This document shows, in pieces, positions 1 through 64,000 of a stretch of DNA of 64,000 bases. The stretch comes from Promethearchaeota archaeon. GTDB lineage: Archaea; Asgardarchaeota; Lokiarchaeia; Sigyniarchaeales; SOKP01. The notes below the pieces were generated by a model, which worked only from the letters and a program-made list of their open reading frames with translations, ran no database searches and was not told the origin of the DNA. The stretch is taken from assembly GCA_011364925.1 (NCBI GenBank), contig RDOA01000017.1:1-64000 (forward strand), given 5' to 3'. Position 1 is the first letter of the stretch. Each line of letters opens with the position of its first letter. The position numbers and the translations under genes were made by a program.

Positions 1-1
1 A

Positions 2-433
2 CTTGGGAATGAAAAAGTTAAGGAACGATTTCTTACGGGAGGAATCGAAAAAATATCTATTTCTAAAGTTAAGAATGGTCAAATTCGAGAACCTGATAAT
101 GATTTTGATATATCGTTAATACAAGGTTTCAGCCAAAACTTCGATTTTTACAATATGAATTTCGAGATATTCTTGGAAGAATTAGTTAGAATTACAAAAC
201 CAAATGGTATAATCTGTATTTTTGCTCGAAAGGAATTGACACTTCCAGATTCTCCTTCTATATCTAATAATTTTGTAAGAAATATCTTTTCTTTGTATAA
301 TAAATCAATAAGAATCGAAGGAAACAACATTACTAAGGTCCATTTAAATGATGTTTTATTAAAAGCTGACTTAAAAAATATTCAAATTATTGAAGATGAA
401 GGTATAATAATTGGAATAGGTAATGTAGAATAG
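2..433 (+). CDS. C-terminal part of a SAM-dependent methyltransferase-like protein (truncated by window start)
   Basis: Frame is open from base 2 (LGNEKVKERFLTGGIEKISISK...) through the tracked ORF 155-433; 'FLEELVRITKPNGIICIFARKE' resembles a class I methyltransferase post-motif. Confidence 0.45.
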   Translation, partial: LGNEKVKERFLTGGIEKISISKVKNGQIREPDNDFDISLIQGFSQNFDFYNMNFEIFLEELVRITKPNGIICIFARKELTLPDSPSISNNFVRNIFSLYNKSIRIEGNNITKVHLNDVLLKADLKNIQIIEDEGIIIGIGNVE

Positions 434-438
434 CTTTC

Positions 439-1152
439 TTAATCTTCTAAAGTTTTAGCAAGGCCGTAATAAATAAAGCTGAGACCAAGAAAGACAATGA
501 TGAATATGATTATAGTATAAAAGAAAAACGATAGATGGAAAAAAATGAGTATACTAGTGAACATTGGATAGCTGAAGAATAATCCTACTCCCCCTATATA
601 AAACAAAAATCGTTTCTTTAATTCCTTATTTGTAAAACTACTTAAATTCTTAGAAGAGAGATATAAAGTTGCAATTAGCATTATCAGCAGCGTTATAAAG
701 AAGAATAAGAAAAATTCAAGATTCATAGTTGTGACTACTATACTGTTTGTTACTACTTCAATTGTCATTCCCTCAGGAATAAATAACATAATCGATGTGA
801 TTCCAAAATATATGATAAGATAGATAAGAATATTCTTCAATTTAGACATTATATCGTACTTAAATAGGATTAAAGAGTATAAAAATAATAAACCAGCACC
901 CCCAATAGCTCCTATAAAAAAAGCACTAACCGAAATTACAGTAGCAAGTAAAGATAATGCGGGATTTCTAAATAAAATGTAGAATGTTAGGACACTACTT
1001 GAAGACATGGTTAAACAGAACGAAGCAAACACTTGGTTTAACTTACTTCTCACATTTCTCCTCAAAGCCTTATATGTAATATAAATTATAATCCCAGAAT
1101 AGATAAGAAAAATTAAGTAGACTATAATGCTTAAAATGTAATCGAACGACAT
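439..1152 (-). CDS. Polytopic (about 7 TM) membrane protein, unknown function
   Basis: 237-aa ORF with repeated long hydrophobic segments. Confidence 0.7.
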   Translation of the reverse strand: MSFDYILSIIVYLIFLIYSGIIIYITYKALRRNVRSKLNQVFASFCLTMSSSSVLTFYILFRNPALSLLATVISVSAFFIGAIGGAGLLFLYSLILFKYDIMSKLKNILIYLIIYFGITSIMLFIPEGMTIEVVTNSIVVTTMNLEFFLFFFITLLIMLIATLYLSSKNLSSFTNKELKKRFLFYIGGVGLFFSYPMFTSILIFFHLSFFFYTIIIFIIVFLGLSFIYYGLAKTLED

Positions 1153-1359
1153 TAACGTAAATATTCTCCAAACTACAGCTTAATAGTGCATATTTTAGAT
1201 ATATATTTTATAAATTTTTTCACTTTACTCATTAAATAAATACTCAAATACATGTTTTTTTCAAAAATAGAAAAAATATGCTCTTAGTGTGAAGAAGAAT
1301 TTTTAAAATTTTAATAAAAAAATCATTTGAGAAAATATCTGAAAAAAAAAGAGTTAAAA

Positions 1360-1878
1360 TTAATCTCTTTTAAAAAATCCACTGATAAATCCTATAATTC
1401 CTCCAACTAACATAACGTAAGTCCCGAGGGCAACAGTTGCCATACTCAAAGTTCCCGACGGACCAATTTCTAAAGTGTAGGGTATTATTCCGGGAATTAT
1501 CCCTCCCGTATCTAAAAACACACCGACATAATTAATTATATCTGCAGGCATATCTAGACTTCCAAAGAGAATTGCCATAGTCATCGCGATTGGCATCAAT
1601 GACCCGATTATTGCTAATGCCCGACTTTTTACTCCAATAAGTATTAGAACTCCTGACGCTAAAAATAAGATATAACACGCTCCAACAATATAAATCACAA
1701 AAGTCGGAACGCCCCACAAAGCTGCTACAATCGCTGCGTTTGTAAAGTAGTCAGAAAGATTTTTAATTAATCCAATTCCGGAAGCATCAGCTAGTCCGAC
1801 TGTGAACCAAGTTAAGAAGAATGTGCCCACAAGAACAATTATGCCAGAGATTAAACTTAAAATAGATCCTTTTTCCAT
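1360..1878 (-). CDS. Small polytopic membrane protein
   Basis: 172-aa ORF, about 4 hydrophobic helices, ends FFKRD. Confidence 0.65.
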   Translation of the reverse strand: MEKGSILSLISGIIVLVGTFFLTWFTVGLADASGIGLIKNLSDYFTNAAIVAALWGVPTFVIYIVGACYILFLASGVLILIGVKSRALAIIGSLMPIAMTMAILFGSLDMPADIINYVGVFLDTGGIIPGIIPYTLEIGPSGTLSMATVALGTYVMLVGGIIGFISGFFKRD

Positions 1879-1978
1879 TTCACTAACCTTTTTTTTAATT
1901 TTATAATTAGATTTATTGAAATTAATAATCTTATAAGATTTTGTTTTTAATATAGCTTTCGTAATAGAATCTAAGTCA

Positions 1979-4147
1979 CTATGTATTAATATACTCTACC
2001 CATATAGGTCCAGCCCACGTCATCCTCCCATTATCTCCAACAACTCTTACTACATAAAAGTCAAAACCACCAGTATTTAACGTACTTGGGTCAATAGGAT
2101 TATCACTATAGCTATTGATATAATACTTTCCATCAACTTCGAGGCAATAAGGTTCAAAAGTTGCTCCAACTATGGGTTCAGCATCAAATACAGAAACATT
2201 GACTATTGGAGTGGATATATCTATTGATTGCCAGAGAAGTCCATTTTTCAAAATCTCGATTCTTCCTTCCCAATCGGGCGTCCAATGATTATTAACGGAA
2301 GCTGCTATTGATCTTTGACCCGCAGGCGAACCATCTTGAGCTAAAAAGATATTTATCTTTCTGTTTGAAAACTGATTACTTACAAGCAAAGTAGAACCTT
2401 GACCGACTTTCGTCCCATTAATATTAAAAAAAAGAATTGGTCTTCCATGGTCTGAGTTCGCGTAAATCTCTTGATCTTCTAAACCGCTAAATACGCCTTC
2501 TCTGGTTAAGTTATCAACAAAAGCAGCTGTTAATCCTCCTGGGTAGGGATGCTCGTTTCTTGTTAGCCAGATACTATAGGGACGTTGATGACCGATATAA
2601 GCTCTAGTGTGACTTAAACTGTGTCCTGAGTGTCCGTCGTGGTTATCTCCCGAACTATAAAGCGTCATCCTATATCCCATTTTAAATGCGTCCATGATTG
2701 AAGATCCATAAGTGTATTCTGGAGGAGGATCAATTGCTCCGCGATAATTTAACGGATCTCTCTGTTCGAATAAGAAATCTCCATGAACGGAGGATACTTC
2801 CGCAATTTTAACGTATTTGGGATTAATATAGGTCCAATCTTGGATATACGCTTTTTTCGTGGTATGGTGCGGTAACGCTAATGCTCTCGAACCAGTTTGC
2901 CCAGTAAATTCGTCCAAAGCGCTCCATAAGCCTTGAGTAGTAGGAATAGTGATATAGGATAGAATAGGATTCTTCAAAAGCTGATTTCCACTGAAGATAC
3001 AAGTGTAGTGTCCAGTCTGAACCTGTGTCCATTCGATTCCATGAAAAGTAACGAACTCATTTGGCTCATAGGCGAGATTGGTACCTCTCTCTAATCGATC
3101 TAACGACCCAGGATTCCACATCAAAATTTCTCCATGATCAGTTATAGCAGTAAATTCAAGCCCAGCGATGTAGCGAGCGTAATAAAGAGAGTGCTCAGGA
3201 GTTCCTGAACCATCAGAGAGTTCCGTGTGAGCGTGAAAATCTCCCCATACAATTAATTGCTCATTGATCGAGTAATTTTTCACTAGTATGGGATTGCTGT
3301 AATAAGTATTTAAAGTTATAGAGTCGTAAACTAATACATAATGGATTCCTGTGGTGTTAACGCTCATCTGAAAGTTATGAATGCCGTTATCTTTTCCATC
3401 CTTTATTTCATATGCGATATCCGATCCAAAAATCTGTCCGCTAAACGTGTAAGAATTAGGCAAATTCGCGATTGGATTGGTGATTTCACTCCCTGAACTA
3501 ATATTGAGAGAATAAAGTGAAAAATCAACAGTACCCTTATAAGTTGCACTTAAGCGTTCAAATTGGTCCCAGGCTTCAATTTTAAGTTCGAAGGGTTCGC
3601 CTATATTTGCCTTTGAAGGAGCATGAACCCAAAGTAAGCGAGGAGTGTTATCAAACATTACTCCGAGATCAATACTTATACTTGACCATAATAGTATTGG
3701 TGTTATAATTACTCCCAATTTTATCGCTAATCGAGCTTTGTTGGGAATTTTGTAAATTCGGGTTAATATCCGAGAATTAACTGTTTTTACGAAGTTTGTT
3801 TTCTTCTTTATGATACTCACGATTACTAATAGAACATCAAAAGTGAGAAAAATTCCAAGTCCTGAATAGATTGCTAAATTGAGGGGAGAAAGCGCTTTAT
3901 AATAAAAGACCAGCTGAGTTATGAACGCAATCGAGTACGAAAGAAGAACTCCATTTCTTTTCCAGGCAATGTCTTTAAAACCAATAAAATAGAAAACTCC
4001 TATTAACACTCCAATAAAGGACCAAAAATAAAAGAAAAAAGTTATAATTCCAAAGATGTATAACAACATCCTAGGGAGACGCCACCAAGGCGACGGCTCC
4101 GGTTTTCGAAAAAACTCAAAGATTCGATTATTTGATAACTTTTTCAT
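1979..4147 (-). CDS. Membrane-anchored PHP-domain (DUF3604-like) protein
   Basis: N-terminal TM helices; 'WGDFHAHTELSDGSGTPEHSLYYAR...FTAITDHGE' and 'ALPHHTTKK' PHP metal-site motifs. Confidence 0.8.
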   Translation of the reverse strand: MKKLSNNRIFEFFRKPEPSPWWRLPRMLLYIFGIITFFFYFWSFIGVLIGVFYFIGFKDIAWKRNGVLLSYSIAFITQLVFYYKALSPLNLAIYSGLGIFLTFDVLLVIVSIIKKKTNFVKTVNSRILTRIYKIPNKARLAIKLGVIITPILLWSSISIDLGVMFDNTPRLLWVHAPSKANIGEPFELKIEAWDQFERLSATYKGTVDFSLYSLNISSGSEITNPIANLPNSYTFSGQIFGSDIAYEIKDGKDNGIHNFQMSVNTTGIHYVLVYDSITLNTYYSNPILVKNYSINEQLIVWGDFHAHTELSDGSGTPEHSLYYARYIAGLEFTAITDHGEILMWNPGSLDRLERGTNLAYEPNEFVTFHGIEWTQVQTGHYTCIFSGNQLLKNPILSYITIPTTQGLWSALDEFTGQTGSRALALPHHTTKKAYIQDWTYINPKYVKIAEVSSVHGDFLFEQRDPLNYRGAIDPPPEYTYGSSIMDAFKMGYRMTLYSSGDNHDGHSGHSLSHTRAYIGHQRPYSIWLTRNEHPYPGGLTAAFVDNLTREGVFSGLEDQEIYANSDHGRPILFFNINGTKVGQGSTLLVSNQFSNRKINIFLAQDGSPAGQRSIAASVNNHWTPDWEGRIEILKNGLLWQSIDISTPIVNVSVFDAEPIVGATFEPYCLEVDGKYYINSYSDNPIDPSTLNTGGFDFYVVRVVGDNGRMTWAGPIWVEYINT

Positions 4148-4167
4148 TTTATCTCCTTCTGTAGAAC

Positions 4168-5346
4168 TCAGCTTTTAACTTCGATGTCAATTTGATCTAA
4201 AATTTCCATCAAATCTAACACTTGGAAGTCGAAATTGTAATGTGTTGCTGAATCTGATAAGTTTGTTTTACAGAATGGACATGTTGATGTAATAATTGTA
4301 GCTCCTGTTTCTTTTGCTTCCTCAAGGCGCTCTTTAGAAACTTCTAAAGCCCATTCAGGATATCCAATCTTTACACCACCCCCTGCTCCACAGCACCACG
4401 CAAAATTTCGGTTTCTTTTCATCTCTACTAATTTTAAACCGGGTATTTGCTTGTAAATTTCTCTCGGTAGCTCGTAAACTCCCATGTGTCTTCCCAAATG
4501 ACACGGATCGTGGTAAGTAACTGTCTTGTTGAATTCAGATTTAAACTCAATCTTTTTATCGTCAAGCAGTTTTTTTACCAACTCGAGGGAATGGTAGATT
4601 TCTAAATCGGAATCGTGTCCAAATCTCTTAAAATCTTTCGTTAACGTTTTATAACATCCAGCACATGAAGTTATAACTTTTGTCGCTCCCGCTTTTTTAA
4701 TTTGTTCGAGGTTGTAACCCATGTAATCATCGATAATGCTTAATTGACCAGTTCTGATCATCGGACTTGTGCAACAATGCTCGTCAATTAACGTAAAATC
4801 TATCCCTACCTTTTTCAAAAACCTGAGCGTAGAATCTCTGAGAGATTTTTGCCGATAATTGGAAGTACAACCAATAAAGTAAACCCATTCTGCTTTCTCC
4901 GGTAAATTGTACTCTTTTTTCAATTCTGAGTTATCTGAATTTGGATCACCATAAGGATTGCAGCTGTCTTCGCATCGACTCACTAAAAACTTTTGTTTTT
5001 CAGCAGGACCAATATTCTTAACAGCTAATTCTCTGAGCGCTTCTATCATTTCTACGATATAATCGGCGTGAGGCGCTTGACATGCGTCCATACATGCACC
5101 GCATGTTGTACAGGCAAATATAGGATCGATTAAATCTTCCGTCCATTCTAAATCTCCGTTTAAAACGCCTCGGATTATTCTAATTCGGCCGGACGCCCAA
5201 TACGATTCGAAGAGGAATTTTTCTCCGCTCGGACAGGATTTCTCGAATTCTTTATAGCTATATTTACACGTACTGCATTTGATGCACCGTTCAAACGCCA
5301 TTTCTAAAACATCTTTTCCGATCAAGCTATCATCTATTTCAACCAT
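4168..5346 (-). CDS. (Fe-S)-binding CCG-domain oxidoreductase (HdrD/GlcF-like)
   Basis: N-terminal CIKCSTCKYSYKEFEKSCPSG and CTTCGACMDACQAP Fe-S motifs; 'HCCTSP...SCAGCYK', 'WCCGAGGGVK...STCPFC' CCG domains. Confidence 0.9.
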   Translation of the reverse strand: MVEIDDSLIGKDVLEMAFERCIKCSTCKYSYKEFEKSCPSGEKFLFESYWASGRIRIIRGVLNGDLEWTEDLIDPIFACTTCGACMDACQAPHADYIVEMIEALRELAVKNIGPAEKQKFLVSRCEDSCNPYGDPNSDNSELKKEYNLPEKAEWVYFIGCTSNYRQKSLRDSTLRFLKKVGIDFTLIDEHCCTSPMIRTGQLSIIDDYMGYNLEQIKKAGATKVITSCAGCYKTLTKDFKRFGHDSDLEIYHSLELVKKLLDDKKIEFKSEFNKTVTYHDPCHLGRHMGVYELPREIYKQIPGLKLVEMKRNRNFAWCCGAGGGVKIGYPEWALEVSKERLEEAKETGATIITSTCPFCKTNLSDSATHYNFDFQVLDLMEILDQIDIEVKS

Positions 5347-6822
5347 TTATGTGTTCCACCTTCCTGGATTAAATATATTATTTGGATCCAAACAATGTTT
5401 TACTTTTTCAAAAAGAGCGATCCATCCTGGATTGATTTTCTTTCTTAATTTTGCGGTTATCCACGATGGAGTTTTATAGGGAATGCACCCTAAATCTATA
5501 CACACATCAGCAATTTCTTCCACTAGTTTGACAATTTTCTCTTGATCCTTGAATTTTTTAAACCTAAAAATAGGTCGGAATATAGCGTAATGTCCTCCCT
5601 TCATGATTTTAAGGTAATTAAATGGGGGAACTCCGTGTTTACGATAGAGCTCGTCGGTTTTTACAATCAGCTCTTCAAACTTGTGAGACGGAGCGTAAGC
5701 GCCAAACCACGTTAAACCACTATACTCGTGTAAAGATAAAATTTGTGAAGGTAAATCGTAAATATTACGGGCTTTTAAGTTGAATAGCTTTGCAAATTCG
5801 TTGTAGTCAATTACGTGAATATTAGTTCCTTCACTATTCAATTTCTCAATTATAGTATGAAGAATCTCTAACTTAGCGTTCATTTGGTTTTCAGTCTTTG
5901 CAGACATTGGCATTACTGCTGTATAAGGAGGCTCTTCAGGATATCTCACAGGTTCTGGGATACCCACTTCCATTTTTGCAACCTCTACTGAAAATGCGGC
6001 AACATCGTTAACAATTTCTGCTTTTCCAACCTCTCTTAAGAAGGGACCAATATCCGTTAATCCAAAACAGACTACGAGCTGAGGTTTTTCAATTGGTTCT
6101 TTTGGCCATAGTTGCACCGCACACTTTGTAACTAAACCTGTCATTCCCTGAAAGTTAACAAACAAACCCAAAAGATCGGGCATAGGATATCGACACCACC
6201 AACTATCGTCTTCCGCTTTGTCTTTACCATAAAAACAAGAGCCAATTCGAGCCACAGTGCCATCAGCCGTGATAACCTCAAGGCCGTTAATACTATCTGC
6301 CATTGAACCTATTTTAGCCCCTAAATTCGTCATACCACTTAACAACGCATTTCCTACTACGCCTGCATAAGGAGGTGCGTTCGGGAAGCTATACCTTAAG
6401 TTTGGATAATTTTCTTTTAAATATTTTTTAAGCTGACCGAAAGTAACTCCCGGTTCTAAAAGAGCGTACATCATGTTATCGTCGACATGAAGGATTTTAT
6501 TCATTTTTTTACCAAAATCAACAACAACTCCGCCGTAATCCGGAATAGTTAATCCACCTACATTATTTCCCGTCGTATAGGGAACGATTGGAATAGAATA
6601 TTCATTGCAAAATTTAACCAGTTCAATTAATTGTTCCTTATTTTCGGGTATCACAACAAAATCAGGCATATGCGGTTTGTTTTCAGTCATGTCCTGCGAA
6701 TAGGGATACAAGTCAACTGCTTTATCAGTAACATGTTCATTACCAAAAATTTCAATCAGCTTAGAATTAGTTTCTTCTCTTGAAATCTTATCAAAAACAT
6801 TTCTTTGTTCTGTTTGAGTCAT
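5347..6822 (-). CDS. FAD-binding oxidase (GlcD / lactate-glycolate dehydrogenase-like)
   Basis: FAD_binding_4-type N-terminus 'VIPENKEQLIELVKFCNEYSIPIVPYTTGNNVGG', C-terminal 'LDPNNIFNPGRW'; stop directly abuts the downstream start. Confidence 0.9.
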   Translation of the reverse strand: MTQTEQRNVFDKISREETNSKLIEIFGNEHVTDKAVDLYPYSQDMTENKPHMPDFVVIPENKEQLIELVKFCNEYSIPIVPYTTGNNVGGLTIPDYGGVVVDFGKKMNKILHVDDNMMYALLEPGVTFGQLKKYLKENYPNLRYSFPNAPPYAGVVGNALLSGMTNLGAKIGSMADSINGLEVITADGTVARIGSCFYGKDKAEDDSWWCRYPMPDLLGLFVNFQGMTGLVTKCAVQLWPKEPIEKPQLVVCFGLTDIGPFLREVGKAEIVNDVAAFSVEVAKMEVGIPEPVRYPEEPPYTAVMPMSAKTENQMNAKLEILHTIIEKLNSEGTNIHVIDYNEFAKLFNLKARNIYDLPSQILSLHEYSGLTWFGAYAPSHKFEELIVKTDELYRKHGVPPFNYLKIMKGGHYAIFRPIFRFKKFKDQEKIVKLVEEIADVCIDLGCIPYKTPSWITAKLRKKINPGWIALFEKVKHCLDPNNIFNPGRWNT

Positions 6823-6832
6823 TAAGATTTTC

Positions 6833-7261
6833 TCACCTTGTCTTTTTATTTAGTTCGTAATAATTGACATTTGGCTCTTGGGCAACCATTTGCATTGAGA
6901 CTACAAATATGTTGTAAAACCGCATAATTTTTTCGCTATCTTCGCCAAGACCTTCAATTTCCATTTTCTTTTCTTCGATGGCGTAAAACGGATTTAACCT
7001 ATCGTTGGCGATATCAAGCATCGTATTAACATGGATTTTTACCTTCATATCGGGCTCTGGGAGCTCTCTCCTTTCAAATCTAATGTTCTCGCCTTCAAAT
7101 ACCACTGTCACTGGGTAGAATGGCTCAATGTGAAGCACAATTTTTTTGTTCCAATCTTTTGCGTGTTTAATAAACTTCTTATCGTTCGCTCTAGAGGAAA
7201 AAACATTATATAAGGACAAGGAGATTAAATCGTCTGGAAATTCAATATTCAACATAAACAC
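6833..7261 (-). CDS. SCP2 sterol-transfer-like small protein
   Basis: 142-aa ORF; 'MKVKIHVNTMLDIANDRLNPFYAIEEKKMEIEGLGE' resembles SCP2-fold patterns; sits in the FAD-oxidase operon. Confidence 0.45.
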   Translation of the reverse strand: MFMLNIEFPDDLISLSLYNVFSSRANDKKFIKHAKDWNKKIVLHIEPFYPVTVVFEGENIRFERRELPEPDMKVKIHVNTMLDIANDRLNPFYAIEEKKMEIEGLGEDSEKIMRFYNIFVVSMQMVAQEPNVNYYELNKKTR

Positions 7262-7352
7262 TCATAAATTTTCAATTATTTTAATTAAATTATTTTTAAA
7301 TTCAAATTAGTAAATACATAAAAAAATTATTAAAGTTGAATCCATTTTGACT

Positions 7353-8384
7353 CTACTTTAACAGCGAAGCGTTTCTTTTTATTACATCTTCAGCTTTCGT
7401 TATTATTCGTTCAATGATGTCATTTACATCATCTATGCTGTCTATAATTCCAATTGACTGACCAAGTAATACCGCTCCTGTTGTAATATCTCCATTATAT
7501 ACTCTATCGTAAGCACCTAAGTCCCTTGCTCTTTGTTCAGATGTTATTGAATTTTCGTATTCGATCATTTCCTCTTTACTACTAGGAGCAGGATGAGCTA
7601 AAGCGTATTCGTTTTTATACAGACGAATTGGTCCAAAAGAACCTGTATAGAGCCCCGTATCTTGCGGTTGTCCTGGAGGAATCAACGCTTTGTACTTTTC
7701 GTGAAATTCACTCTGCTTAGAGGCGATAAATCTCGATCCCATTGCTATTGCTCCTGCACCCAACGAGAGTGCTGCCGCTAAAGACTCGCCAGTGGCAAAA
7801 CCTCCACAAGCAATCTTTGGTAGATCAGGGAAATACTTGTTGATTTGTTGGAGTAAAACAAGGGTGCTTACTCTCTCATACGATTGGTGTCCTCCCCCTT
7901 CAGTACCGGTTACTACTATTCCATCCACATTAGAATCTAAGCACTTTTTAGCTAACCATACTGCTGGAGCTACGTGGAAGTGCTTGACTTCCGAATTTTC
8001 GCGTAATTCTTGGAAATACTTGGATTCTGGAAGAAATCTTGAAGATCCTGCTGAAGTTAACCAATACTTACACTGATCGCGCATTTTTACATTATTCATT
8101 ACTATTTTCGGTAAGGATCTAACCATTTGTTTGACACCGGGATTATTTCGAGATGTAAGAATATTTAGACCAAATGGTTTATCTGTGTGCTCAATCATGT
8201 ATTCTATACTTGCTTTATGCTCTTCTACGGGATCTGTACCAACAATATTAACGTTTGACAACACCCCTAGCCCTCCAGCTTCACTTACAGCCAATGCTAA
8301 TTCACGGGTAAAGAAGGGACCCATTGGAGCGCTAAAAATAGGATGTTTAATCCCAAACATTTTAGTTATATTTGTTTCAATCAT
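7353..8384 (-). CDS. Nitronate monooxygenase family FMN protein
   Basis: 'HPIFSAPMGPFFTRELALAVSEAGGLGVLSN', 'VTGTEGGGHQ', 'IACGGFATGESLAAALSLGAGAIAMGSRF'. Confidence 0.92.
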   Translation of the reverse strand: MIETNITKMFGIKHPIFSAPMGPFFTRELALAVSEAGGLGVLSNVNIVGTDPVEEHKASIEYMIEHTDKPFGLNILTSRNNPGVKQMVRSLPKIVMNNVKMRDQCKYWLTSAGSSRFLPESKYFQELRENSEVKHFHVAPAVWLAKKCLDSNVDGIVVTGTEGGGHQSYERVSTLVLLQQINKYFPDLPKIACGGFATGESLAAALSLGAGAIAMGSRFIASKQSEFHEKYKALIPPGQPQDTGLYTGSFGPIRLYKNEYALAHPAPSSKEEMIEYENSITSEQRARDLGAYDRVYNGDITTGAVLLGQSIGIIDSIDDVNDIIERIITKAEDVIKRNASLLK

Positions 8385-8527
8385 TTAATATATCACCTTT
8401 ATTTTGATAAATTAGCAGAATTTTTAAAACTAATTCTTTAGAGGATATGTTTATAATCTGTTTGTTTTTTGATAACAACAAAAAGTATTTAATATTATCA
8501 AGGGAGTAACTCTTAACAAAATCAAAG

Positions 8528-10015
8528 TTGAAAAATATGATAAGCAGCGAAATCATCACCAAATTGGAAACAATTGTTGGAGAGAGATATGTTTCGGATG
8601 AACCAGAAATACAGTACTTATATCATTATGATTTTATTTCAGCAGAACCTGAAGGTAAGTGCGATATCGTTATTATGCCTGGTACAGCTGAAGAAGTCCA
8701 GAACATTGTGAAGATTGCAAATAATTTTAAAATACCGATTGTGCCTTGGGTTTCAGGTATTAATTTTGGGGGTATTGCTACTCCTAGAAAAGGTGGCATC
8801 GTTATTGATATGAGACGATTAAATAAAGTGTTAGAAGTGAACGAAGATGATATGTACGCTGTTGTAGAAGGAGGAATTACTTGGGCAGACCTTAAAGGCT
8901 ATTTAAATAAACACCATCCTGATTTTCAGGCGGGAATTACATGGTCACCTCCTGGAACGGGAGTGATTCCTTCACATTTATGCTATGGGATGTTTAATTT
9001 AGGAATGCTTGGTGGAACGGGAGCAGAGTTTATCAATGGACTTGAAGTAGTATTAGGTTCAGGAGAATTAGTAAAAATTGGCTCCTGTAGTCTTAGTAGT
9101 TATTGGTATGGAAGACAACCGTTACCTGACTTATCAGGACTATTTATTGGTTTCGAAGGTACGACAGGAATAATTACAAAAATGGCAATTAAATTATGGC
9201 CAAAATTACCCTTTCGTACAGATTACTTACCAATTGCCCAAACTGTTGAGGAAGGTGCCCCGATGATGCTTAAGTTAGCAAAAGCCGGGTTGGGGATAAT
9301 CGATCTTTTATTTATTAATCTCGGATGGGCCCAATCTTTAATGTGTCTTGACCAAGCTAACGTTGCTAATGATCCAGTTGAGTTAGGTCTACCAGATTTC
9401 TTAGGACTTATAACAACTCAAGCCTATACAGAAAAACAACATGAAGCGCAGTGTGAAGCCATAATTGATATTTGTAAAGAATTTAACCTCGATCCATTAA
9501 CATTAAAAGAACAAATGAAAAGTTTTCCTGAAAATATGCAGGGTATCATGGGCCATCTGACTCCGTCAACAGGTGGACAAGCACCAGTACAGTTCTGGGG
9601 GTGTTGGAATTTTTCACGAGGAGGAGGTGGAGAATGGGTAGGAAGTTATAATACAACTAGGAATGTCGTGAAATATTACCAACTATCAAGGGATGTTAGT
9701 CTAAAATACGGCAAACCTCCACAATATTATTGTCGATTTATGTTCGGAGGGCATTACTGTGTTACACGTACGAATATCAATTTCAACAAAAACAATCCCG
9801 AAGAAATCCTTAATGCACGTAAGTGTCTAAAAGAAATTCATGATGCTGTTCAACAGCTTGAAGGATCAATAATGTATAAACCTCCTTTATGGGCAGTAAA
9901 TTATTATAACGATAAAATGGACAGAAATATGTATCAGTTAATAAAAAGAGTAAAGGGTTTATTAGACCCTAATAATATAATGAACCCTGGTCAAGGGATT
10001 GAGGGTGAAAAATAG
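8528..10015 (+). CDS. FAD-binding oxidase (GlcD-like), second copy
   Basis: 'VIMPGTAEEVQNIVKIANNFKIPIVPWVSGINFGG...LLDPNNIMNPGQG'; TTG at 8528 or ATG at 8537. Confidence 0.9.
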   Translation: MKNMISSEIITKLETIVGERYVSDEPEIQYLYHYDFISAEPEGKCDIVIMPGTAEEVQNIVKIANNFKIPIVPWVSGINFGGIATPRKGGIVIDMRRLNKVLEVNEDDMYAVVEGGITWADLKGYLNKHHPDFQAGITWSPPGTGVIPSHLCYGMFNLGMLGGTGAEFINGLEVVLGSGELVKIGSCSLSSYWYGRQPLPDLSGLFIGFEGTTGIITKMAIKLWPKLPFRTDYLPIAQTVEEGAPMMLKLAKAGLGIIDLLFINLGWAQSLMCLDQANVANDPVELGLPDFLGLITTQAYTEKQHEAQCEAIIDICKEFNLDPLTLKEQMKSFPENMQGIMGHLTPSTGGQAPVQFWGCWNFSRGGGGEWVGSYNTTRNVVKYYQLSRDVSLKYGKPPQYYCRFMFGGHYCVTRTNINFNKNNPEEILNARKCLKEIHDAVQQLEGSIMYKPPLWAVNYYNDKMDRNMYQLIKRVKGLLDPNNIMNPGQGIEGEK

Positions 10016-10016
10016 T

Positions 10017-11258
10017 ATGGTTCAAGAATCAAGGAAATACCTCAAGGGGAAAGGTATAACCAAACTAATTAATGTTGCTAATCAAATAATGCTGAAGAAT
10101 TATCAAAATCTCGATCAATATAAGGATATTTTCTATCAATGTGGCAAATGTGGAAATTGTAGGACAGCCTATCAAGAAAATGGTTGGCCAAGAGTATGCC
10201 CCTCTGGGGAATATGGTAAATTTGAAGCATATTATTTAGGTGGTAAGAATCTTCTAACTTGGGGACTAAATAGCGGTAAACTGGAATGGACTGAGAATTT
10301 AGCAAGGATTTTTTATCAATGTTCAGTTTGTCATGCGTGTTTACAACAGTGTAATATACCTGAAATTCATAATTATGCTGGAGAATGGTTAATGGCGATG
10401 CGAGAAGAAGCTGTCAAGAAAGGTTTTGGTCCAATGAAAGAACATACTCTATACACCGACCATATATTAAATGAATATAATCCTTATCTCGAAAAGCACG
10501 AAAAGAGGTTAAATTGGTTAACCAAAGACATAAATTTAGATCCTAGCGGAGATATAGCTTATTTCGTTGGTTGTACGTCAAGTTATCGGGAACAAACTGT
10601 AGCACTCGCGACAGCGGAAATACTGAGTTCTATGCACTTAAAGTTCAAAATTCTAAAAGAGGAACATTGCTGTGGTTCTCCAGTATTTATGACTGGACAG
10701 GCTGAAAAAGCGAAGGAAATTGCCGAAAATAATGTTAATACATTTTCTGAAGAAGGCATCAAGAAGATTATCACATCTTGCGCAGGATGTTACAGAATGT
10801 GGAAAGAAGTATATCCTAACAAGTTCAAGCTTAATCATGGTATGGAAATCGTTCATCTTCCTGAGCTTTTGATAACTGAGATCAAAAACGGCAAAATTGA
10901 CTTAAACCATTCGTTAGATATGAAAATAACTTATCATGATCCTTGTCACTTGGGACGACATATGGGGATGTACGAGATACCTCGTGAATTATTAAAAAAA
11001 ATACCTGGAATTGAGTTAGTCGAAATGGAGAGGAATCGTGAGAACGCATGGTGCTGTGGATCAGGGGGTGGAGTTAGATCTGCTTTTAAAGGATTATCAG
11101 AATCAGCCGCAAATGAAAGAATACAAGAAGCTCTTGAGACTGGCGCAGATGCTATAGTTTCATCTTGTCCCTTTTGTCTAAATCAGTTTAAGTCTAATAT
11201 TAAACAAGAAGACCTTAAAGCTTATGACATATCTGAGTTAATAAATAAATCTTTTTAA
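10017..11258 (+). CDS. (Fe-S)-binding CCG-domain oxidoreductase, second copy
   Basis: CGKCGNC..CPSG and CSVCHACLQQC Fe-S motifs; 'HCCGSP...SCAGCYR', 'WCCGSGGGVR...SSCPFC'; ORF track opens at TTG 9999 but ATG at 10017, just after the upstream stop, is the likelier start. Confidence 0.9.
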   Translation: MVQESRKYLKGKGITKLINVANQIMLKNYQNLDQYKDIFYQCGKCGNCRTAYQENGWPRVCPSGEYGKFEAYYLGGKNLLTWGLNSGKLEWTENLARIFYQCSVCHACLQQCNIPEIHNYAGEWLMAMREEAVKKGFGPMKEHTLYTDHILNEYNPYLEKHEKRLNWLTKDINLDPSGDIAYFVGCTSSYREQTVALATAEILSSMHLKFKILKEEHCCGSPVFMTGQAEKAKEIAENNVNTFSEEGIKKIITSCAGCYRMWKEVYPNKFKLNHGMEIVHLPELLITEIKNGKIDLNHSLDMKITYHDPCHLGRHMGMYEIPRELLKKIPGIELVEMERNRENAWCCGSGGGVRSAFKGLSESAANERIQEALETGADAIVSSCPFCLNQFKSNIKQEDLKAYDISELINKSF

Positions 11259-11297
11259 TTTAGTTTATCTTTCCTTTTTTTCTTTTCTCTCAAATTC

Positions 11298-11990
11298 TCA
11301 CTTTTTTACTTCTCCTAGATCGCTAGCAAAAAAAGATTTTCCATAATGGTTAAACAAGCAAGCAGCGGGATTGTGAGGTGAAGATCTATCCTTAGCAATT
11401 AATGTAGTAACTGGTGCTTTAGATAAACTAGTAAATATCGTATCGTGCCCTACGCATAATCCTATTATAATGTTTAACTCAGTTTCGGCTTCATTCATTA
11501 AGAGCGCTTGCGCTGAAGGATTACAGCTAATTGTACCTATTGGGTATCCCGTTTTAGAAATCATTGTGTATTCTTCCGGGACACCTACACTTGTTTTTCC
11601 AACGCTCCCGGTTTTACAACAAACTGAAACTACCGTAAATCCATAATTTTCTAAGATTTTAGCAATTTGTTCTGCCTCACTGAGTAATCCTACGCAAAAC
11701 GCTAATCCCAATTTCTTAAACTCCATACCTTTCGCAAATTCAATGGTATCCTTTAATCGGGGCCATTTTATATATCCTGTCGCTTCAACAATAGACGCTT
11801 CGCATACAGATCTCTTGATAAATTCGTCTTTTTTATAAATTTCACGAGCTTGTTTTTCAATCTCGGGAAAAATTATCATTGGGCAATTTTTAATTTTATT
11901 ATTCGATCGACCAGAAACGCAATGCTCAAAACTATTACATAGATGACAGGTTGGCTCTTTTTCGCTCTTATTTTTAGATTGAGGTTGCAT
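11298..11990 (-). CDS. DUF1847-type cysteine-rich metal-binding protein
   Basis: 'CHLCNSFEHCVSGRSNNKIKNCP...LGLAFCVGLLSEAEQIAKILE...VCCKTGSVGK...ISCNPSAQALLMNE'. Confidence 0.8.
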   Translation of the reverse strand: MQPQSKNKSEKEPTCHLCNSFEHCVSGRSNNKIKNCPMIIFPEIEKQAREIYKKDEFIKRSVCEASIVEATGYIKWPRLKDTIEFAKGMEFKKLGLAFCVGLLSEAEQIAKILENYGFTVVSVCCKTGSVGKTSVGVPEEYTMISKTGYPIGTISCNPSAQALLMNEAETELNIIIGLCVGHDTIFTSLSKAPVTTLIAKDRSSPHNPAACLFNHYGKSFFASDLGEVKK

Positions 11991-12163
11991 GATTATTCAT
12001 CCATACTATCTATCCTATAATTCAATGAATAACAATTCAGAAATTAATGTTACGCTTTCTATATCAGGTATAGATGTCTTAAAAAACCATCGAAACTTAA
12101 ATAAAGTTTAATACCCTTTCATTATAATTTAATACTGGATTAAATTAGGTAGGAATTATTTTA

Positions 12164-12931
12164 ATGGAACCCAAAATAGCGATTGAGAAAATAAGAGAGT
12201 TTCTAAAGAAGGAGTGCGACACTGGAAAAAACTTAATCACTATTCAATCAATTAGCAATCAGTTTAAGGCTAATGATGACACTAAAATTAAAATTGGGTT
12301 AGATAAGTATAAAGAAGTAATACTTGAAGAAGAAACGGGATTAGAACTCGGAGGCATGAATAAGAAATCGTTTTCAATTGTAATTCCTATCAAAGAACTG
12401 AATTTACTTCATCCCGGAAATATTACGGTTTTAGGGAATGAAGTGAGTACTCTTGAAAAGCTAAAAGTAGATTTTGGAATAATCCTTTTAATTGGTATCC
12501 ATAAAGATAGCCAAAAAAATATAGATGAGTTAAGACAGTTAAATTTTCTGTCAGATAGTATTGAAGGCTTCTCCATCCGTACTATTCCTCGCAGATTTTG
12601 GTGTCGAATCAGTAGTTCTGCCCTCCAAAAAGGATTTTCTTTTGAATTTTTAGGAACCGCAATCATTCAATTGTATCTCCAAAAATTCAAAGCGCTAGTA
12701 AAATCTGTAGAAGTGATATTTATTAATTCTTATCCCGATTCTATCGATCGATTTATCGTGCTCTCATCAGAAATTTTAGCTGAAATTAGGGAGAAGTGGA
12801 AAAAAAAAATTGATGAGTGGAGAAAAAGAATTGATTGTGAATACGATTGGGGTTGTGAAATATGTCCATATCAAGAAGAATGTTACGATATTAAACAAAT
12901 TTTAGCCTCTCGAGAAGAAATAAAAAGTTAA
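12164..12931 (+). CDS. Stand-alone homologue of the acetyl-CoA synthase / CdhC beta-subunit middle domain with C-terminal Cys cluster
   Basis: 'ELGGMNKKSFSIVIPIKELNLLHPGNITVLGNEV...IPRRFWCRISSSALQKGFSFEFLGTAIIQLYLQKFKALVKSVEVIFINSYPD' resembles the bacterial ACS segment after the RIRKGDM region, recalled from memory; ends CEYDWGCEICPYQEEC. Confidence 0.65.
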   Translation: MEPKIAIEKIREFLKKECDTGKNLITIQSISNQFKANDDTKIKIGLDKYKEVILEEETGLELGGMNKKSFSIVIPIKELNLLHPGNITVLGNEVSTLEKLKVDFGIILLIGIHKDSQKNIDELRQLNFLSDSIEGFSIRTIPRRFWCRISSSALQKGFSFEFLGTAIIQLYLQKFKALVKSVEVIFINSYPDSIDRFIVLSSEILAEIREKWKKKIDEWRKRIDCEYDWGCEICPYQEECYDIKQILASREEIKS

Positions 12932-12956
12932 AATTCAAAATGAAAAAATTCAAATA

Positions 12957-13730
12957 ATGAAGTTGAAAAAAATCCCGTTGGTCGTAGCTATCACTGGAAA
13001 AGGAGGAGTAGGTAAAACAATTATAACAACACTAATAGCTAAAGCGATATCTAAATATTTTAAATATAAATTATTATTAATCGATGCGGATCCGACGCAC
13101 CCTCACTTAAGTAAGATGGTTAATTTAACGCCAGAGAAAAGTCTCGAAGAAATCAGAGCTGACATAATTGAGAAAACAATTAGTAAAAAAGCACAAGTAC
13201 AGGAAATTGCGGAAAACATAGATTTTGAGGTTTATAACGCTGTCAAAGAGAGTAAAGATTTTAGTTTGTTATCAATTGGACAGCCAGAAGGTCCTGGATG
13301 CTTTTGCCCTTCGAATGCACTCCTACGAAAGGTTATTGAATCAATATCCAATGATTTCGAAGTCGTTTTGATCGATTGTGAAGCGGGTCTCGAGCAAATT
13401 AATCGAATGGTAATTAAATCGGTTGATATTATTTTAATAGTCACTGATATTTCGATTAGGAGCGTTGAAACGGCGAAATCAATTAAGGAAGCTGCGAACA
13501 AATTTTCAAACTACGGTAGAATTGGTGTGATAGTAAATAGAGTTAAAGGTGATTTCTCCAATATTGTGAGTAAACTTAATGAGTATAGGTTACCCCTATT
13601 AGCAGAAATTCCTGAAGATGGGATCATCACGAAATTTGATCTGGAAGGTAAAGCATTAATCACAATTCCAGAAGACTCTTTATCTTTCCAAAAAGTAAAA
13701 GAACATGTCGAAAAATTACTGGAAATATGA
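12957..13730 (+). CDS. CooC-type nickel-insertion P-loop ATPase (MinD/ParA superfamily)
   Basis: Deviant Walker A 'GKGGVGKTIITT'; 'GPGCFCPSNALLRKVIE' CxC motif; 'VLIDCEAGLEQINR'. Confidence 0.88.
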   Translation: MKLKKIPLVVAITGKGGVGKTIITTLIAKAISKYFKYKLLLIDADPTHPHLSKMVNLTPEKSLEEIRADIIEKTISKKAQVQEIAENIDFEVYNAVKESKDFSLLSIGQPEGPGCFCPSNALLRKVIESISNDFEVVLIDCEAGLEQINRMVIKSVDIILIVTDISIRSVETAKSIKEAANKFSNYGRIGVIVNRVKGDFSNIVSKLNEYRLPLLAEIPEDGIITKFDLEGKALITIPEDSLSFQKVKEHVEKLLEI

Positions 13731-13883
13731 ATTATATGTCCAGCTCCTTCATTTTTCGATTTATAAAAGTTTAAATACAAAAATTTAGATTTAAGAATCA
13801 AAAAAACAATTCTTATTTCTACAAAACCAAATAGAACACAGAATTCTTGATTTTTAATAAAACTACCTATTGAGTTTATTATC

Positions 13884-14918
13884 ATGTTACGTCAAGTGTA
13901 TATCTTAAAGAAGGGCAATATTATTTACGAAAAAGATTTCGGTAGAGTTTTAACCTTTGAGAACTTCCAAAGTATTTTTAAAGAAGTGGAAGCAGAAGTC
14001 TCTCGTGGCTTATTAGACGATTTTGGAAGCACCCATTTTTTCAAGTATAGAATTATTTATACAGTGGATAGTGAATTGGATTTACTATTTATCTTCATAA
14101 TCGGATTCAATGACGATCTCGAAACTGTTAAACGTGAATTAAAAAAATTAAAAACAGAATTTTTGGTGTCCTTTGGGGATATTATTGATAATTTAGACCC
14201 ATCACTCCTCGAAATATTTGATCCTTTAATAGAATCAATTCATAAAAAAATCAGGACTAAAATCTCATTAGTAGGATTTTCAGGAGTAGGGAAAACAACA
14301 ATAACTAAATTGATAAGTGCCGGAGAAATCCCGGACACTCATATTCCTACAATAACTGGAAAAGTTTCTACTATTAAAATAGGAAAATTGGTATTCCACC
14401 TATGGGATTTTGCTGGTCAAGAACAGTTTAGCTATTTATGGAGCGATTTCATCTATGGAAGTGATGCTGTTCTCTTAATTACAGATTCTACTTTAGAAAA
14501 CGTAGAAAAAAGTAGATATTTCGTAGAACTTATAAAAGAACAGACTCCAAACGCACACTCTGCTGCTATCGCTAACAAACAAGATCTGGATAACGCGTTA
14601 AGCGTTGAAAAAATCGAAGAAATTCTTGGGATTAAAGCGTATTCAATGATTGCGATTGAACCAGGGAATCGAGACAAAATGATTCAAATCGTCGCTGATA
14701 TATTAGAAATGAATACTGAAGAGTCAACGCTACTAAAACCATTATTTGAAAGAGATAAATTGATCCAGTTAGCAAAACAAAGCTTAGAAAACGGAGACTT
14801 AGCTGAGAGTGTACAATACTTCGATAAAATAGCAGATTTATGTTTGAAATTAGGAGACGACGCTCTTTATCGAGAATTTTACGATAAGGCACAGAAATTT
14901 AAACGATATCTACATTAA
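13884..14918 (+). CDS. Longin-like N-terminal domain fused to Arf-like small GTPase with C-terminal helical extension
   Basis: G1 'GFSGVGKTT', G3 'WDFAGQEQ', G4 'NKQDLDNALSVEKIEEILGI' (Arf-type); first ~110 aa 'MLRQVYILKKGNIIYEKDFGRV...' longin/roadblock-like. Confidence 0.85.
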   Translation: MLRQVYILKKGNIIYEKDFGRVLTFENFQSIFKEVEAEVSRGLLDDFGSTHFFKYRIIYTVDSELDLLFIFIIGFNDDLETVKRELKKLKTEFLVSFGDIIDNLDPSLLEIFDPLIESIHKKIRTKISLVGFSGVGKTTITKLISAGEIPDTHIPTITGKVSTIKIGKLVFHLWDFAGQEQFSYLWSDFIYGSDAVLLITDSTLENVEKSRYFVELIKEQTPNAHSAAIANKQDLDNALSVEKIEEILGIKAYSMIAIEPGNRDKMIQIVADILEMNTEESTLLKPLFERDKLIQLAKQSLENGDLAESVQYFDKIADLCLKLGDDALYREFYDKAQKFKRYLH

Positions 14919-14996
14919 GCGTTATATAAAGTACCGTAGTTTTGTTTAAATGTAAAAAATTAGAAAAAAAAAGTAAAAAAGTAAAATAAAATATAA

Positions 14997-16124
14997 TTAT
15001 TCTTTTGATTTTGCTTTAGGCTTTTCTTTTAGCTTCTCCTTAAATTTATAGGGACGGTATGTATCTTCGAGTACGTTTAGGTATTCGATTAATACTCCGT
15101 TTGCTTTAGATTTGACATCGTATTGATGAAGAATTATATTTAATATATATCTAGGGTACACAAGGGAAATGTCAACATCCGAGATCAATGCGTAAAGGTC
15201 AATCCCTTCCCCAGTTTTGAATATACGTACAATTCCGTAATCCAGTAGCTTTCTGATTCCACTTTCGACATCATTAACACCTTTTTTTTTAAGCTTTTCC
15301 AAACTGTTTCTCGAGACAATTGAAGTTCTTAGGATTTTCAGAATTTCGTAGAGTTGTGGATCAGTCAATAGCGTAATAATCTTTAAATTGTCTTCTTCCG
15401 ATGGATGATAACTTTGGAAGTAGTCCCTCACTTTAAATTTATATTCTTCACTTAAAGTTTCAGGAAGCCCTCGTTCTACAGATTCTCTCAATAAAGTAAG
15501 AGGAGGTCGCCGAATTGTGAATATATCGTTAATTAAAAAGATCAATTCGGAAGGCATCCCCTTTACAGAAGCTTCTTTGATAATCTCTTTTTTAATTAGT
15601 TCAATTAAAATCCCATCGATATCAAAAAATCCTCTGTAGTATTTCTCTTTCATCCACACCTTTAGCTCTGATTTTGAGACTACTCCTTCTTCCCTTAATC
15701 TGTTTATCAATAATCGATTTATCTCGTCTTCATAAGTTAGAGCAAGAGCCTGTTCTGGATTTAGGTGCGGATACGCAGAAAGCCGTTGAAATAAAAACGG
15801 AATCATATCAAGATACGCTTGATTTTCGTAGTTTTGGAGGATAATACGAGAAACATCAGCTAATCCACCTTCGTAAGCATCAGGATCGTCATCAAGGTCG
15901 AGAAGTAAAATAATGTATAAAGGTTTATCTCCTCCAGTGAAATAAGAGGCGATATTCAAATGCCCAACCATTAAGCTGATCATCCCCGGTTCAGCGGTAT
16001 ATTCGTGAGCAGCATAAATCTGCATTAGGGTCTCTTCTGATATGATGAGTTCCTCAGGATATTTTGAAATGATATCCGTACTAACTTTGGGATCCCATCT
16101 CATCAGAACCAATCCGATCGTCAT
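14997..16124 (-). CDS. Longin-like N-terminal domain plus winged-helix-like repeats, Asgard-type protein
   Basis: 'MTIGLVLMRWDPKVSTDIISKYPEE...YIILLLDLDDDPDAYEGGLADVSRIIL' longin-like; later wHTH-like segments; start overlaps upstream stop (TAATG). Confidence 0.6.
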   Translation of the reverse strand: MTIGLVLMRWDPKVSTDIISKYPEELIISEETLMQIYAAHEYTAEPGMISLMVGHLNIASYFTGGDKPLYIILLLDLDDDPDAYEGGLADVSRIILQNYENQAYLDMIPFLFQRLSAYPHLNPEQALALTYEDEINRLLINRLREEGVVSKSELKVWMKEKYYRGFFDIDGILIELIKKEIIKEASVKGMPSELIFLINDIFTIRRPPLTLLRESVERGLPETLSEEYKFKVRDYFQSYHPSEEDNLKIITLLTDPQLYEILKILRTSIVSRNSLEKLKKKGVNDVESGIRKLLDYGIVRIFKTGEGIDLYALISDVDISLVYPRYILNIILHQYDVKSKANGVLIEYLNVLEDTYRPYKFKEKLKEKPKAKSKE

Positions 16125-19100
16125 TAATCTCTTTCACCTCCTATTTCTTTTTCAGTTTCTTTTAATGAAGAAGGTTTCAATTTTGAATCAGGGATACCTA
16201 ATGATTGTTCAAGCGAAAGTTCTAATTCTCTCCAGTCGTCACCATAAAGTTTAACCATCATTTCTTCCTTTGTTCTCGTCGTAATTCCTTCAGAAATAGG
16301 CTTCTTTGATTTGATTAATCCTTTTACCTTTCTGACTTTTTTAACGAATTTTGGAATTCTAGCTTGCTGGACAACTCTATACGTAACCACGGCTCCTACA
16401 ACACCAACAATGGCAGCAGCTATTAAGATGAAGTAAAATGTTGGCATTCCAGGAAAGAGTTCTTCCATTTGCACATTAATATTTACTCCGACCTGCTGAG
16501 TTGTGTAATTATCTTTAGTAATGTAGATTACGCCAGCTAAGAGCTTGGGCGCAAAAAAGGCTTCAATATTTTCAGTATCGAAAACTAAACTGTAAGTTCC
16601 GGGAGAAATTTCATCAAAATTATAATTAGATTCACCAATGCTAAGATATACCATAGCGTTTTCTAATGGTGGTAGTGGATCACCACCAGTCGAACTATCG
16701 ATTAATCTAATCACAATATTCACATCCTCTCCTTGAACGACATTTACTTGCGTTCCTGCTATATTTTCTATGTCTACTTCTGCATTGAATTCTCTTAAAA
16801 CAATCTTTAAATCAACTAGAGCTGACTTGATTTCGTAATTTTCTTTATGTAAAGTAACATAAAGAAGATAGGAACCAACTGGTTTATGTTCAGTTTTAAA
16901 GTCTAATGTATATGTAAGGTCCATATTTTGTGTGAGAGAACCTGAACCATCTCTTCCGGGTATAATAGTTCGATTCTCATAAACTTGGTACCAGACATAC
17001 GAAGCTACGGTCAGATCACCTAATATTTCGTGCGTATTTACATCTGTATAAGAGAATACAAAGTTTTCTGAGTCTGTAACATTTACCTGACGAGTAAGAA
17101 TTAGTAGTTTATTCTCTCCGTTTATTTCAGCTTCTCGCTCGAGAATATTAATGTAAATCAAGAAATTTGTAAGTGTTGAATAATTTTCATAAGATGCGGT
17201 GATACTCATTATTTTTAAACCAGTACTAAGAGCGTCTGAAGTGTTAATCGTAAATGTGAAATATGTACTATCTAAAACATCGGATTCAATCTCGATTGGA
17301 GCAAGACCTATCCATCTATATGTCAAAATCGCATCTTCTAACGGTGTACCAGACCCTTCGATGTAATATTTCATTGAAACGCTTAAAAGTTCATTGAAAT
17401 GGGCAGTGAATGTTTTATCCATTACTTCTGCTCGTGTTACATGATCGTGAGCACTCATGTCTGTCGGGATGGACTTCACTTTAACAACGAAATTGACTGC
17501 ATTTGGTTCGGGATAGCCTGGATATAAACCTTCGATTCTAATGGAATACAATTTAAAGGTTCCTCCCGCAGATAATTCGTTTGAATTAAATGTAATTGTA
17601 AAATTTCCTAAACCTGAACCAGCTCCCATAATCTTCGTTTTGAAATCGATTGTAGTCCCTATTTCCCTAATATACAAAGTACAAGTAGCACTCGGATTTG
17701 TAATAGGCTGCCATGTGTTTCCATTGTTAATAGTATATTGGAATATTGCAGAATAGGTCAAGTCTTCTCCCCAAAAAGCTTCTAATGTTCCAGAGCTATT
17801 TGAAAACGCCGTATCGTAACTAGTAATATTAAGTTGTTGGGTAAAGATTATGTTAAATGTTATTGTTGCTGCTCCTAATAGAGTGTAATTGTAGAACTGT
17901 ACACCTGCGTTGTCTGTTGGTTTCCATTGATTATCGGGAGATAAGAGGGTTACGTTAAAATCTGCGTTCGTGATGTTAACGATGTTAATTGAGAAATTAT
18001 AGACCCTATCTTTGAAAAACCAGAAGGGAATATCGTTAATCTGGCCGAAAGAATACCCATTCCTTCCAGAGTCAGATATTAAGTTCGTTATACTTTGTCC
18101 TGTTTGATTGTCAAACACCTTAACTACAGCATCAACAGGTGCTCCTCCTGGAAACAATTCGTTTATATTGATAACTCTTATATTTAATCTTGATAGATGG
18201 GTTCTATTGAGAACGTTACATGTTTCTATTAAATCTACTGTAATAACTCCATTGCAAGCAGTATCGTTTACACCGTTAATTTCGATATATAATCCATACA
18301 CTTCGAATTTCTCACTCTGTAACTTCGAGTTCTGGACTTTAGGGATGTCGATCTCTATAAAATCGTTATCTTCGTTAAAGCCATAACCGTTTTCGAAGTA
18401 AAGAAGATTTTCAGTACCGGTCCCTGTGGAATTATTTTTATCTATATAATAAATTGAAACATTTACCAATTGATCGTTCATTGATGTCAAAGTAATGTTC
18501 GCCTTTATTATTTTCTTATTCCCAAAATCAGTTTTGGAACCGCCGGTATAGTAGGTTTCTTGAACAATGTATTTCTCTGCAGTTGGTGGTGCAACATTTG
18601 AACTGTCAACTAAGTCCACATGCGTTTGCGCTTTCACATTATTGTATTCTTTCCTAGTAATATATGATTCGTTTAAGAGAAATGGACTATTACTATAATC
18701 CTCGTTTTCATAATATACTCTGAAATAGTACTCTGTTGTGTTCAGCCAACGGAACGTTGCCTTCCCATTACTATCAAGCGTTAAAGTATTAAGCAAAGCG
18801 CCACCATAACTCTCGTTAACCTCAATATAGCCGTAACTCAAAGGAATTCCTTCCCAATCTATTACTTCGAAATCAATTGTCCATAAATTCAAAGTGAAAT
18901 CGTAAGAATATGAAGTTCCGTTGAGTATTTTCACTGTATTTCCGACGAGTTCTTCGCGAGCGCCTAAGGTATAGTTTGCTGTGATGTTGTATTCACCATT
19001 AAGTAGGTCTGAGAAGGTAATTGAACCACTCAGTGCAGAAGTGTAACCTGAATCTACAACATAGCCTGGTGTTCCTTTAGCAGATTCGTTTAGTAAAAAG

Positions 19101-20536
19101 ATTTCTGCATTAGGAACAATACGACCATCAACATCCCGAGCTGTAATAGTCAATTCAGATTTCCTTGCTTGTACTTCGTGAATTGAAGCACTTAGAGTGT
19201 AATCAAATCCAATGTCATCTACTTGGAAAAAAGCTGATTTTTCCTTATAGGTTTGATCAGATTCATCTCCCCACACTCCTATTTCGAAAAATATTTCCTT
19301 CCCCATATAACTACTAACATTAATGTAAATATAACCTGTTAGGTCCCCGTCAGCACCTCCACCGGAAGAATCCGAAACCGTGTCTACTGTGGAAGAATGA
19401 TCGGGAAAATCAAAAAGATCAGTAGGATCATCCCATTTTCTTGCAGGAACATTATAGTATGCGTCTCCATCGTAACTTTCTGCGTAATTTTGGAAAGTCG
19501 GACTTATATCGGCATCATCGTGGTTATCTGGGTTTGTATCGTAATGAGAACTTGATCCATTTAAAATTCTTATAAAATAACCATCCTTATGAATAGAATC
19601 TGGATTTACATTTTTAGGTCTCTCAAATCTGTAGGTTCTAATGTTCCTATATACCCTCAGGAAAATATCTCCACCTTCAACTATTGGAACGGTAAATGGA
19701 TAAGAAAATAGGGTTCCAGCGTAATCATGAACAGCTGGGTCTCCTAAGATATCGTTTTTCGCACCCCATTTATATGCATACTCCCCTTGTGCAACTCTTT
19801 CTGCTCCCGTCGGATTATTAATCAATCTGTTTTCAAAATACTCGTAGCTAGTTGCTGAACTATTAGATGGATTAGGACTCGGATTGCTCTTACCCTTTAT
19901 TGTGTCAACAGGATTGTGCGAGAAAGTCCATCCGTAAGGTACAAATTTGGTATCAGAGCTATAATCTAATTCGAAATTACCATTTTTTACCCACCCAAAA
20001 CTATCACTAGGATCGTCAGCTTCGTTATTTGCTGCTCCTATATTTCCAAAATACATATATGTATCGAGTTCGAAAGTATTTTGAGATACATTGGTGTTAA
20101 AAAACACTGTAGCATAGTTAATGGAAGGATAGTCTTTCACTACGTAATATTTTCGTAAAATTCCGTTCTCTACAATTCTTATATCGTCTAAATCTGACTG
20201 CATCTTACCTGTTTGGACTAATTCATTATAGTTAAACGAAACGCTTATTCCAAAATCTTGGAAGTTATAGGAATAAGGATTTGATACATTAATTAGCATT
20301 CTATAGTCAAAAGAGTTATCCCACCAAGGAGCCTCACCAAAGATACTCAATCGTGGAACTGCAGGAAGCTCATTGTTGAATTCAGTTCCTTTATAGTCAT
20401 CTATGAGTGCTGCGTCTTGTGTTTGGTTTGTTGAAAATAATGCTGGACTTATATAGATACTCGATATAACTAAAATCGAAAAGATAAGTGCTCGTTTGCA
20501 ATATTTTGTTCTTGTCAGTTTTATCAACTTTTCCAT
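16124..20536 (-). CDS. Giant cell-surface protein: signal peptide, DUF2341-like domain, Ig/CNA-B-like modules, one C-terminal TM and a basic cytoplasmic tail
   Basis: 1470 aa; 'WWDNSFDYRMLINVSNPYSYNFQDFGISVSFNYNELVQTGKMQSDLDDIRIVENG' DUF2341-type; 'ITARDVDGRIVPNAEIFLLNE'; TM 'FYFILIAAAIVGVVGAVVTYRVV'. Confidence 0.85.
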   Translation of the reverse strand: MEKLIKLTRTKYCKRALIFSILVISSIYISPALFSTNQTQDAALIDDYKGTEFNNELPAVPRLSIFGEAPWWDNSFDYRMLINVSNPYSYNFQDFGISVSFNYNELVQTGKMQSDLDDIRIVENGILRKYYVVKDYPSINYATVFFNTNVSQNTFELDTYMYFGNIGAANNEADDPSDSFGWVKNGNFELDYSSDTKFVPYGWTFSHNPVDTIKGKSNPSPNPSNSSATSYEYFENRLINNPTGAERVAQGEYAYKWGAKNDILGDPAVHDYAGTLFSYPFTVPIVEGGDIFLRVYRNIRTYRFERPKNVNPDSIHKDGYFIRILNGSSSHYDTNPDNHDDADISPTFQNYAESYDGDAYYNVPARKWDDPTDLFDFPDHSSTVDTVSDSSGGGADGDLTGYIYINVSSYMGKEIFFEIGVWGDESDQTYKEKSAFFQVDDIGFDYTLSASIHEVQARKSELTITARDVDGRIVPNAEIFLLNESAKGTPGYVVDSGYTSALSGSITFSDLLNGEYNITANYTLGAREELVGNTVKILNGTSYSYDFTLNLWTIDFEVIDWEGIPLSYGYIEVNESYGGALLNTLTLDSNGKATFRWLNTTEYYFRVYYENEDYSNSPFLLNESYITRKEYNNVKAQTHVDLVDSSNVAPPTAEKYIVQETYYTGGSKTDFGNKKIIKANITLTSMNDQLVNVSIYYIDKNNSTGTGTENLLYFENGYGFNEDNDFIEIDIPKVQNSKLQSEKFEVYGLYIEINGVNDTACNGVITVDLIETCNVLNRTHLSRLNIRVININELFPGGAPVDAVVKVFDNQTGQSITNLISDSGRNGYSFGQINDIPFWFFKDRVYNFSINIVNITNADFNVTLLSPDNQWKPTDNAGVQFYNYTLLGAATITFNIIFTQQLNITSYDTAFSNSSGTLEAFWGEDLTYSAIFQYTINNGNTWQPITNPSATCTLYIREIGTTIDFKTKIMGAGSGLGNFTITFNSNELSAGGTFKLYSIRIEGLYPGYPEPNAVNFVVKVKSIPTDMSAHDHVTRAEVMDKTFTAHFNELLSVSMKYYIEGSGTPLEDAILTYRWIGLAPIEIESDVLDSTYFTFTINTSDALSTGLKIMSITASYENYSTLTNFLIYINILEREAEINGENKLLILTRQVNVTDSENFVFSYTDVNTHEILGDLTVASYVWYQVYENRTIIPGRDGSGSLTQNMDLTYTLDFKTEHKPVGSYLLYVTLHKENYEIKSALVDLKIVLREFNAEVDIENIAGTQVNVVQGEDVNIVIRLIDSSTGGDPLPPLENAMVYLSIGESNYNFDEISPGTYSLVFDTENIEAFFAPKLLAGVIYITKDNYTTQQVGVNINVQMEELFPGMPTFYFILIAAAIVGVVGAVVTYRVVQQARIPKFVKKVRKVKGLIKSKKPISEGITTRTKEEMMVKLYGDDWRELELSLEQSLGIPDSKLKPSSLKETEKEIGGERD

Positions 20537-20730
20537 AAATTTAATAATTTTTTTTTGATAAATTAAATATCTTACCTAATTAGTCAAAGAAAAATTATTT
20601 AAATGCAAACTAATCAGAAAATTTAAAAACAAATTTCTTGAGTTTCCAACTTCTTAAATCCTTAGCTCTAGATTTTTTAAGCTGTAAAAAAGAGTAAATG
20701 GAAGTGTTGCTATATTTCGTTAAAAAATGA

Positions 20731-21765
20731 TTACAAATTAACTAAACAATATTCCACAAATTTCATCGGCTCTAAAGCGCAACCGCTTGAATCAAGTCCA
20801 CCTAATTGTGTTATTAAATCTTCCTCGATGGAGTTACCTTGAAGCCAGAGGTCTTTCAACATCATCAGCGATTCCAATCCCCTGATTTGTCTTATTTTGT
20901 TATTTCCTAAATCTAACGTTTCTAAATTCTGCAGCGTCTCGAGACCTTTTATCGTGGAAATACTGTTTCCCGAGAGAAAAAGCTTGTTAAGGTTTGTTAA
21001 AGAATACAATCCACCGATTTCTGTAATATTATTGTCTTTTAAGTTTAACACGTGTAAATTTGTACATTTATCTAAGTGTTCTATTTTTTCTATTTTGTTT
21101 GCAGTAATCCATAAAGTTTCTAATTGAGTAAGTTTGTCCAATCCATTGACTTCTTTAATGTTATTGTCATTTAGATAAATTTCAGATAGATTTTCTAAAT
21201 GATCAAGACCTTGTATTTCAGATATTTGATTCCCTGCGAGATTTAAAACCTTCAAATTTTTTAAATGCGTAAGACCATTGACCTTCGAAAGCTGATTTCC
21301 GGCTAACCATAAGACTTCTAGATTCTGTAAAGCATCTAGTCCTTCTATTTCCGTAATCAGATTCCACGACAAATCTAACTTTTGAAGAGATTTTAATGAA
21401 TCAAACCCACTTAATCTAAGAATCTGGTTTCCTCTCAGGTATAATTCTTTCAATTCAGAGAGATGATCTAACCCACTTATCTCTCCAATTTGGTTGGATG
21501 CTAAATGCAGAATTTCTAATTTAGAGAGATTTTCTAGTCCCGAAATCTCAGTTAGGTTATTACTTCCACAATTTAGGACTTCTAGATTTTTAAGTTTCTC
21601 TAATCCGTGTAATTCGGTGATCTCGTTCGAACTAAGCTCTAAGTGCCTGATATCAAGTTTGTCTAAACCTTTAATTTCAGAAATATCTTGAATTTCCAAA
21701 AGACCAAGGTCTAAAAAGCCATCTTTAACTTCATACTTTATCTCCTTGTATTCTACTGCTCGCAT
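20731..21765 (-). CDS. SDS22/internalin-like leucine-rich repeat protein
   Basis: About 12-13 consecutive 22-aa repeats, e.g. LEVLNCGSNNLTEISGLENLSK. Confidence 0.95.
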   Translation of the reverse strand: MRAVEYKEIKYEVKDGFLDLGLLEIQDISEIKGLDKLDIRHLELSSNEITELHGLEKLKNLEVLNCGSNNLTEISGLENLSKLEILHLASNQIGEISGLDHLSELKELYLRGNQILRLSGFDSLKSLQKLDLSWNLITEIEGLDALQNLEVLWLAGNQLSKVNGLTHLKNLKVLNLAGNQISEIQGLDHLENLSEIYLNDNNIKEVNGLDKLTQLETLWITANKIEKIEHLDKCTNLHVLNLKDNNITEIGGLYSLTNLNKLFLSGNSISTIKGLETLQNLETLDLGNNKIRQIRGLESLMMLKDLWLQGNSIEEDLITQLGGLDSSGCALEPMKFVEYCLVNL

Positions 21766-21945
21766 ATACTTCGCTTTAGGTAAAATTTTAATAGCAAATT
21801 AATAGGTGGCTTTGTGGATTATTATAACTTATTTTAAATAAATAGTTTTACATTATATTCATTAATTATTGCGATATCTCTCAAATATAGGGAATACCTA
21901 TTTCTTATAACTACAATTTTTAAAACTCATCTTAGGTTGTATTAT

Positions 21946-22065
21946 ATGATAAGAATGATATACTGCTTAAACTGTAGATCGATTAAACAAGGCTCAAAAG
22001 AAGGCTACTTTTTCTGTCATGTTTGCAATAAAGTAACCTACTTTTTTCCACTACAATTCAAGTGA
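21946..22065 (+). CDS. 39-aa zinc-ribbon microprotein (not in ORF track)
   Basis: Direct translation: MIRMIYCLNCRSIKQGSKEGYFFCHVCNKVTYFFPLQFK*; two CxxC knuckles. Confidence 0.6.
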   Translation: MIRMIYCLNCRSIKQGSKEGYFFCHVCNKVTYFFPLQFK

Positions 22066-22203
22066 TAAAACGCTTAATGATAGACTAAAATGATTTTCCC
22101 TCTTAAGAATGAGCTACGCATAAAAAATTTAGATGCGTATCGACGACCTTGCTAGGGTTAGAGGGGAGTTACTTTCTTTTTCGATTCAAAATTCGTCTTT
22201 AAT

Positions 22204-23166
22204 TTATCTTAAATAGGATTCAATGTTTTCATCCATAATGCTTATCTCGTTAATAACTTTAGAAAACTCTTGAGAAGAAACGCCCTTAATATAGACTAAT
22301 TTGTTGGATAAATCATAATACTTCTTGTATACACCTTCAGGAGCAAAACCTTTCAACTTTGAACTGAAAGAATATAAGTTCGTATAGATCTCTTTATAAT
22401 CTCCTGTCAATAAATCACCTTCTCCGAGTTTATTCAGTGAAATTTTTAACGCATCCTGAATCCTCCTTAAATAAAAATTCAAGCGTAATTTTTGATCTTT
22501 AATCTCATTGACTAGTTTTTTTGCCATATTTTGGTATACTATAAAAACTTGCTCATCTTCTAACTTATCTGAAAGCTCTAAGACTTGTTTGCATAGAGAT
22601 AACTTACTTATCACATTTTTCTCGTTTTGAATTTTATTAACCAGATTTATTCTATCGTTTTCTAGTTCCTTTCTTTGCAATCTTATCTTTTCCGAAAATT
22701 TTCCTCGTTGTTCCCATACAGATTTTAAAAAATCTTTCTGTTTTTCTTCTAAGGCTTTAGTATCCAACACTTTTCTATGCGTAAGAGCTATCGTGTTAAT
22801 TTCTTTATCAAAACTTTCAAATTTCTCTGTTTTAATAAAGTCCACTGAGAACAAATCTTTATACTTCAAAACTAGTTCTTTAAAATCTGAACTCAACTTT
22901 TGAATTTCTTTTTTATCGCCTTTTTCAGCAATTATAACCATATCGATGTTAACCTCAATTATCCGTATTACAGAAGCTATTAACTTTCCAAGTCCAATTG
23001 TTTTTAATTCCTCTCTTGTATCCTCTGCGACTTTGGAAATAAAGATCTTTAAAGCTGAAAAGAAGGAACCAAACAAATCCATTTGAGAATCAATATTCGG
23101 TTGAAATTCTTTTTCATAGAGTAATTCTCCAGATTCCATTTGATATAAAAATAAGAAATAAAGCAT
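22204..23166 (-). CDS. Longin/roadblock-like N-terminal domain with helical C-terminal region
   Basis: 'MLYFLFLYQMESGELLYEKEFQPNIDSQ...NIDMVIIAEKGDKKEIQKLSSDFKELVLKYKD', same layout as the GTPase N-terminus at 13884. Confidence 0.6.
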   Translation of the reverse strand: MLYFLFLYQMESGELLYEKEFQPNIDSQMDLFGSFFSALKIFISKVAEDTREELKTIGLGKLIASVIRIIEVNIDMVIIAEKGDKKEIQKLSSDFKELVLKYKDLFSVDFIKTEKFESFDKEINTIALTHRKVLDTKALEEKQKDFLKSVWEQRGKFSEKIRLQRKELENDRINLVNKIQNEKNVISKLSLCKQVLELSDKLEDEQVFIVYQNMAKKLVNEIKDQKLRLNFYLRRIQDALKISLNKLGEGDLLTGDYKEIYTNLYSFSSKLKGFAPEGVYKKYYDLSNKLVYIKGVSSQEFSKVINEISIMDENIESYLR

Positions 23167-23378
23167 CTATCCACCGATTGAAGTAATATGGGATTTGTTG
23201 ATCATAAATTTTATTTTTCCAAAAGTTAAATGATAATATAGTTCTGTCCCTATTTAAAAGGTTCCATCAACTAGACAAATTTGTTAAGTGTTTCACTAGA
23301 TTTTCCATAACTTTGCCAAAAACCTTATATTTATAGATTAATAGAGCTTAATTAACAGATATTAAGATTTAAGAGGGT

Positions 23379-24245
23379 TTGAAAACGGTAAGTTCTGACG
23401 AAGAAATCCAAGATGATCTAGAAGAAAAGATTGCTAAAGAAAAATTGTTAGGATTAACGAACATCAAGACTTCAGTAATTAACGGAATTGTCACTATTGA
23501 AGGGAGCATTATTTCGTTTTGGCAGAAAGCAAGAATCCTAACTATTACAAAAACAGTCGAAGGCGTAAAAGGCATTGTCAATAAACTAAAGATAAATCCT
23601 AGATCAGAGGTCATTAAAGATTTAATGAGTGAAGATCTCACTAACGAACGGTTACGCCACATCGTTGACGCGCATCTGTCTAAGATCGAATGTTACTTTG
23701 GACTCGTAGGAGTTTTGTCTGCCATTGTTTTTATAGTATTTTCTGCTCTCGTTACACCAGGATATAATCCTCTTGTGGACACAGTAAGTTCTTTAGGAAC
23801 TGGTATCGCAAAAACCCTGTTCAGCATTGGATTTGTTTCAAGCGGTAGTCTTACTATTCCTTTCATTCTCTACCTTGAGAAAACTTTAGTAGGAATAAAC
23901 GAATTTGTGCGAAGAATTGCTACAACCGTGGCAGTTATTAGCGCTGTAAGCGTTGCTTTGGTTGGAATCTTACCTGATCCGGATTATATTAATGTGTTTT
24001 TGGCTTTTCATGGAACTGTTGCTTTTAACGCGTTTTTTGGTTCAACTGCTACCATTATTCTCTACAGCTATTTAATGATGAAAAGCAAAGAATACAAAAT
24101 CTATCACATTCTACTAGGCTACGCAACAGGGATAGAGTTACTTCTACTCTTGATAATCTTCTTCAATCCATTAGTAGAATGGATTTTAACAATAAATATC
24201 ATGCTTTGGATACTTATAACATCTATAAAACTTATACTCAGCTAA
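23379..24245 (+). CDS. BON-domain plus polytopic membrane protein (DUF998-like)
   Basis: 'IKTSVINGIVTIEGSIISFWQKARILTITKTVEGVKGIVNKLKI' BON pattern followed by about 6 TM helices; non-ATG (TTG) start. Confidence 0.7.
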   Translation: MKTVSSDEEIQDDLEEKIAKEKLLGLTNIKTSVINGIVTIEGSIISFWQKARILTITKTVEGVKGIVNKLKINPRSEVIKDLMSEDLTNERLRHIVDAHLSKIECYFGLVGVLSAIVFIVFSALVTPGYNPLVDTVSSLGTGIAKTLFSIGFVSSGSLTIPFILYLEKTLVGINEFVRRIATTVAVISAVSVALVGILPDPDYINVFLAFHGTVAFNAFFGSTATIILYSYLMMKSKEYKIYHILLGYATGIELLLLLIIFFNPLVEWILTINIMLWILITSIKLILS

Positions 24246-24297
24246 AAATAACCAAGAATCATTAAAAATTTAAGCAAATCCTTCTTTTTTTATTCCT

Positions 24298-25005
24298 ATG
24301 ACTGAAGCATTATACATGAAAGATTCCTACTTAAAACAATGGGACGCTCAAGTCGTTTCTGTGAAGGACGACAAATATATTGTCCTAGATAAAACCGCGT
24401 TCTACCCTAAAGGAGGAGGTCAACCATGGGACGAGGGCTATATCGTTAAAAACGGCGAAAAATTCAATGTTGTCTATGTAGGAAAGTTCTCGGGCGAAAT
24501 AAGTCACGAAGTAGATAAACCTGGATTAAAAGAAGGGGATACTGTGTCGTGCGAACTCGATTGGGATCGGCGATATACCTACATGCGATACCATACAGCT
24601 TGTCATCTCGTCTCAAATATCCTATATCGACGAGCTAACGCGAAAATCACGGGCAATCAAATTGAATTAGATAAAGCTCGAATGGATTTCTCTATGGAAG
24701 ATTACTCACCAGAAAAGTTGCAGGCATTTGTAGACGAATCAAACGAAATCATTAAAACAAACCTTCCAGTTACAATTGATACAATGTCTCGAGCAGCAGT
24801 CTTAGAAGAACCCGAACTCGCACGATTAGCTATGGGGTTACCTAAAAATTTACAAGAGTTCCGCATAGTAAAGATTGGCGATATCGATAAACAGGTCGAC
24901 GGTGGAACCCATATTAACAATCTTAACGAGATTGGGGAAATTGAGATGACCAAAACGGTAAACAAAGGTAAGAATAATAGGAGATTGTATTTCGTTATTA
25001 AATAA
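24298..25005 (+). CDS. alaX: Alanyl-tRNA editing protein (AlaX family)
   Basis: 'KTAFYPKGGGQPWDEG', HxxxH 'RYHTACHLVSNIL', 'VDGGTHINNLNEIGEI'. Confidence 0.9.
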   Translation: MTEALYMKDSYLKQWDAQVVSVKDDKYIVLDKTAFYPKGGGQPWDEGYIVKNGEKFNVVYVGKFSGEISHEVDKPGLKEGDTVSCELDWDRRYTYMRYHTACHLVSNILYRRANAKITGNQIELDKARMDFSMEDYSPEKLQAFVDESNEIIKTNLPVTIDTMSRAAVLEEPELARLAMGLPKNLQEFRIVKIGDIDKQVDGGTHINNLNEIGEIEMTKTVNKGKNNRRLYFVIK

Positions 25006-25050
25006 TTACAAGAATATTCTTTTTCTCTACTTCTGATTTTGAATTTTTTA

Positions 25051-25103
25051 GTTCCATTGCGATTCGGAACTCCCACGGAGGTTTCGTAATAAAAACTATA
25101 AAT
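25051..25103 (+). promoter_or_regulatory. Operator (GTTCC-N10-GGAAC-N10-GTTTC) plus TATA box, cassette copy A
   Basis: GTTCC 25051-25055, GGAAC 25066-25070, GTTTC 25081-25085, ACTATAAA 25096-25103; same spacings in copies B and C. Confidence 0.8.
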
Positions 25104-25125
25104 GGAACTGAAACATCATTTTATT

Positions 25126-25146
25126 TGATTTTCCATTTGAAAATCA
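25126..25146 (+). other. 5' leader stem-loop of cassette A
   Basis: TGATTTT-CCATTTG-AAAATCA, perfect 7-bp stem about 23 nt after the TATA box. Confidence 0.6.
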
Positions 25147-25177
25147 CATGAAAATTTAACAAAAAGAATTGAGAAAA

Positions 25178-25972
25178 ATGAAAAATTCAAAAAAAACCCA
25201 GCTATTAATTGTATCCGTTGTAGGAATCCTTTTGTTTAGCTTTCTTCCAACAGTACAAGGCTACGGTCGAAGAAGAACTAATATAAATATTCGACCTATC
25301 GAAGATTGGCTTGATAATAATCCATATGGTGCTGGAGCGTATTATATGACAGGATATGTAGGGAGTGATACAAACGATCATTATTACTGGACATGGTTTT
25401 TCGCAGTTACAGAGTTGTTTGAGGGTGAGGCATTTGAATATAGCGGTTATGTCAAGGAAAAAGTTTTGCTCGACGGAGCTATAGAGATTACCGTGAACTT
25501 GTATGTAAAAGATATGGCTGTAGAGTTATACGACAATAACGCTCCTGGTGATCCTATATGGACTTTTGATTACATGGGGCAAATAGTTTTCCAAGGCAGA
25601 ATCGATTACTATTTTCAAATAAAATTTACCCTTGACGCTGAATACGATGGTTACGCACCATTTGATATTGAACCTGGAACAAGAGAAGCAGGCTGTGCTC
25701 TCCCCTCTTCTGAGGCGATAATAGATATACCTGAACAGATGGGGATTCATTTAGAATCAATATTACTAATTGCAACAGGTGAAGGAAACACATTGATGCC
25801 AGGTTGGTATTGGTGGATGTACGATCCAGAAGATCCTACTACATTACCAGTACCAGATGGAGGAACCGCGAAATTATTCATGTTTCACTATGCTCACTTT
25901 GGACCAGATAATCCTTTAGTTTGGCCTTATGGATCATCAGGATTCAAGTTTGCCATAGTTAATCTTTACTAA
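25178..25972 (+). CDS. Secreted protein, aromatic-rich, unknown family
   Basis: Signal peptide 'MKNSKKTQLLIVSVVGILLFSFLPTVQG'; ATG 25178 preferred over TTG 25169. Confidence 0.8.
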   Translation: MKNSKKTQLLIVSVVGILLFSFLPTVQGYGRRRTNINIRPIEDWLDNNPYGAGAYYMTGYVGSDTNDHYYWTWFFAVTELFEGEAFEYSGYVKEKVLLDGAIEITVNLYVKDMAVELYDNNAPGDPIWTFDYMGQIVFQGRIDYYFQIKFTLDAEYDGYAPFDIEPGTREAGCALPSSEAIIDIPEQMGIHLESILLIATGEGNTLMPGWYWWMYDPEDPTTLPVPDGGTAKLFMFHYAHFGPDNPLVWPYGSSGFKFAIVNLY

Positions 25973-26040
25973 TAGGAGAGCGGAATAGGTAATAATTAGG
26001 AGAGATAATTTCATCGAGGGTCGAAATCTTTAATCAGCAT

Positions 26041-26110
26041 ATAGAACTGGAGAGAAAGCGGTTCGAATATAGCCTAACCGAAAAAATCTTCCTTTTCTAT
26101 ATTTTTTTTT
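26041..26110 (+). terminator. Structured 3' hairpin plus T-tract, cassette A
   Basis: ATAGAA-CT-GGA (26041-26051) pairs with TCC-TT-TTCTAT (26090-26100); inner CGGTT 26059-26063 / AACCG 26076-26080; T-rich tract follows. Confidence 0.65.
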
Positions 26111-26162
26111 TTACTTCATAACTATTATCCTGAACCTCTAGAAAGTGTTTTCACTCGTCATA

Positions 26163-26215
26163 GTTCCAATGTGATTCGGAACTTCCATGAATGTTCCAAA
26201 ATAAAAACTATATAT
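26163..26215 (+). promoter_or_regulatory. Operator (GTTCC-N10-GGAAC-N10-GTTCC) plus TATA box, cassette copy B
   Basis: GTTCC 26163-26167, GGAAC 26178-26182, GTTCC 26193-26197, ACTATATA 26208-26215. Confidence 0.8.
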
Positions 26216-26237
26216 GGAATTGAATCGTATATTTCTA

Positions 26238-26450
26238 GTGATTTTCCATTTTGAAATCACACGAGAATTTAACAATAAGAACTAAGAAAAAAGGTTTATC
26301 ACGGTAATTCACTCGGCAAAATATTTAATAAGTAAGGAGAGAAAATTTCAAAGAGGGTTGAAATCTTTTATCCGTATATAGAACTGGAGGCTGGAGGGAT
26401 TTGCGATGGCCTAGTCCGCACTTAACCTCCTTTTCTATATATCTTTTTTC
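26238..26450 (+). ncRNA. Predicted ORF-less transcript of cassette B (ncRNA or remnant of a deleted secreted-protein gene)
   Basis: 5' stem GTGATTT 26238-26244 / AAATCAC 26254-26260; 3' stem ATATAGAA-CT-GGAGG (26376-26390) / CCTCC-TT-TTCTATAT (26426-26440); no substantial ORF between. Confidence 0.5.
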
Positions 26451-26554
26451 TTATTCTTGTTAATTCTCACTACCACCACAAATATTAAATAGAAAATCGA
26501 TCTAATCTGATCATTAATCCAATTTTTATGCTATATTTTTAGAATAAAGAGATT

Positions 26555-28321
26555 TTGAATATGAGTACAGAGCATAAAACACCAAAGAAGAGAGATTCAT
26601 CAAAAAAAACCCTTAAAACTAAATTAAAAGAAATAAGAAAACCTCTTTTTGCTGGTAGTATAATCATTGTAGCAGCAGTAACTGGAATTATTGGAGGGTT
26701 TTTTTTTATTAATCAACCTCAAATTGTGGAGAAAGTTTTGATTTGTGGGACTCAAGACAATGTATTTAATTTAGATCCACTTTACGACCCTCATCTCCCC
26801 AGTATCAGATTAATTGACCAAGTTGCTGAAGGATTATTTGACTATGATCAATCTAAAGCAGAAACTCCGCTAATATATAACTTGGCAACAGAAGGGGAAT
26901 GGAGTCCCGACTACTTAAATTTTACATGCTCGCTAAGAAGAGGAGTTCAATTTCACGATGGAACTCCGTTTAATGCTGAAGCTGTTAAATGGAGTTTTGA
27001 CCGAATAAACAGATTTATGGAAATAATGCCTTACGATATAATCCGATACTGGGTTTATATGTATACTAATTCTGACGGTCACCCAATTATTAATAGAACC
27101 GAGGTTTTGGATACCTACACTGTAAGATTTGTATTAAATAAACCTTATATTCCTTTTCCAGATTTATTAACCGCTCGGTCATCCTATATATTATCACCAA
27201 CATCTACCCCATCTGATGAATTTATACCTTTAAATACTAACAACCTTATCGGAACTGGACCTTATAAACTATATTCTTGTATTAGTAATGTCCATGATAC
27301 TCAATACTATTATTGCTTCAATTCAACCTTAAAAGCTAATCGAAACTATTGGAATGGAGAACCGTATTTTGATAAAATAATATTTATACCATTGAGGTAT
27401 CTTAATCTCACGAAAGCGCTGGAGTCTGAACAACTTTCTTTTTCATTTATATTTGATCCTGAAACTCTTCAGATGTTTAAAGACACACCTGGGATGACGC
27501 TTCTTAATAAAACGGACTTAACTGTGGCGTTCATTGGAATGAATAACGATGTAATGAATGTAACGATGAGAAAAGCTATCTCGTATGCATTTAATTACAC
27601 TTATTATTTTGATGTATTAAATTACGGTGAACAATTTGTGGAGAGAGCAAGATCACCGCTTTCAAAAGAAATGCGTTACTCAAACTGGGAAGCTTTCAGT
27701 ATTCCTTACTATAATATTACATTAGCTAGACAGACGTTAATCAATGCAAATTGGAATGGAACAACTGGTTTAACCGCAAATGATGATACAAGCCCAGGAA
27801 ATCCTTGGGAACTAAAAGCTCTCAGTAATTTCCCTTTAGCAACTTATAATATTACATATCCTAATGATAGTTGGAGGATGGGAAATTATTCGCTTGAAAT
27901 AGCTAGAAATCTAAGACAAATCGGAGTAAAAGGGATACTTGATGCTGTCCCTCGATTGGAATGGTATTATAAAGGGTTGGCAGGTGAACTCGACTTCGAT
28001 TTAACAGGATATTATCCTACACTTAACGATCCTGTGGATATGCTAAATCCACAATATTCTAATAAAGGCGATGGTTCTTTTAATATAATTAATTTTAACG
28101 ATACTTTAGTTCAGCAATGGTTAGATGCTGCGATCGAAGAACCTAATACGATAGCTAGAAAGCAATATTACTATAATATTCAAGAACGCTTGATAGAAGA
28201 GCTTTATCCTTGTGTTTGGTTGGGGTCCCCAATAACAAATACAGCTTGGGATTCCAGGATAAAAGGGATGTCGTTTGAAGGAATATTTATAAAAATCCTA
28301 TATAAGCATGGGTATTACTAA
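26555..28321 (+). CDS. ABC transporter substrate-binding protein, family 5 (peptide/nickel-type), N-terminal membrane anchor
   Basis: 'SCSLRRGVQFHDGTPFNAEAVKWSFDRI', 'NLIGTGPYKLYS', 'MRKAISYAFNY'. Confidence 0.92.
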   Translation: MNMSTEHKTPKKRDSSKKTLKTKLKEIRKPLFAGSIIIVAAVTGIIGGFFFINQPQIVEKVLICGTQDNVFNLDPLYDPHLPSIRLIDQVAEGLFDYDQSKAETPLIYNLATEGEWSPDYLNFTCSLRRGVQFHDGTPFNAEAVKWSFDRINRFMEIMPYDIIRYWVYMYTNSDGHPIINRTEVLDTYTVRFVLNKPYIPFPDLLTARSSYILSPTSTPSDEFIPLNTNNLIGTGPYKLYSCISNVHDTQYYYCFNSTLKANRNYWNGEPYFDKIIFIPLRYLNLTKALESEQLSFSFIFDPETLQMFKDTPGMTLLNKTDLTVAFIGMNNDVMNVTMRKAISYAFNYTYYFDVLNYGEQFVERARSPLSKEMRYSNWEAFSIPYYNITLARQTLINANWNGTTGLTANDDTSPGNPWELKALSNFPLATYNITYPNDSWRMGNYSLEIARNLRQIGVKGILDAVPRLEWYYKGLAGELDFDLTGYYPTLNDPVDMLNPQYSNKGDGSFNIINFNDTLVQQWLDAAIEEPNTIARKQYYYNIQERLIEELYPCVWLGSPITNTAWDSRIKGMSFEGIFIKILYKHGYY

Positions 28322-28386
28322 AAATCAATGATATTTTCCTGGATCCATATTTTTTTTAGTTTATTTGTATAGGACTTCCTACCTTT

Positions 28387-29394
28387 CTATGTAGGTTTAT
28401 TATATAGATTCCATTTATAGAAAAGATAATATGCATAACATTTTATTGAGATATTATAGTTGCTAACAGCCGGGAAATCATTAGAAACAAATTCATACCC
28501 CGAATCAGAATTGTAATTTGGAGTCCACCCATCTTCATTAAAGTAGTGTTCAAAATCACTGTAGGATCCACTAGTAAGATCCTTCGTTTTAATCCAAGCT
28601 CCCACGGTACTTACATCGTCATAGTACATGATAGTAGCATGATTTTCTAACGATTCTCCGTAACCTGTAATGTTTGCTCCCATTTCTATTGATTGGTCAA
28701 TCCGTATGTCGAATAATATCTCGTCTTCAATACTTTTTAGATACCAAAAGCTGTTGCGTATATATCGGGTATTATAGGATTGTAATATTACATCTCCTTG
28801 GGTAGTTTCCCCCGTAATATTCCCTCCGAGAATACAATTTTCTAAAATATAGACAATTTCCCCAAAGGTATTATTCACTTTTATACTATTAATCTCAACA
28901 TTAAATGGGACAGTAATTTTAAAATTACCCCTAAAAAGTTCAGCAAAAATATCAAAAATTATCCCTTTTTGTAAAGTTACAATTACTGAAACCGATTTTG
29001 TTAAAGTCTCTACAACGGTTTCAGTTATTCCTGGTGAAAGTTTCATTGTAAAGTTTATAGGTGAACTTGTTAAATCACCTTTAATAATGTTATAATAATC
29101 AGAGTACTCTTTACCAACCAATCCAGCACCCCCCATCCTAATATTTACCTCAATCTTAACCAAATAATCTACTGGAGGGTCTATATAATCGATTATAACA
29201 TTTCCATAATCAATATTTAGGTATAAACTCTCTCCATCTGAAGGACTGTCTGATAAATATTCGTAGACCAGTGTTTTATCAATTGAATCGTACGAAGAAA
29301 AACTAAAAGAGAGAACACTGAAGGGAATAGCTATAACAAGTCCGAAACCAATGATACTCATCAAAACGATGACATATAGTGTTCTTTTCAGCAT
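28387..29394 (-). CDS. Exported or membrane-anchored beta-rich protein (DUF4097-like?)
   Basis: N-terminal hydrophobic helix, then 'LNIDYGNVIIDYIDPP...IKVNNTFGEIVYILENCILGGNITGETTQGDVIL'. Confidence 0.5.
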   Translation of the reverse strand: MLKRTLYVIVLMSIIGFGLVIAIPFSVLSFSFSSYDSIDKTLVYEYLSDSPSDGESLYLNIDYGNVIIDYIDPPVDYLVKIEVNIRMGGAGLVGKEYSDYYNIIKGDLTSSPINFTMKLSPGITETVVETLTKSVSVIVTLQKGIIFDIFAELFRGNFKITVPFNVEINSIKVNNTFGEIVYILENCILGGNITGETTQGDVILQSYNTRYIRNSFWYLKSIEDEILFDIRIDQSIEMGANITGYGESLENHATIMYYDDVSTVGAWIKTKDLTSGSYSDFEHYFNEDGWTPNYNSDSGYEFVSNDFPAVSNYNISIKCYAYYLFYKWNLYNKPT

Positions 29395-29540
29395 ATTACA
29401 ATTTATTCGAAATATTTCACGGAGCTCTATTTAATTCAATAGGATTTGTTTTTATTTAAAGTAATCACCTCCAACCAATGGAATAATATGGGGTGTATTA
29501 GGCAAGGATAATTACGCTTTTATTAGCTAATAACATTTTA

Positions 29541-29593
29541 ATTCCGTTGTAATTCGGAACTCCCACGAATGTTCCATTCTATAAACTATAAAT
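29541..29593 (+). promoter_or_regulatory. Operator (ATTCC-N10-GGAAC-N10-GTTCC) plus TATA box, cassette copy C
   Basis: ATTCC 29541-29545, GGAAC 29556-29560, GTTCC 29571-29575, ACTATAAA 29586-29593. Confidence 0.8.
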
Positions 29594-29617
29594 GAGAGTA
29601 TAACAATTCTTAATATT

Positions 29618-29636
29618 GGTTATCTTTAGGATAATC
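29618..29636 (+). other. 5' leader stem-loop of cassette C
   Basis: GGTTATC-TTTAG-GATAATC, 7-bp stem with one G-U wobble. Confidence 0.5.
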
Positions 29637-29679
29637 ATTTTAAAAGAAAGCGAAATCTAAAAAAAAGAGTTTGAAAAAA

Positions 29680-30312
29680 ATGAAAAGAAATAAACTAACA
29701 AAATTGATTCTTTGTATGCTATTGATGGTTCCCGTTTTCAGCTTCATTCCAGTAGTTAACGCAAGTACACCAGAAGATTGGGGTCCTAAGCCATGGCCTT
29801 GGCAGAAAGGAGGTTTTCCTGCGTATTTCTATAAAAAAGATAACGGTAACTGGATCGGTGGTTGGCCAATGCTTGGAGTTGGCGGCGAATGGTGGATTCC
29901 ACATGACGAACCTAGTTGGTTCTATATGGGATGGCAAGTCTCAGATTTTGAGATTGAAGCAGGATGGGATCCTGGTCCAGCCTATAAGTTCCGACTTTTT
30001 GTAGATGGTGAAGAGATACATATGCAAGCATGGGCTCGACACTTTAAAGCCCAAACCGTTATGTTCCCCGACGGTGTGGAGCGAACTGTTACGTCCCGTG
30101 CGTGGTTTTGCTTTGCCAGTTTTGATCCCGATTTTTTTGGAGTTGGCGATCATGAGATCAGGTTCCAATTTCTAGTTAAAAAACCGTATATAGGCAGTGA
30201 CAGTAATGAATGGAGGTACTACGCTAATTATCAAGACGGTCCGGGTTTTATAATGTGGTACGGAGATGTAGGTTTAGAATGGAATCAAATTCACACGTTA
30301 CACGTGTATTAA
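29680..30312 (+). CDS. Secreted Trp/aromatic-rich protein, unknown family
   Basis: Signal peptide 'MKRNKLTKLILCMLLMVPVFSFIPVVNAS'; 'PEDWGPKPWPWQKGGFPAYFY'; ATG 29680 preferred over TTG 29671. Confidence 0.8.
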   Translation: MKRNKLTKLILCMLLMVPVFSFIPVVNASTPEDWGPKPWPWQKGGFPAYFYKKDNGNWIGGWPMLGVGGEWWIPHDEPSWFYMGWQVSDFEIEAGWDPGPAYKFRLFVDGEEIHMQAWARHFKAQTVMFPDGVERTVTSRAWFCFASFDPDFFGVGDHEIRFQFLVKKPYIGSDSNEWRYYANYQDGPGFIMWYGDVGLEWNQIHTLHVY

Positions 30313-30355
30313 GTAGACATATACAAAGAATTTAGTTCGTGTAATTTTAATTAAT

Positions 30356-30452
30356 ATATGGAATCGGTAGAAAAATGTTTAGATAAACAGCTTCTCGGAC
30401 AAGCATAACTAAACCAATTTTCTTCCTATTCTATTTTTTTTTTTTAATTTTG
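30356..30452 (+). terminator. Structured 3' hairpin plus T-tract, cassette C
   Basis: Imperfect outer stem GAATcGGtAGAAAA with TTTTCTTCCTATTC; inner GTTTAG 30377-30382 / CTAAAC 30409-30414 and GCTT 30390-30393 / AAGC 30401-30404; T-tract follows. Confidence 0.55.
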
Positions 30453-30574
30453 TATAAGTATTTCTTTTAACATCAAAATGGACCTTTTTGTCAAAGCTTA
30501 AATAAACGATTTGTTTATTATTCGTGATAATTTTTCATAAATTTTTTACAAACCATAATTAATGTGATTATATC

Positions 30575-30973
30575 ATGGCAGAATTCTCAAAAGAAATGAA
30601 AATCCTTTTAATTATTAATATGATCGTTGGCTTAGTCTATGGGATAATGTACGCAATCTTTCCCGAAGCGGTTTGGGCTCTTAACGATGCGCCCTATTTT
30701 GACCCTCACTTTTGGCGTCTTTTTGGCGGAACATTAATAGCTGTTGGAATCGGAATTTTCCTTGGATTACTTGGCAAAGATTGGGATAAAATAAAAGTGT
30801 TTTACCAATTCGCATTTGTATTACTTACTATCATCGCACTTGTAAATCTTACCTCGAATTTATATGTCGTACGCTCAGCAACCAATCTTATCTTTCATTG
30901 GTTAGATAATATAGTGATCATTGCATTATTGGTCGTCAATATCTTTTTCTATCTCAGAGAAGAAAAGAAATAA
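30575..30973 (+). CDS. Small 4-TM membrane protein
   Basis: 132-aa ORF with four hydrophobic helices. Confidence 0.7.
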   Translation: MAEFSKEMKILLIINMIVGLVYGIMYAIFPEAVWALNDAPYFDPHFWRLFGGTLIAVGIGIFLGLLGKDWDKIKVFYQFAFVLLTIIALVNLTSNLYVVRSATNLIFHWLDNIVIIALLVVNIFFYLREEKK

Positions 30974-31089
30974 TATTTAAAATAAATCACATTTTTTTTA
31001 TAATTTTTAATCTTGTACGACTTAAATAGTAAAAGTGTCGTCAAAACTTCGTCATCGTCGTCTTCTTTAAGGTCCATTCCGTGCGCAGA

Positions 31090-31986
31090 TTATTCCTGTG
31101 CCTTAGTTCTTTTCTTTTCTTTTCTTCTTTCTAAGAACGATTCTTTTTCTTTTGCATCAACGCGCTTTAGGTACATCTCTTCATATCTTTCTCTAAGCGC
31201 TTCCACATCTTCAACTTGACCAAGTTTATCTTGTAAACCATCTTCAAAGAAATAATTTCTTTTCAATTCTTTTGCCGGAACTCCAACGTAGATATATCCT
31301 TCGTCAAGTGTTTGATCTACCACAGTAACAGAATTAGCTGCTAGCACGCTCCTTCTTTTAATGTGTGTGCCAGGCATTATAATTGCGTGTGAACCTATTC
31401 TCACTTCGTCGTCTATTCTTGTTTTCTTTACGATAAGAAGATTTCCGACTATCATAGAAGACATTACGATCGCTCCTTGGCCCACAACCACGTTTTTACC
31501 GAATTCTATGAATTCTGTATCCACCCAACCTTCAAAAAGTGAGTTTGATATTCTCGTTTTCACTCCAAACATTTTATATAGGAAGTTGTTCATGAAGGGG
31601 AAGGGAAATCGATGACTAAGCCAAAACGGCCATTTTTTAATGACATTCCTTATACACCAATAACGAAAATCTTTGTCGCTTGGATGCCGTAAAAACACTC
31701 CAGTTCTGGGTTTGTGAATGGCGTTTACGATCCAATAAAATAATTTAGCGATAAACGTTGCGCTGAAGACGAGCGTAATATACATAGGAATAACTAACAA
31801 CGGCAAGAACGTATAGAAGTGAATCGGCCGTTCATAATTCCAGAGAAATTGCCAATAGACCCATAATTCAAGAAAAATAGGAATAAAACTAATCCATACG
31901 ATGGCAAAATAAAAAGTTATATATCTTTTTTTTAGTAATATTGTTGGAACAAGCGGTCCAATTCGCATGCTACTAGGTACTGACAT
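31090..31986 (-). CDS. Membrane-anchored left-handed beta-helix (hexapeptide) protein, type M3
   Basis: Two TM helices then 'EGWVDTEFIEFGKNVVVGQGAIVMSSMIVGNLLIVKKTRIDDEVRIGSHAIIMPGTHI'. Confidence 0.85.
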   Translation of the reverse strand: MSVPSSMRIGPLVPTILLKKRYITFYFAIVWISFIPIFLELWVYWQFLWNYERPIHFYTFLPLLVIPMYITLVFSATFIAKLFYWIVNAIHKPRTGVFLRHPSDKDFRYWCIRNVIKKWPFWLSHRFPFPFMNNFLYKMFGVKTRISNSLFEGWVDTEFIEFGKNVVVGQGAIVMSSMIVGNLLIVKKTRIDDEVRIGSHAIIMPGTHIKRRSVLAANSVTVVDQTLDEGYIYVGVPAKELKRNYFFEDGLQDKLGQVEDVEALRERYEEMYLKRVDAKEKESFLERRKEKKRTKAQE

Positions 31987-31987
31987 T

Positions 31988-33889
31988 TTACTCTTCTGAA
32001 TCTCCTGTTTTTACGAATTTTCGTTTATCTTCGTCAACATGGACTTCGGTTATCTCCTCAACTTTAGTTTCGTCGTCAACGCTCCGTCTAGTTATGACAT
32101 CCCTTCTTGTCGAACCGTATTTATTTTTCTTAAGCTTAATCGCTGGAATTCCGAAGTATATCCATTCTGGTTCAAGAACTTGATTGTACGTCGTAGTACT
32201 CAATGCGCCAATGAAACCGTCGTGTTCAATTATCGTACCAGGGGCTATTGTTGATTGTCCCCCGACTAACACAAAATCATCGAAGATAACTCTCTTAATT
32301 ATCAAGTATTTGCCTACTACCATTGAGGACATTACTGTTGCCCCCTGTCCAACTAAACAATTTCTCCCAAAATCCACAAATTCGGCATCACACCATGCAT
32401 CGTTAAGGTGACTAGTAAAATCCATCCGTATACCAAACCATCTAAACGCTATCACATCTAACCAAGGTAATGGCGTGTTCCTAAAAAACCAGAGAGCAAT
32501 TTTTTTTAACTCTGTTCTCATCATCCAAAATTCGTAGTCTTTATCTCCAATCTCAGCAATAAATACACCCTCACGAGGTTGATGGAGCAAGTTGAGAAAA
32601 ATTAAGAATAATTTGCTAAAAAACAAAACTGCAAAGACGAAAATATAAATCATCGCAAACAGAGCTACAGGGAGAAAGAAAACTGTCGTGAGGTTAAGCC
32701 ATCTCGTATTCTCGTACCAAAACATCGCGACCAATAATCCACTTAGCCAAAAAATGGGAAAGTATACTGCTAAAAACTTTAAATTCACCCTACTAATGGC
32801 ACTACTAGTTGTAAAATCAATAGCGAGATCTTCTTTAGTTAAGCTGTTTATATCAATAGGTTCTTCCACTTTATGCTCTTCTTCGTTGCTCTCGGTGGTT
32901 TCTTGCGATTCTTTCACTTTTTCCTCTTTATTTTTTTTAGACTTCTTCTCTTTTGATTTTAACTTCTTTTCCTTTATTTGGGAAAGGTATTCTTCCATAT
33001 TTTCATTTATTTCTAATTGTTCAGGACTTAAGCCTATGAATTCATTTATCTTCTTTTTGAAAATTTTTCTTGCGGGCATTCCAAAATAATATCCAAAGTT
33101 TTTCTCTCCCTCTTTCCCTATTGTAACATGCTTTTGCACCGATGCTAAGGGCAACAAAAAGCTATTATCATGAACTTCAGTTCCAGGGCCTAAGGAATTA
33201 AAGGCAGCAAAAGTAACGTTATCTCCTGCTTTTACTTCAAAATAGGAGATATTTCCGAAAATGCCTTCGACAACATGAGAAGAAAGTGACGAATTGACCC
33301 CAAAGTAGCAGTTTTTTCCGACAGTCATAAATTTATCGTTAACTAACGACTCTTCGATGGTAGTTCCTTTTCCTATTTTGGCCGATTTCACGAAATTATA
33401 GAACCACTTTGATAACCAGGGCAATGCTCCTTTAGTAAATATACTTTTACCATATTTTAAAACAAAGGATCTTATGTGGTAAAAATCAGCCGCTTTAGAT
33501 TTGATGTTTCGAGGAATTATTCCGGATTTCGATGGTGAAATTTTTTCAGTGATCCCCCAAATAATTCTAGTAGAAAGCCCTATGAAAAACATGCGGACTA
33601 AATAAGCGAGAATAAGAACCAACGGCATTAGAAATAGAGCTAATAATGGGTTTAGTTCAGTAAAAATTGCTAGAAAAGTAGGGGCATCTAAGAAATATGT
33701 TCGAAAGATAATTACAAAATAGGAAATGAGGATAAAACTCGGACCGATCCACGATATATAATAAATAATAAAGAATAAGATCATGTATAATACATATTGC
33801 ATTCTAACTTCTTCTCTTACGGGTTCTTCTTCAGAATCCTCAGACTCTTCAGATTCAGTGAAATTCTCCGCTTTCCCCTCTATAGTCAC
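31988..33889 (-). CDS. Fusion of two membrane-anchored LbH proteins (types M1-M2)
   Basis: N-half matches ORFs 38057/39013, C-half matches ORF 37126; joined by a Lys/Glu-rich linker. Confidence 0.85.
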   Translation of the reverse strand: MTIEGKAENFTESEESEDSEEEPVREEVRMQYVLYMILFFIIYYISWIGPSFILISYFVIIFRTYFLDAPTFLAIFTELNPLLALFLMPLVLILAYLVRMFFIGLSTRIIWGITEKISPSKSGIIPRNIKSKAADFYHIRSFVLKYGKSIFTKGALPWLSKWFYNFVKSAKIGKGTTIEESLVNDKFMTVGKNCYFGVNSSLSSHVVEGIFGNISYFEVKAGDNVTFAAFNSLGPGTEVHDNSFLLPLASVQKHVTIGKEGEKNFGYYFGMPARKIFKKKINEFIGLSPEQLEINENMEEYLSQIKEKKLKSKEKKSKKNKEEKVKESQETTESNEEEHKVEEPIDINSLTKEDLAIDFTTSSAISRVNLKFLAVYFPIFWLSGLLVAMFWYENTRWLNLTTVFFLPVALFAMIYIFVFAVLFFSKLFLIFLNLLHQPREGVFIAEIGDKDYEFWMMRTELKKIALWFFRNTPLPWLDVIAFRWFGIRMDFTSHLNDAWCDAEFVDFGRNCLVGQGATVMSSMVVGKYLIIKRVIFDDFVLVGGQSTIAPGTIIEHDGFIGALSTTTYNQVLEPEWIYFGIPAIKLKKNKYGSTRRDVITRRSVDDETKVEEITEVHVDEDKRKFVKTGDSEE

Positions 33890-34015
33890 GATTTATCAAA
33901 TCAAAAATTATATACGATTAAACTATAATTAAGATAAGAAATTACATTTCTAGTATAAAAGATTTGTTCTTTCATTTGTAAAATCGAGTTTAAAACAGAG
34001 AGGCTACTATTAACG

Positions 34016-34414
34016 ATGAAAAATTTATGCGAAGGCTGTGGAAACTGTTGTCACGAAACTGAAATGATTCTCTCAGCTCGAGATATAGCCCGTATTATGA
34101 AAAATGGTCCAAAAAGCTTGAGACCAAGCGATTTTATTATGAAAACCGAAGATAGATTGTTTCAGTTAAAAAATGTTAATGGCCATTGCGTTTTTTTTGA
34201 TATAAGGTCTCAACTTTGTAAAATCTATGAATTTAGACCTCAGGGATGTCGATTTTACCCTTTAACGCTCGATTTAGATACGAAGATGTGTGTTTTAGAT
34301 GGTGATTGTCCAAGACCAGAATTGTTTTATCCTAATAGTAAATCTCGCATTAATACCTGTAAAAGCCTTATAAAATTTTTAGAAGATGAAGTGTTATTTA
34401 CTAAACTACGATAA
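34016..34414 (+). CDS. YkgJ-family cysteine-cluster (zinc/iron-chelating) protein
   Basis: 'LCEGCGNCCHETEMILSARDIARI...GHCVFF...LCKIYEFRPQGCRFYPL'. Confidence 0.9.
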   Translation: MKNLCEGCGNCCHETEMILSARDIARIMKNGPKSLRPSDFIMKTEDRLFQLKNVNGHCVFFDIRSQLCKIYEFRPQGCRFYPLTLDLDTKMCVLDGDCPRPELFYPNSKSRINTCKSLIKFLEDEVLFTKLR

Positions 34415-35408
34415 CTGCTTTTATGAAATCTCGACTGGTTTCATATGCAGCAAAAGCTTCCTTAATGTTTTCAAGGTTAAATGTTTTTGAAATCAAATTT
34501 TTAACCTTAATTTCTCCAGAACTTAATCCCTCAATTGCTTTGTTAAATGGTCCACATCTGCTACTATATAGAGTAATTTCTCTGACCACTATATCAGTAA
34601 GATTTATTGGAGTATTTCGTCCATGAGTGCTCTTAATATGAATTTTCCCTCGGGTTTTACATGAAGCAACGATGTTCGTAAGAACTTCAGGATTACCCGT
34701 AGTATCCGCAACAATATCCGCTCCAAGCTTGTCAGTCAAACCTTTGATTTCGTCAACGATATTTTCAGTTTCAAAGTAGTTTATTAAATGTTTTACTCCA
34801 TACTTTTGAGCTATGGCAAGCTTATTATCTGAACTATCAACAGCAATTACCTCCAATCCTTTGGATAAGGCGACTTGAGTAAGTAATAAACCTAATTTTC
34901 CGAGCCCGAAAATCGCAATAATTTTATCGTCATCTCCTAAGGGCATCATTTCAAACGTTTGATACGCTGCTGCTAAAGGTTCTATAAAAGTTGCGTCTTT
35001 GTAAGAAATGTTTCTCGGCAATTCGTGAAGCAGATATGGCTCAAGAACTATATATTCAGCGAAAGAACCGTCAATATCTATGCCCAAAGCTTTACGCGAT
35101 ACACATTGGGAATATATTTTTCGTTGACAGTAATAACAGTTAAAATCGATGTTTGTATTAATTTCGGATGTAATCTGTTTACCTTCCCAGTTTGAGTCAA
35201 CACTTCTGCCAACTTCTATAACCTCGCCAGCAAACTCGTGTCCTAAAATAAGCGGAGTTGGAGTTGGTAAATCCCCTTTGACTATCGCGATATCAGTCCC
35301 ACATATTCCTGACGCTTTAATTTGAATTAAAACTTGAGAATCTTCAAGTTTAGGAATCGGAACTTCCTTAATAGAGATATCTTGTCCGTCGAATACAGCC
35401 GCTTTCAT
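34401..35408 (-). CDS. Zinc-dependent MDR alcohol dehydrogenase family protein
   Basis: 'KASGICGTDIAIVKGDLPTPTPLILGHEFAGEVIEVG', 'GLGKLGLLLTQVALSKGLEVIAVD'. Confidence 0.92.
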   Translation of the reverse strand: MKAAVFDGQDISIKEVPIPKLEDSQVLIQIKASGICGTDIAIVKGDLPTPTPLILGHEFAGEVIEVGRSVDSNWEGKQITSEINTNIDFNCYYCQRKIYSQCVSRKALGIDIDGSFAEYIVLEPYLLHELPRNISYKDATFIEPLAAAYQTFEMMPLGDDDKIIAIFGLGKLGLLLTQVALSKGLEVIAVDSSDNKLAIAQKYGVKHLINYFETENIVDEIKGLTDKLGADIVADTTGNPEVLTNIVASCKTRGKIHIKSTHGRNTPINLTDIVVREITLYSSRCGPFNKAIEGLSSGEIKVKNLISKTFNLENIKEAFAAYETSRDFIKAVIVV

Positions 35409-35441
35409 ATTTAACTCAATATTTTTAATTTTTACAATTTA

Positions 35442-36230
35442 TTACTTAAGAAAATAAAACTCAGTTCTTCTATCCTCAATAATATTATTGTACTTGTTGA
35501 TGTTTTTATTTCTCGCGTGGGTAACATCAATTTCAACGAAATCGACATAAACCTTATCTGGTGGTGCAGATGAAAGCACATCGCCATTAAACGAGGTGAT
35601 TTGACTCCCACCTGTAAATGTAAAATTATCTTCACCTCTCACTTCGTTTCCAATCCGATTTGATGTCACAGCAAAAACGCGATTTACTAAGCAATGGTTC
35701 GTCATCGCTCTTTGGCAGTAAGGAAGGACTAAATTCGCAGGATGAGCAATAATATCTGCTCCAAGGAGAGCAAGGCTCCGAATTGTTTCAGGAAAAAACC
35801 AATCGAAACAGATCATAATTCCTATTTTTACACCTTTTAGGTCGTAAGTTTTTAACGGTTTGTTTCCCGACGAGAACCAGAGCTTTTCTTTATAGTATAA
35901 ATGGATTTTCCGATAAATGCCAACAACCTCGTCATCAGAAACTATTAATGAGGAATTATAGATATGATCGCCATCTTTTTCTGCAAAACCAGCGACTACA
36001 ATTGCACCCGTTTTTCGAGCTAGTTCGATTAAAAACTGAGAGGTGTCACCGTCTTTTTTTTCACTTAATGCTATTGCTTCGTTTTTAGAAATAAATGTAT
36101 ACCCTGTAGCAAACAATTCGGGTAAAATAATTAAATCCGCTTTAGTTTTCCCTATAAACTTGTAAACCTGTTCGAAATTTTTGTGTTTTTCCCCAAATAT
36201 AGGAGATGTTTGCACGTATCCAACTTTCAC
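35442..36230 (-). CDS. Carbon-nitrogen hydrolase (nitrilase/omega-amidase superfamily)
   Basis: Glu 'LILPELFATGY', Lys 'YRKIHLY', Cys 'IGIMICFDWFFPE' triad. Confidence 0.92.
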   Translation of the reverse strand: MKVGYVQTSPIFGEKHKNFEQVYKFIGKTKADLIILPELFATGYTFISKNEAIALSEKKDGDTSQFLIELARKTGAIVVAGFAEKDGDHIYNSSLIVSDDEVVGIYRKIHLYYKEKLWFSSGNKPLKTYDLKGVKIGIMICFDWFFPETIRSLALLGADIIAHPANLVLPYCQRAMTNHCLVNRVFAVTSNRIGNEVRGEDNFTFTGGSQITSFNGDVLSSAPPDKVYVDFVEIDVTHARNKNINKYNNIIEDRRTEFYFLK

Positions 36231-36232
36231 TT

Positions 36233-37129
36233 TTACTCATCTTCTATTTCGGATTCGTCTTCCTTTTCTTCTTGGTCCAGAAATTGCCTTTCTTTCACAA
36301 CTCTTGCTACGCGCGCTTCGTCGTATTTTTTTAGTAGTAGATCGATATTCCCGATTGATTTGTTTAGTTTTTCAAAAGGAATGTCTTCGAAAAACCTGTT
36401 TCTTTTAAACTTTTTAGCTGGGCTTCCGTTATATATCCAACCTTCTTCTAGTTCTTGACCCACCATTGTAGAAGACCAGGTATTTAAAATACAATTTTTT
36501 CCGATGTGAGTTCCTGGCATGATTATAACGTGGGTTCCTACCCTTACATTCTCTTCAATGACGGTTTTCCTAATGATTAGTAAGTTCCCTACTATAACAG
36601 AAGACTGGACTATAGCACCTTGACCTATAACAACGTTTTTACCAAATTCCATGAATTCTGTATCAACCCAGCCCTCAAAAAGAGAATTTGAGAATTTAGT
36701 TTTGACACCAAGAACTCTAAAACATATATTATCTAAAAATGGGAACGGAAATTTATGAGCAAGCCACGTAGGCCATTTCTTAAGCGTATTTCGCAGACTC
36801 CAATAGCGATAGTCCTTGTCCGAAGGATCTCTTAGAAAGGTTCCTTCTCGTGGTTTGTGAAATATGTTAATGATCAAGAGGAAAATCTTGGTGAAAATAA
36901 TAGCAACGAAAACGGTCGAAACATAAATGACGAACAAAACCAAGGGTAAAAATATATAAAAGTGGATTGGTCTAACTTCGTACCATAACCATTGCCAATA
37001 CCACCACATTTCTAATATTGCCGGAAGTAGAGTCAACCATATAAGGAAGACGTACAAAATCAAATATTTCTTCTTAACTAACACGCTGGCACAGAAAGGT
37101 CCAACCCTCATTGAGTTTGGTACGCTCAT
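36233..37129 (-). CDS. Membrane-anchored LbH protein, type M3
   Basis: Close paralogue of 31090-31986 ('EGWVDTEFMEFGKNVVIGQGAIVQSSVIVGN'); overlaps upstream gene by 4 nt. Confidence 0.85.
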   Translation of the reverse strand: MSVPNSMRVGPFCASVLVKKKYLILYVFLIWLTLLPAILEMWWYWQWLWYEVRPIHFYIFLPLVLFVIYVSTVFVAIIFTKIFLLIINIFHKPREGTFLRDPSDKDYRYWSLRNTLKKWPTWLAHKFPFPFLDNICFRVLGVKTKFSNSLFEGWVDTEFMEFGKNVVIGQGAIVQSSVIVGNLLIIRKTVIEENVRVGTHVIIMPGTHIGKNCILNTWSSTMVGQELEEGWIYNGSPAKKFKRNRFFEDIPFEKLNKSIGNIDLLLKKYDEARVARVVKERQFLDQEEKEDESEIEDE

Positions 37130-38049
37130 TTCTTAGCACTTCTCCTTCTATGTTTAAGTAAATGTTTTTTATCTTCATCGATAACAACTTCGTGTTCAAT
37201 TTCAACCTTTTTTGCCTCATCCACATCAACTTTTTGAATGATGTCTCTTCGCGTTTCAGCGTATTGGTTAAGTTTTAGTTTTCTTGCGGGTATTCCAGAG
37301 TAGATCCAACCATCTTCTAAATCTTGGTTAAGTGTAGTAACTGACACAGCTCCTAACATTGTGTCTTCACCGAGGTGAGTTCCAGGTGCAATCGTGCTTT
37401 GTCCTCCAACAAGAGCATAATCGTCAAATCTAATCTTTTTAATAATCAAATAATTACCCACGATCATGGAACTCATAATAACTGCTCCCTGACCGATTGT
37501 AACGTTCTTTCCAAAGGAAACGAACTCAGCATCGCACCACGCATCGTTTAAGTGGCTAGAAAAGTCCATTTTGATTCCGAACCAACGAAAAGCGATGACG
37601 TCAATCCACGGTAAAGGCCAATTTCTTAGTAACCACAACACAATCTTTTTTATTTCCGTTCTGAGCCTCCAAAACTCAAAGTCCATGTTTTTCTTCTCTG
37701 CTCTAAAGATGCCCTCCTTAGGTGCGTGAATTAAGTTAATGAAAATTAACAGCATTTTACTGAAAAATAAACAGCTAATGATAAATAAAAAGCTAAAACC
37801 TAGTAATAATAGCGGGAGAAATAGCAATTTTATTGCCCAAGGCACTGGACCGATTACGTAACCGTACCAAAACGAGGCGACCACAAGGCCACTGAACCAA
37901 AATATTGGAATATAAACTAATAGGAACTTCAAGCCGACTTTATTTATTGCTGAACTTGTAGTAAAGTCGATAACAAAATCAGAATCGTCTTCTTCCTTTA
38001 AATCTTTTTCTTCTTCATTTTCAATTTCTTCACTCATTTCATTTCTCAC
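37126..38049 (-). CDS. Membrane-anchored LbH protein, type M2
   Basis: 'HLNDAWCDAEFVSFGKNVTIGQGAVIMSSMIVGNYLIIKKIRFDDYALVGGQSTIAPGTHL'. Confidence 0.85.
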   Translation of the reverse strand: MRNEMSEEIENEEEKDLKEEDDSDFVIDFTTSSAINKVGLKFLLVYIPIFWFSGLVVASFWYGYVIGPVPWAIKLLFLPLLLLGFSFLFIISCLFFSKMLLIFINLIHAPKEGIFRAEKKNMDFEFWRLRTEIKKIVLWLLRNWPLPWIDVIAFRWFGIKMDFSSHLNDAWCDAEFVSFGKNVTIGQGAVIMSSMIVGNYLIIKKIRFDDYALVGGQSTIAPGTHLGEDTMLGAVSVTTLNQDLEDGWIYSGIPARKLKLNQYAETRRDIIQKVDVDEAKKVEIEHEVVIDEDKKHLLKHRRRSAKK

Positions 38050-38056
38050 CTTAACT

Positions 38057-38974
38057 TTACTTTATCTGCTTTCTCTTCATTTCTTCTTTTTTTATCCTTT
38101 CTAATTGTTCTTGTTCTTGTTTTATTCTTAGAGCTTCAGAGCGTTGTAAGTCCTCTTCTGTAATTTTTAAGTAGTCTAATATTTTTTTCTTGAATATGCG
38201 ACGCAGGGGCATACCATAGTAATAGCTATTACCTTTTGTCGTATTATATTTTGTAGCAGCTGCCATTGGGAGTAAGTAGGAACTATGTTTTAACTCACAT
38301 CCGGGCGCGATTATATTAAATCCACCAAGCGTTGAATTTTCTCCAACCGTGACCTTAAAATAAATAATATTGCCAAAAATCCCTTCAACCAAATGTGCCG
38401 CTAAGGCAGAATTAACTCCCATATATACGTTTCTTTTTACATATACGTTCCTATCACTACTAACGGTTTCTTCCATTGTCGACCCTTTTTCGATAACGCT
38501 GGCACCAACGACATTAAAAAACCAATTAGAGAGCCATGGAAAAATTCCTTTCATGAACGCGTTTTTTCCATATTTTATCATGAAGCTTCGGTAATGATAA
38601 AAATTCAGCGTTTTTGATTGGATGTTGCGGGGTATGATGCCATCTTTTGTAGGACTCTTTCTCTCAGTATATCTCCAAAATATTCGTGTGATAATTCCAA
38701 TAAAATACTTTTGAATGAGATAAGCGCAAAGAAAAACGAGAGGAAAGGTAAAAAAAACGAGCAGATGGTCGAAACTCGTAAATATTACAACAAGGTCTCC
38801 CACTTCCAAGAACAGTGGTTTAAATACTAAAAATAGGTAGAACATTAAGCCGATTACAGGTATTAGATACGAGCCACAATAAATACATAAGAAGATAGCA
38901 AAATATTTATGATATTGAAATTGAACGTTTTCTCTGTAAATATCGTATCCAGAGTCTACTGATTCATCAATCAT
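38057..38974 (-). CDS. Membrane-anchored LbH protein, type M1
   Basis: 'KDGIIPRNIQSKTLNFYHYRSFMIKYGKNAFMKGIFPWLSNWFFNVVGASVIEKGSTMEE'. Confidence 0.8.
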   Translation of the reverse strand: MIDESVDSGYDIYRENVQFQYHKYFAIFLCIYCGSYLIPVIGLMFYLFLVFKPLFLEVGDLVVIFTSFDHLLVFFTFPLVFLCAYLIQKYFIGIITRIFWRYTERKSPTKDGIIPRNIQSKTLNFYHYRSFMIKYGKNAFMKGIFPWLSNWFFNVVGASVIEKGSTMEETVSSDRNVYVKRNVYMGVNSALAAHLVEGIFGNIIYFKVTVGENSTLGGFNIIAPGCELKHSSYLLPMAAATKYNTTKGNSYYYGMPLRRIFKKKILDYLKITEEDLQRSEALRIKQEQEQLERIKKEEMKRKQIK

Positions 38975-39012
38975 ACCTATTTCATCTCTTCTTCTCTGTT
39001 TTTTTTCAAATT

Positions 39013-39921
39013 CTATTCTTGATTGCTCCTATTTCCTTTTTTATTTTCTTGTTTTATTCTTAATTCTTCAGCACGGTTTAGATCTTCTTCAGAAACCTTC
39101 AAATAATCCATGGTTTTTTTCTTGAAGATGCGACGTAAAGGCATGCCATAATAATAGCTGTCCCCTTTAGTTTTGTTATGTTTAGTGGCAGCTGCCATAG
39201 GTAAAAGATACGAGTTGTCGCTTAGAAGATTTCCCGGCCCAATCGTGTTAAACCCTGCCAATGTAACATTATCTCCCAGTACCACTTTGAAGTAAGAAAT
39301 GTTGCCAAATATTCCTTCTACAACATGCGACGCTAAAGCAGAATTAACCCCGACGTAGCAATTCTCTCCAATTTGCACATTCTTATCGGTCACCACCGAT
39401 TCCTCTAAAGTAGCTCCCCTTTTAATAACGCTGGTGCCTACAAAATTAAAAAACCAATTTGCGAACCAAGGAAACACACTTTTCATAAATGTATTTTTCC
39501 CATACTTTATCATGAACGATTTTATATGGTAATAATTAACAGCTTTGGAGGCAATATTACGCGGTATCACTCCATCTTTCGTCGGACTTCTTCTCTCCGC
39601 AAAACTCCAAAACATTCGAGTAATTAAACCAACGATAAATAAACGAGACAAATAACTAAAAACAATAACTAAAGGTAAAGCGAAAAAAGCCAATAATGAT
39701 TCTAAGTGAGTAAATAAAGCAACGAAACCGTTTACTAATAAAACATATGGAACGAAAATATATACAATGTAGAACATAAAAATCATTCCAGAGATGACGT
39801 AAGATAAATAGTAAATAATAAAGAAGATCATTAAATACCAATGAAACTGAAGCTTAATTTCTTCTTTTGGTACTTCTTTATCAGAATCCTCTTTTTCAGA
39901 AGCTTCACTTTCATCTAGCAC
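39013..39921 (-). CDS. Membrane-anchored LbH protein, type M1 (second copy)
   Basis: Close paralogue of 38057-38974; 'NSYLLPMAAATKHNKTKGDSYYYGMPLRRIFKKK'. Confidence 0.8.
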   Translation of the reverse strand: MLDESEASEKEDSDKEVPKEEIKLQFHWYLMIFFIIYYLSYVISGMIFMFYIVYIFVPYVLLVNGFVALFTHLESLLAFFALPLVIVFSYLSRLFIVGLITRMFWSFAERRSPTKDGVIPRNIASKAVNYYHIKSFMIKYGKNTFMKSVFPWFANWFFNFVGTSVIKRGATLEESVVTDKNVQIGENCYVGVNSALASHVVEGIFGNISYFKVVLGDNVTLAGFNTIGPGNLLSDNSYLLPMAAATKHNKTKGDSYYYGMPLRRIFKKKTMDYLKVSEEDLNRAEELRIKQENKKGNRSNQE

Positions 39922-40096
39922 ATTAATTTACCTTTCCTTTATTAATGATTCCAGATAGGTTCCCCTATAAAGCTTACTAGCATAACTTTGAATTGTTTAA
40001 TATAAATAATCATCTAGCAAATTTCAGTGTTGTTCTTTTAATTTAGCAAATTCTTCTTCACAAAAATGTCAACAAAGAGAGTATCCCCTTTTTAAT

Positions 40097-41983
40097 TTAA
40101 TCACTTTCGATAAATCTTCTTATTTCTTTTATTAAAACTATAGTTGTTAAAGAAATCAGTCCAAGTATCAAAAATATATCGTATCCAAAAATAAGTTCTG
40201 GTGGTGTTAAATCGTTGAATTCGATATATACAGGATAAAACCATTTTATTTGTAAAGGATTAGGGATCCATCCATGGACATTAGTTCTCCAGGCGCTATA
40301 ATAATTATCTGAGAAAAGTAGAATAGCTGGCAAATATTCCTCTACCATAAGTCTTTGAATTTCATTGTATATATGTTTTCTTATTGTAGGATCAGTTTCT
40401 GTGAGACCAGCCTCCATCAATGCTTGTACATCAGGTTCATAGAAATTACCACCATTTATATCTGATAGATTACTCCACAATGGATTTATAAAATTTTCTG
40501 GGTCGTAGTATTCTGGTAACCATCCCAGCATATACATGTTTAATCTATGCCTATTAAGAGTTATACTATCAAGCCAATCGAGAAATGTGACATATAAAAC
40601 CTCTATTTTAACTCCTATATATTCCGTATCAGAAGCTAATCTATTAGCAATAAGAGGTATTTTTGGATTACTAGTTATCAATGTTGTGAAGTTATAATGT
40701 TCAAGAGGAGCTGGCCCATTTGCGAGATTTAACCACGCAGAATCAGGACTATCATCCGTTATACCAACCCCTGCAAGTATTGGTCCATAATATGGATCAT
40801 CAAGGAGGAAATGTCTTGCTAATTCACGGTCAAATTGAGGAGCATTTAAGCTGTAGTTAGCGTATGAGATACCGAAAGGAATATAAGTCGGTAATCTAAC
40901 AGCTAATCCTTTATAAGCCACATCCAATATGGAAGAATAGTTCAAACACCATGAAATTGCTTTTCTCATTGTTAAATTAATAAGAAGATAATTAAAGATA
41001 ACCCATGTACTGGCTAGGGTATTTCCAATATAACTTATTTCGATATTAGGATCAGCTTGGAATTGAGGTATGAAGCTTGGATCAATTTTATCTATAATGG
41101 CAACAGGACCCCATGCTAGAAGATCAATTAAAATCTTATCATCTGGTACAATCAAATATATTAACGATTCAAGTTGAGTAGTACCTGTATTATCAGGAGT
41201 ACCCCAATAGTCCGGATTGGAAGCGAACTTTACCTCAACGTCTGGTATAAATCCTATATATTTGAATGGCCCAGAACCTATCAATGTATCATTCAATTGA
41301 TAATAATCAAGAGGAGGTGTTGATTTTGGCGACAATATACCAGAACCAAATTGAGCTAAAAGAGATAGGAATGATGCTTTTGGCGCATTTAATGTAATTC
41401 TAATGGAATAAAGACTGAGGACATCAGTTTTGTTAATAATTCGTTTTCCGTCGGATTGTATATAAAGAGATTGTAATTTAGTTGGTTGTATATGTGCAGG
41501 AAGTGGGACATTAAATGGTACTGGCAGATCTGAATTACCTGAATAATTTATGAAATAACATAATCTATCGAAACTCCATTTAACGGCTGTTGCGTTCAAT
41601 GTAGCGTTATCATGGAATACAATCCCTTGTCTGAGCGTAATGATATATTCAGTTCCATTAGACGAAATTGAAGGGAAACTTGATGCTAACCATGGAATAA
41701 GGGGAAGGGTAGGGTCCGAGAGATTAAACTGATAGAGATGTTCAACAACTTGATTAATTACATCATTTGAAGACCAATCGTAGGCATTGTGAGGATCTAA
41801 GTCCACAATGTTTCCTTGTTCTGTACCAAAAATAAGTGATTGGGCTGATGGTGCAGATGATTTAAGAAAAGATTTATCATAATACTCTTGATATTTCTGA
41901 ATTCTTCTGGTTAATATACTGGATATTACTAAATTACATCCCAACAGTAAGAAAACTATTAATACCTTAATTTCTCTTTTCAT
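40097..41983 (-). CDS. ABC transporter substrate-binding protein, family 5, with N- and C-terminal TM segments
   Basis: 'YIITLRQGIVFHDNATLNATAVKWSFDRLCYF', 'MRKAISWCLNYSSIL'; C-terminal 'DIFLILGLISLTTIVLIKEIRR'. Confidence 0.9.
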   Translation of the reverse strand: MKREIKVLIVFLLLGCNLVISSILTRRIQKYQEYYDKSFLKSSAPSAQSLIFGTEQGNIVDLDPHNAYDWSSNDVINQVVEHLYQFNLSDPTLPLIPWLASSFPSISSNGTEYIITLRQGIVFHDNATLNATAVKWSFDRLCYFINYSGNSDLPVPFNVPLPAHIQPTKLQSLYIQSDGKRIINKTDVLSLYSIRITLNAPKASFLSLLAQFGSGILSPKSTPPLDYYQLNDTLIGSGPFKYIGFIPDVEVKFASNPDYWGTPDNTGTTQLESLIYLIVPDDKILIDLLAWGPVAIIDKIDPSFIPQFQADPNIEISYIGNTLASTWVIFNYLLINLTMRKAISWCLNYSSILDVAYKGLAVRLPTYIPFGISYANYSLNAPQFDRELARHFLLDDPYYGPILAGVGITDDSPDSAWLNLANGPAPLEHYNFTTLITSNPKIPLIANRLASDTEYIGVKIEVLYVTFLDWLDSITLNRHRLNMYMLGWLPEYYDPENFINPLWSNLSDINGGNFYEPDVQALMEAGLTETDPTIRKHIYNEIQRLMVEEYLPAILLFSDNYYSAWRTNVHGWIPNPLQIKWFYPVYIEFNDLTPPELIFGYDIFLILGLISLTTIVLIKEIRRFIESD

Positions 41984-42507
41984 TTGTATAATTATTAAAT
42001 CTATAGGTTCAAATATTATGATAATAGTTTGCTATTTATTTCTTTTGAGATAAAAAAGATAAGAATATCGTAAAATTAAGAAATAAAAAATTTAATCAGA
42101 TATATGCAATTTCTAATACGCCCTCCCCGTCAAAAATTCAAATTACTCTATATAGTACCTAACGATAAAAAATTATAAATTAAGCAATCAATTTTTGTTT
42201 AAAAGGAATGCGCTATTCATTAAATTAATAATATCGACATAATTTCGACTCAATCTTATAAAATACTTATACGAAAAAAGCGGTAAAAATTAATGCGTGA
42301 ATTACTAATTAATACATAGAACTAACAGATTAACCCGATTCTTAAATTTAAGAGGTTCATCAATCGCTTAATATTTTTCGAACATTATCTTTATATTCAA
42401 TTAAAACTTAATTTAAAAATTAGGTTAAGGCATTATAAAATGGGAGTTTATTATAACTGCCGATAAAATTACGGTATTAATCGTTATCGCAATCAAAAGG
42501 TAGAAAA

Positions 42508-44748
42508 ATGACTGATAATTCGTTTTCGTTAGTAGATTTGTATCCAAAATATGTTATCAACTCGAAGGGTGAAAAGAAAAAGTTTGATGTGACCAACATC
42601 GCTAAAGTACTAAATAAAGAAACCGGACTCGATATAAACATCGCAGAAAAGGTAACAGAAGACGTTATCCGTATTATTATAGGACTTGGATACGAGGAAA
42701 TCACCACCAACTACATTAGAGAATTGGTATGCGTGGAGTTAACCCAAAGAGGCTTGAACAAGTATCGAAATTTATTCGCGCGAGCTATTAATCTCGAAAA
42801 CATCTCGTTCAAGTTGGACGAAGATTTTATGAAAAACTTCAAGGGGAAACAACCTGAGTGGGGACCTTTAGGTTACATTACGTATAAAAGAACGTACGCG
42901 AGAATCATCGAAGGAGAAGGTAGGAAAGAAGAATTCTGGGAAACAATTAGAAGAGTTGTGGAAGGATGTTATTCTATTCAGAAGGAGCATTGCATAAAGT
43001 TAAGTTTACCCTGGAGTGATTCAAAAGCTCAACGATCTGCGCAAAAAATGTTTACGAAAATTTGGAATTTTAAGCTTTTACCACCTGGTAGAGGACTCTG
43101 GATGATGGGAACGGAATTCATCGCTCGACATGGTTCTATGTCGCTAAATAACTGTGGCTTTGCCTCGACAGAGGATATTGACCTAAAATATTCCAAAGCT
43201 TTTGCCTTCGTTATGGACGCTTTAATGTTAGGTGTCGGCGTCGGTTTTGATACCAAGGGGGCGGGAAAAGTCGTTATAAAAAAACCAAAAGAGGAGTTAC
43301 TCACTTTTCAAATTCCCGATAGCAGGGAAGGTTGGGTAGAAGCTTTACAAAGAGTCTTAGATGCGTATTTCTTAGGAAAACCTCTTCCAGAATTTGATTT
43401 CAGCTCAATACGACCCGCGGGGGACCCCATTCGAGGATTTGGGGGGATCGCTAGTGGTCCCAATCCATTAAAGGAAATGTTAAAGGATATTCAGAAGATT
43501 TTGGAGGCTCGAATCGGTCAGAAAATAACTTCAATTGATATTTTAGACATTATGAATCTTATTGGGAAATGTGTTGTTGCGGGAAATGTAAGACGTAGTG
43601 CTGAAATAGCGCTAGGCGATCCCACAGATCTTGATTTCGTTACCTCAAAACAAGACGAAGAGAAGCTATATTCTCATAGATGGGCAAGCAACAATAGTAT
43701 TTTTGCCTTTAAAGGATTAGATTATTCCTTTATCGCAGATCAAATCGCTGTGAATGGTGAACCCGGAGTATTTTGGTTGGATAACGCGAAAGCATATTCT
43801 CGAATGAAAGATGAACCAGATTATAAAGATAAAAAAGCTGCCGGCGTGAATCCTTGCGGAGAACAAACCCTAGAATCTTTCGAACTTTGCTGCCTTGTAG
43901 AAACTTTTCCCTCACACCATGATTCGTACGAAGAATTCAGAGAAACTCTAAAGTTTGCCTATTTATACGCTAAGTCGGTGACTCTCGTTAACACTCATTG
44001 GCAAGAAACTAACGCGGTTATGCTAAAAAATCGACGAATGGGAATATCCCAGACGGGGATAATCGAAGCGTTTGTAAAGCACGGGAGACGGACTATGCTC
44101 GAATGGTGCAATAAAGGGTATAGTTATTTACAGAGTTTAGACGAACAATACTCAGGTTGGCTTTGCATCCCAAGGAGTATTAAAATAACCACGGTTAAGC
44201 CGAGTGGAACTGTCAGTCTTCTACCTGGCGTTCCTCCTGGAATTCATTACCCTCATTCTGAATATTACATCCGAAGGATACGCATTTCTAAAAATTCTGA
44301 TCTAATCAAACCTATCAAAAAAGCAGGATACTTCGTCGAAGACGATCTTTATTCGCCCAATACAGTAGTAGTTGAATTTCCCGTCCACGAGAAGTATTTT
44401 GATCGCTCTAAAAACGAAGTTTCAATATGGGAACAAGCAGAAAATGCGGCTGATTATCAAAAGTATTGGTCGGACAACCAAGTATCAATTACTATCACGT
44501 TTAAACCCGAAGAGGCAAATCAAATTAGACACGTTCTTGAATGCTTTGAAGACAAGCTGAAAAGCGCGAGTTTTCTGCCAATAAAAGAACACGGATATAA
44601 GCAAGCACCTTACGAGGAAATTACTAAAGAGAAGTACGAAGAGATGATAGCTCAAATTAAGCCACTGTCTCTCGATGAGACAAAAGATAGGGCAATTGGA
44701 GAAAAATTTTGTGACTCTGATCGATGCGAAGTTAATTTAAAACTATAA
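42508..44748 (+). CDS. Adenosylcobalamin-dependent (class II) ribonucleoside-triphosphate reductase with ATP-cone
   Basis: 'LPPGRGLWMMGTEF', 'SLNNCGFASTEDID', 'GVGVGFDTKGAG', 'VNPCGEQTLESFELCCLVE', C-terminal CDSDRC redox pair. Confidence 0.9.
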   Translation: MTDNSFSLVDLYPKYVINSKGEKKKFDVTNIAKVLNKETGLDINIAEKVTEDVIRIIIGLGYEEITTNYIRELVCVELTQRGLNKYRNLFARAINLENISFKLDEDFMKNFKGKQPEWGPLGYITYKRTYARIIEGEGRKEEFWETIRRVVEGCYSIQKEHCIKLSLPWSDSKAQRSAQKMFTKIWNFKLLPPGRGLWMMGTEFIARHGSMSLNNCGFASTEDIDLKYSKAFAFVMDALMLGVGVGFDTKGAGKVVIKKPKEELLTFQIPDSREGWVEALQRVLDAYFLGKPLPEFDFSSIRPAGDPIRGFGGIASGPNPLKEMLKDIQKILEARIGQKITSIDILDIMNLIGKCVVAGNVRRSAEIALGDPTDLDFVTSKQDEEKLYSHRWASNNSIFAFKGLDYSFIADQIAVNGEPGVFWLDNAKAYSRMKDEPDYKDKKAAGVNPCGEQTLESFELCCLVETFPSHHDSYEEFRETLKFAYLYAKSVTLVNTHWQETNAVMLKNRRMGISQTGIIEAFVKHGRRTMLEWCNKGYSYLQSLDEQYSGWLCIPRSIKITTVKPSGTVSLLPGVPPGIHYPHSEYYIRRIRISKNSDLIKPIKKAGYFVEDDLYSPNTVVVEFPVHEKYFDRSKNEVSIWEQAENAADYQKYWSDNQVSITITFKPEEANQIRHVLECFEDKLKSASFLPIKEHGYKQAPYEEITKEKYEEMIAQIKPLSLDETKDRAIGEKFCDSDRCEVNLKL

Positions 44749-44862
44749 ACTATACTGTTTCCTTACACATTTATATGTAATTTAGTTTAATCAACAGTAT
44801 TGATAACTCTTTTAAGCTAAATTACCTATTTTATCTATAACAATATTTAGTGGTGAAATTTC

Positions 44863-45906
44863 TTGGATCTTCCTTATGAAGCAGTAGTTAATGGCATTTC
44901 TGTAACGATTTTTGTTATTGTTGGATGGATTATAGGTATTGCTTTTATAGCAAAATCCAGAAGTAGTCAAGCAAAGCTTCTTTTCTACTATGGTTTGGGG
45001 CTAATATTTGGTGTTTCAAACTGGTTAGGAACATTCCTTGATTTTATATTTGTTATTTTTACCAATGAAAACATAGGTATTATGCTGGCAATCTTAGGAT
45101 ATGCTACAATGCCAATAGGAGTAATTTTTGTGATGTATGTTTTCGCTGAGTTAATCCTACCACAAAAAAAATATTTAATATTATCACTTTACCTTATTTT
45201 AGGGATTATTTTTGAAATCCTACTTTTAATAAATCCGACTTACTCAATTAATATTACTTATCCTTCAGTTTCAGGTTCAGATCTAATAGAGCTATCTGTA
45301 AAGCTTGGAACTCCCCTCTTCTTCTTGAGTTTAATTTTTCAAATGTCTATTTTAATATTTCTTGGATTTGGGTTTTTGATCAAAAGCTTTTTATCAAAAG
45401 GATTACTAAGAAAGAAGTTCTTATTACTATCAATAGGGTGGTTTATCTTTGTGGTATGTGCTATGATTGACAATTTAATCGATCCTGGTGTTTTTATAAT
45501 ACTAGTAAGAATAGGCCTTATAAGCAATGGATATTTCTCTTACATGGGATTAAGGGAAGAACCTATAAAAACCGAGAATAGCAAAGCAACAAAGGAAGTT
45601 GAAATCGAGAAATCTCTTTTTAGACTCTATAAAAACAGAGCTGGGGTTACAGAAGAAGAAATTATATATCATCGGGAAAAGAAAATTTGTTTGATTTGTA
45701 AGAGTCCAGCAATTAAGTATACATATATATGTCCTAAATGTGAAGCTCTTTATTGTCAAAATTGTGCCCAAACCTTAGAAAGTATTGAAAACGCTTGTTG
45801 GGTGTGTTTAACTCCAATCGATGAAAATAAACCAACCAAACCGTATATTGAACGTAAACAAAAGTTAAAAGTTGGGTTTGAAGACAAAAAGAAATTGAAA
45901 GAATAA
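44863..45906 (+). CDS. 7-TM membrane protein with C-terminal multi-Cys zinc module
   Basis: Seven hydrophobic helices then 'CLICKSPAIKYTYICPKCEALYCQNCAQTLESIENACWVC'; TTG start. Confidence 0.75.
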   Translation: MDLPYEAVVNGISVTIFVIVGWIIGIAFIAKSRSSQAKLLFYYGLGLIFGVSNWLGTFLDFIFVIFTNENIGIMLAILGYATMPIGVIFVMYVFAELILPQKKYLILSLYLILGIIFEILLLINPTYSINITYPSVSGSDLIELSVKLGTPLFFLSLIFQMSILIFLGFGFLIKSFLSKGLLRKKFLLLSIGWFIFVVCAMIDNLIDPGVFIILVRIGLISNGYFSYMGLREEPIKTENSKATKEVEIEKSLFRLYKNRAGVTEEEIIYHREKKICLICKSPAIKYTYICPKCEALYCQNCAQTLESIENACWVCLTPIDENKPTKPYIERKQKLKVGFEDKKKLKE

Positions 45907-46038
45907 CTTACAGTTCAATTTTTTCCCTATTTTATTTAATTGATGTGAATAAAATTTTTAACCGCAAATCATATTATTATTACTAACAAATTTATTTTTT
46001 AAAAACATAAATAGCTGAAATCATAAAAGTGATAATTT

Positions 46039-46959
46039 ATGGAAAATGATCCAGAAGAGGATAATAAAACAAGGAAAGAACGGGAAAAAGCAAGGGCAAC
46101 TCCTGAAAAGGAAAAGAAAGCTGCAAAAACTCCTGATGCCAAACTACCCGAAGCTCCTAAAACTCCTACCAAAAAAATAGTTTATAAGAGATTAAACATA
46201 AATTTTTGGAGAACGCGATTACACGACGAAGAGTTAGGAGTTCATCAACAGTTGAAATATACTGCAAAAACTCGTTGGTTTTCTAAGAATTTTGATATTG
46301 AAGGTGTTATAGAGGAAGACAACGAAAAGAAGTATATAATTGCGTTTAATAAACAGGAATGGGAGGAAGGACCATTTGAAAATAAAAGACTCGTGTGTAG
46401 ATACTTTACAATAATGGAGGAAACAATTGATGCTAAAGCAAAAGGAGGTAACTTTAAAGGTGGTGTAGAATTAAGCGTCCTCCATTCTCTCGTTCAGAGT
46501 TTCGAGGTTAGACACGCCGCACCCGTTTTTTTCGCGCAAATTCCTGGCTTAATGGTCTTGATTCGTTTTGTAAGAGGATGGAGATTAATCGGAACTCGTT
46601 GGAGTTTCCCACTCCTTCCTGAACAAAAAGGCGACAAATTACAAATAGTACACGCACGAGGTGTTGTCGGCCCCGGCAGAAACTATAAATTGCGCATTGG
46701 AAAGAAGTTAATAGCACGAGTGGACGGACATCCAATACAAAAAGAATTTGCAGTTGAAATTTACGACGAAGATTACGCAAAAGATAAGACATTTGTAAAA
46801 TACATGACATTATTCGCAATGGCGTGCAATTTTATGGACGAATCAATAAAAGTCGTCAAACGATTATATAAAAAGATGAAATCTAATGGAACTTCGGATT
46901 ATAAACCCCCCAAAACTGAAATGGATTTGTTTAGGAATCCACGAATGATGAGAAGATAA
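46039..46959 (+). CDS. Charged N-terminal tail plus possible tubby/LURP-one-like domain
   Basis: Lys/Glu/Ala/Pro-rich first ~45 aa; 'GRNYKLRIGKKLIARVDGHPIQKEFAVEIYDEDYAKDKTFVKYMTLFAMACNFMD' ends in a hydrophobic helix. Confidence 0.45.
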   Translation: MENDPEEDNKTRKEREKARATPEKEKKAAKTPDAKLPEAPKTPTKKIVYKRLNINFWRTRLHDEELGVHQQLKYTAKTRWFSKNFDIEGVIEEDNEKKYIIAFNKQEWEEGPFENKRLVCRYFTIMEETIDAKAKGGNFKGGVELSVLHSLVQSFEVRHAAPVFFAQIPGLMVLIRFVRGWRLIGTRWSFPLLPEQKGDKLQIVHARGVVGPGRNYKLRIGKKLIARVDGHPIQKEFAVEIYDEDYAKDKTFVKYMTLFAMACNFMDESIKVVKRLYKKMKSNGTSDYKPPKTEMDLFRNPRMMRR

Positions 46960-47128
46960 ATACATAATAATACAATTATAAACTTTTTTTATTTCTTAAT
47001 TTTCTGAGTCCTAAATTATACATAATACAAGCAAAAATTGCAGATTGTTTTATATAATTAATTATATCTAAGTGAAATAAAAAAATCAAAAATTTTTTTC
47101 TCAAGAAGAAAGGAGGCTAGTCCATCAA

Positions 47129-47701
47129 ATGAATGAGGTTTTTAACATAGTTACAAAGCCAAAAGCCAAATTATATAAGAAATTTCCCCTCTCTAGGGTA
47201 TTCGTTTATGAATTTTCAACAATTCTCCATTATTTGGTAGGAGGGTTAGGATTAATTATAGGGTATTCATTTTTACAGTTGGGATATATGATAGGTTTAA
47301 TCTACATTATCTTTGCTTTTTTACAGATGTATATTCTTATGCCGTTAACTGTGTGTCCAAATTGTGTATATTATAGAATGGATGGATCACGATGCGTTTC
47401 GGGTTTGAATATAATTTCGAGAAAATTGGCAAAGGAAGGAAGGCAAGAAGATTTTCAAAAAAGAGCAGAAGGTTTATTTTGCTACAATAATATCTATATG
47501 GTCGCGTTATTCTTTCCTATTGTTGCTGTGATTCCTGCTCTAATTTTAAACTTCTCTCTATTTCTGTTAATCCCGTTTTTAGTAGTTCTCGGATTGTTGA
47601 TCTTCCGTTTCTTTGTGATTTTTCCGAAAATCGCATGTCTGCACTGCAACGCAAAATTTACCTGCCCTATTGGTGAAAAAATAGGCGTTCGAGACAAGTA
47701 G
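47129..47701 (+). CDS. 4-TM membrane protein with Cys motifs
   Basis: 'CPNCVYYRMDGSRCVSG' and 'IACLHCNAKFTCPIGEK'. Confidence 0.65.
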   Translation: MNEVFNIVTKPKAKLYKKFPLSRVFVYEFSTILHYLVGGLGLIIGYSFLQLGYMIGLIYIIFAFLQMYILMPLTVCPNCVYYRMDGSRCVSGLNIISRKLAKEGRQEDFQKRAEGLFCYNNIYMVALFFPIVAVIPALILNFSLFLLIPFLVVLGLLIFRFFVIFPKIACLHCNAKFTCPIGEKIGVRDK

Positions 47702-47744
47702 TATAATGAAAGAAATGTGGGAATAAGGAAATCTATATTATGAA

Positions 47745-49544
47745 TTAAAACCGATTTTTTACTACTTTTATTCTTCTTTTTTTGATAAACATAATTAGAA
47801 TCATACTGAAGAATGCTATTATAATGGGAAAGTAAATTAACGAGGATATTGTAGGATTTTCTGGTTTATGATAAATGAATTTAAGTACCAGAGTAGATTG
47901 GGTGCAAATAATCTCTTTTTTGGAATTTTCAAAAAGAGCGGAATTGTCGATACCGCGATTATTGATAGCAAAAGTGATTCTGATGTGTTCGTCTAACAAC
48001 CACATTTGTAAGTCGTCATTTCTACCAATTAAAATACCATTCTCGATTGTGCTATAGCATAATGTTGGTTCTACTATTACGTCTCCTCCATAAATATCGG
48101 AAAAGTCAACAAAATCGGTTGTAATTATTTCTCTCTCCATAGATCCTTCTGGAATCTTATAGAGAGTGTTGTTATACGCCTCATAAAGAAAGATATTTCC
48201 ATTTGTATCAGTTACACCAACAATCTTCGTGGTTTTTTCAAACGTGTCTATCTTATGGTAATCCATTGGATTACTTATGGGTATTCGGTAAACATAAGTC
48301 TCGTTTTTTAGTATATCTTCTGTTAAGAGTATGATCTCGTTATTTTTAACATCATAATGGATTGATTTAGCCCACTCGTGAAATTCATGAATGAACCAAT
48401 CTTCGAAAGAACCATCGTGATGAACGCGAAGGATTGTTACCGAATCGTTTCCTAACAACGCATATATATTGTTATCTGCATCTACTATTAATTTCGATAT
48501 TGTTTTATTGTACGGATTCCTCCCGAAATACGTTGGTCCTGTTTGATTTATTTTGTAGATGGTGTCATCAATTACATAGAGGATCATTCCATCGTTAGTC
48601 TCAATTATAGATTGAGAGTTTATCAAGGGAGTAAGTATTTCTGCTTCCGTTTTATCCGGATCGTAGCTGATAAGGCATCCCCCAAAGCTCCCCGCGGCAA
48701 TAAAGGTTTGCATTTTAGTTGACCAAGTTAATGTGCTCATTCCAACTTTGGAAGCCATTAAGAATACAAAATCGGTATTATTATACTTATAAAATCCCCT
48801 ATTATTACCATCTGCTGTCATATAGTAAAGATCATCATTATCATCTACACCAATTCCAATTACTTCTTGCGTACCTGGAAGTCCAACTCCTGTTTTTAAT
48901 ACCGTCGTCATTGAAGACGTTAAATTCATCATAGAAAATGACCCGAGATATGTTTCTGTATAATAAAGAATGCTTTGCTCGTTATTTAAAACAATCTGAC
49001 TACAACCTTGCACATTTGACAGGATCGTTGTAATGAAGTTACCATCAGCATCAAATTTTAAAATGTCTGTTCCGTTTGTTAAAGAGCCAGAATAGAACGA
49101 ATCGTCTGTAGGATCAACGGTTAATGTCGATAAATATCCTCCAGAAGAATAATTATTTAATAAATTAAATTCGCTGGAAGTTATAGTATAAAAACAGAAT
49201 CCATCAACTCCTATATAACGATTATGGATAGGTTGGTACACAATATCACTCAACGATATGTTCAAGGTACGGTACTCTGTATGAATTCCAAATTCGTCCA
49301 TTTTCATCATTACGTGATTAAGGTTATCAACATAATAAAGATCGTTATTCTCCCCTATACATTTCGGTCCTGGAGGATGTTGAATCTCATAAATCCGTAA
49401 TATGTCCCACCCTGGCCTAACCTCTCTCATAGGTTCGTTTTGAACAACACTACCACCCATCGGAATAATCGAGATGATATTGGAAAAAAATAAAATCGTA
49501 ATTACAAAACAAAATCGAGCTTTATTCAATGTCAAAATTACCAA
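47745..49544 (-). CDS. Secreted/anchored beta-propeller-like protein
   Basis: Signal peptide, recurrent 'DxxxxxYY...' blades, C-terminal TM followed by KKRRIKVVKNRF. Confidence 0.65.
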   Translation of the reverse strand: MVILTLNKARFCFVITILFFSNIISIIPMGGSVVQNEPMREVRPGWDILRIYEIQHPPGPKCIGENNDLYYVDNLNHVMMKMDEFGIHTEYRTLNISLSDIVYQPIHNRYIGVDGFCFYTITSSEFNLLNNYSSGGYLSTLTVDPTDDSFYSGSLTNGTDILKFDADGNFITTILSNVQGCSQIVLNNEQSILYYTETYLGSFSMMNLTSSMTTVLKTGVGLPGTQEVIGIGVDDNDDLYYMTADGNNRGFYKYNNTDFVFLMASKVGMSTLTWSTKMQTFIAAGSFGGCLISYDPDKTEAEILTPLINSQSIIETNDGMILYVIDDTIYKINQTGPTYFGRNPYNKTISKLIVDADNNIYALLGNDSVTILRVHHDGSFEDWFIHEFHEWAKSIHYDVKNNEIILLTEDILKNETYVYRIPISNPMDYHKIDTFEKTTKIVGVTDTNGNIFLYEAYNNTLYKIPEGSMEREIITTDFVDFSDIYGGDVIVEPTLCYSTIENGILIGRNDDLQMWLLDEHIRITFAINNRGIDNSALFENSKKEIICTQSTLVLKFIYHKPENPTISSLIYFPIIIAFFSMILIMFIKKRRIKVVKNRF

Positions 49545-49595
49545 CTTTTCAGCTAAGATATAAAAATAATAAAAAATGAAAATTTTTTTATTAAA

Positions 49596-50369
49596 CTAAG
49601 AAAGCATACTTTTTTTCCAAGCTATATATCCTCGAGTTTCTTTTCCTCGATAGATTGCGCTTTTACCTGTCTGTTTTTCGTAGACGCGTTGAAGAGTTTC
49701 TTCGTCAGCTCCTTGTAGTTCTTCTCTTTTTATTTCTTCTTCAACTTCCATCTCCTCTTCTATTTTTTTAACGCGTTTGAGAACAGCAAAGACTCCATGG
49801 TTCCATAATACGAAGGCTATGTAAACAAGCATCACGATTACAAATAACACACCTCCAACGAAGAGAACCCATTCTCCGGGATTAAAGTGATTTATAATGT
49901 AAATCCATAGATCTGCGATAAAATTTGGGAAAACTGTATAAGGTAGGATAACGACTAGAAGAGTGATAATAAAGGCATAAACCCCTACCAATGTCACTGC
50001 TATTAAAAGTCTCAGTGTGGTATAATCTTCGTATTTCTTAGCCAATATCCTATCCTTGAATAATCTCTGACAAAGCTTAAGTATCCCGCCCCTGAATAAT
50101 ACGTAGAAAAGGACTAACAAGAAAAGATGGAGAACCACGATTCCAACAATTATTAGTGCAACCCAACCTACACCTAAATTCCATATTTGAAACCATAAAC
50201 CTTGATCTATAAGCCAACCTATAATTGTGAGCCAAATACCGAGAATAGTTATCGCTGAGGCAACAATGATTGCATAATATATTAACTTAGCAATACGTAT
50301 ATCCCAAGTACTATATTCATCAAGTGGATCTGGTGGTCTTGTTGGTGCTTTTCGCGATTGACGTGGCAT
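49596..50369 (-). CDS. Polytopic membrane protein with acidic cytoplasmic tail
   Basis: 257 aa, about 4-5 TM helices. Confidence 0.65.
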   Translation of the reverse strand: MPRQSRKAPTRPPDPLDEYSTWDIRIAKLIYYAIIVASAITILGIWLTIIGWLIDQGLWFQIWNLGVGWVALIIVGIVVLHLFLLVLFYVLFRGGILKLCQRLFKDRILAKKYEDYTTLRLLIAVTLVGVYAFIITLLVVILPYTVFPNFIADLWIYIINHFNPGEWVLFVGGVLFVIVMLVYIAFVLWNHGVFAVLKRVKKIEEEMEVEEEIKREELQGADEETLQRVYEKQTGKSAIYRGKETRGYIAWKKSMLS

Positions 50370-50489
50370 TTTTTTTCCTCTAATTGTATTAGATTTTTAC
50401 AATTTATATTATTATATTGGTGTTTTAGTTTATTTGAATAATTTGCCTATTTAAATATTATGTGATTGATAAAATAGACAACGGCGATT

Positions 50490-50939
50490 TTAGGACGATG
50501 TTTTTAAAGACGAGTGACAGTATGGGCACCGACTAATTCCTACTTCAATATCCTCACCGCAATAAGGGCAGAAATTTTGGCCTTTTTCTTCTCTTCCCTC
50601 TTTAATTTTCGAAGGAGCTTCCTTTGCTTCCTTCTGTTTCTTTTCTTTTGCTTTCCCAGCTTTTTTAAGCACTTTTTCCTTTGCAGTTAATGGTTCTTCC
50701 TCTTCTTTTGGTTTTACATGGGGTTCAGTCGAAAATTCTACTTTAGATCTACAGGTAGGACAGTGTTCCTTCTTTTTTTTTGCGTAGATAAATGCGAAAA
50801 TAATTGCTCCGATTCCAACAGAAGCTATCGAGATTAAAACCCATTCAACTTTTTGAAATGTTTCCAGTGGCTTTTTTATAGGTTTTGTAACCTCTTTATC
50901 ACAAACTTTACAGTACGCGTATTTTGGCATCTTATTCAA
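50490..50939 (-). CDS. Double zinc-ribbon protein with single TM
   Basis: 'YCKVCDKEV...CPTCRSK...FCPYCGEDIEVGISRCPYCHSS'. Confidence 0.75.
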   Translation of the reverse strand: MNKMPKYAYCKVCDKEVTKPIKKPLETFQKVEWVLISIASVGIGAIIFAFIYAKKKKEHCPTCRSKVEFSTEPHVKPKEEEEPLTAKEKVLKKAGKAKEKKQKEAKEAPSKIKEGREEKGQNFCPYCGEDIEVGISRCPYCHSSLKTSS

Positions 50940-51088
50940 TTTTTTATTAGTAGCTAATTAAGTCTTATTATAGAAGGTTTTATTAAAAAAATTACCATTC
51001 TAAAATTTATTTTTTACTTAGTTTCTTCAAAATTTTTTACTTACACTACATTTTATTTATTACTAACTCAAACTCACTTTATTCTCGC

Positions 51089-52402
51089 ATGGAAAAGAAT
51101 TCTTTTTACATTGAAACATATGGATGTTTTTCTAATAAATCAGATTCGTATATAATCTCAACACTTCTGAATAAATCTGGATACACTCCGACTACCATTG
51201 AAGAAGCAGAGTTTGTGATAATAAACACCTGTGCTGTAAAGCAACAAACTGAAAATAAAATTAAAACTCGTTTGAGTGAACTTTATAACCACTATAAAGA
51301 AGATAGAAATAAACATTTCATCATTGCCGGTTGTTTACCGCATGTTGATCCTTCATATATAGATGTCGTTAAAAATTTAATTCCTAATTTCTCAGCAATA
51401 ATCGATCTCGATAATTTAAAAGAAATTCCTTTCATTTTTGAAGAAATCAGATCAGGAAAAACCAATCTTGTCCGTAAATCAACGGGTTCAATTGATAAAT
51501 CTGAAATATTAATTGATTATCCCGAAGGAAAAATTACTGGAATCGTTCCAATCTCAGAAGGTTGTTTAGGTTCATGCACATATTGCTGCGTGAAAAACGC
51601 CCGAGGACGCCTAAAATGTTACAATCATCAAACTATTCTTGAAAATGTAAAGCATCAATTACAGTCAGGTATTAAGCAAATTTACTTGACATCCCAAGAT
51701 TGTAGCACTTATGAGTACGATAATATTAAATTGGTTGATTTAATATCTGAAATTGCTGTTTTGGACTACAAATTCTTTTTAAGAATCGGCATGCTCAATC
51801 CAAGGTTTTTAATAGACGAATTCGAACAATTACTTACTATATATAAACATAAAAAAATCTATCATTTTTTACATGTCCCAATACAATCTGGGAGTGATTC
51901 AATTCTTAAATTAATGAATCGTAATTATGTTATCTCAGATATCATGGAGAAATTGAAAATCCTTAGAAGCAAGTTTCCGTTTCTTTCGATCTCAACCGAT
52001 ATCATATGTGGTTTCCCTGGAGAAACTGAAGAAGATTTTAGTAAGACCATAGATTTGATTAAATGGCTAAAACCCGAAATTCTTAACGTATCAAAATATA
52101 CACCTCGACCTGGCACGAAAGCGAAATATATGGAGCAATTGAATAGTAAGACAATAAAAGAGCGTTCCACAACTCTTTCTGGTGTTTTTCGGGAATCTTT
52201 AAACGATATTAATTCTAAGTGGAAGAATTGGGAAGGAGAAGTTTTAGTTTTACATAAAGGAACTAGAGATAACCAAGTATTTGGAAGAAATTTCGCATAT
52301 AAAAATGTGTTCATCGATAATTTTACAGGTGATTATGGATCTTTTGTAAAAGTACGCATTTCTAATGTTGACGGATTTAACTTATTTGTAGAATGTATAT
52401 AA
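51089..52402 (+). CDS. MiaB-like radical-SAM tRNA methylthiotransferase (archaeal/CDKAL1-type)
   Basis: 'ETYGCFSNKSDSYIISTLLNKSGY', radical-SAM 'GCLGSCTYCCVKNARG', TRAM-like C-terminus. Confidence 0.93.
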   Translation: MEKNSFYIETYGCFSNKSDSYIISTLLNKSGYTPTTIEEAEFVIINTCAVKQQTENKIKTRLSELYNHYKEDRNKHFIIAGCLPHVDPSYIDVVKNLIPNFSAIIDLDNLKEIPFIFEEIRSGKTNLVRKSTGSIDKSEILIDYPEGKITGIVPISEGCLGSCTYCCVKNARGRLKCYNHQTILENVKHQLQSGIKQIYLTSQDCSTYEYDNIKLVDLISEIAVLDYKFFLRIGMLNPRFLIDEFEQLLTIYKHKKIYHFLHVPIQSGSDSILKLMNRNYVISDIMEKLKILRSKFPFLSISTDIICGFPGETEEDFSKTIDLIKWLKPEILNVSKYTPRPGTKAKYMEQLNSKTIKERSTTLSGVFRESLNDINSKWKNWEGEVLVLHKGTRDNQVFGRNFAYKNVFIDNFTGDYGSFVKVRISNVDGFNLFVECI

Positions 52403-52488
52403 ATCGATGACAAGAAATAATTAAACTTTTATTTAATGATACTTCAGTTAACTTACAACTTTAAATTATTAGGATAAAGTGATTATAA

Positions 52489-52722
52489 ATGGCATGGACA
52501 CCACCAAGTAAATTTATAGTATTTTTGACCTTCATTTTAATGGCATTTGGAGTGTTTATTATACTTGACCAATCTACTATCTTTTGGTCAGGAAATATAT
52601 TGCCATCCATGAATATAATAAGTGGATTAAGCTCTCCTCAATTCTGGTTATTAGCTGCGGTGATACTTTTCTTTCTGACTTGGTTCCTTTTTTTCCTTGC
52701 AGTTAAGTTAAAGGGCTTATAA
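52489..52722 (+). CDS. Small 2-TM membrane protein
   Basis: 77-aa ORF with two hydrophobic helices. Confidence 0.55.
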   Translation: MAWTPPSKFIVFLTFILMAFGVFIILDQSTIFWSGNILPSMNIISGLSSPQFWLLAAVILFFLTWFLFFLAVKLKGL

Positions 52723-52841
52723 ATAGAATTATTTCTTTTTTTTCTTTTTTAATCTTAGATGTAATTTTTTATTAAAATAAAAACCTCTAAAGTTTTCTTT
52801 GCTGCGCTGTATATAAAAAAATAGTAAAGAAAAAGAATTAA

Positions 52842-53738
52842 TTAAGCTTTCTTTTGAAGACCTACCTTTTCAAGAAAACCGGCTAACCGTGCGCGATGGA
52901 ATTTCAAACCTAAGTCATCCGGGTTAAATCCAAACGCTAAAGCATATAATTCTGTTAAGTATAACACTGGAATGTCAAATTCGTTGTTAGATTGTGTACC
53001 CGCTTTTTTTTGATTGGTATCTAACTGTTGAAAACAAGCAGGACAAATTACAACAAAAGCGTCAGCTCCAGCTTTAGTAGCGCTAGCTAATTTATTTGCT
53101 AAAATTTGTAGCCCAACTTCTGGCTCCGTATTTCCCGCACCAGTTCCACAACAAACAAATTCTTCTTCGTATTCTACTGGTGTTGCCCCAGTAGCGGCTA
53201 CGAGTTCCCTTAACTTCTTAGGTTCCATTGGATCGTCCGTTTGGACAATCTCAGATGGTCTATTATAGTGACATCCTGTATGGCATGCGATTTTTACACC
53301 TGAAAAGTCTTGAGTAACGAATTCTTTTATTTTATCTACTCCGTAATCATGTAGAACTTCTACAAAATGCTTAACATTAATCGTGCCTTTAAATTCTCTC
53401 CCTAATTTTTCCAAAATTTTATTTATCTTTTCTTTCTCGTGATCGTCGCTGTTCAATTCAGTGTTCACAAGCTTTAAAGTTTGAAAACAGCCATTGCAAA
53501 GCGATACAATATCTTTACCTTCAGCCTCAGCAATTGTTAGATTACGAGCGCCCATAGCTAACCAACTCGTGTGATCAATTGCGTGAAATCCAACCGGATC
53601 GGGACAGCACGCAAAATCAGCGTCAGAAGTTTTGATTCCAAGCTTATCAAAAACTTTACGAGAGCTAGCTTCTATAAATGGAATTCTGTTTCCGATCGTG
53701 CAGCCGGCGAACATTTTGTATTCATCAACTTTAGCCAA
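52842..53738 (-). CDS. hdrB: Heterodisulfide reductase subunit B-like (HdrB) protein
   Basis: 'FAGCTIGNR', 'ACCPDPVGFHAIDHTSW', 'SLCNGCFQTL', 'HTGCHYNRPSEI', 'FVCCGTGAGNTE...VVICPACFQQL'. Confidence 0.9.
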   Translation of the reverse strand: MAKVDEYKMFAGCTIGNRIPFIEASSRKVFDKLGIKTSDADFACCPDPVGFHAIDHTSWLAMGARNLTIAEAEGKDIVSLCNGCFQTLKLVNTELNSDDHEKEKINKILEKLGREFKGTINVKHFVEVLHDYGVDKIKEFVTQDFSGVKIACHTGCHYNRPSEIVQTDDPMEPKKLRELVAATGATPVEYEEEFVCCGTGAGNTEPEVGLQILANKLASATKAGADAFVVICPACFQQLDTNQKKAGTQSNNEFDIPVLYLTELYALAFGFNPDDLGLKFHRARLAGFLEKVGLQKKA

Positions 53739-53899
53739 ATTTAATCCTCTCTTCCGATATAATATTATTTCTTTAGTAGCTTTAATTTAGGAATAATAAT
53801 AATTATTCTAATACTAAATTTAATTAAAAATTTATTGAATCGAATTCATTTAATTTTATAAAATTAAAGAATACAAAAATGTGATGTATCTTTCAAGTC

Positions 53900-55489
53900 T
53901 TATTTCAAAGTATATTTTTCACCTTTAACAGGTAAAATTATTTTCCCAGATAATCCAAATTCTTGAAATGTTTCGGGATGTTCAGTGTGTACGGGAATTA
54001 TATTATCAGCATCAACTTTTTGCAAAAAATCTATTAACCCATCAACACTACAATGACCGGAAGAATGAATTGTGTCAGTTTTAGAAATCTTTAACTTCTC
54101 TAACCACGCATTCAGTTTATCTTCTTGGATCTCCATTTCTTCATTGAATGGATCTGTAATGGAGTTAATAAATACAGTGCTATTTGGTTTCTGGTTGATA
54201 TCAATTAGTTCGTTGAACATAAAATAATCGAGATATAATAAGTATTTATCGGGCTCCTTTTTCACGTCTTTGTAAGTTATATAGTTATCGATTCTAAAAA
54301 TATCGCTTTGGTACGCTTCTCTATAATCTGCGGCTTCAAATTTGCCCCAACCCTTACGAGGCATATATACTACGAAATTTTTATCGCTATAATCTGGTAG
54401 TGGATAATATCCGTAATATTGCTTTATCCGCTCTTCTTCCATAGTATCGAATTTCATTCTAAAACTATCGATCAAGTGAAATATCTTCGGAGTGATCGCG
54501 AATCTTCTATCAAACTTCTTAGCGAGGGAATAAAATGACAAAATTCTATCAAGGTTCCTTGGGGAACATCTCATGAGTATTAACCCGGGATGGCTTTTTA
54601 TAATATCACTTGCTAAACTTTTCACTTCATTTTCTGTTTGTTCATCATCACGATACGAACCTGTTTTAAAATCTTCAATAGAAGGAACTCTGGTACCTTC
54701 AGTAATTATTGATATTGGATTAGCATCACGAGCTTTTTCCATGAAATCATTCACCCATTCGCTATGAAATCCGTGTCTTCTAAAATCTCCTGTGTATATT
54801 ATACTTCTCCCATCGTTCTCAATTATAAATGAGCACGCACCGGGAATCGAATGATCTGTCTGAAACTGGGTGATATCAACCTCTCCTTTGGACGATTTAA
54901 ACCTTGAAGGTTTACCCTCTTTTAAGATCCTAATCGGTCTTTTGATCTCTGAATCCTTAAAATCGGGTTTTTTTGCTCTTTTATACTCGATTTCTCCATT
55001 TTCACTTTTTCTCTTTTTTGGAACCATCTTAAAAGATTCATAGTAATTTAAGACTTCGTCTAAAAGTGGATCTTTAGAAGTGCTTGTTAAATGCTCCAAT
55101 ACCATTTGCGAAATCCAATTCATATAAATAGGGGTATCTTGTTTAAGAAAACCTATAAACTGGTAATGATCTAAGTGTGCGTGAGAGAGAAAACACGCTT
55201 CAACGATATTTTCGTTGGTGGTAATTATATTATATGGGTTGGAATTTAAGATATCAGAAAATGGAGTAATTAAATCGTTGCGATAAAGCTTATTGATTGG
55301 TGGAATAAGTCCTAAATACAAATAATCAATTATGCCATTGAGTTTACGAGGTTTGAGAAACTCTGAAAAATATTTTTGGCTTTCACTAAAAGAAAGGCCA
55401 AAGTCGAATAGGAATTTCTTATCACCAATAGTAATGAAAATTTTATTTCCACCAATCTCGCCAACTCCGCCAAAAATTTCAACATTCAT
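53900..55489 (-). CDS. Metallo-beta-lactamase / beta-CASP nuclease, RNase J-like
   Basis: 'FGGVGEIGGNKIFI', 'FLSHAHLDHYQF', 'IYTGDFRRHG', 'SGHCSVDGL', 'IPVHTEHPETF'. Confidence 0.88.
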   Translation of the reverse strand: MNVEIFGGVGEIGGNKIFITIGDKKFLFDFGLSFSESQKYFSEFLKPRKLNGIIDYLYLGLIPPINKLYRNDLITPFSDILNSNPYNIITTNENIVEACFLSHAHLDHYQFIGFLKQDTPIYMNWISQMVLEHLTSTSKDPLLDEVLNYYESFKMVPKKRKSENGEIEYKRAKKPDFKDSEIKRPIRILKEGKPSRFKSSKGEVDITQFQTDHSIPGACSFIIENDGRSIIYTGDFRRHGFHSEWVNDFMEKARDANPISIITEGTRVPSIEDFKTGSYRDDEQTENEVKSLASDIIKSHPGLILMRCSPRNLDRILSFYSLAKKFDRRFAITPKIFHLIDSFRMKFDTMEEERIKQYYGYYPLPDYSDKNFVVYMPRKGWGKFEAADYREAYQSDIFRIDNYITYKDVKKEPDKYLLYLDYFMFNELIDINQKPNSTVFINSITDPFNEEMEIQEDKLNAWLEKLKISKTDTIHSSGHCSVDGLIDFLQKVDADNIIPVHTEHPETFQEFGLSGKIILPVKGEKYTLK

Positions 55490-55636
55490 TGCTTAATTAA
55501 CTTTTGATTGTAATGACCCTAGATATTAATATATACGATTTGAAATATAAAAATCTGCTAATTAATGGCTAGATGTTTTTTTAGGTATCCTACTCGATTT
55601 AAATCTAAGGTAATAAAAAAGAAAAGATGGAGTTAA

Positions 55637-56248
55637 TTAATCGAAATTTTTCCCACATTTGTTGCAAAAGTTAGCATGGGCCGGTAATTGTGCTCCACAT
55701 TCAGGACAATATTTAGTATTAGCATCAATAGTAGGTGACTCTTCTTCAGCTACTTGTTCTAATGCTTCTTTGGCTTCTTTTTTGTAGGCTTTCTCAGCTC
55801 TCTTTAATCCAAACTTTCCAATAACTGCTATAGCAGTACCAGCAAATGCCATTCCTGAATTGAAAGTGAATAGCAAATAAATTGTATCTAGGACAGTTTG
55901 CCATGTAGGATTTAATGGAATGTTGAAATATCCTACTATCCATGCAACAGCGTAGATAATTAGCCCCAACAATCCAAAACTCGTAGCAATTGTTATCACT
56001 AACCTTCCTAACCTGTTAAATTTTATCAGAATTAGGAAAACGCCAACAAGGACTGACCAACCTCCGTAAAAAGCTATATACTCTAATACAACCATAATTG
56101 CTGTAACAAGCGGAACAAATTCAGGTCCAATATAAGAAGTCATAAGGGTTAAAAGATAAGCGTAGAGACCAGCGCTTCCAGTAGCAGAACCAATGATCAT
56201 CAAAACGGCGCCAGCGATTATTACTAAGATCCAAAATAGTTTTTTCAT
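55637..56248 (-). CDS. 4-TM protein with C-terminal zinc ribbon
   Basis: 'YCPECGAQLPAHANFCNKCGKNFD'. Confidence 0.75.
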   Translation of the reverse strand: MKKLFWILVIIAGAVLMIIGSATGSAGLYAYLLTLMTSYIGPEFVPLVTAIMVVLEYIAFYGGWSVLVGVFLILIKFNRLGRLVITIATSFGLLGLIIYAVAWIVGYFNIPLNPTWQTVLDTIYLLFTFNSGMAFAGTAIAVIGKFGLKRAEKAYKKEAKEALEQVAEEESPTIDANTKYCPECGAQLPAHANFCNKCGKNFD

Positions 56249-56356
56249 TAACTTTTCTCTCTTTAAATATTGTAAGTAAATTACTTTGAACTAATTATGA
56301 TAATATAGAAATTAAAGTTTTTAATTCTATTCTAACTCAAAAATAATATTTTGATA

Positions 56357-57175
56357 TTAAGACTTTATTCTCTTAGGATTCGCGTAGATATTCATTCTCC
56401 TCCCTCGAACGAATCCAATTAATGTAATTCCGTAGGAATCTGCTAACATAATACCAGATTCAACGGCTGCAGATATAGAAGAAACAATTGGAATTTGTGC
56501 CCTTACCGCTTTAAGAACTGAATCTCCAGTTAACCTTCCAGTTGAAGTTAGAAGTTTATTCTTGATCTGTTGGTTCTTAAGCAATAACGCTCCAATAACT
56601 TTATCTATTGCGTTGTGTCTCCCAATGTCTTCCTTTACAGTCAAGAGAGAACCATTTAAGTCAAACATGGCGGCACCATGACACCCTCCCGTTTCTCTAA
56701 ACAAGCGTGTATTTTTTTGCATCTCTAGCATCGATGAAAAAATAAGCTCTGCGTTCACAGTCAAGTCCTTATTATAGTCTAAGATATTGTCTGTCTCTAT
56801 TAATTTCTCTTTGATTAATTTTCGCCAGGGGGAGGGAATTCCACACGTTGTATCGATAATCCTACTCACTGGAGTAAGTTCCATCGTTTCTGAACGAAAA
56901 TCTTTAGAATCTACCAAGTCGACATAAACTCGACCTTCCGAATTATTTACTTTTATTAAGTTTATATCATTCATACCATCTATGATTCCGATTGAAAATA
57001 AAAAGCCAACCGTTAACTCTTTTAAATCTTTATTTAAACAAATTATGTTTACCAAAGGTTCTGAATTGACAAAGATATCAATTGAACTTTCTATTAGAAC
57101 GGTATCTAACTCCTCAGTTCTTTCTTCCTTATGAATTCTTGTAATACTCACTTCTTTTTGAAACATCTTACTCAC
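56357..57175 (-). CDS. fdhD: Formate dehydrogenase accessory sulfurtransferase FdhD
   Basis: 'FRETGGCHGAAMFDLNG...VKEDIGRHNAIDKVIGALLL', 'STGRLTGDSVLKAVRAQIPIVSSISAAVESGIMLADSYGITLIGFVRG'. Confidence 0.92.
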   Translation of the reverse strand: MSKMFQKEVSITRIHKEERTEELDTVLIESSIDIFVNSEPLVNIICLNKDLKELTVGFLFSIGIIDGMNDINLIKVNNSEGRVYVDLVDSKDFRSETMELTPVSRIIDTTCGIPSPWRKLIKEKLIETDNILDYNKDLTVNAELIFSSMLEMQKNTRLFRETGGCHGAAMFDLNGSLLTVKEDIGRHNAIDKVIGALLLKNQQIKNKLLTSTGRLTGDSVLKAVRAQIPIVSSISAAVESGIMLADSYGITLIGFVRGRRMNIYANPKRIKS

Positions 57176-57311
57176 TTTTTATTCATACGGGTAATTAATA
57201 AAGGCTTCTCAAATAAAAATAGATAGCATCATCAATAAAAGCAACTTTTATTCACTATAATCTAAAAAAAAAAAATAAAACTGAAAAATAAAAAAAAAGA
57301 GGGTTATCGAT

Positions 57312-60300
57312 TTAATCCCATAAACTTTCGATTTTTCTTACTTCTTTATCGCTTGTTCTATGGAATTTCCTTCTCCGAATTATAATAGCTACTACTATGA
57401 CCACTACTATGGCGACCATTATTGCGATACCAAAAGGGCTTAATAGGAACGCAATAAAATCAAAAGGCGCGGGTATGTCCCTAATCAGCGTAATGCTATC
57501 AGAAGACTCATATAGACTATCATTCGCATAAAATACAATCAGTACTGGCCCATTTGAAAGAGCGTTCCACGCAGCCTGGTCAATGGTTACTACATTAGTC
57601 CCAGGAACAACTGCAAATGAATAATTACGCCCTCCTATTGAATACCAGGCAGAATCGAGGTTAGCGTCGTTAATTGTCAAAGTAATTTCTGGAGGTGTAC
57701 TCGAATAATATGTAGTATTTGCCGCAGGTAGTATAATGTTAACTACTGGTGCTACAGTGTCTTTAATAAGATTAAATGTGTAAAGACTATTTAAGTTACC
57801 CGCAGTATCGTTAGCAAAGAACGCTATCGTGAACGGTCCTTCTGGTATCGCATCCCAGATCGCTAAGTCCATGAGTTGATTGGTGTTGTTTCCTGTGTAA
57901 AACACAGGAGCATAAGGCGCTACAACGTACCAAATCGAATCTACATTTGTATCGTAGATAATAATATTGATGTATGGTTGTGTCCCTATAGTCGTGTCGT
58001 CTACTGGAAGGTTTACAATTATAGTTGGAACATTTTTATCAACTGTTACTGTGACCGTATCAAAAGCTTCGTTACCGGCTGTATCATTTGCATAGAAGTA
58101 GATCGTCAATGATCCACCCGGAAAAGAATCCCACGCTAGTTGATTAAAGGTACCGTTAGTTAAAAATGTATAATTAGTCAACCCATTATCAAGAGAATAC
58201 CACATTGAAACCAAATGAGGATCATTAATTTCGACCGTAAAACTAGGTGGATTTATATTAAGTAATTGAAGCGCTATGGGTGTTAGAATATTAACCGTCG
58301 GAGCAACCGTGTCCCTGTTGATTTGTACATATTGATAAGCAAAGTTACCTGCGGTGTCGTTAGCATAAAAAGTCAAAGTAATAAGGCCATCGCTAAGAGC
58401 GTTCCATTCAATTTGATCTATTGTTCCATTAGTAAAAAATGTGATATTAGTGGGTGGAATGACTCCATCATCAAGAGAATACCACATCGAATCAAGATCG
58501 CTATCGAAAATTTCAACGATAAAACTTGGAGCCGCTGGTCCGAAATAAGTCCCTGGAGTTGGTGAAACTATTGTTATATCAGGTGCATTTGCGTTTTTAT
58601 TAAAAGTTCGTGAAGCTGAGTTCATATGACCAAATGTATCATTAGCATAAAATGTTATAGTAACAGAAATAGGTCCATCTCCAAGATTAGCCCACGCAGT
58701 TGGATCGATAGTTCCATTTACTATAAACGTAAAATTATTTAGTCCTGCATCAATTGTATACCACATCGTATCAAGGGTGTTATCACTAATTTCAACAATG
58801 AAATTTGGTGCTGTAGCTCCAAACGTTTGACCTGGGAGAGGAGAAACGGCATTGATCACTGGAGCAAGAGTATCTCTATTAACTCCTACGCTCGCAGAGA
58901 TCAAGTTACCCGCAGAATCGTTCACATAGAATGTAATCGTAACGGACCCTTGCCCTGCAATGCTCCAGGCTGTAGAGTTAATCGTTCCACTCGCTGCTCC
59001 TGTGTAGTTGTTCGCACCTCCATCGAGCGTATACCAAATGGTATCTAAATTCGTTTCGGTTATCGAAAGGCTATAAGTTGGAGGTGTGCTATCAAACCAT
59101 GTTCCCGACAACGGCGAATCAATGCTGTCTATTGAAGGATTGATGCTATCCCTATTAATTATTACGCTCGCGATGTCCAAGTTACCCGCAGAATCGTTCG
59201 CATAGAACGTAATCGTAACTGCACCTTGACCTGCGCCACTCCAAGCTGTAGAATCGATCGTTCCGCTCGCTGCTCCCGTGTAATTGTTCGCACCTCCATC
59301 GATCGTATACCAAATGGTATCTAAATTCGTTTCGGTTATTGAGAGACTATAAGTTGGAGGAGTGCTATCAAACCAAGTTCCTGACAACGGTGAGTCTATG
59401 CTATCTATTGAAGGATTCACACTATCTTTATTAATAGTTACACTCGCGGTATCCCAGTTACCTGCAGAGTCGTTCACGTAAAACGTAATTGTCACGGAAC
59501 CTTGACCTGCGTTAGTCCAAGCAGTCGTGTCGATGGTTCCACTCACAGCTCCCGTGTAGTTGTTCGTACCTCCATTAAGCGTATACCAAATTGAATCTAA
59601 ATTTGCTTCGGTTATGGAGAGACTGTAGTCAGGTGGTGATGAATGGTAAGAACCGGGGGAGGGAGAACCTATACTATCGATTGAAGGGTCGATACTATCT
59701 TTATTAATTCCCACGCTTGCGGTGTCCCAATTACCCGCAGTATCGTTTGTGTAGAATATAATCGTCACGCCACCTTGACCCGCGTTAGTCCAAGCAGTAG
59801 AATCGATGCTTCCGCTCGCTGCTCCCGTGTAGTTGTTCGTACCTCCATCGAGCGTATACCAAATGGTATCTAAATTCGTTTCGGTTATTGAAAGGCTATA
59901 ACTTGGAGGAGTACTATCATACCACGTTCCAGGTAATGGCGAATCAATACTATCAATGGAGGGATCAATAGAATCTTTATTTACTATAACGCTCGCGGTA
60001 TCCCAATTACCTACGGAGTCATTTACATAGAACGTAATCGTGACAGCGCCTTGACCAGCGTTAGTCCACGCAGTCGTGTCGATGGTTCCACTCGCCGCTC
60101 CCGTGTAATTATTCGTGCCTCCGTTAAGCGTATACCATATTATATCTAAATTTGCCTCGGTGATTGAAAGACTGTAAGTAGGAGGAGTACCACCAAACCA
60201 CACTCCCGGTAATGGAGAATCGATACTATCGATCGATGGATCGAGACTATCTTTGTTTACTATAACGCTTGCGGTGTCCCAGTTACCCGCAGAGTCGTTC

Positions 60301-62039
60301 GCATAAAACGTAATGGTAACTGTGCCGTCACCCGCGTTAGTCCAAGCAGTAGAATCGATGGTTCCACTCGCCGCTCCCGTGTAATTGTTTGTGCCTCCAT
60401 CGAGCGTATACCAAATAGTGTCTAAATTCGTTTCGGTTATAGAGAGACTATAAGTTGGAGGAGTACTATCAAACCACGTTCCAGGTAATGGCGAATCAAT
60501 ACTATCTATTGAAGGATTCACACTATCTTTAGTAATTGTTACGCTTGCGGTATCCCAATTACCCGCAGAGTCATTCACGTAAAACGTAATTGTCACGGAA
60601 CCTTGACCTGCGTTAGTCCAAGCAGTAGAATCGATCGTTCCACTTGCCGCTCCCGTGTAGTTATTCGTACCTCCGTCAAGCGTATACCAAATAGTATCTA
60701 AATTTGCCTCGGTGATTGAAAGACTATAATCTGGCGGTGTTGAGTGGTAAGAACCAGGGGAGGGAGAACCAATACTATCAATTGAGGGATCAATGGAATC
60801 TTTATTTACTATAACGCTTGCGACATCCCAGTTACCCGCAGAGTCGTTCACGTAGAATGTAATTGTCACGGAGCCTTGACCCGCGTTAGTCCAAGCAGTC
60901 GTGCCAATGGTTCCACTCGCTGCTCCTGTATAATTATTTGTGCCTCCATCGAGCGTATACCAAATAGTATCCAAATTCGTTTCGGTTATAGAGAGACTAT
61001 AGGTTGGAGGAGTGCTATCAAACCATGTTCCTGACAACGGCGAATCAATGCTATCAATGGAAGGATCAATGGAATCTTTAGTAATTGTTACGCCTGCGGT
61101 ATCCCAGTTACCCGCAGAGTCGTTCACGTAAAACGTAATTGTCACGGAACCTTGACCTGCGTTAGTCCAAGCAGTGGTATCTATGGTTCCACTCGCTGCT
61201 CCCGTGTAGTTGTTCGTACCTCCGTCGAGCGTGTACCATATAGTATCTAAATTAGCCTCGGTTATGGAGAGGCTATAGCTAGGTGGAACTGAATGATTTG
61301 AGAAAGGTATTGGGGAATCTATACTATCGATTGAAGGGTTAATACTATCTTTATTAATTCCCACGCTTGCAGTGTCCCAGTTAGTTGCGGAATCGTTCAC
61401 GTAGAAAGTAATAGTTATGCCTCCTTGACCCGCGTTAGTCCAGGCTGTGGAATCGATCGTTCCGCTCACTGCTCCCGTGTAATTATTCGTGCCTCCGTCG
61501 AGCGTATACCAAATAGTATCTAAATTCGTTTCGGTTATGGAAAGGCTATAGTCTGGTGGTGCCGAGTGATATGAACTAGGGGAAGGAGAATCGATGCTAT
61601 CAATGGTAGGATCGACGCTATCTTTATTGATAATAACCGATGCAAAATCCTCTTCAGAAATACTATTGTTGGCGTAAAAGGTTAAAGTGACTGATCCTTC
61701 TCCGTGAGCAGTCCACTCAGTTTGATCGAGAGTTCCGTTTGATATAAAAGTAATGTTGGTTGAACCTCCATCAATAGTGTACCACATTGTATCTATCGTA
61801 TCCGCAGGGTCGCTTATCTCAACAATAAAACCTGGTGCTGTCGCATTAAAGTATTCCCCATTGGTAGGCGAAACGATATTTATTGATATCGCTGCTGTCT
61901 TTGGATATTCATTGTTATAAATTAAGTTATCTTGAGGAGAGTATTTGCTTGCGATGTTCACTGATAAAAACAATAAAGTAAGTAAACCAAATAAAACTAA
62001 CAAATGAATTTCTTTTTTTTGATTATTTAATTTCTTCAT
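57312..62039 (-). CDS. Giant repetitive Ig-like surface protein with signal peptide and C-terminal TM
   Basis: 1575 aa; about 16 tandem ~92-aa modules; TM 'FGIAIMVAIVVVIVVAIIIRRRK'. Confidence 0.93.
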   Translation of the reverse strand: MKKLNNQKKEIHLLVLFGLLTLLFLSVNIASKYSPQDNLIYNNEYPKTAAISINIVSPTNGEYFNATAPGFIVEISDPADTIDTMWYTIDGGSTNITFISNGTLDQTEWTAHGEGSVTLTFYANNSISEEDFASVIINKDSVDPTIDSIDSPSPSSYHSAPPDYSLSITETNLDTIWYTLDGGTNNYTGAVSGTIDSTAWTNAGQGGITITFYVNDSATNWDTASVGINKDSINPSIDSIDSPIPFSNHSVPPSYSLSITEANLDTIWYTLDGGTNNYTGAASGTIDTTAWTNAGQGSVTITFYVNDSAGNWDTAGVTITKDSIDPSIDSIDSPLSGTWFDSTPPTYSLSITETNLDTIWYTLDGGTNNYTGAASGTIGTTAWTNAGQGSVTITFYVNDSAGNWDVASVIVNKDSIDPSIDSIGSPSPGSYHSTPPDYSLSITEANLDTIWYTLDGGTNNYTGAASGTIDSTAWTNAGQGSVTITFYVNDSAGNWDTASVTITKDSVNPSIDSIDSPLPGTWFDSTPPTYSLSITETNLDTIWYTLDGGTNNYTGAASGTIDSTAWTNAGDGTVTITFYANDSAGNWDTASVIVNKDSLDPSIDSIDSPLPGVWFGGTPPTYSLSITEANLDIIWYTLNGGTNNYTGAASGTIDTTAWTNAGQGAVTITFYVNDSVGNWDTASVIVNKDSIDPSIDSIDSPLPGTWYDSTPPSYSLSITETNLDTIWYTLDGGTNNYTGAASGSIDSTAWTNAGQGGVTIIFYTNDTAGNWDTASVGINKDSIDPSIDSIGSPSPGSYHSSPPDYSLSITEANLDSIWYTLNGGTNNYTGAVSGTIDTTAWTNAGQGSVTITFYVNDSAGNWDTASVTINKDSVNPSIDSIDSPLSGTWFDSTPPTYSLSITETNLDTIWYTIDGGANNYTGAASGTIDSTAWSGAGQGAVTITFYANDSAGNLDIASVIINRDSINPSIDSIDSPLSGTWFDSTPPTYSLSITETNLDTIWYTLDGGANNYTGAASGTINSTAWSIAGQGSVTITFYVNDSAGNLISASVGVNRDTLAPVINAVSPLPGQTFGATAPNFIVEISDNTLDTMWYTIDAGLNNFTFIVNGTIDPTAWANLGDGPISVTITFYANDTFGHMNSASRTFNKNANAPDITIVSPTPGTYFGPAAPSFIVEIFDSDLDSMWYSLDDGVIPPTNITFFTNGTIDQIEWNALSDGLITLTFYANDTAGNFAYQYVQINRDTVAPTVNILTPIALQLLNINPPSFTVEINDPHLVSMWYSLDNGLTNYTFLTNGTFNQLAWDSFPGGSLTIYFYANDTAGNEAFDTVTVTVDKNVPTIIVNLPVDDTTIGTQPYINIIIYDTNVDSIWYVVAPYAPVFYTGNNTNQLMDLAIWDAIPEGPFTIAFFANDTAGNLNSLYTFNLIKDTVAPVVNIILPAANTTYYSSTPPEITLTINDANLDSAWYSIGGRNYSFAVVPGTNVVTIDQAAWNALSNGPVLIVFYANDSLYESSDSITLIRDIPAPFDFIAFLLSPFGIAIMVAIVVVIVVAIIIRRRKFHRTSDKEVRKIESLWD
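58857..61604 (-). repeat. Ten near-identical ~276-bp tandem repeats inside the surface protein gene
   Basis: IDSIDSP...TPPTYSLSITETNLDTIWYTLDGGTNNYTGAASGTIDSTAWTNAGQGSVTITFYVNDSAGNWDTASV..KDS; 'cagttacccgcagagtcgttc'-like segment recurs every ~276 bp. Confidence 0.95.
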
Positions 62040-62229
62040 TTAGAAAACACTGGTTTTTTTAACGAATTGCTATTTAAGAAGAATTTAAGCAATTTATCAA
62101 TATTAATTTTGGCTTTTTAATTATCTAAATCACACTTTAAATTTGTCATCTAACTGTTTAACTTAGAAATAAGACGAAATAATCGTTTAATTAGAATTAG
62201 TACAAATTAAATATATATATTAAAAAGAA

Positions 62230-63039
62230 TTAAGCAGCGACGTACAATCTGCCAGCAGTTTCTTTTTTAATAGTGTGATCTCCACTATACTCAATGAATT
62301 TACCTTTTATTACTTCTCCGTTAGGGAGTTGAACTTCCTTAACTTCTCCAACTTTTTTATATGAGGGTAAAAGTCTTGAAACTTTTCCTTTGACTACAAT
62401 ATTACCCCACGCTTGATCTGCTCCAGTACAACGATCAACGTCTCCTTCTACTACGATCGTCCCGCCGTGGTTATGAATCCCTAAAAATGCATCCGCGCTA
62501 CCACAGTACAATGTTGGCCACTTATTTGCAGGTTTTGAACTCTTTGCCCATAACATTGATTCGATGCCTACTCTACCTTTTACTTTTATAACGCCATCTT
62601 TCATCCCTTGCCAGAAGCCTCTATACGCAGATCCCACGTAGTGTCCAGCATCTCCCGTAATTTCGAGCTCGCCACCTTGAAGCATAGCACCAGCCCAATC
62701 GTCCGCATTTCCGTTAACAACTATTTTACCACCCGACATATTATTCCCGACATGCATCCCGACATCACTATTAATTTCAATCTCTCCGCCAGTCATCTTC
62801 TCGCCAATTCGTTTAACATTAGATAAGTCTCCTTCCATGATGATTTTAGTATTTCCAACTTCAGTAGATTTTCCAGACACATCGAAAAAATCCCCAATTG
62901 TCATCTTTTTAGTTGCGTAATAAACCGGTAGCTTTTTGATTGCAGCGATAGTTTTACCCGCAAAGTTATCTGGGGTTATAGAATCTGCTTCTAATGGGAA
63001 TTTAAGATTTTTCTTTATCTTTAATTTTATCTCATCCAC
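62230..63039 (-). CDS. fwdC: Formylmethanofuran dehydrogenase subunit C
   Basis: GltB-type beta-helix 'MTGGEIEINSDVGMHVGNNMSGGKIVVNGNADDWAGAMLQGGELEITGDAGHYVGSAYRG'. Confidence 0.92.
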   Translation of the reverse strand: MDEIKLKIKKNLKFPLEADSITPDNFAGKTIAAIKKLPVYYATKKMTIGDFFDVSGKSTEVGNTKIIMEGDLSNVKRIGEKMTGGEIEINSDVGMHVGNNMSGGKIVVNGNADDWAGAMLQGGELEITGDAGHYVGSAYRGFWQGMKDGVIKVKGRVGIESMLWAKSSKPANKWPTLYCGSADAFLGIHNHGGTIVVEGDVDRCTGADQAWGNIVVKGKVSRLLPSYKKVGEVKEVQLPNGEVIKGKFIEYSGDHTIKKETAGRLYVAA

Positions 63040-63042
63040 GAT

Positions 63043-64000
63043 TTATTCACCCAATTTCCCTTTTACTTTTTCAATAATCCGTTCTAAAATCTCTTTATCT
63101 GACAAACTTTCTCCTGGCGCTTCTTTAACTTTCCTTAATCTTAATGGAACTTTATCCATTCTGTATGCTGTTCCTTCGCATTCGATTCCAGCTATGGCTG
63201 CAGGCAAAACTACATCCGCAAACGCAGAAGTTGGCGTTTTATGAGGTTCAATAGCAATTAATGGGTGTTTAAACAAGTTTTTTACGGCTCCTGCTGGAAA
63301 GTTGCTCCCAGGGTCAGAGGCAACGACTAACGACGCATCAACTTCGTCTCTCATGAGAAGTTGAACAGAAGAAAATTCTCCTGGATTATAGCGTGGATAC
63401 CCTCGCGAAAAATCAATCGAATAAGCGTAACCAGTATTCCAAGCAAAAACTTGGTTCGCACCTGCAACATTATAATGTCCACGCATTGGAATTAAAATGA
63501 ATTTATTATAATCGTTTAATTCTGTTACCAAGCGTATAGCAGTCTCAATATTACGATGATGTGCTAAACTCTGAGTCAAACCCATACCAAAAAAGAGCAC
63601 ACCAAAATTAGCTGATTTTAATCTTTCAACTAGTTCCTTAATGTCTTCTATAGGAACGCCAGCAACTTCTTTTACATCCAGGTCAGTTCCTCTCAACACT
63701 GCCCGTATTGATTGAATTAGCTCGTAATCTTCGTTAGGCTTAACTTTAATATATTTATCTGCAATTTGGGCAGTATGAGTATATCTCGGATCAACAACGA
63801 TTATATATCTATCGTTTCGACCATCGGTTCTAAAATATCCTCTTATAAAATCACTATATCTACTTAAATGTCTGGGGTGAGCGTGAACTGGATTAGATCC
63901 CCAAAAAATAACTGTATCAGCCCTATTTTTGATTTCTCCTAAAGTTGCTAGAGACGCGCCGACATCTTGAATTGCTAACAAACTAGGACCATGACAAACC
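63043..64000 (-). CDS. fwdB: Formylmethanofuran dehydrogenase subunit B, C-terminal part (truncated by window end)
   Basis: '[20 protein letters not shown]', '[22 protein letters not shown]', '[30 protein letters not shown]'; frame open to base 64000. Confidence 0.9.

Follow-up and report, generated by a model that had tools for sequence, protein, structure and literature searches.

A putative stand-alone small RNA gene sharing promoter and 3' module with secreted-protein genes in Lokiarchaeia

Introduction

In bacterial small RNAs derived from 3' UTRs, such as CpxQ and SroC, the mRNA 3' end with its hairpin and U-tail is the best conserved part, and the 3'-end RNA acts apart from the protein (PMC9438474). 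In the arbitrium AimR-AimP-AimX system and related RRNPP loci, a regulator with HTH and TPR domains lies beside a secreted product, a short pro-peptide, and an operator-controlled noncoding RNA (PMC13389391). Archaeal terminators end transcripts at a U-tract with aCPSF1 and reportedly do not require an upstream hairpin (PMC8716108). A limited literature search found no described regulation by noncoding RNA in Asgard archaea.

Here we analyzed a 64,000-nucleotide stretch of a Lokiarchaeal contig (the window), which contains a short unit, cassette B, that resembles each of these systems in part. The 3' end of B, a hairpin with a U-tail, is shared with mRNAs and is conserved there, and action apart from the protein is proposed for B from its sequence. 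B differs from the bacterial RNAs in being archaeal, in having its own promoter with the operator of the mRNAs, and in that its ORF is gone; by analogy, it would work most like them. The neighborhood of B resembles the arbitrium loci in placing a candidate HTH/TPR regulator beside a secreted product and a predicted RNA: Pfam models find HTH and TPR domains in the candidate regulator, but the HTH domains are of the winged type, the setting is chromosomal, and the neighboring secreted products are proteins of ~200-320 aa, not short peptides, so the neighborhood is not classed as arbitrium. Like archaeal U-tract terminators, B ends in a U-tract, but one preceded by a long hairpin with conserved loop sequence.

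Results

Layout of the locus

The source genome G000 comprises 3.9 Mb in 112 contigs. Contig C24 carries, in this order, an AlaX-like gene, cassette A, cassette B, an SBP_5 gene, a 335-aa gene on the opposite strand, cassette C and a 132-aa gene. The features are as follows.

24298-25005: AlaX-like gene, 5'-most of the neighborhood, before cassette A
25051..26112, plus strand: cassette A, with operator, TATA and 5' hairpin as in B, secreted-protein ORF (25178-25972), 3' motif and hairpin
26163-26449 (within the piece 26163-26450): cassette B, between cassette A and the SBP_5 gene
26163..26197, plus strand: operator of B, GTTCC-N10-GGAAC-N10-GTTCC, three alternating half-sites upstream of TATA
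26208..26216, plus strand: TATA box of B (CTATATATG); operator-TATA spacing fixed in A, B and C
26239..26259, plus strand: 5' stem-loop of B, located where transcription is predicted to start; the G011 and G016 copies lack it
26260..26291, plus strand: leader of B; its homology to the cassette A 5' UTR extends as far as the A start codon
26292..26334, plus strand: spacer of B, unconserved, in the position of the cassette A ORF; without a conserved sORF
26335..26373, plus strand: 3' motif of B, GGAGAG...GAGGGUUGAAAUCUUU-AUC, conserved; local hairpin weakly supported; also found 3' of other cassettes
26374..26442, plus strand: terminal hairpin of B, with UAUAUAGAA/UUCUAUAUA and GGAGG/CCUCC stems; apical part variable
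26444..26449, plus strand: U-tract of B, predicted 3' end, conserved in relatives
26485..26492, plus strand: TATA-like element (TTAAATAG) of the SBP_5 gene, separate from B; conserved in G018 by eye
26561-28321: SBP_5 gene, downstream of cassette B
29541..30445, plus strand: cassette C, with operator and TATA as in B, secreted-protein ORF (29680-30312) and canonical 3' hairpin (30351-30445)

Transcription from archaeal promoters generally starts ~30 nt after the TATA box. The 5' stem-loop of B begins ~30 nt past the first T of its TATA, at the predicted start site. The predicted RNA would extend from ~26239 to 26449 (~211 nt) and is predicted to be ~150 nt long in G011 and G016.

Cassette B compared with cassettes A and C

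The operator and TATA at fixed spacing are common to A, B and C, and the leader and trailer are common to A and B. Without gaps, B and A are 79% identical over 70 nt of operator and TATA, 87% over 53 nt of leader and 87% over 55 nt of trailer. An earlier sequence-only reading had assigned to B an operator, a TATA box, a 5' hairpin, a 3' hairpin and a T-tract, as well as a leader and trailer that align to those of A, and all of these were recovered. The distance between the two homologies, which it had put at about 75 nt, is 43 nt (26292-26334), as against 819 nt containing a 267-aa ORF in A. The operator core occurs three times in the window (in A, B and C) versus a mean of 0.00 in dinucleotide shuffles, and operator plus TATA occurs three times versus none in 200 simulated 64-kb sequences. 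The B unit contains no ORF of at least 50 aa and no sORF common to all relatives, in agreement with the earlier description of B as lacking a substantial ORF.

Conservation of B without an ORF

Searching 24 genomes of the genus with B revealed relatives in three sister species that share the AlaX locus with G000. The relative in G018 is full-length and ORF-less (70% over 317 nt), and those in G011 and G016 align in two blocks. The three copies lie downstream of AlaX in unchanged orientation; the following gene is SBP_5 in G018, as in the window, and the 132-aa gene in G011 and G016. A truncated copy of the 335-aa family was also seen beside B in G018 (L069:6288-6548, minus strand). A fifth copy was found in G067, from another genus of the same family, with operator ATTCGGAACTACCATGGA, TATA, no ORF, GAGAGA...GAGGGTTGAAATC, terminal stem and T-tract; its 5' stem differs in sequence but has complementary arms. 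Model R1, built without the G067 copy, matches it with 54 bits (E=7e-11). The gene order there is a divergent winged-HTH/TPR regulator, the ORF-less B and an ortholog of A (53% identity). The further ORF-less cassettes that the sequence-only reading had proposed to look for are present in G018, G011, G016 and G067. The intact ORF that it had envisaged at the B locus of a sister strain was not found in G018, G011 or G016, which are ORF-less too.

For all six pairs among the G000, G018, G011 and G016 copies, identity is 73-92% in the operator, 83-100% in the TATA region (26199-26222), 81-96% in the 3' motif (26333-26384) and 70-96% in the 3' arm. The spacer is 13-40% identical between G000, G018 and the G011/G016 pair, and 93% within that pair. 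Because the block identities are far above those at the four-fold sites of the adjacent AlaX gene (41-52% in five pairs, 65% in G011/G016), the parts that have been kept are the promoter and the 3' module of the RNA. In these close relatives the operator and 3' module are kept, and the 5' stem is missing from G011 and G016. Cassette B is conserved without an ORF and under selection, and it has its own promoter and 3' end signals shared with secreted-protein mRNAs. As selection has preserved the ORF-less unit across five species from two genera, B most likely encodes a small regulatory RNA.

The earlier reading had left B as either an expressed RNA of roughly 200 nt or the mark of a deleted cassette ORF. 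The conservation of an ORF-less unit in five species, with selection on operator, TATA and 3' RNA module, favors the predicted RNA over mere decay. Loss of an ORF is nevertheless the likely origin of B, as the homology between the leaders extends no further than A's start codon and as the cassette downstream of AlaX in G006 retains a signal-peptide remnant: a 52-aa ORF, consisting of a signal peptide only, reads straight into the 3' hairpin (L076:4544-4760, minus strand). This collapsed cassette is apparently an intermediate of ORF loss. The same two observations could suggest a gene-loss scar that is now drifting. Five species from two genera nevertheless retain B without an ORF, and its regulatory and RNA blocks are far more conserved than the neighboring four-fold sites, which contradicts an idle, decaying scar and makes it very unlikely.

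A tiny mRNA for a short peptide might account for a 7-codon frame with TTG or GTG start (MKSFIRI/MKSLICI), which lies inside the 3' motif in all four AlaX-locus copies and in G011 forms the end of a longer, 25-codon frame. Its start codon is missing in A, a properly spaced Shine-Dalgarno sequence is lacking, the frame is not kept in G067, and no other sORF is common to the copies. In a small-protein gene the start codon, the frame and a ribosome binding site are all expected to be conserved. This combination was not found in B, so we consider a peptide decidedly improbable.

The position of B ~110 nt upstream of the SBP_5 gene in G000, with the same kind of gene following in G018, could also mean that B serves the gene behind it as a 5' leader or attenuator. 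That gene encodes the 132-aa protein in G011 and G016 and the A-ortholog in G067, and a conserved TATA-like element of its own precedes the SBP gene. Because the downstream genes vary between loci, B is no leader dedicated to a single gene, and we regard this explanation as the least probable of those considered.

RNA structure and the 3' hairpin family

In eight leaders with the shared promoter, 53 of 56 cells of the 5' stem are paired, and compensatory double changes occur at five of the seven positions (arm-shuffle p about 0.007, with arms picked by eye); the G011 and G016 copies of B have no 5' stem. The terminal stem is nearly invariant between A and B, so covariation is uninformative there. 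The 3' hairpin structure was set by hand and then tested by sliding: 88.7% of cells pair, compared with 39-48% in the slid versions. The hairpin shows few compensatory changes and is mostly conserved as sequence, with weak covariation support, and its apical part in B departs from the canonical family. A 5-pair RNAalifold structure from an unrefined MAFFT alignment was judged wrong and was replaced by the hand-set structure. We also rejected a hairpin conserved around the GAGGG motif; because distant members break the stem and retain the sequence, GAGGG was treated as a linear motif. The GAGAGA...GAGGGTGCGAAATC motif was also seen in 5' leaders, namely those of a NosD-like gene cassette in G018 (L160:1200-1245) and a secreted-protein cassette in G017 (L073:2260-2300; GAGAGTGCGAAATC in G017).

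These features bear on whether B could be regulatory DNA. In that case B would be an additional operator site titrating the regulator, any transcript would be incidental or without function, and the 3' hairpin would serve only as terminator. The operator is indeed among the best conserved blocks and is present in several copies in the same regulon. However, the TATA, 3' motif, terminal stem and U-tract are conserved as well, and the 5' stem carries compensatory changes. Since archaeal termination has been reported to proceed without an upstream hairpin (PMC8716108), termination alone does not explain the conserved sequence of the 3' module. Regulatory DNA is thus an unlikely explanation, though one deserving more weight than a scar, a peptide or a leader. 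That the 3' motif and loop are conserved in sequence speaks for a partner that binds the predicted RNA.

Weaker matches of model R1 were found behind distant homologs of protein A, where the hairpin consensus is TATAGAAA-GGAGGAA-aGTTTAGATAAATGGCTTCTCGAATGACCACACCTAAACCAATTATCCTCC-ATTCTATATATC-T(n). A structured model, R3, built without A or B, matches A (E=8.5e-5) and B (5.2e-4) as well as the G018, G011 and G016 copies. R3 has matches in 23 of the 81 genomes of the order, all from two genera, with none in the other fifteen genera; a hairpin behind AlaX is found in five of 21 AlaX-bearing species (G000, G006, G011, G016 and G018). A search of the cassettes against 4227 Rfam families gave no match at the gathering threshold and chance-level matches only in permissive mode, and covariance models of tRNA, SRP, RNase P and other archaeal housekeeping noncoding RNAs did not match them. 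The 3' hairpin forms an RNA family that Rfam does not contain, with about 50 copies in two genera among 81 genomes. A REP-like mobile palindromic element was rejected, as the copies are few and most follow genes of a single kind at a constant spacing.

Genes preceding the 3' module

About 34 of ~53 inspected hairpins lie 20-70 nt past the stop codon of a small protein, and nearly all of these proteins have an N-terminal signal peptide by eye. They include RPIEDW/RPLSDW-type proteins, C-type proteins and further secreted families; the NosD-like proteins of G017 and G018 are separated from the hairpin by a 127-nt gap. The idea that the cassette cargo is swappable holds insofar as RPIEDW-type, C-type and NosD-like proteins precede the same 3' module, yet the presence of B is itself conserved, so the B slot is not an empty one. 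Protein A, for which structure prediction was poor (pLDDT 51), shares 24-29% identity with its homologs in the genus, as against 53% with the G067 ortholog, and the 3' sequence is still recognizable behind the homologs at 24-29%. Rab-like small GTPase genes were observed directly 3' of cassettes in two genera (L158:1959-2513 and L248:3042-3593).

A lone hairpin lies beside a divergent 3-methyladenine DNA glycosylase gene (Mpg) in G066, G064 and G007, three species of two genera (L236:2089-2187; L243:1183-1281, minus strand; L222:2106-2204, minus strand). These hairpins are antisense to their neighbors, and in G066 and G064 an inositol-phosphatase-like gene adjoins too. The Mpg-side hairpin is possibly another stand-alone RNA; the three were set aside as further stand-alone genes because their promoters are ambiguous.

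Operator distribution and candidate regulator

The operator was found upstream of A, C, the G018, G011 and G016 copies of B and the C homolog of G018, and also upstream of an LRR gene in G000 and a NosD-like gene in G016. In G000, operator and TATA precede the LRR-containing gene (L031:4119-4997, minus strand), so the regulon extends beyond secreted proteins. Exact operator matches among GTDB genomes occur in Candidatus Lokiarchaeia ABR11 and Lokiarchaeota 33X4. A relaxed search over the order, allowing two mismatches, was unspecific, with the reversed control matching widely too.

In G018, G000, G016, G004, G002, G066 and G067, an operator copy, in some cases degenerate, also lies close upstream of a regulator gene; where the start codon is reliably placed, the distance to it is 87-88 bp. 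The candidate regulator, of ~630-640 aa, has two winged-HTH domains and TPR repeats, as matched by Pfam models. The regulators of G018 (C186) and G000 (C43) have N-termini that are 80% identical, the G000 gene being cut by the contig end; at G016:C155 the regulator gene is divergent from a NosD-like gene, and further operator-side regulators are encoded at G004:C37, G002:C57, G066:C32 and G067:C54. Most genomes have several paralogs of the regulator, and the operator-bearing ones do not form one clade. The pairing of regulator and operator is therefore probable, and none of the regulators can be singled out with certainty; by its gene position, a winged-HTH/TPR regulator probably binds the predicted operator. 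The position of the site, upstream of TATA, suggests that the regulator activates. A large paralogous winged-HTH/TPR family was observed in Lokiarchaeia, often divergent from secreted-protein genes and with differing operator types (a GGAAC type and a CGATAG type); examples are L072:4358-6253, L248 (minus strand, start near 1320) and L090:4938-6842.

Discussion

On balance we favor, with some reservation, the explanation that cassette B is a stand-alone noncoding RNA gene, co-controlled with the A and C mRNAs, whose 3' module acts in trans. We infer transcription, regulator binding and its sign, the action in trans and its target from sequence features. A winged-HTH/TPR regulator would bind the operator just upstream of TATA, so that B, A and C would be switched on together. 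Transcription of B would yield an RNA of ~211 nt (~150 nt in G011/G016) composed of a start hairpin, a linear motif, a 3' hairpin and a U-tail, equivalent to a secreted-protein mRNA with its leader and 3' module minus the coding part. Most likely a product of ORF loss, B may have been kept because its 3' module works alone. The module would act in trans by competing for, or delivering, a factor that recognizes the same module in the cassette mRNAs, either an RNA-binding protein or a partner RNA. The simplest action would be competition with the mRNAs for the factor binding the 3' module.

A wider and rather doubtful extension is that B belongs to a Lokiarchaeial signaling module, arbitrium-like and independently arisen, in which a winged-HTH/TPR receptor-regulator and secreted proteins are combined with a leader/3'-module RNA that sponges or delivers a factor handling the mRNAs.

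The cassettes define a new RNA family that is restricted to one lineage and includes a putative stand-alone member, and in which the 3' UTR is better conserved than the protein preceding it. The family and this member, together with the candidate operator and regulator, are all testable from sequence. An mRNA cassette that has no ORF and is nevertheless under selection bears on the origin of regulatory RNAs from 3' UTRs. If the signaling-module extension were true, the three-part logic of arbitrium would have a counterpart in the archaeal lineage closest to eukaryotes.
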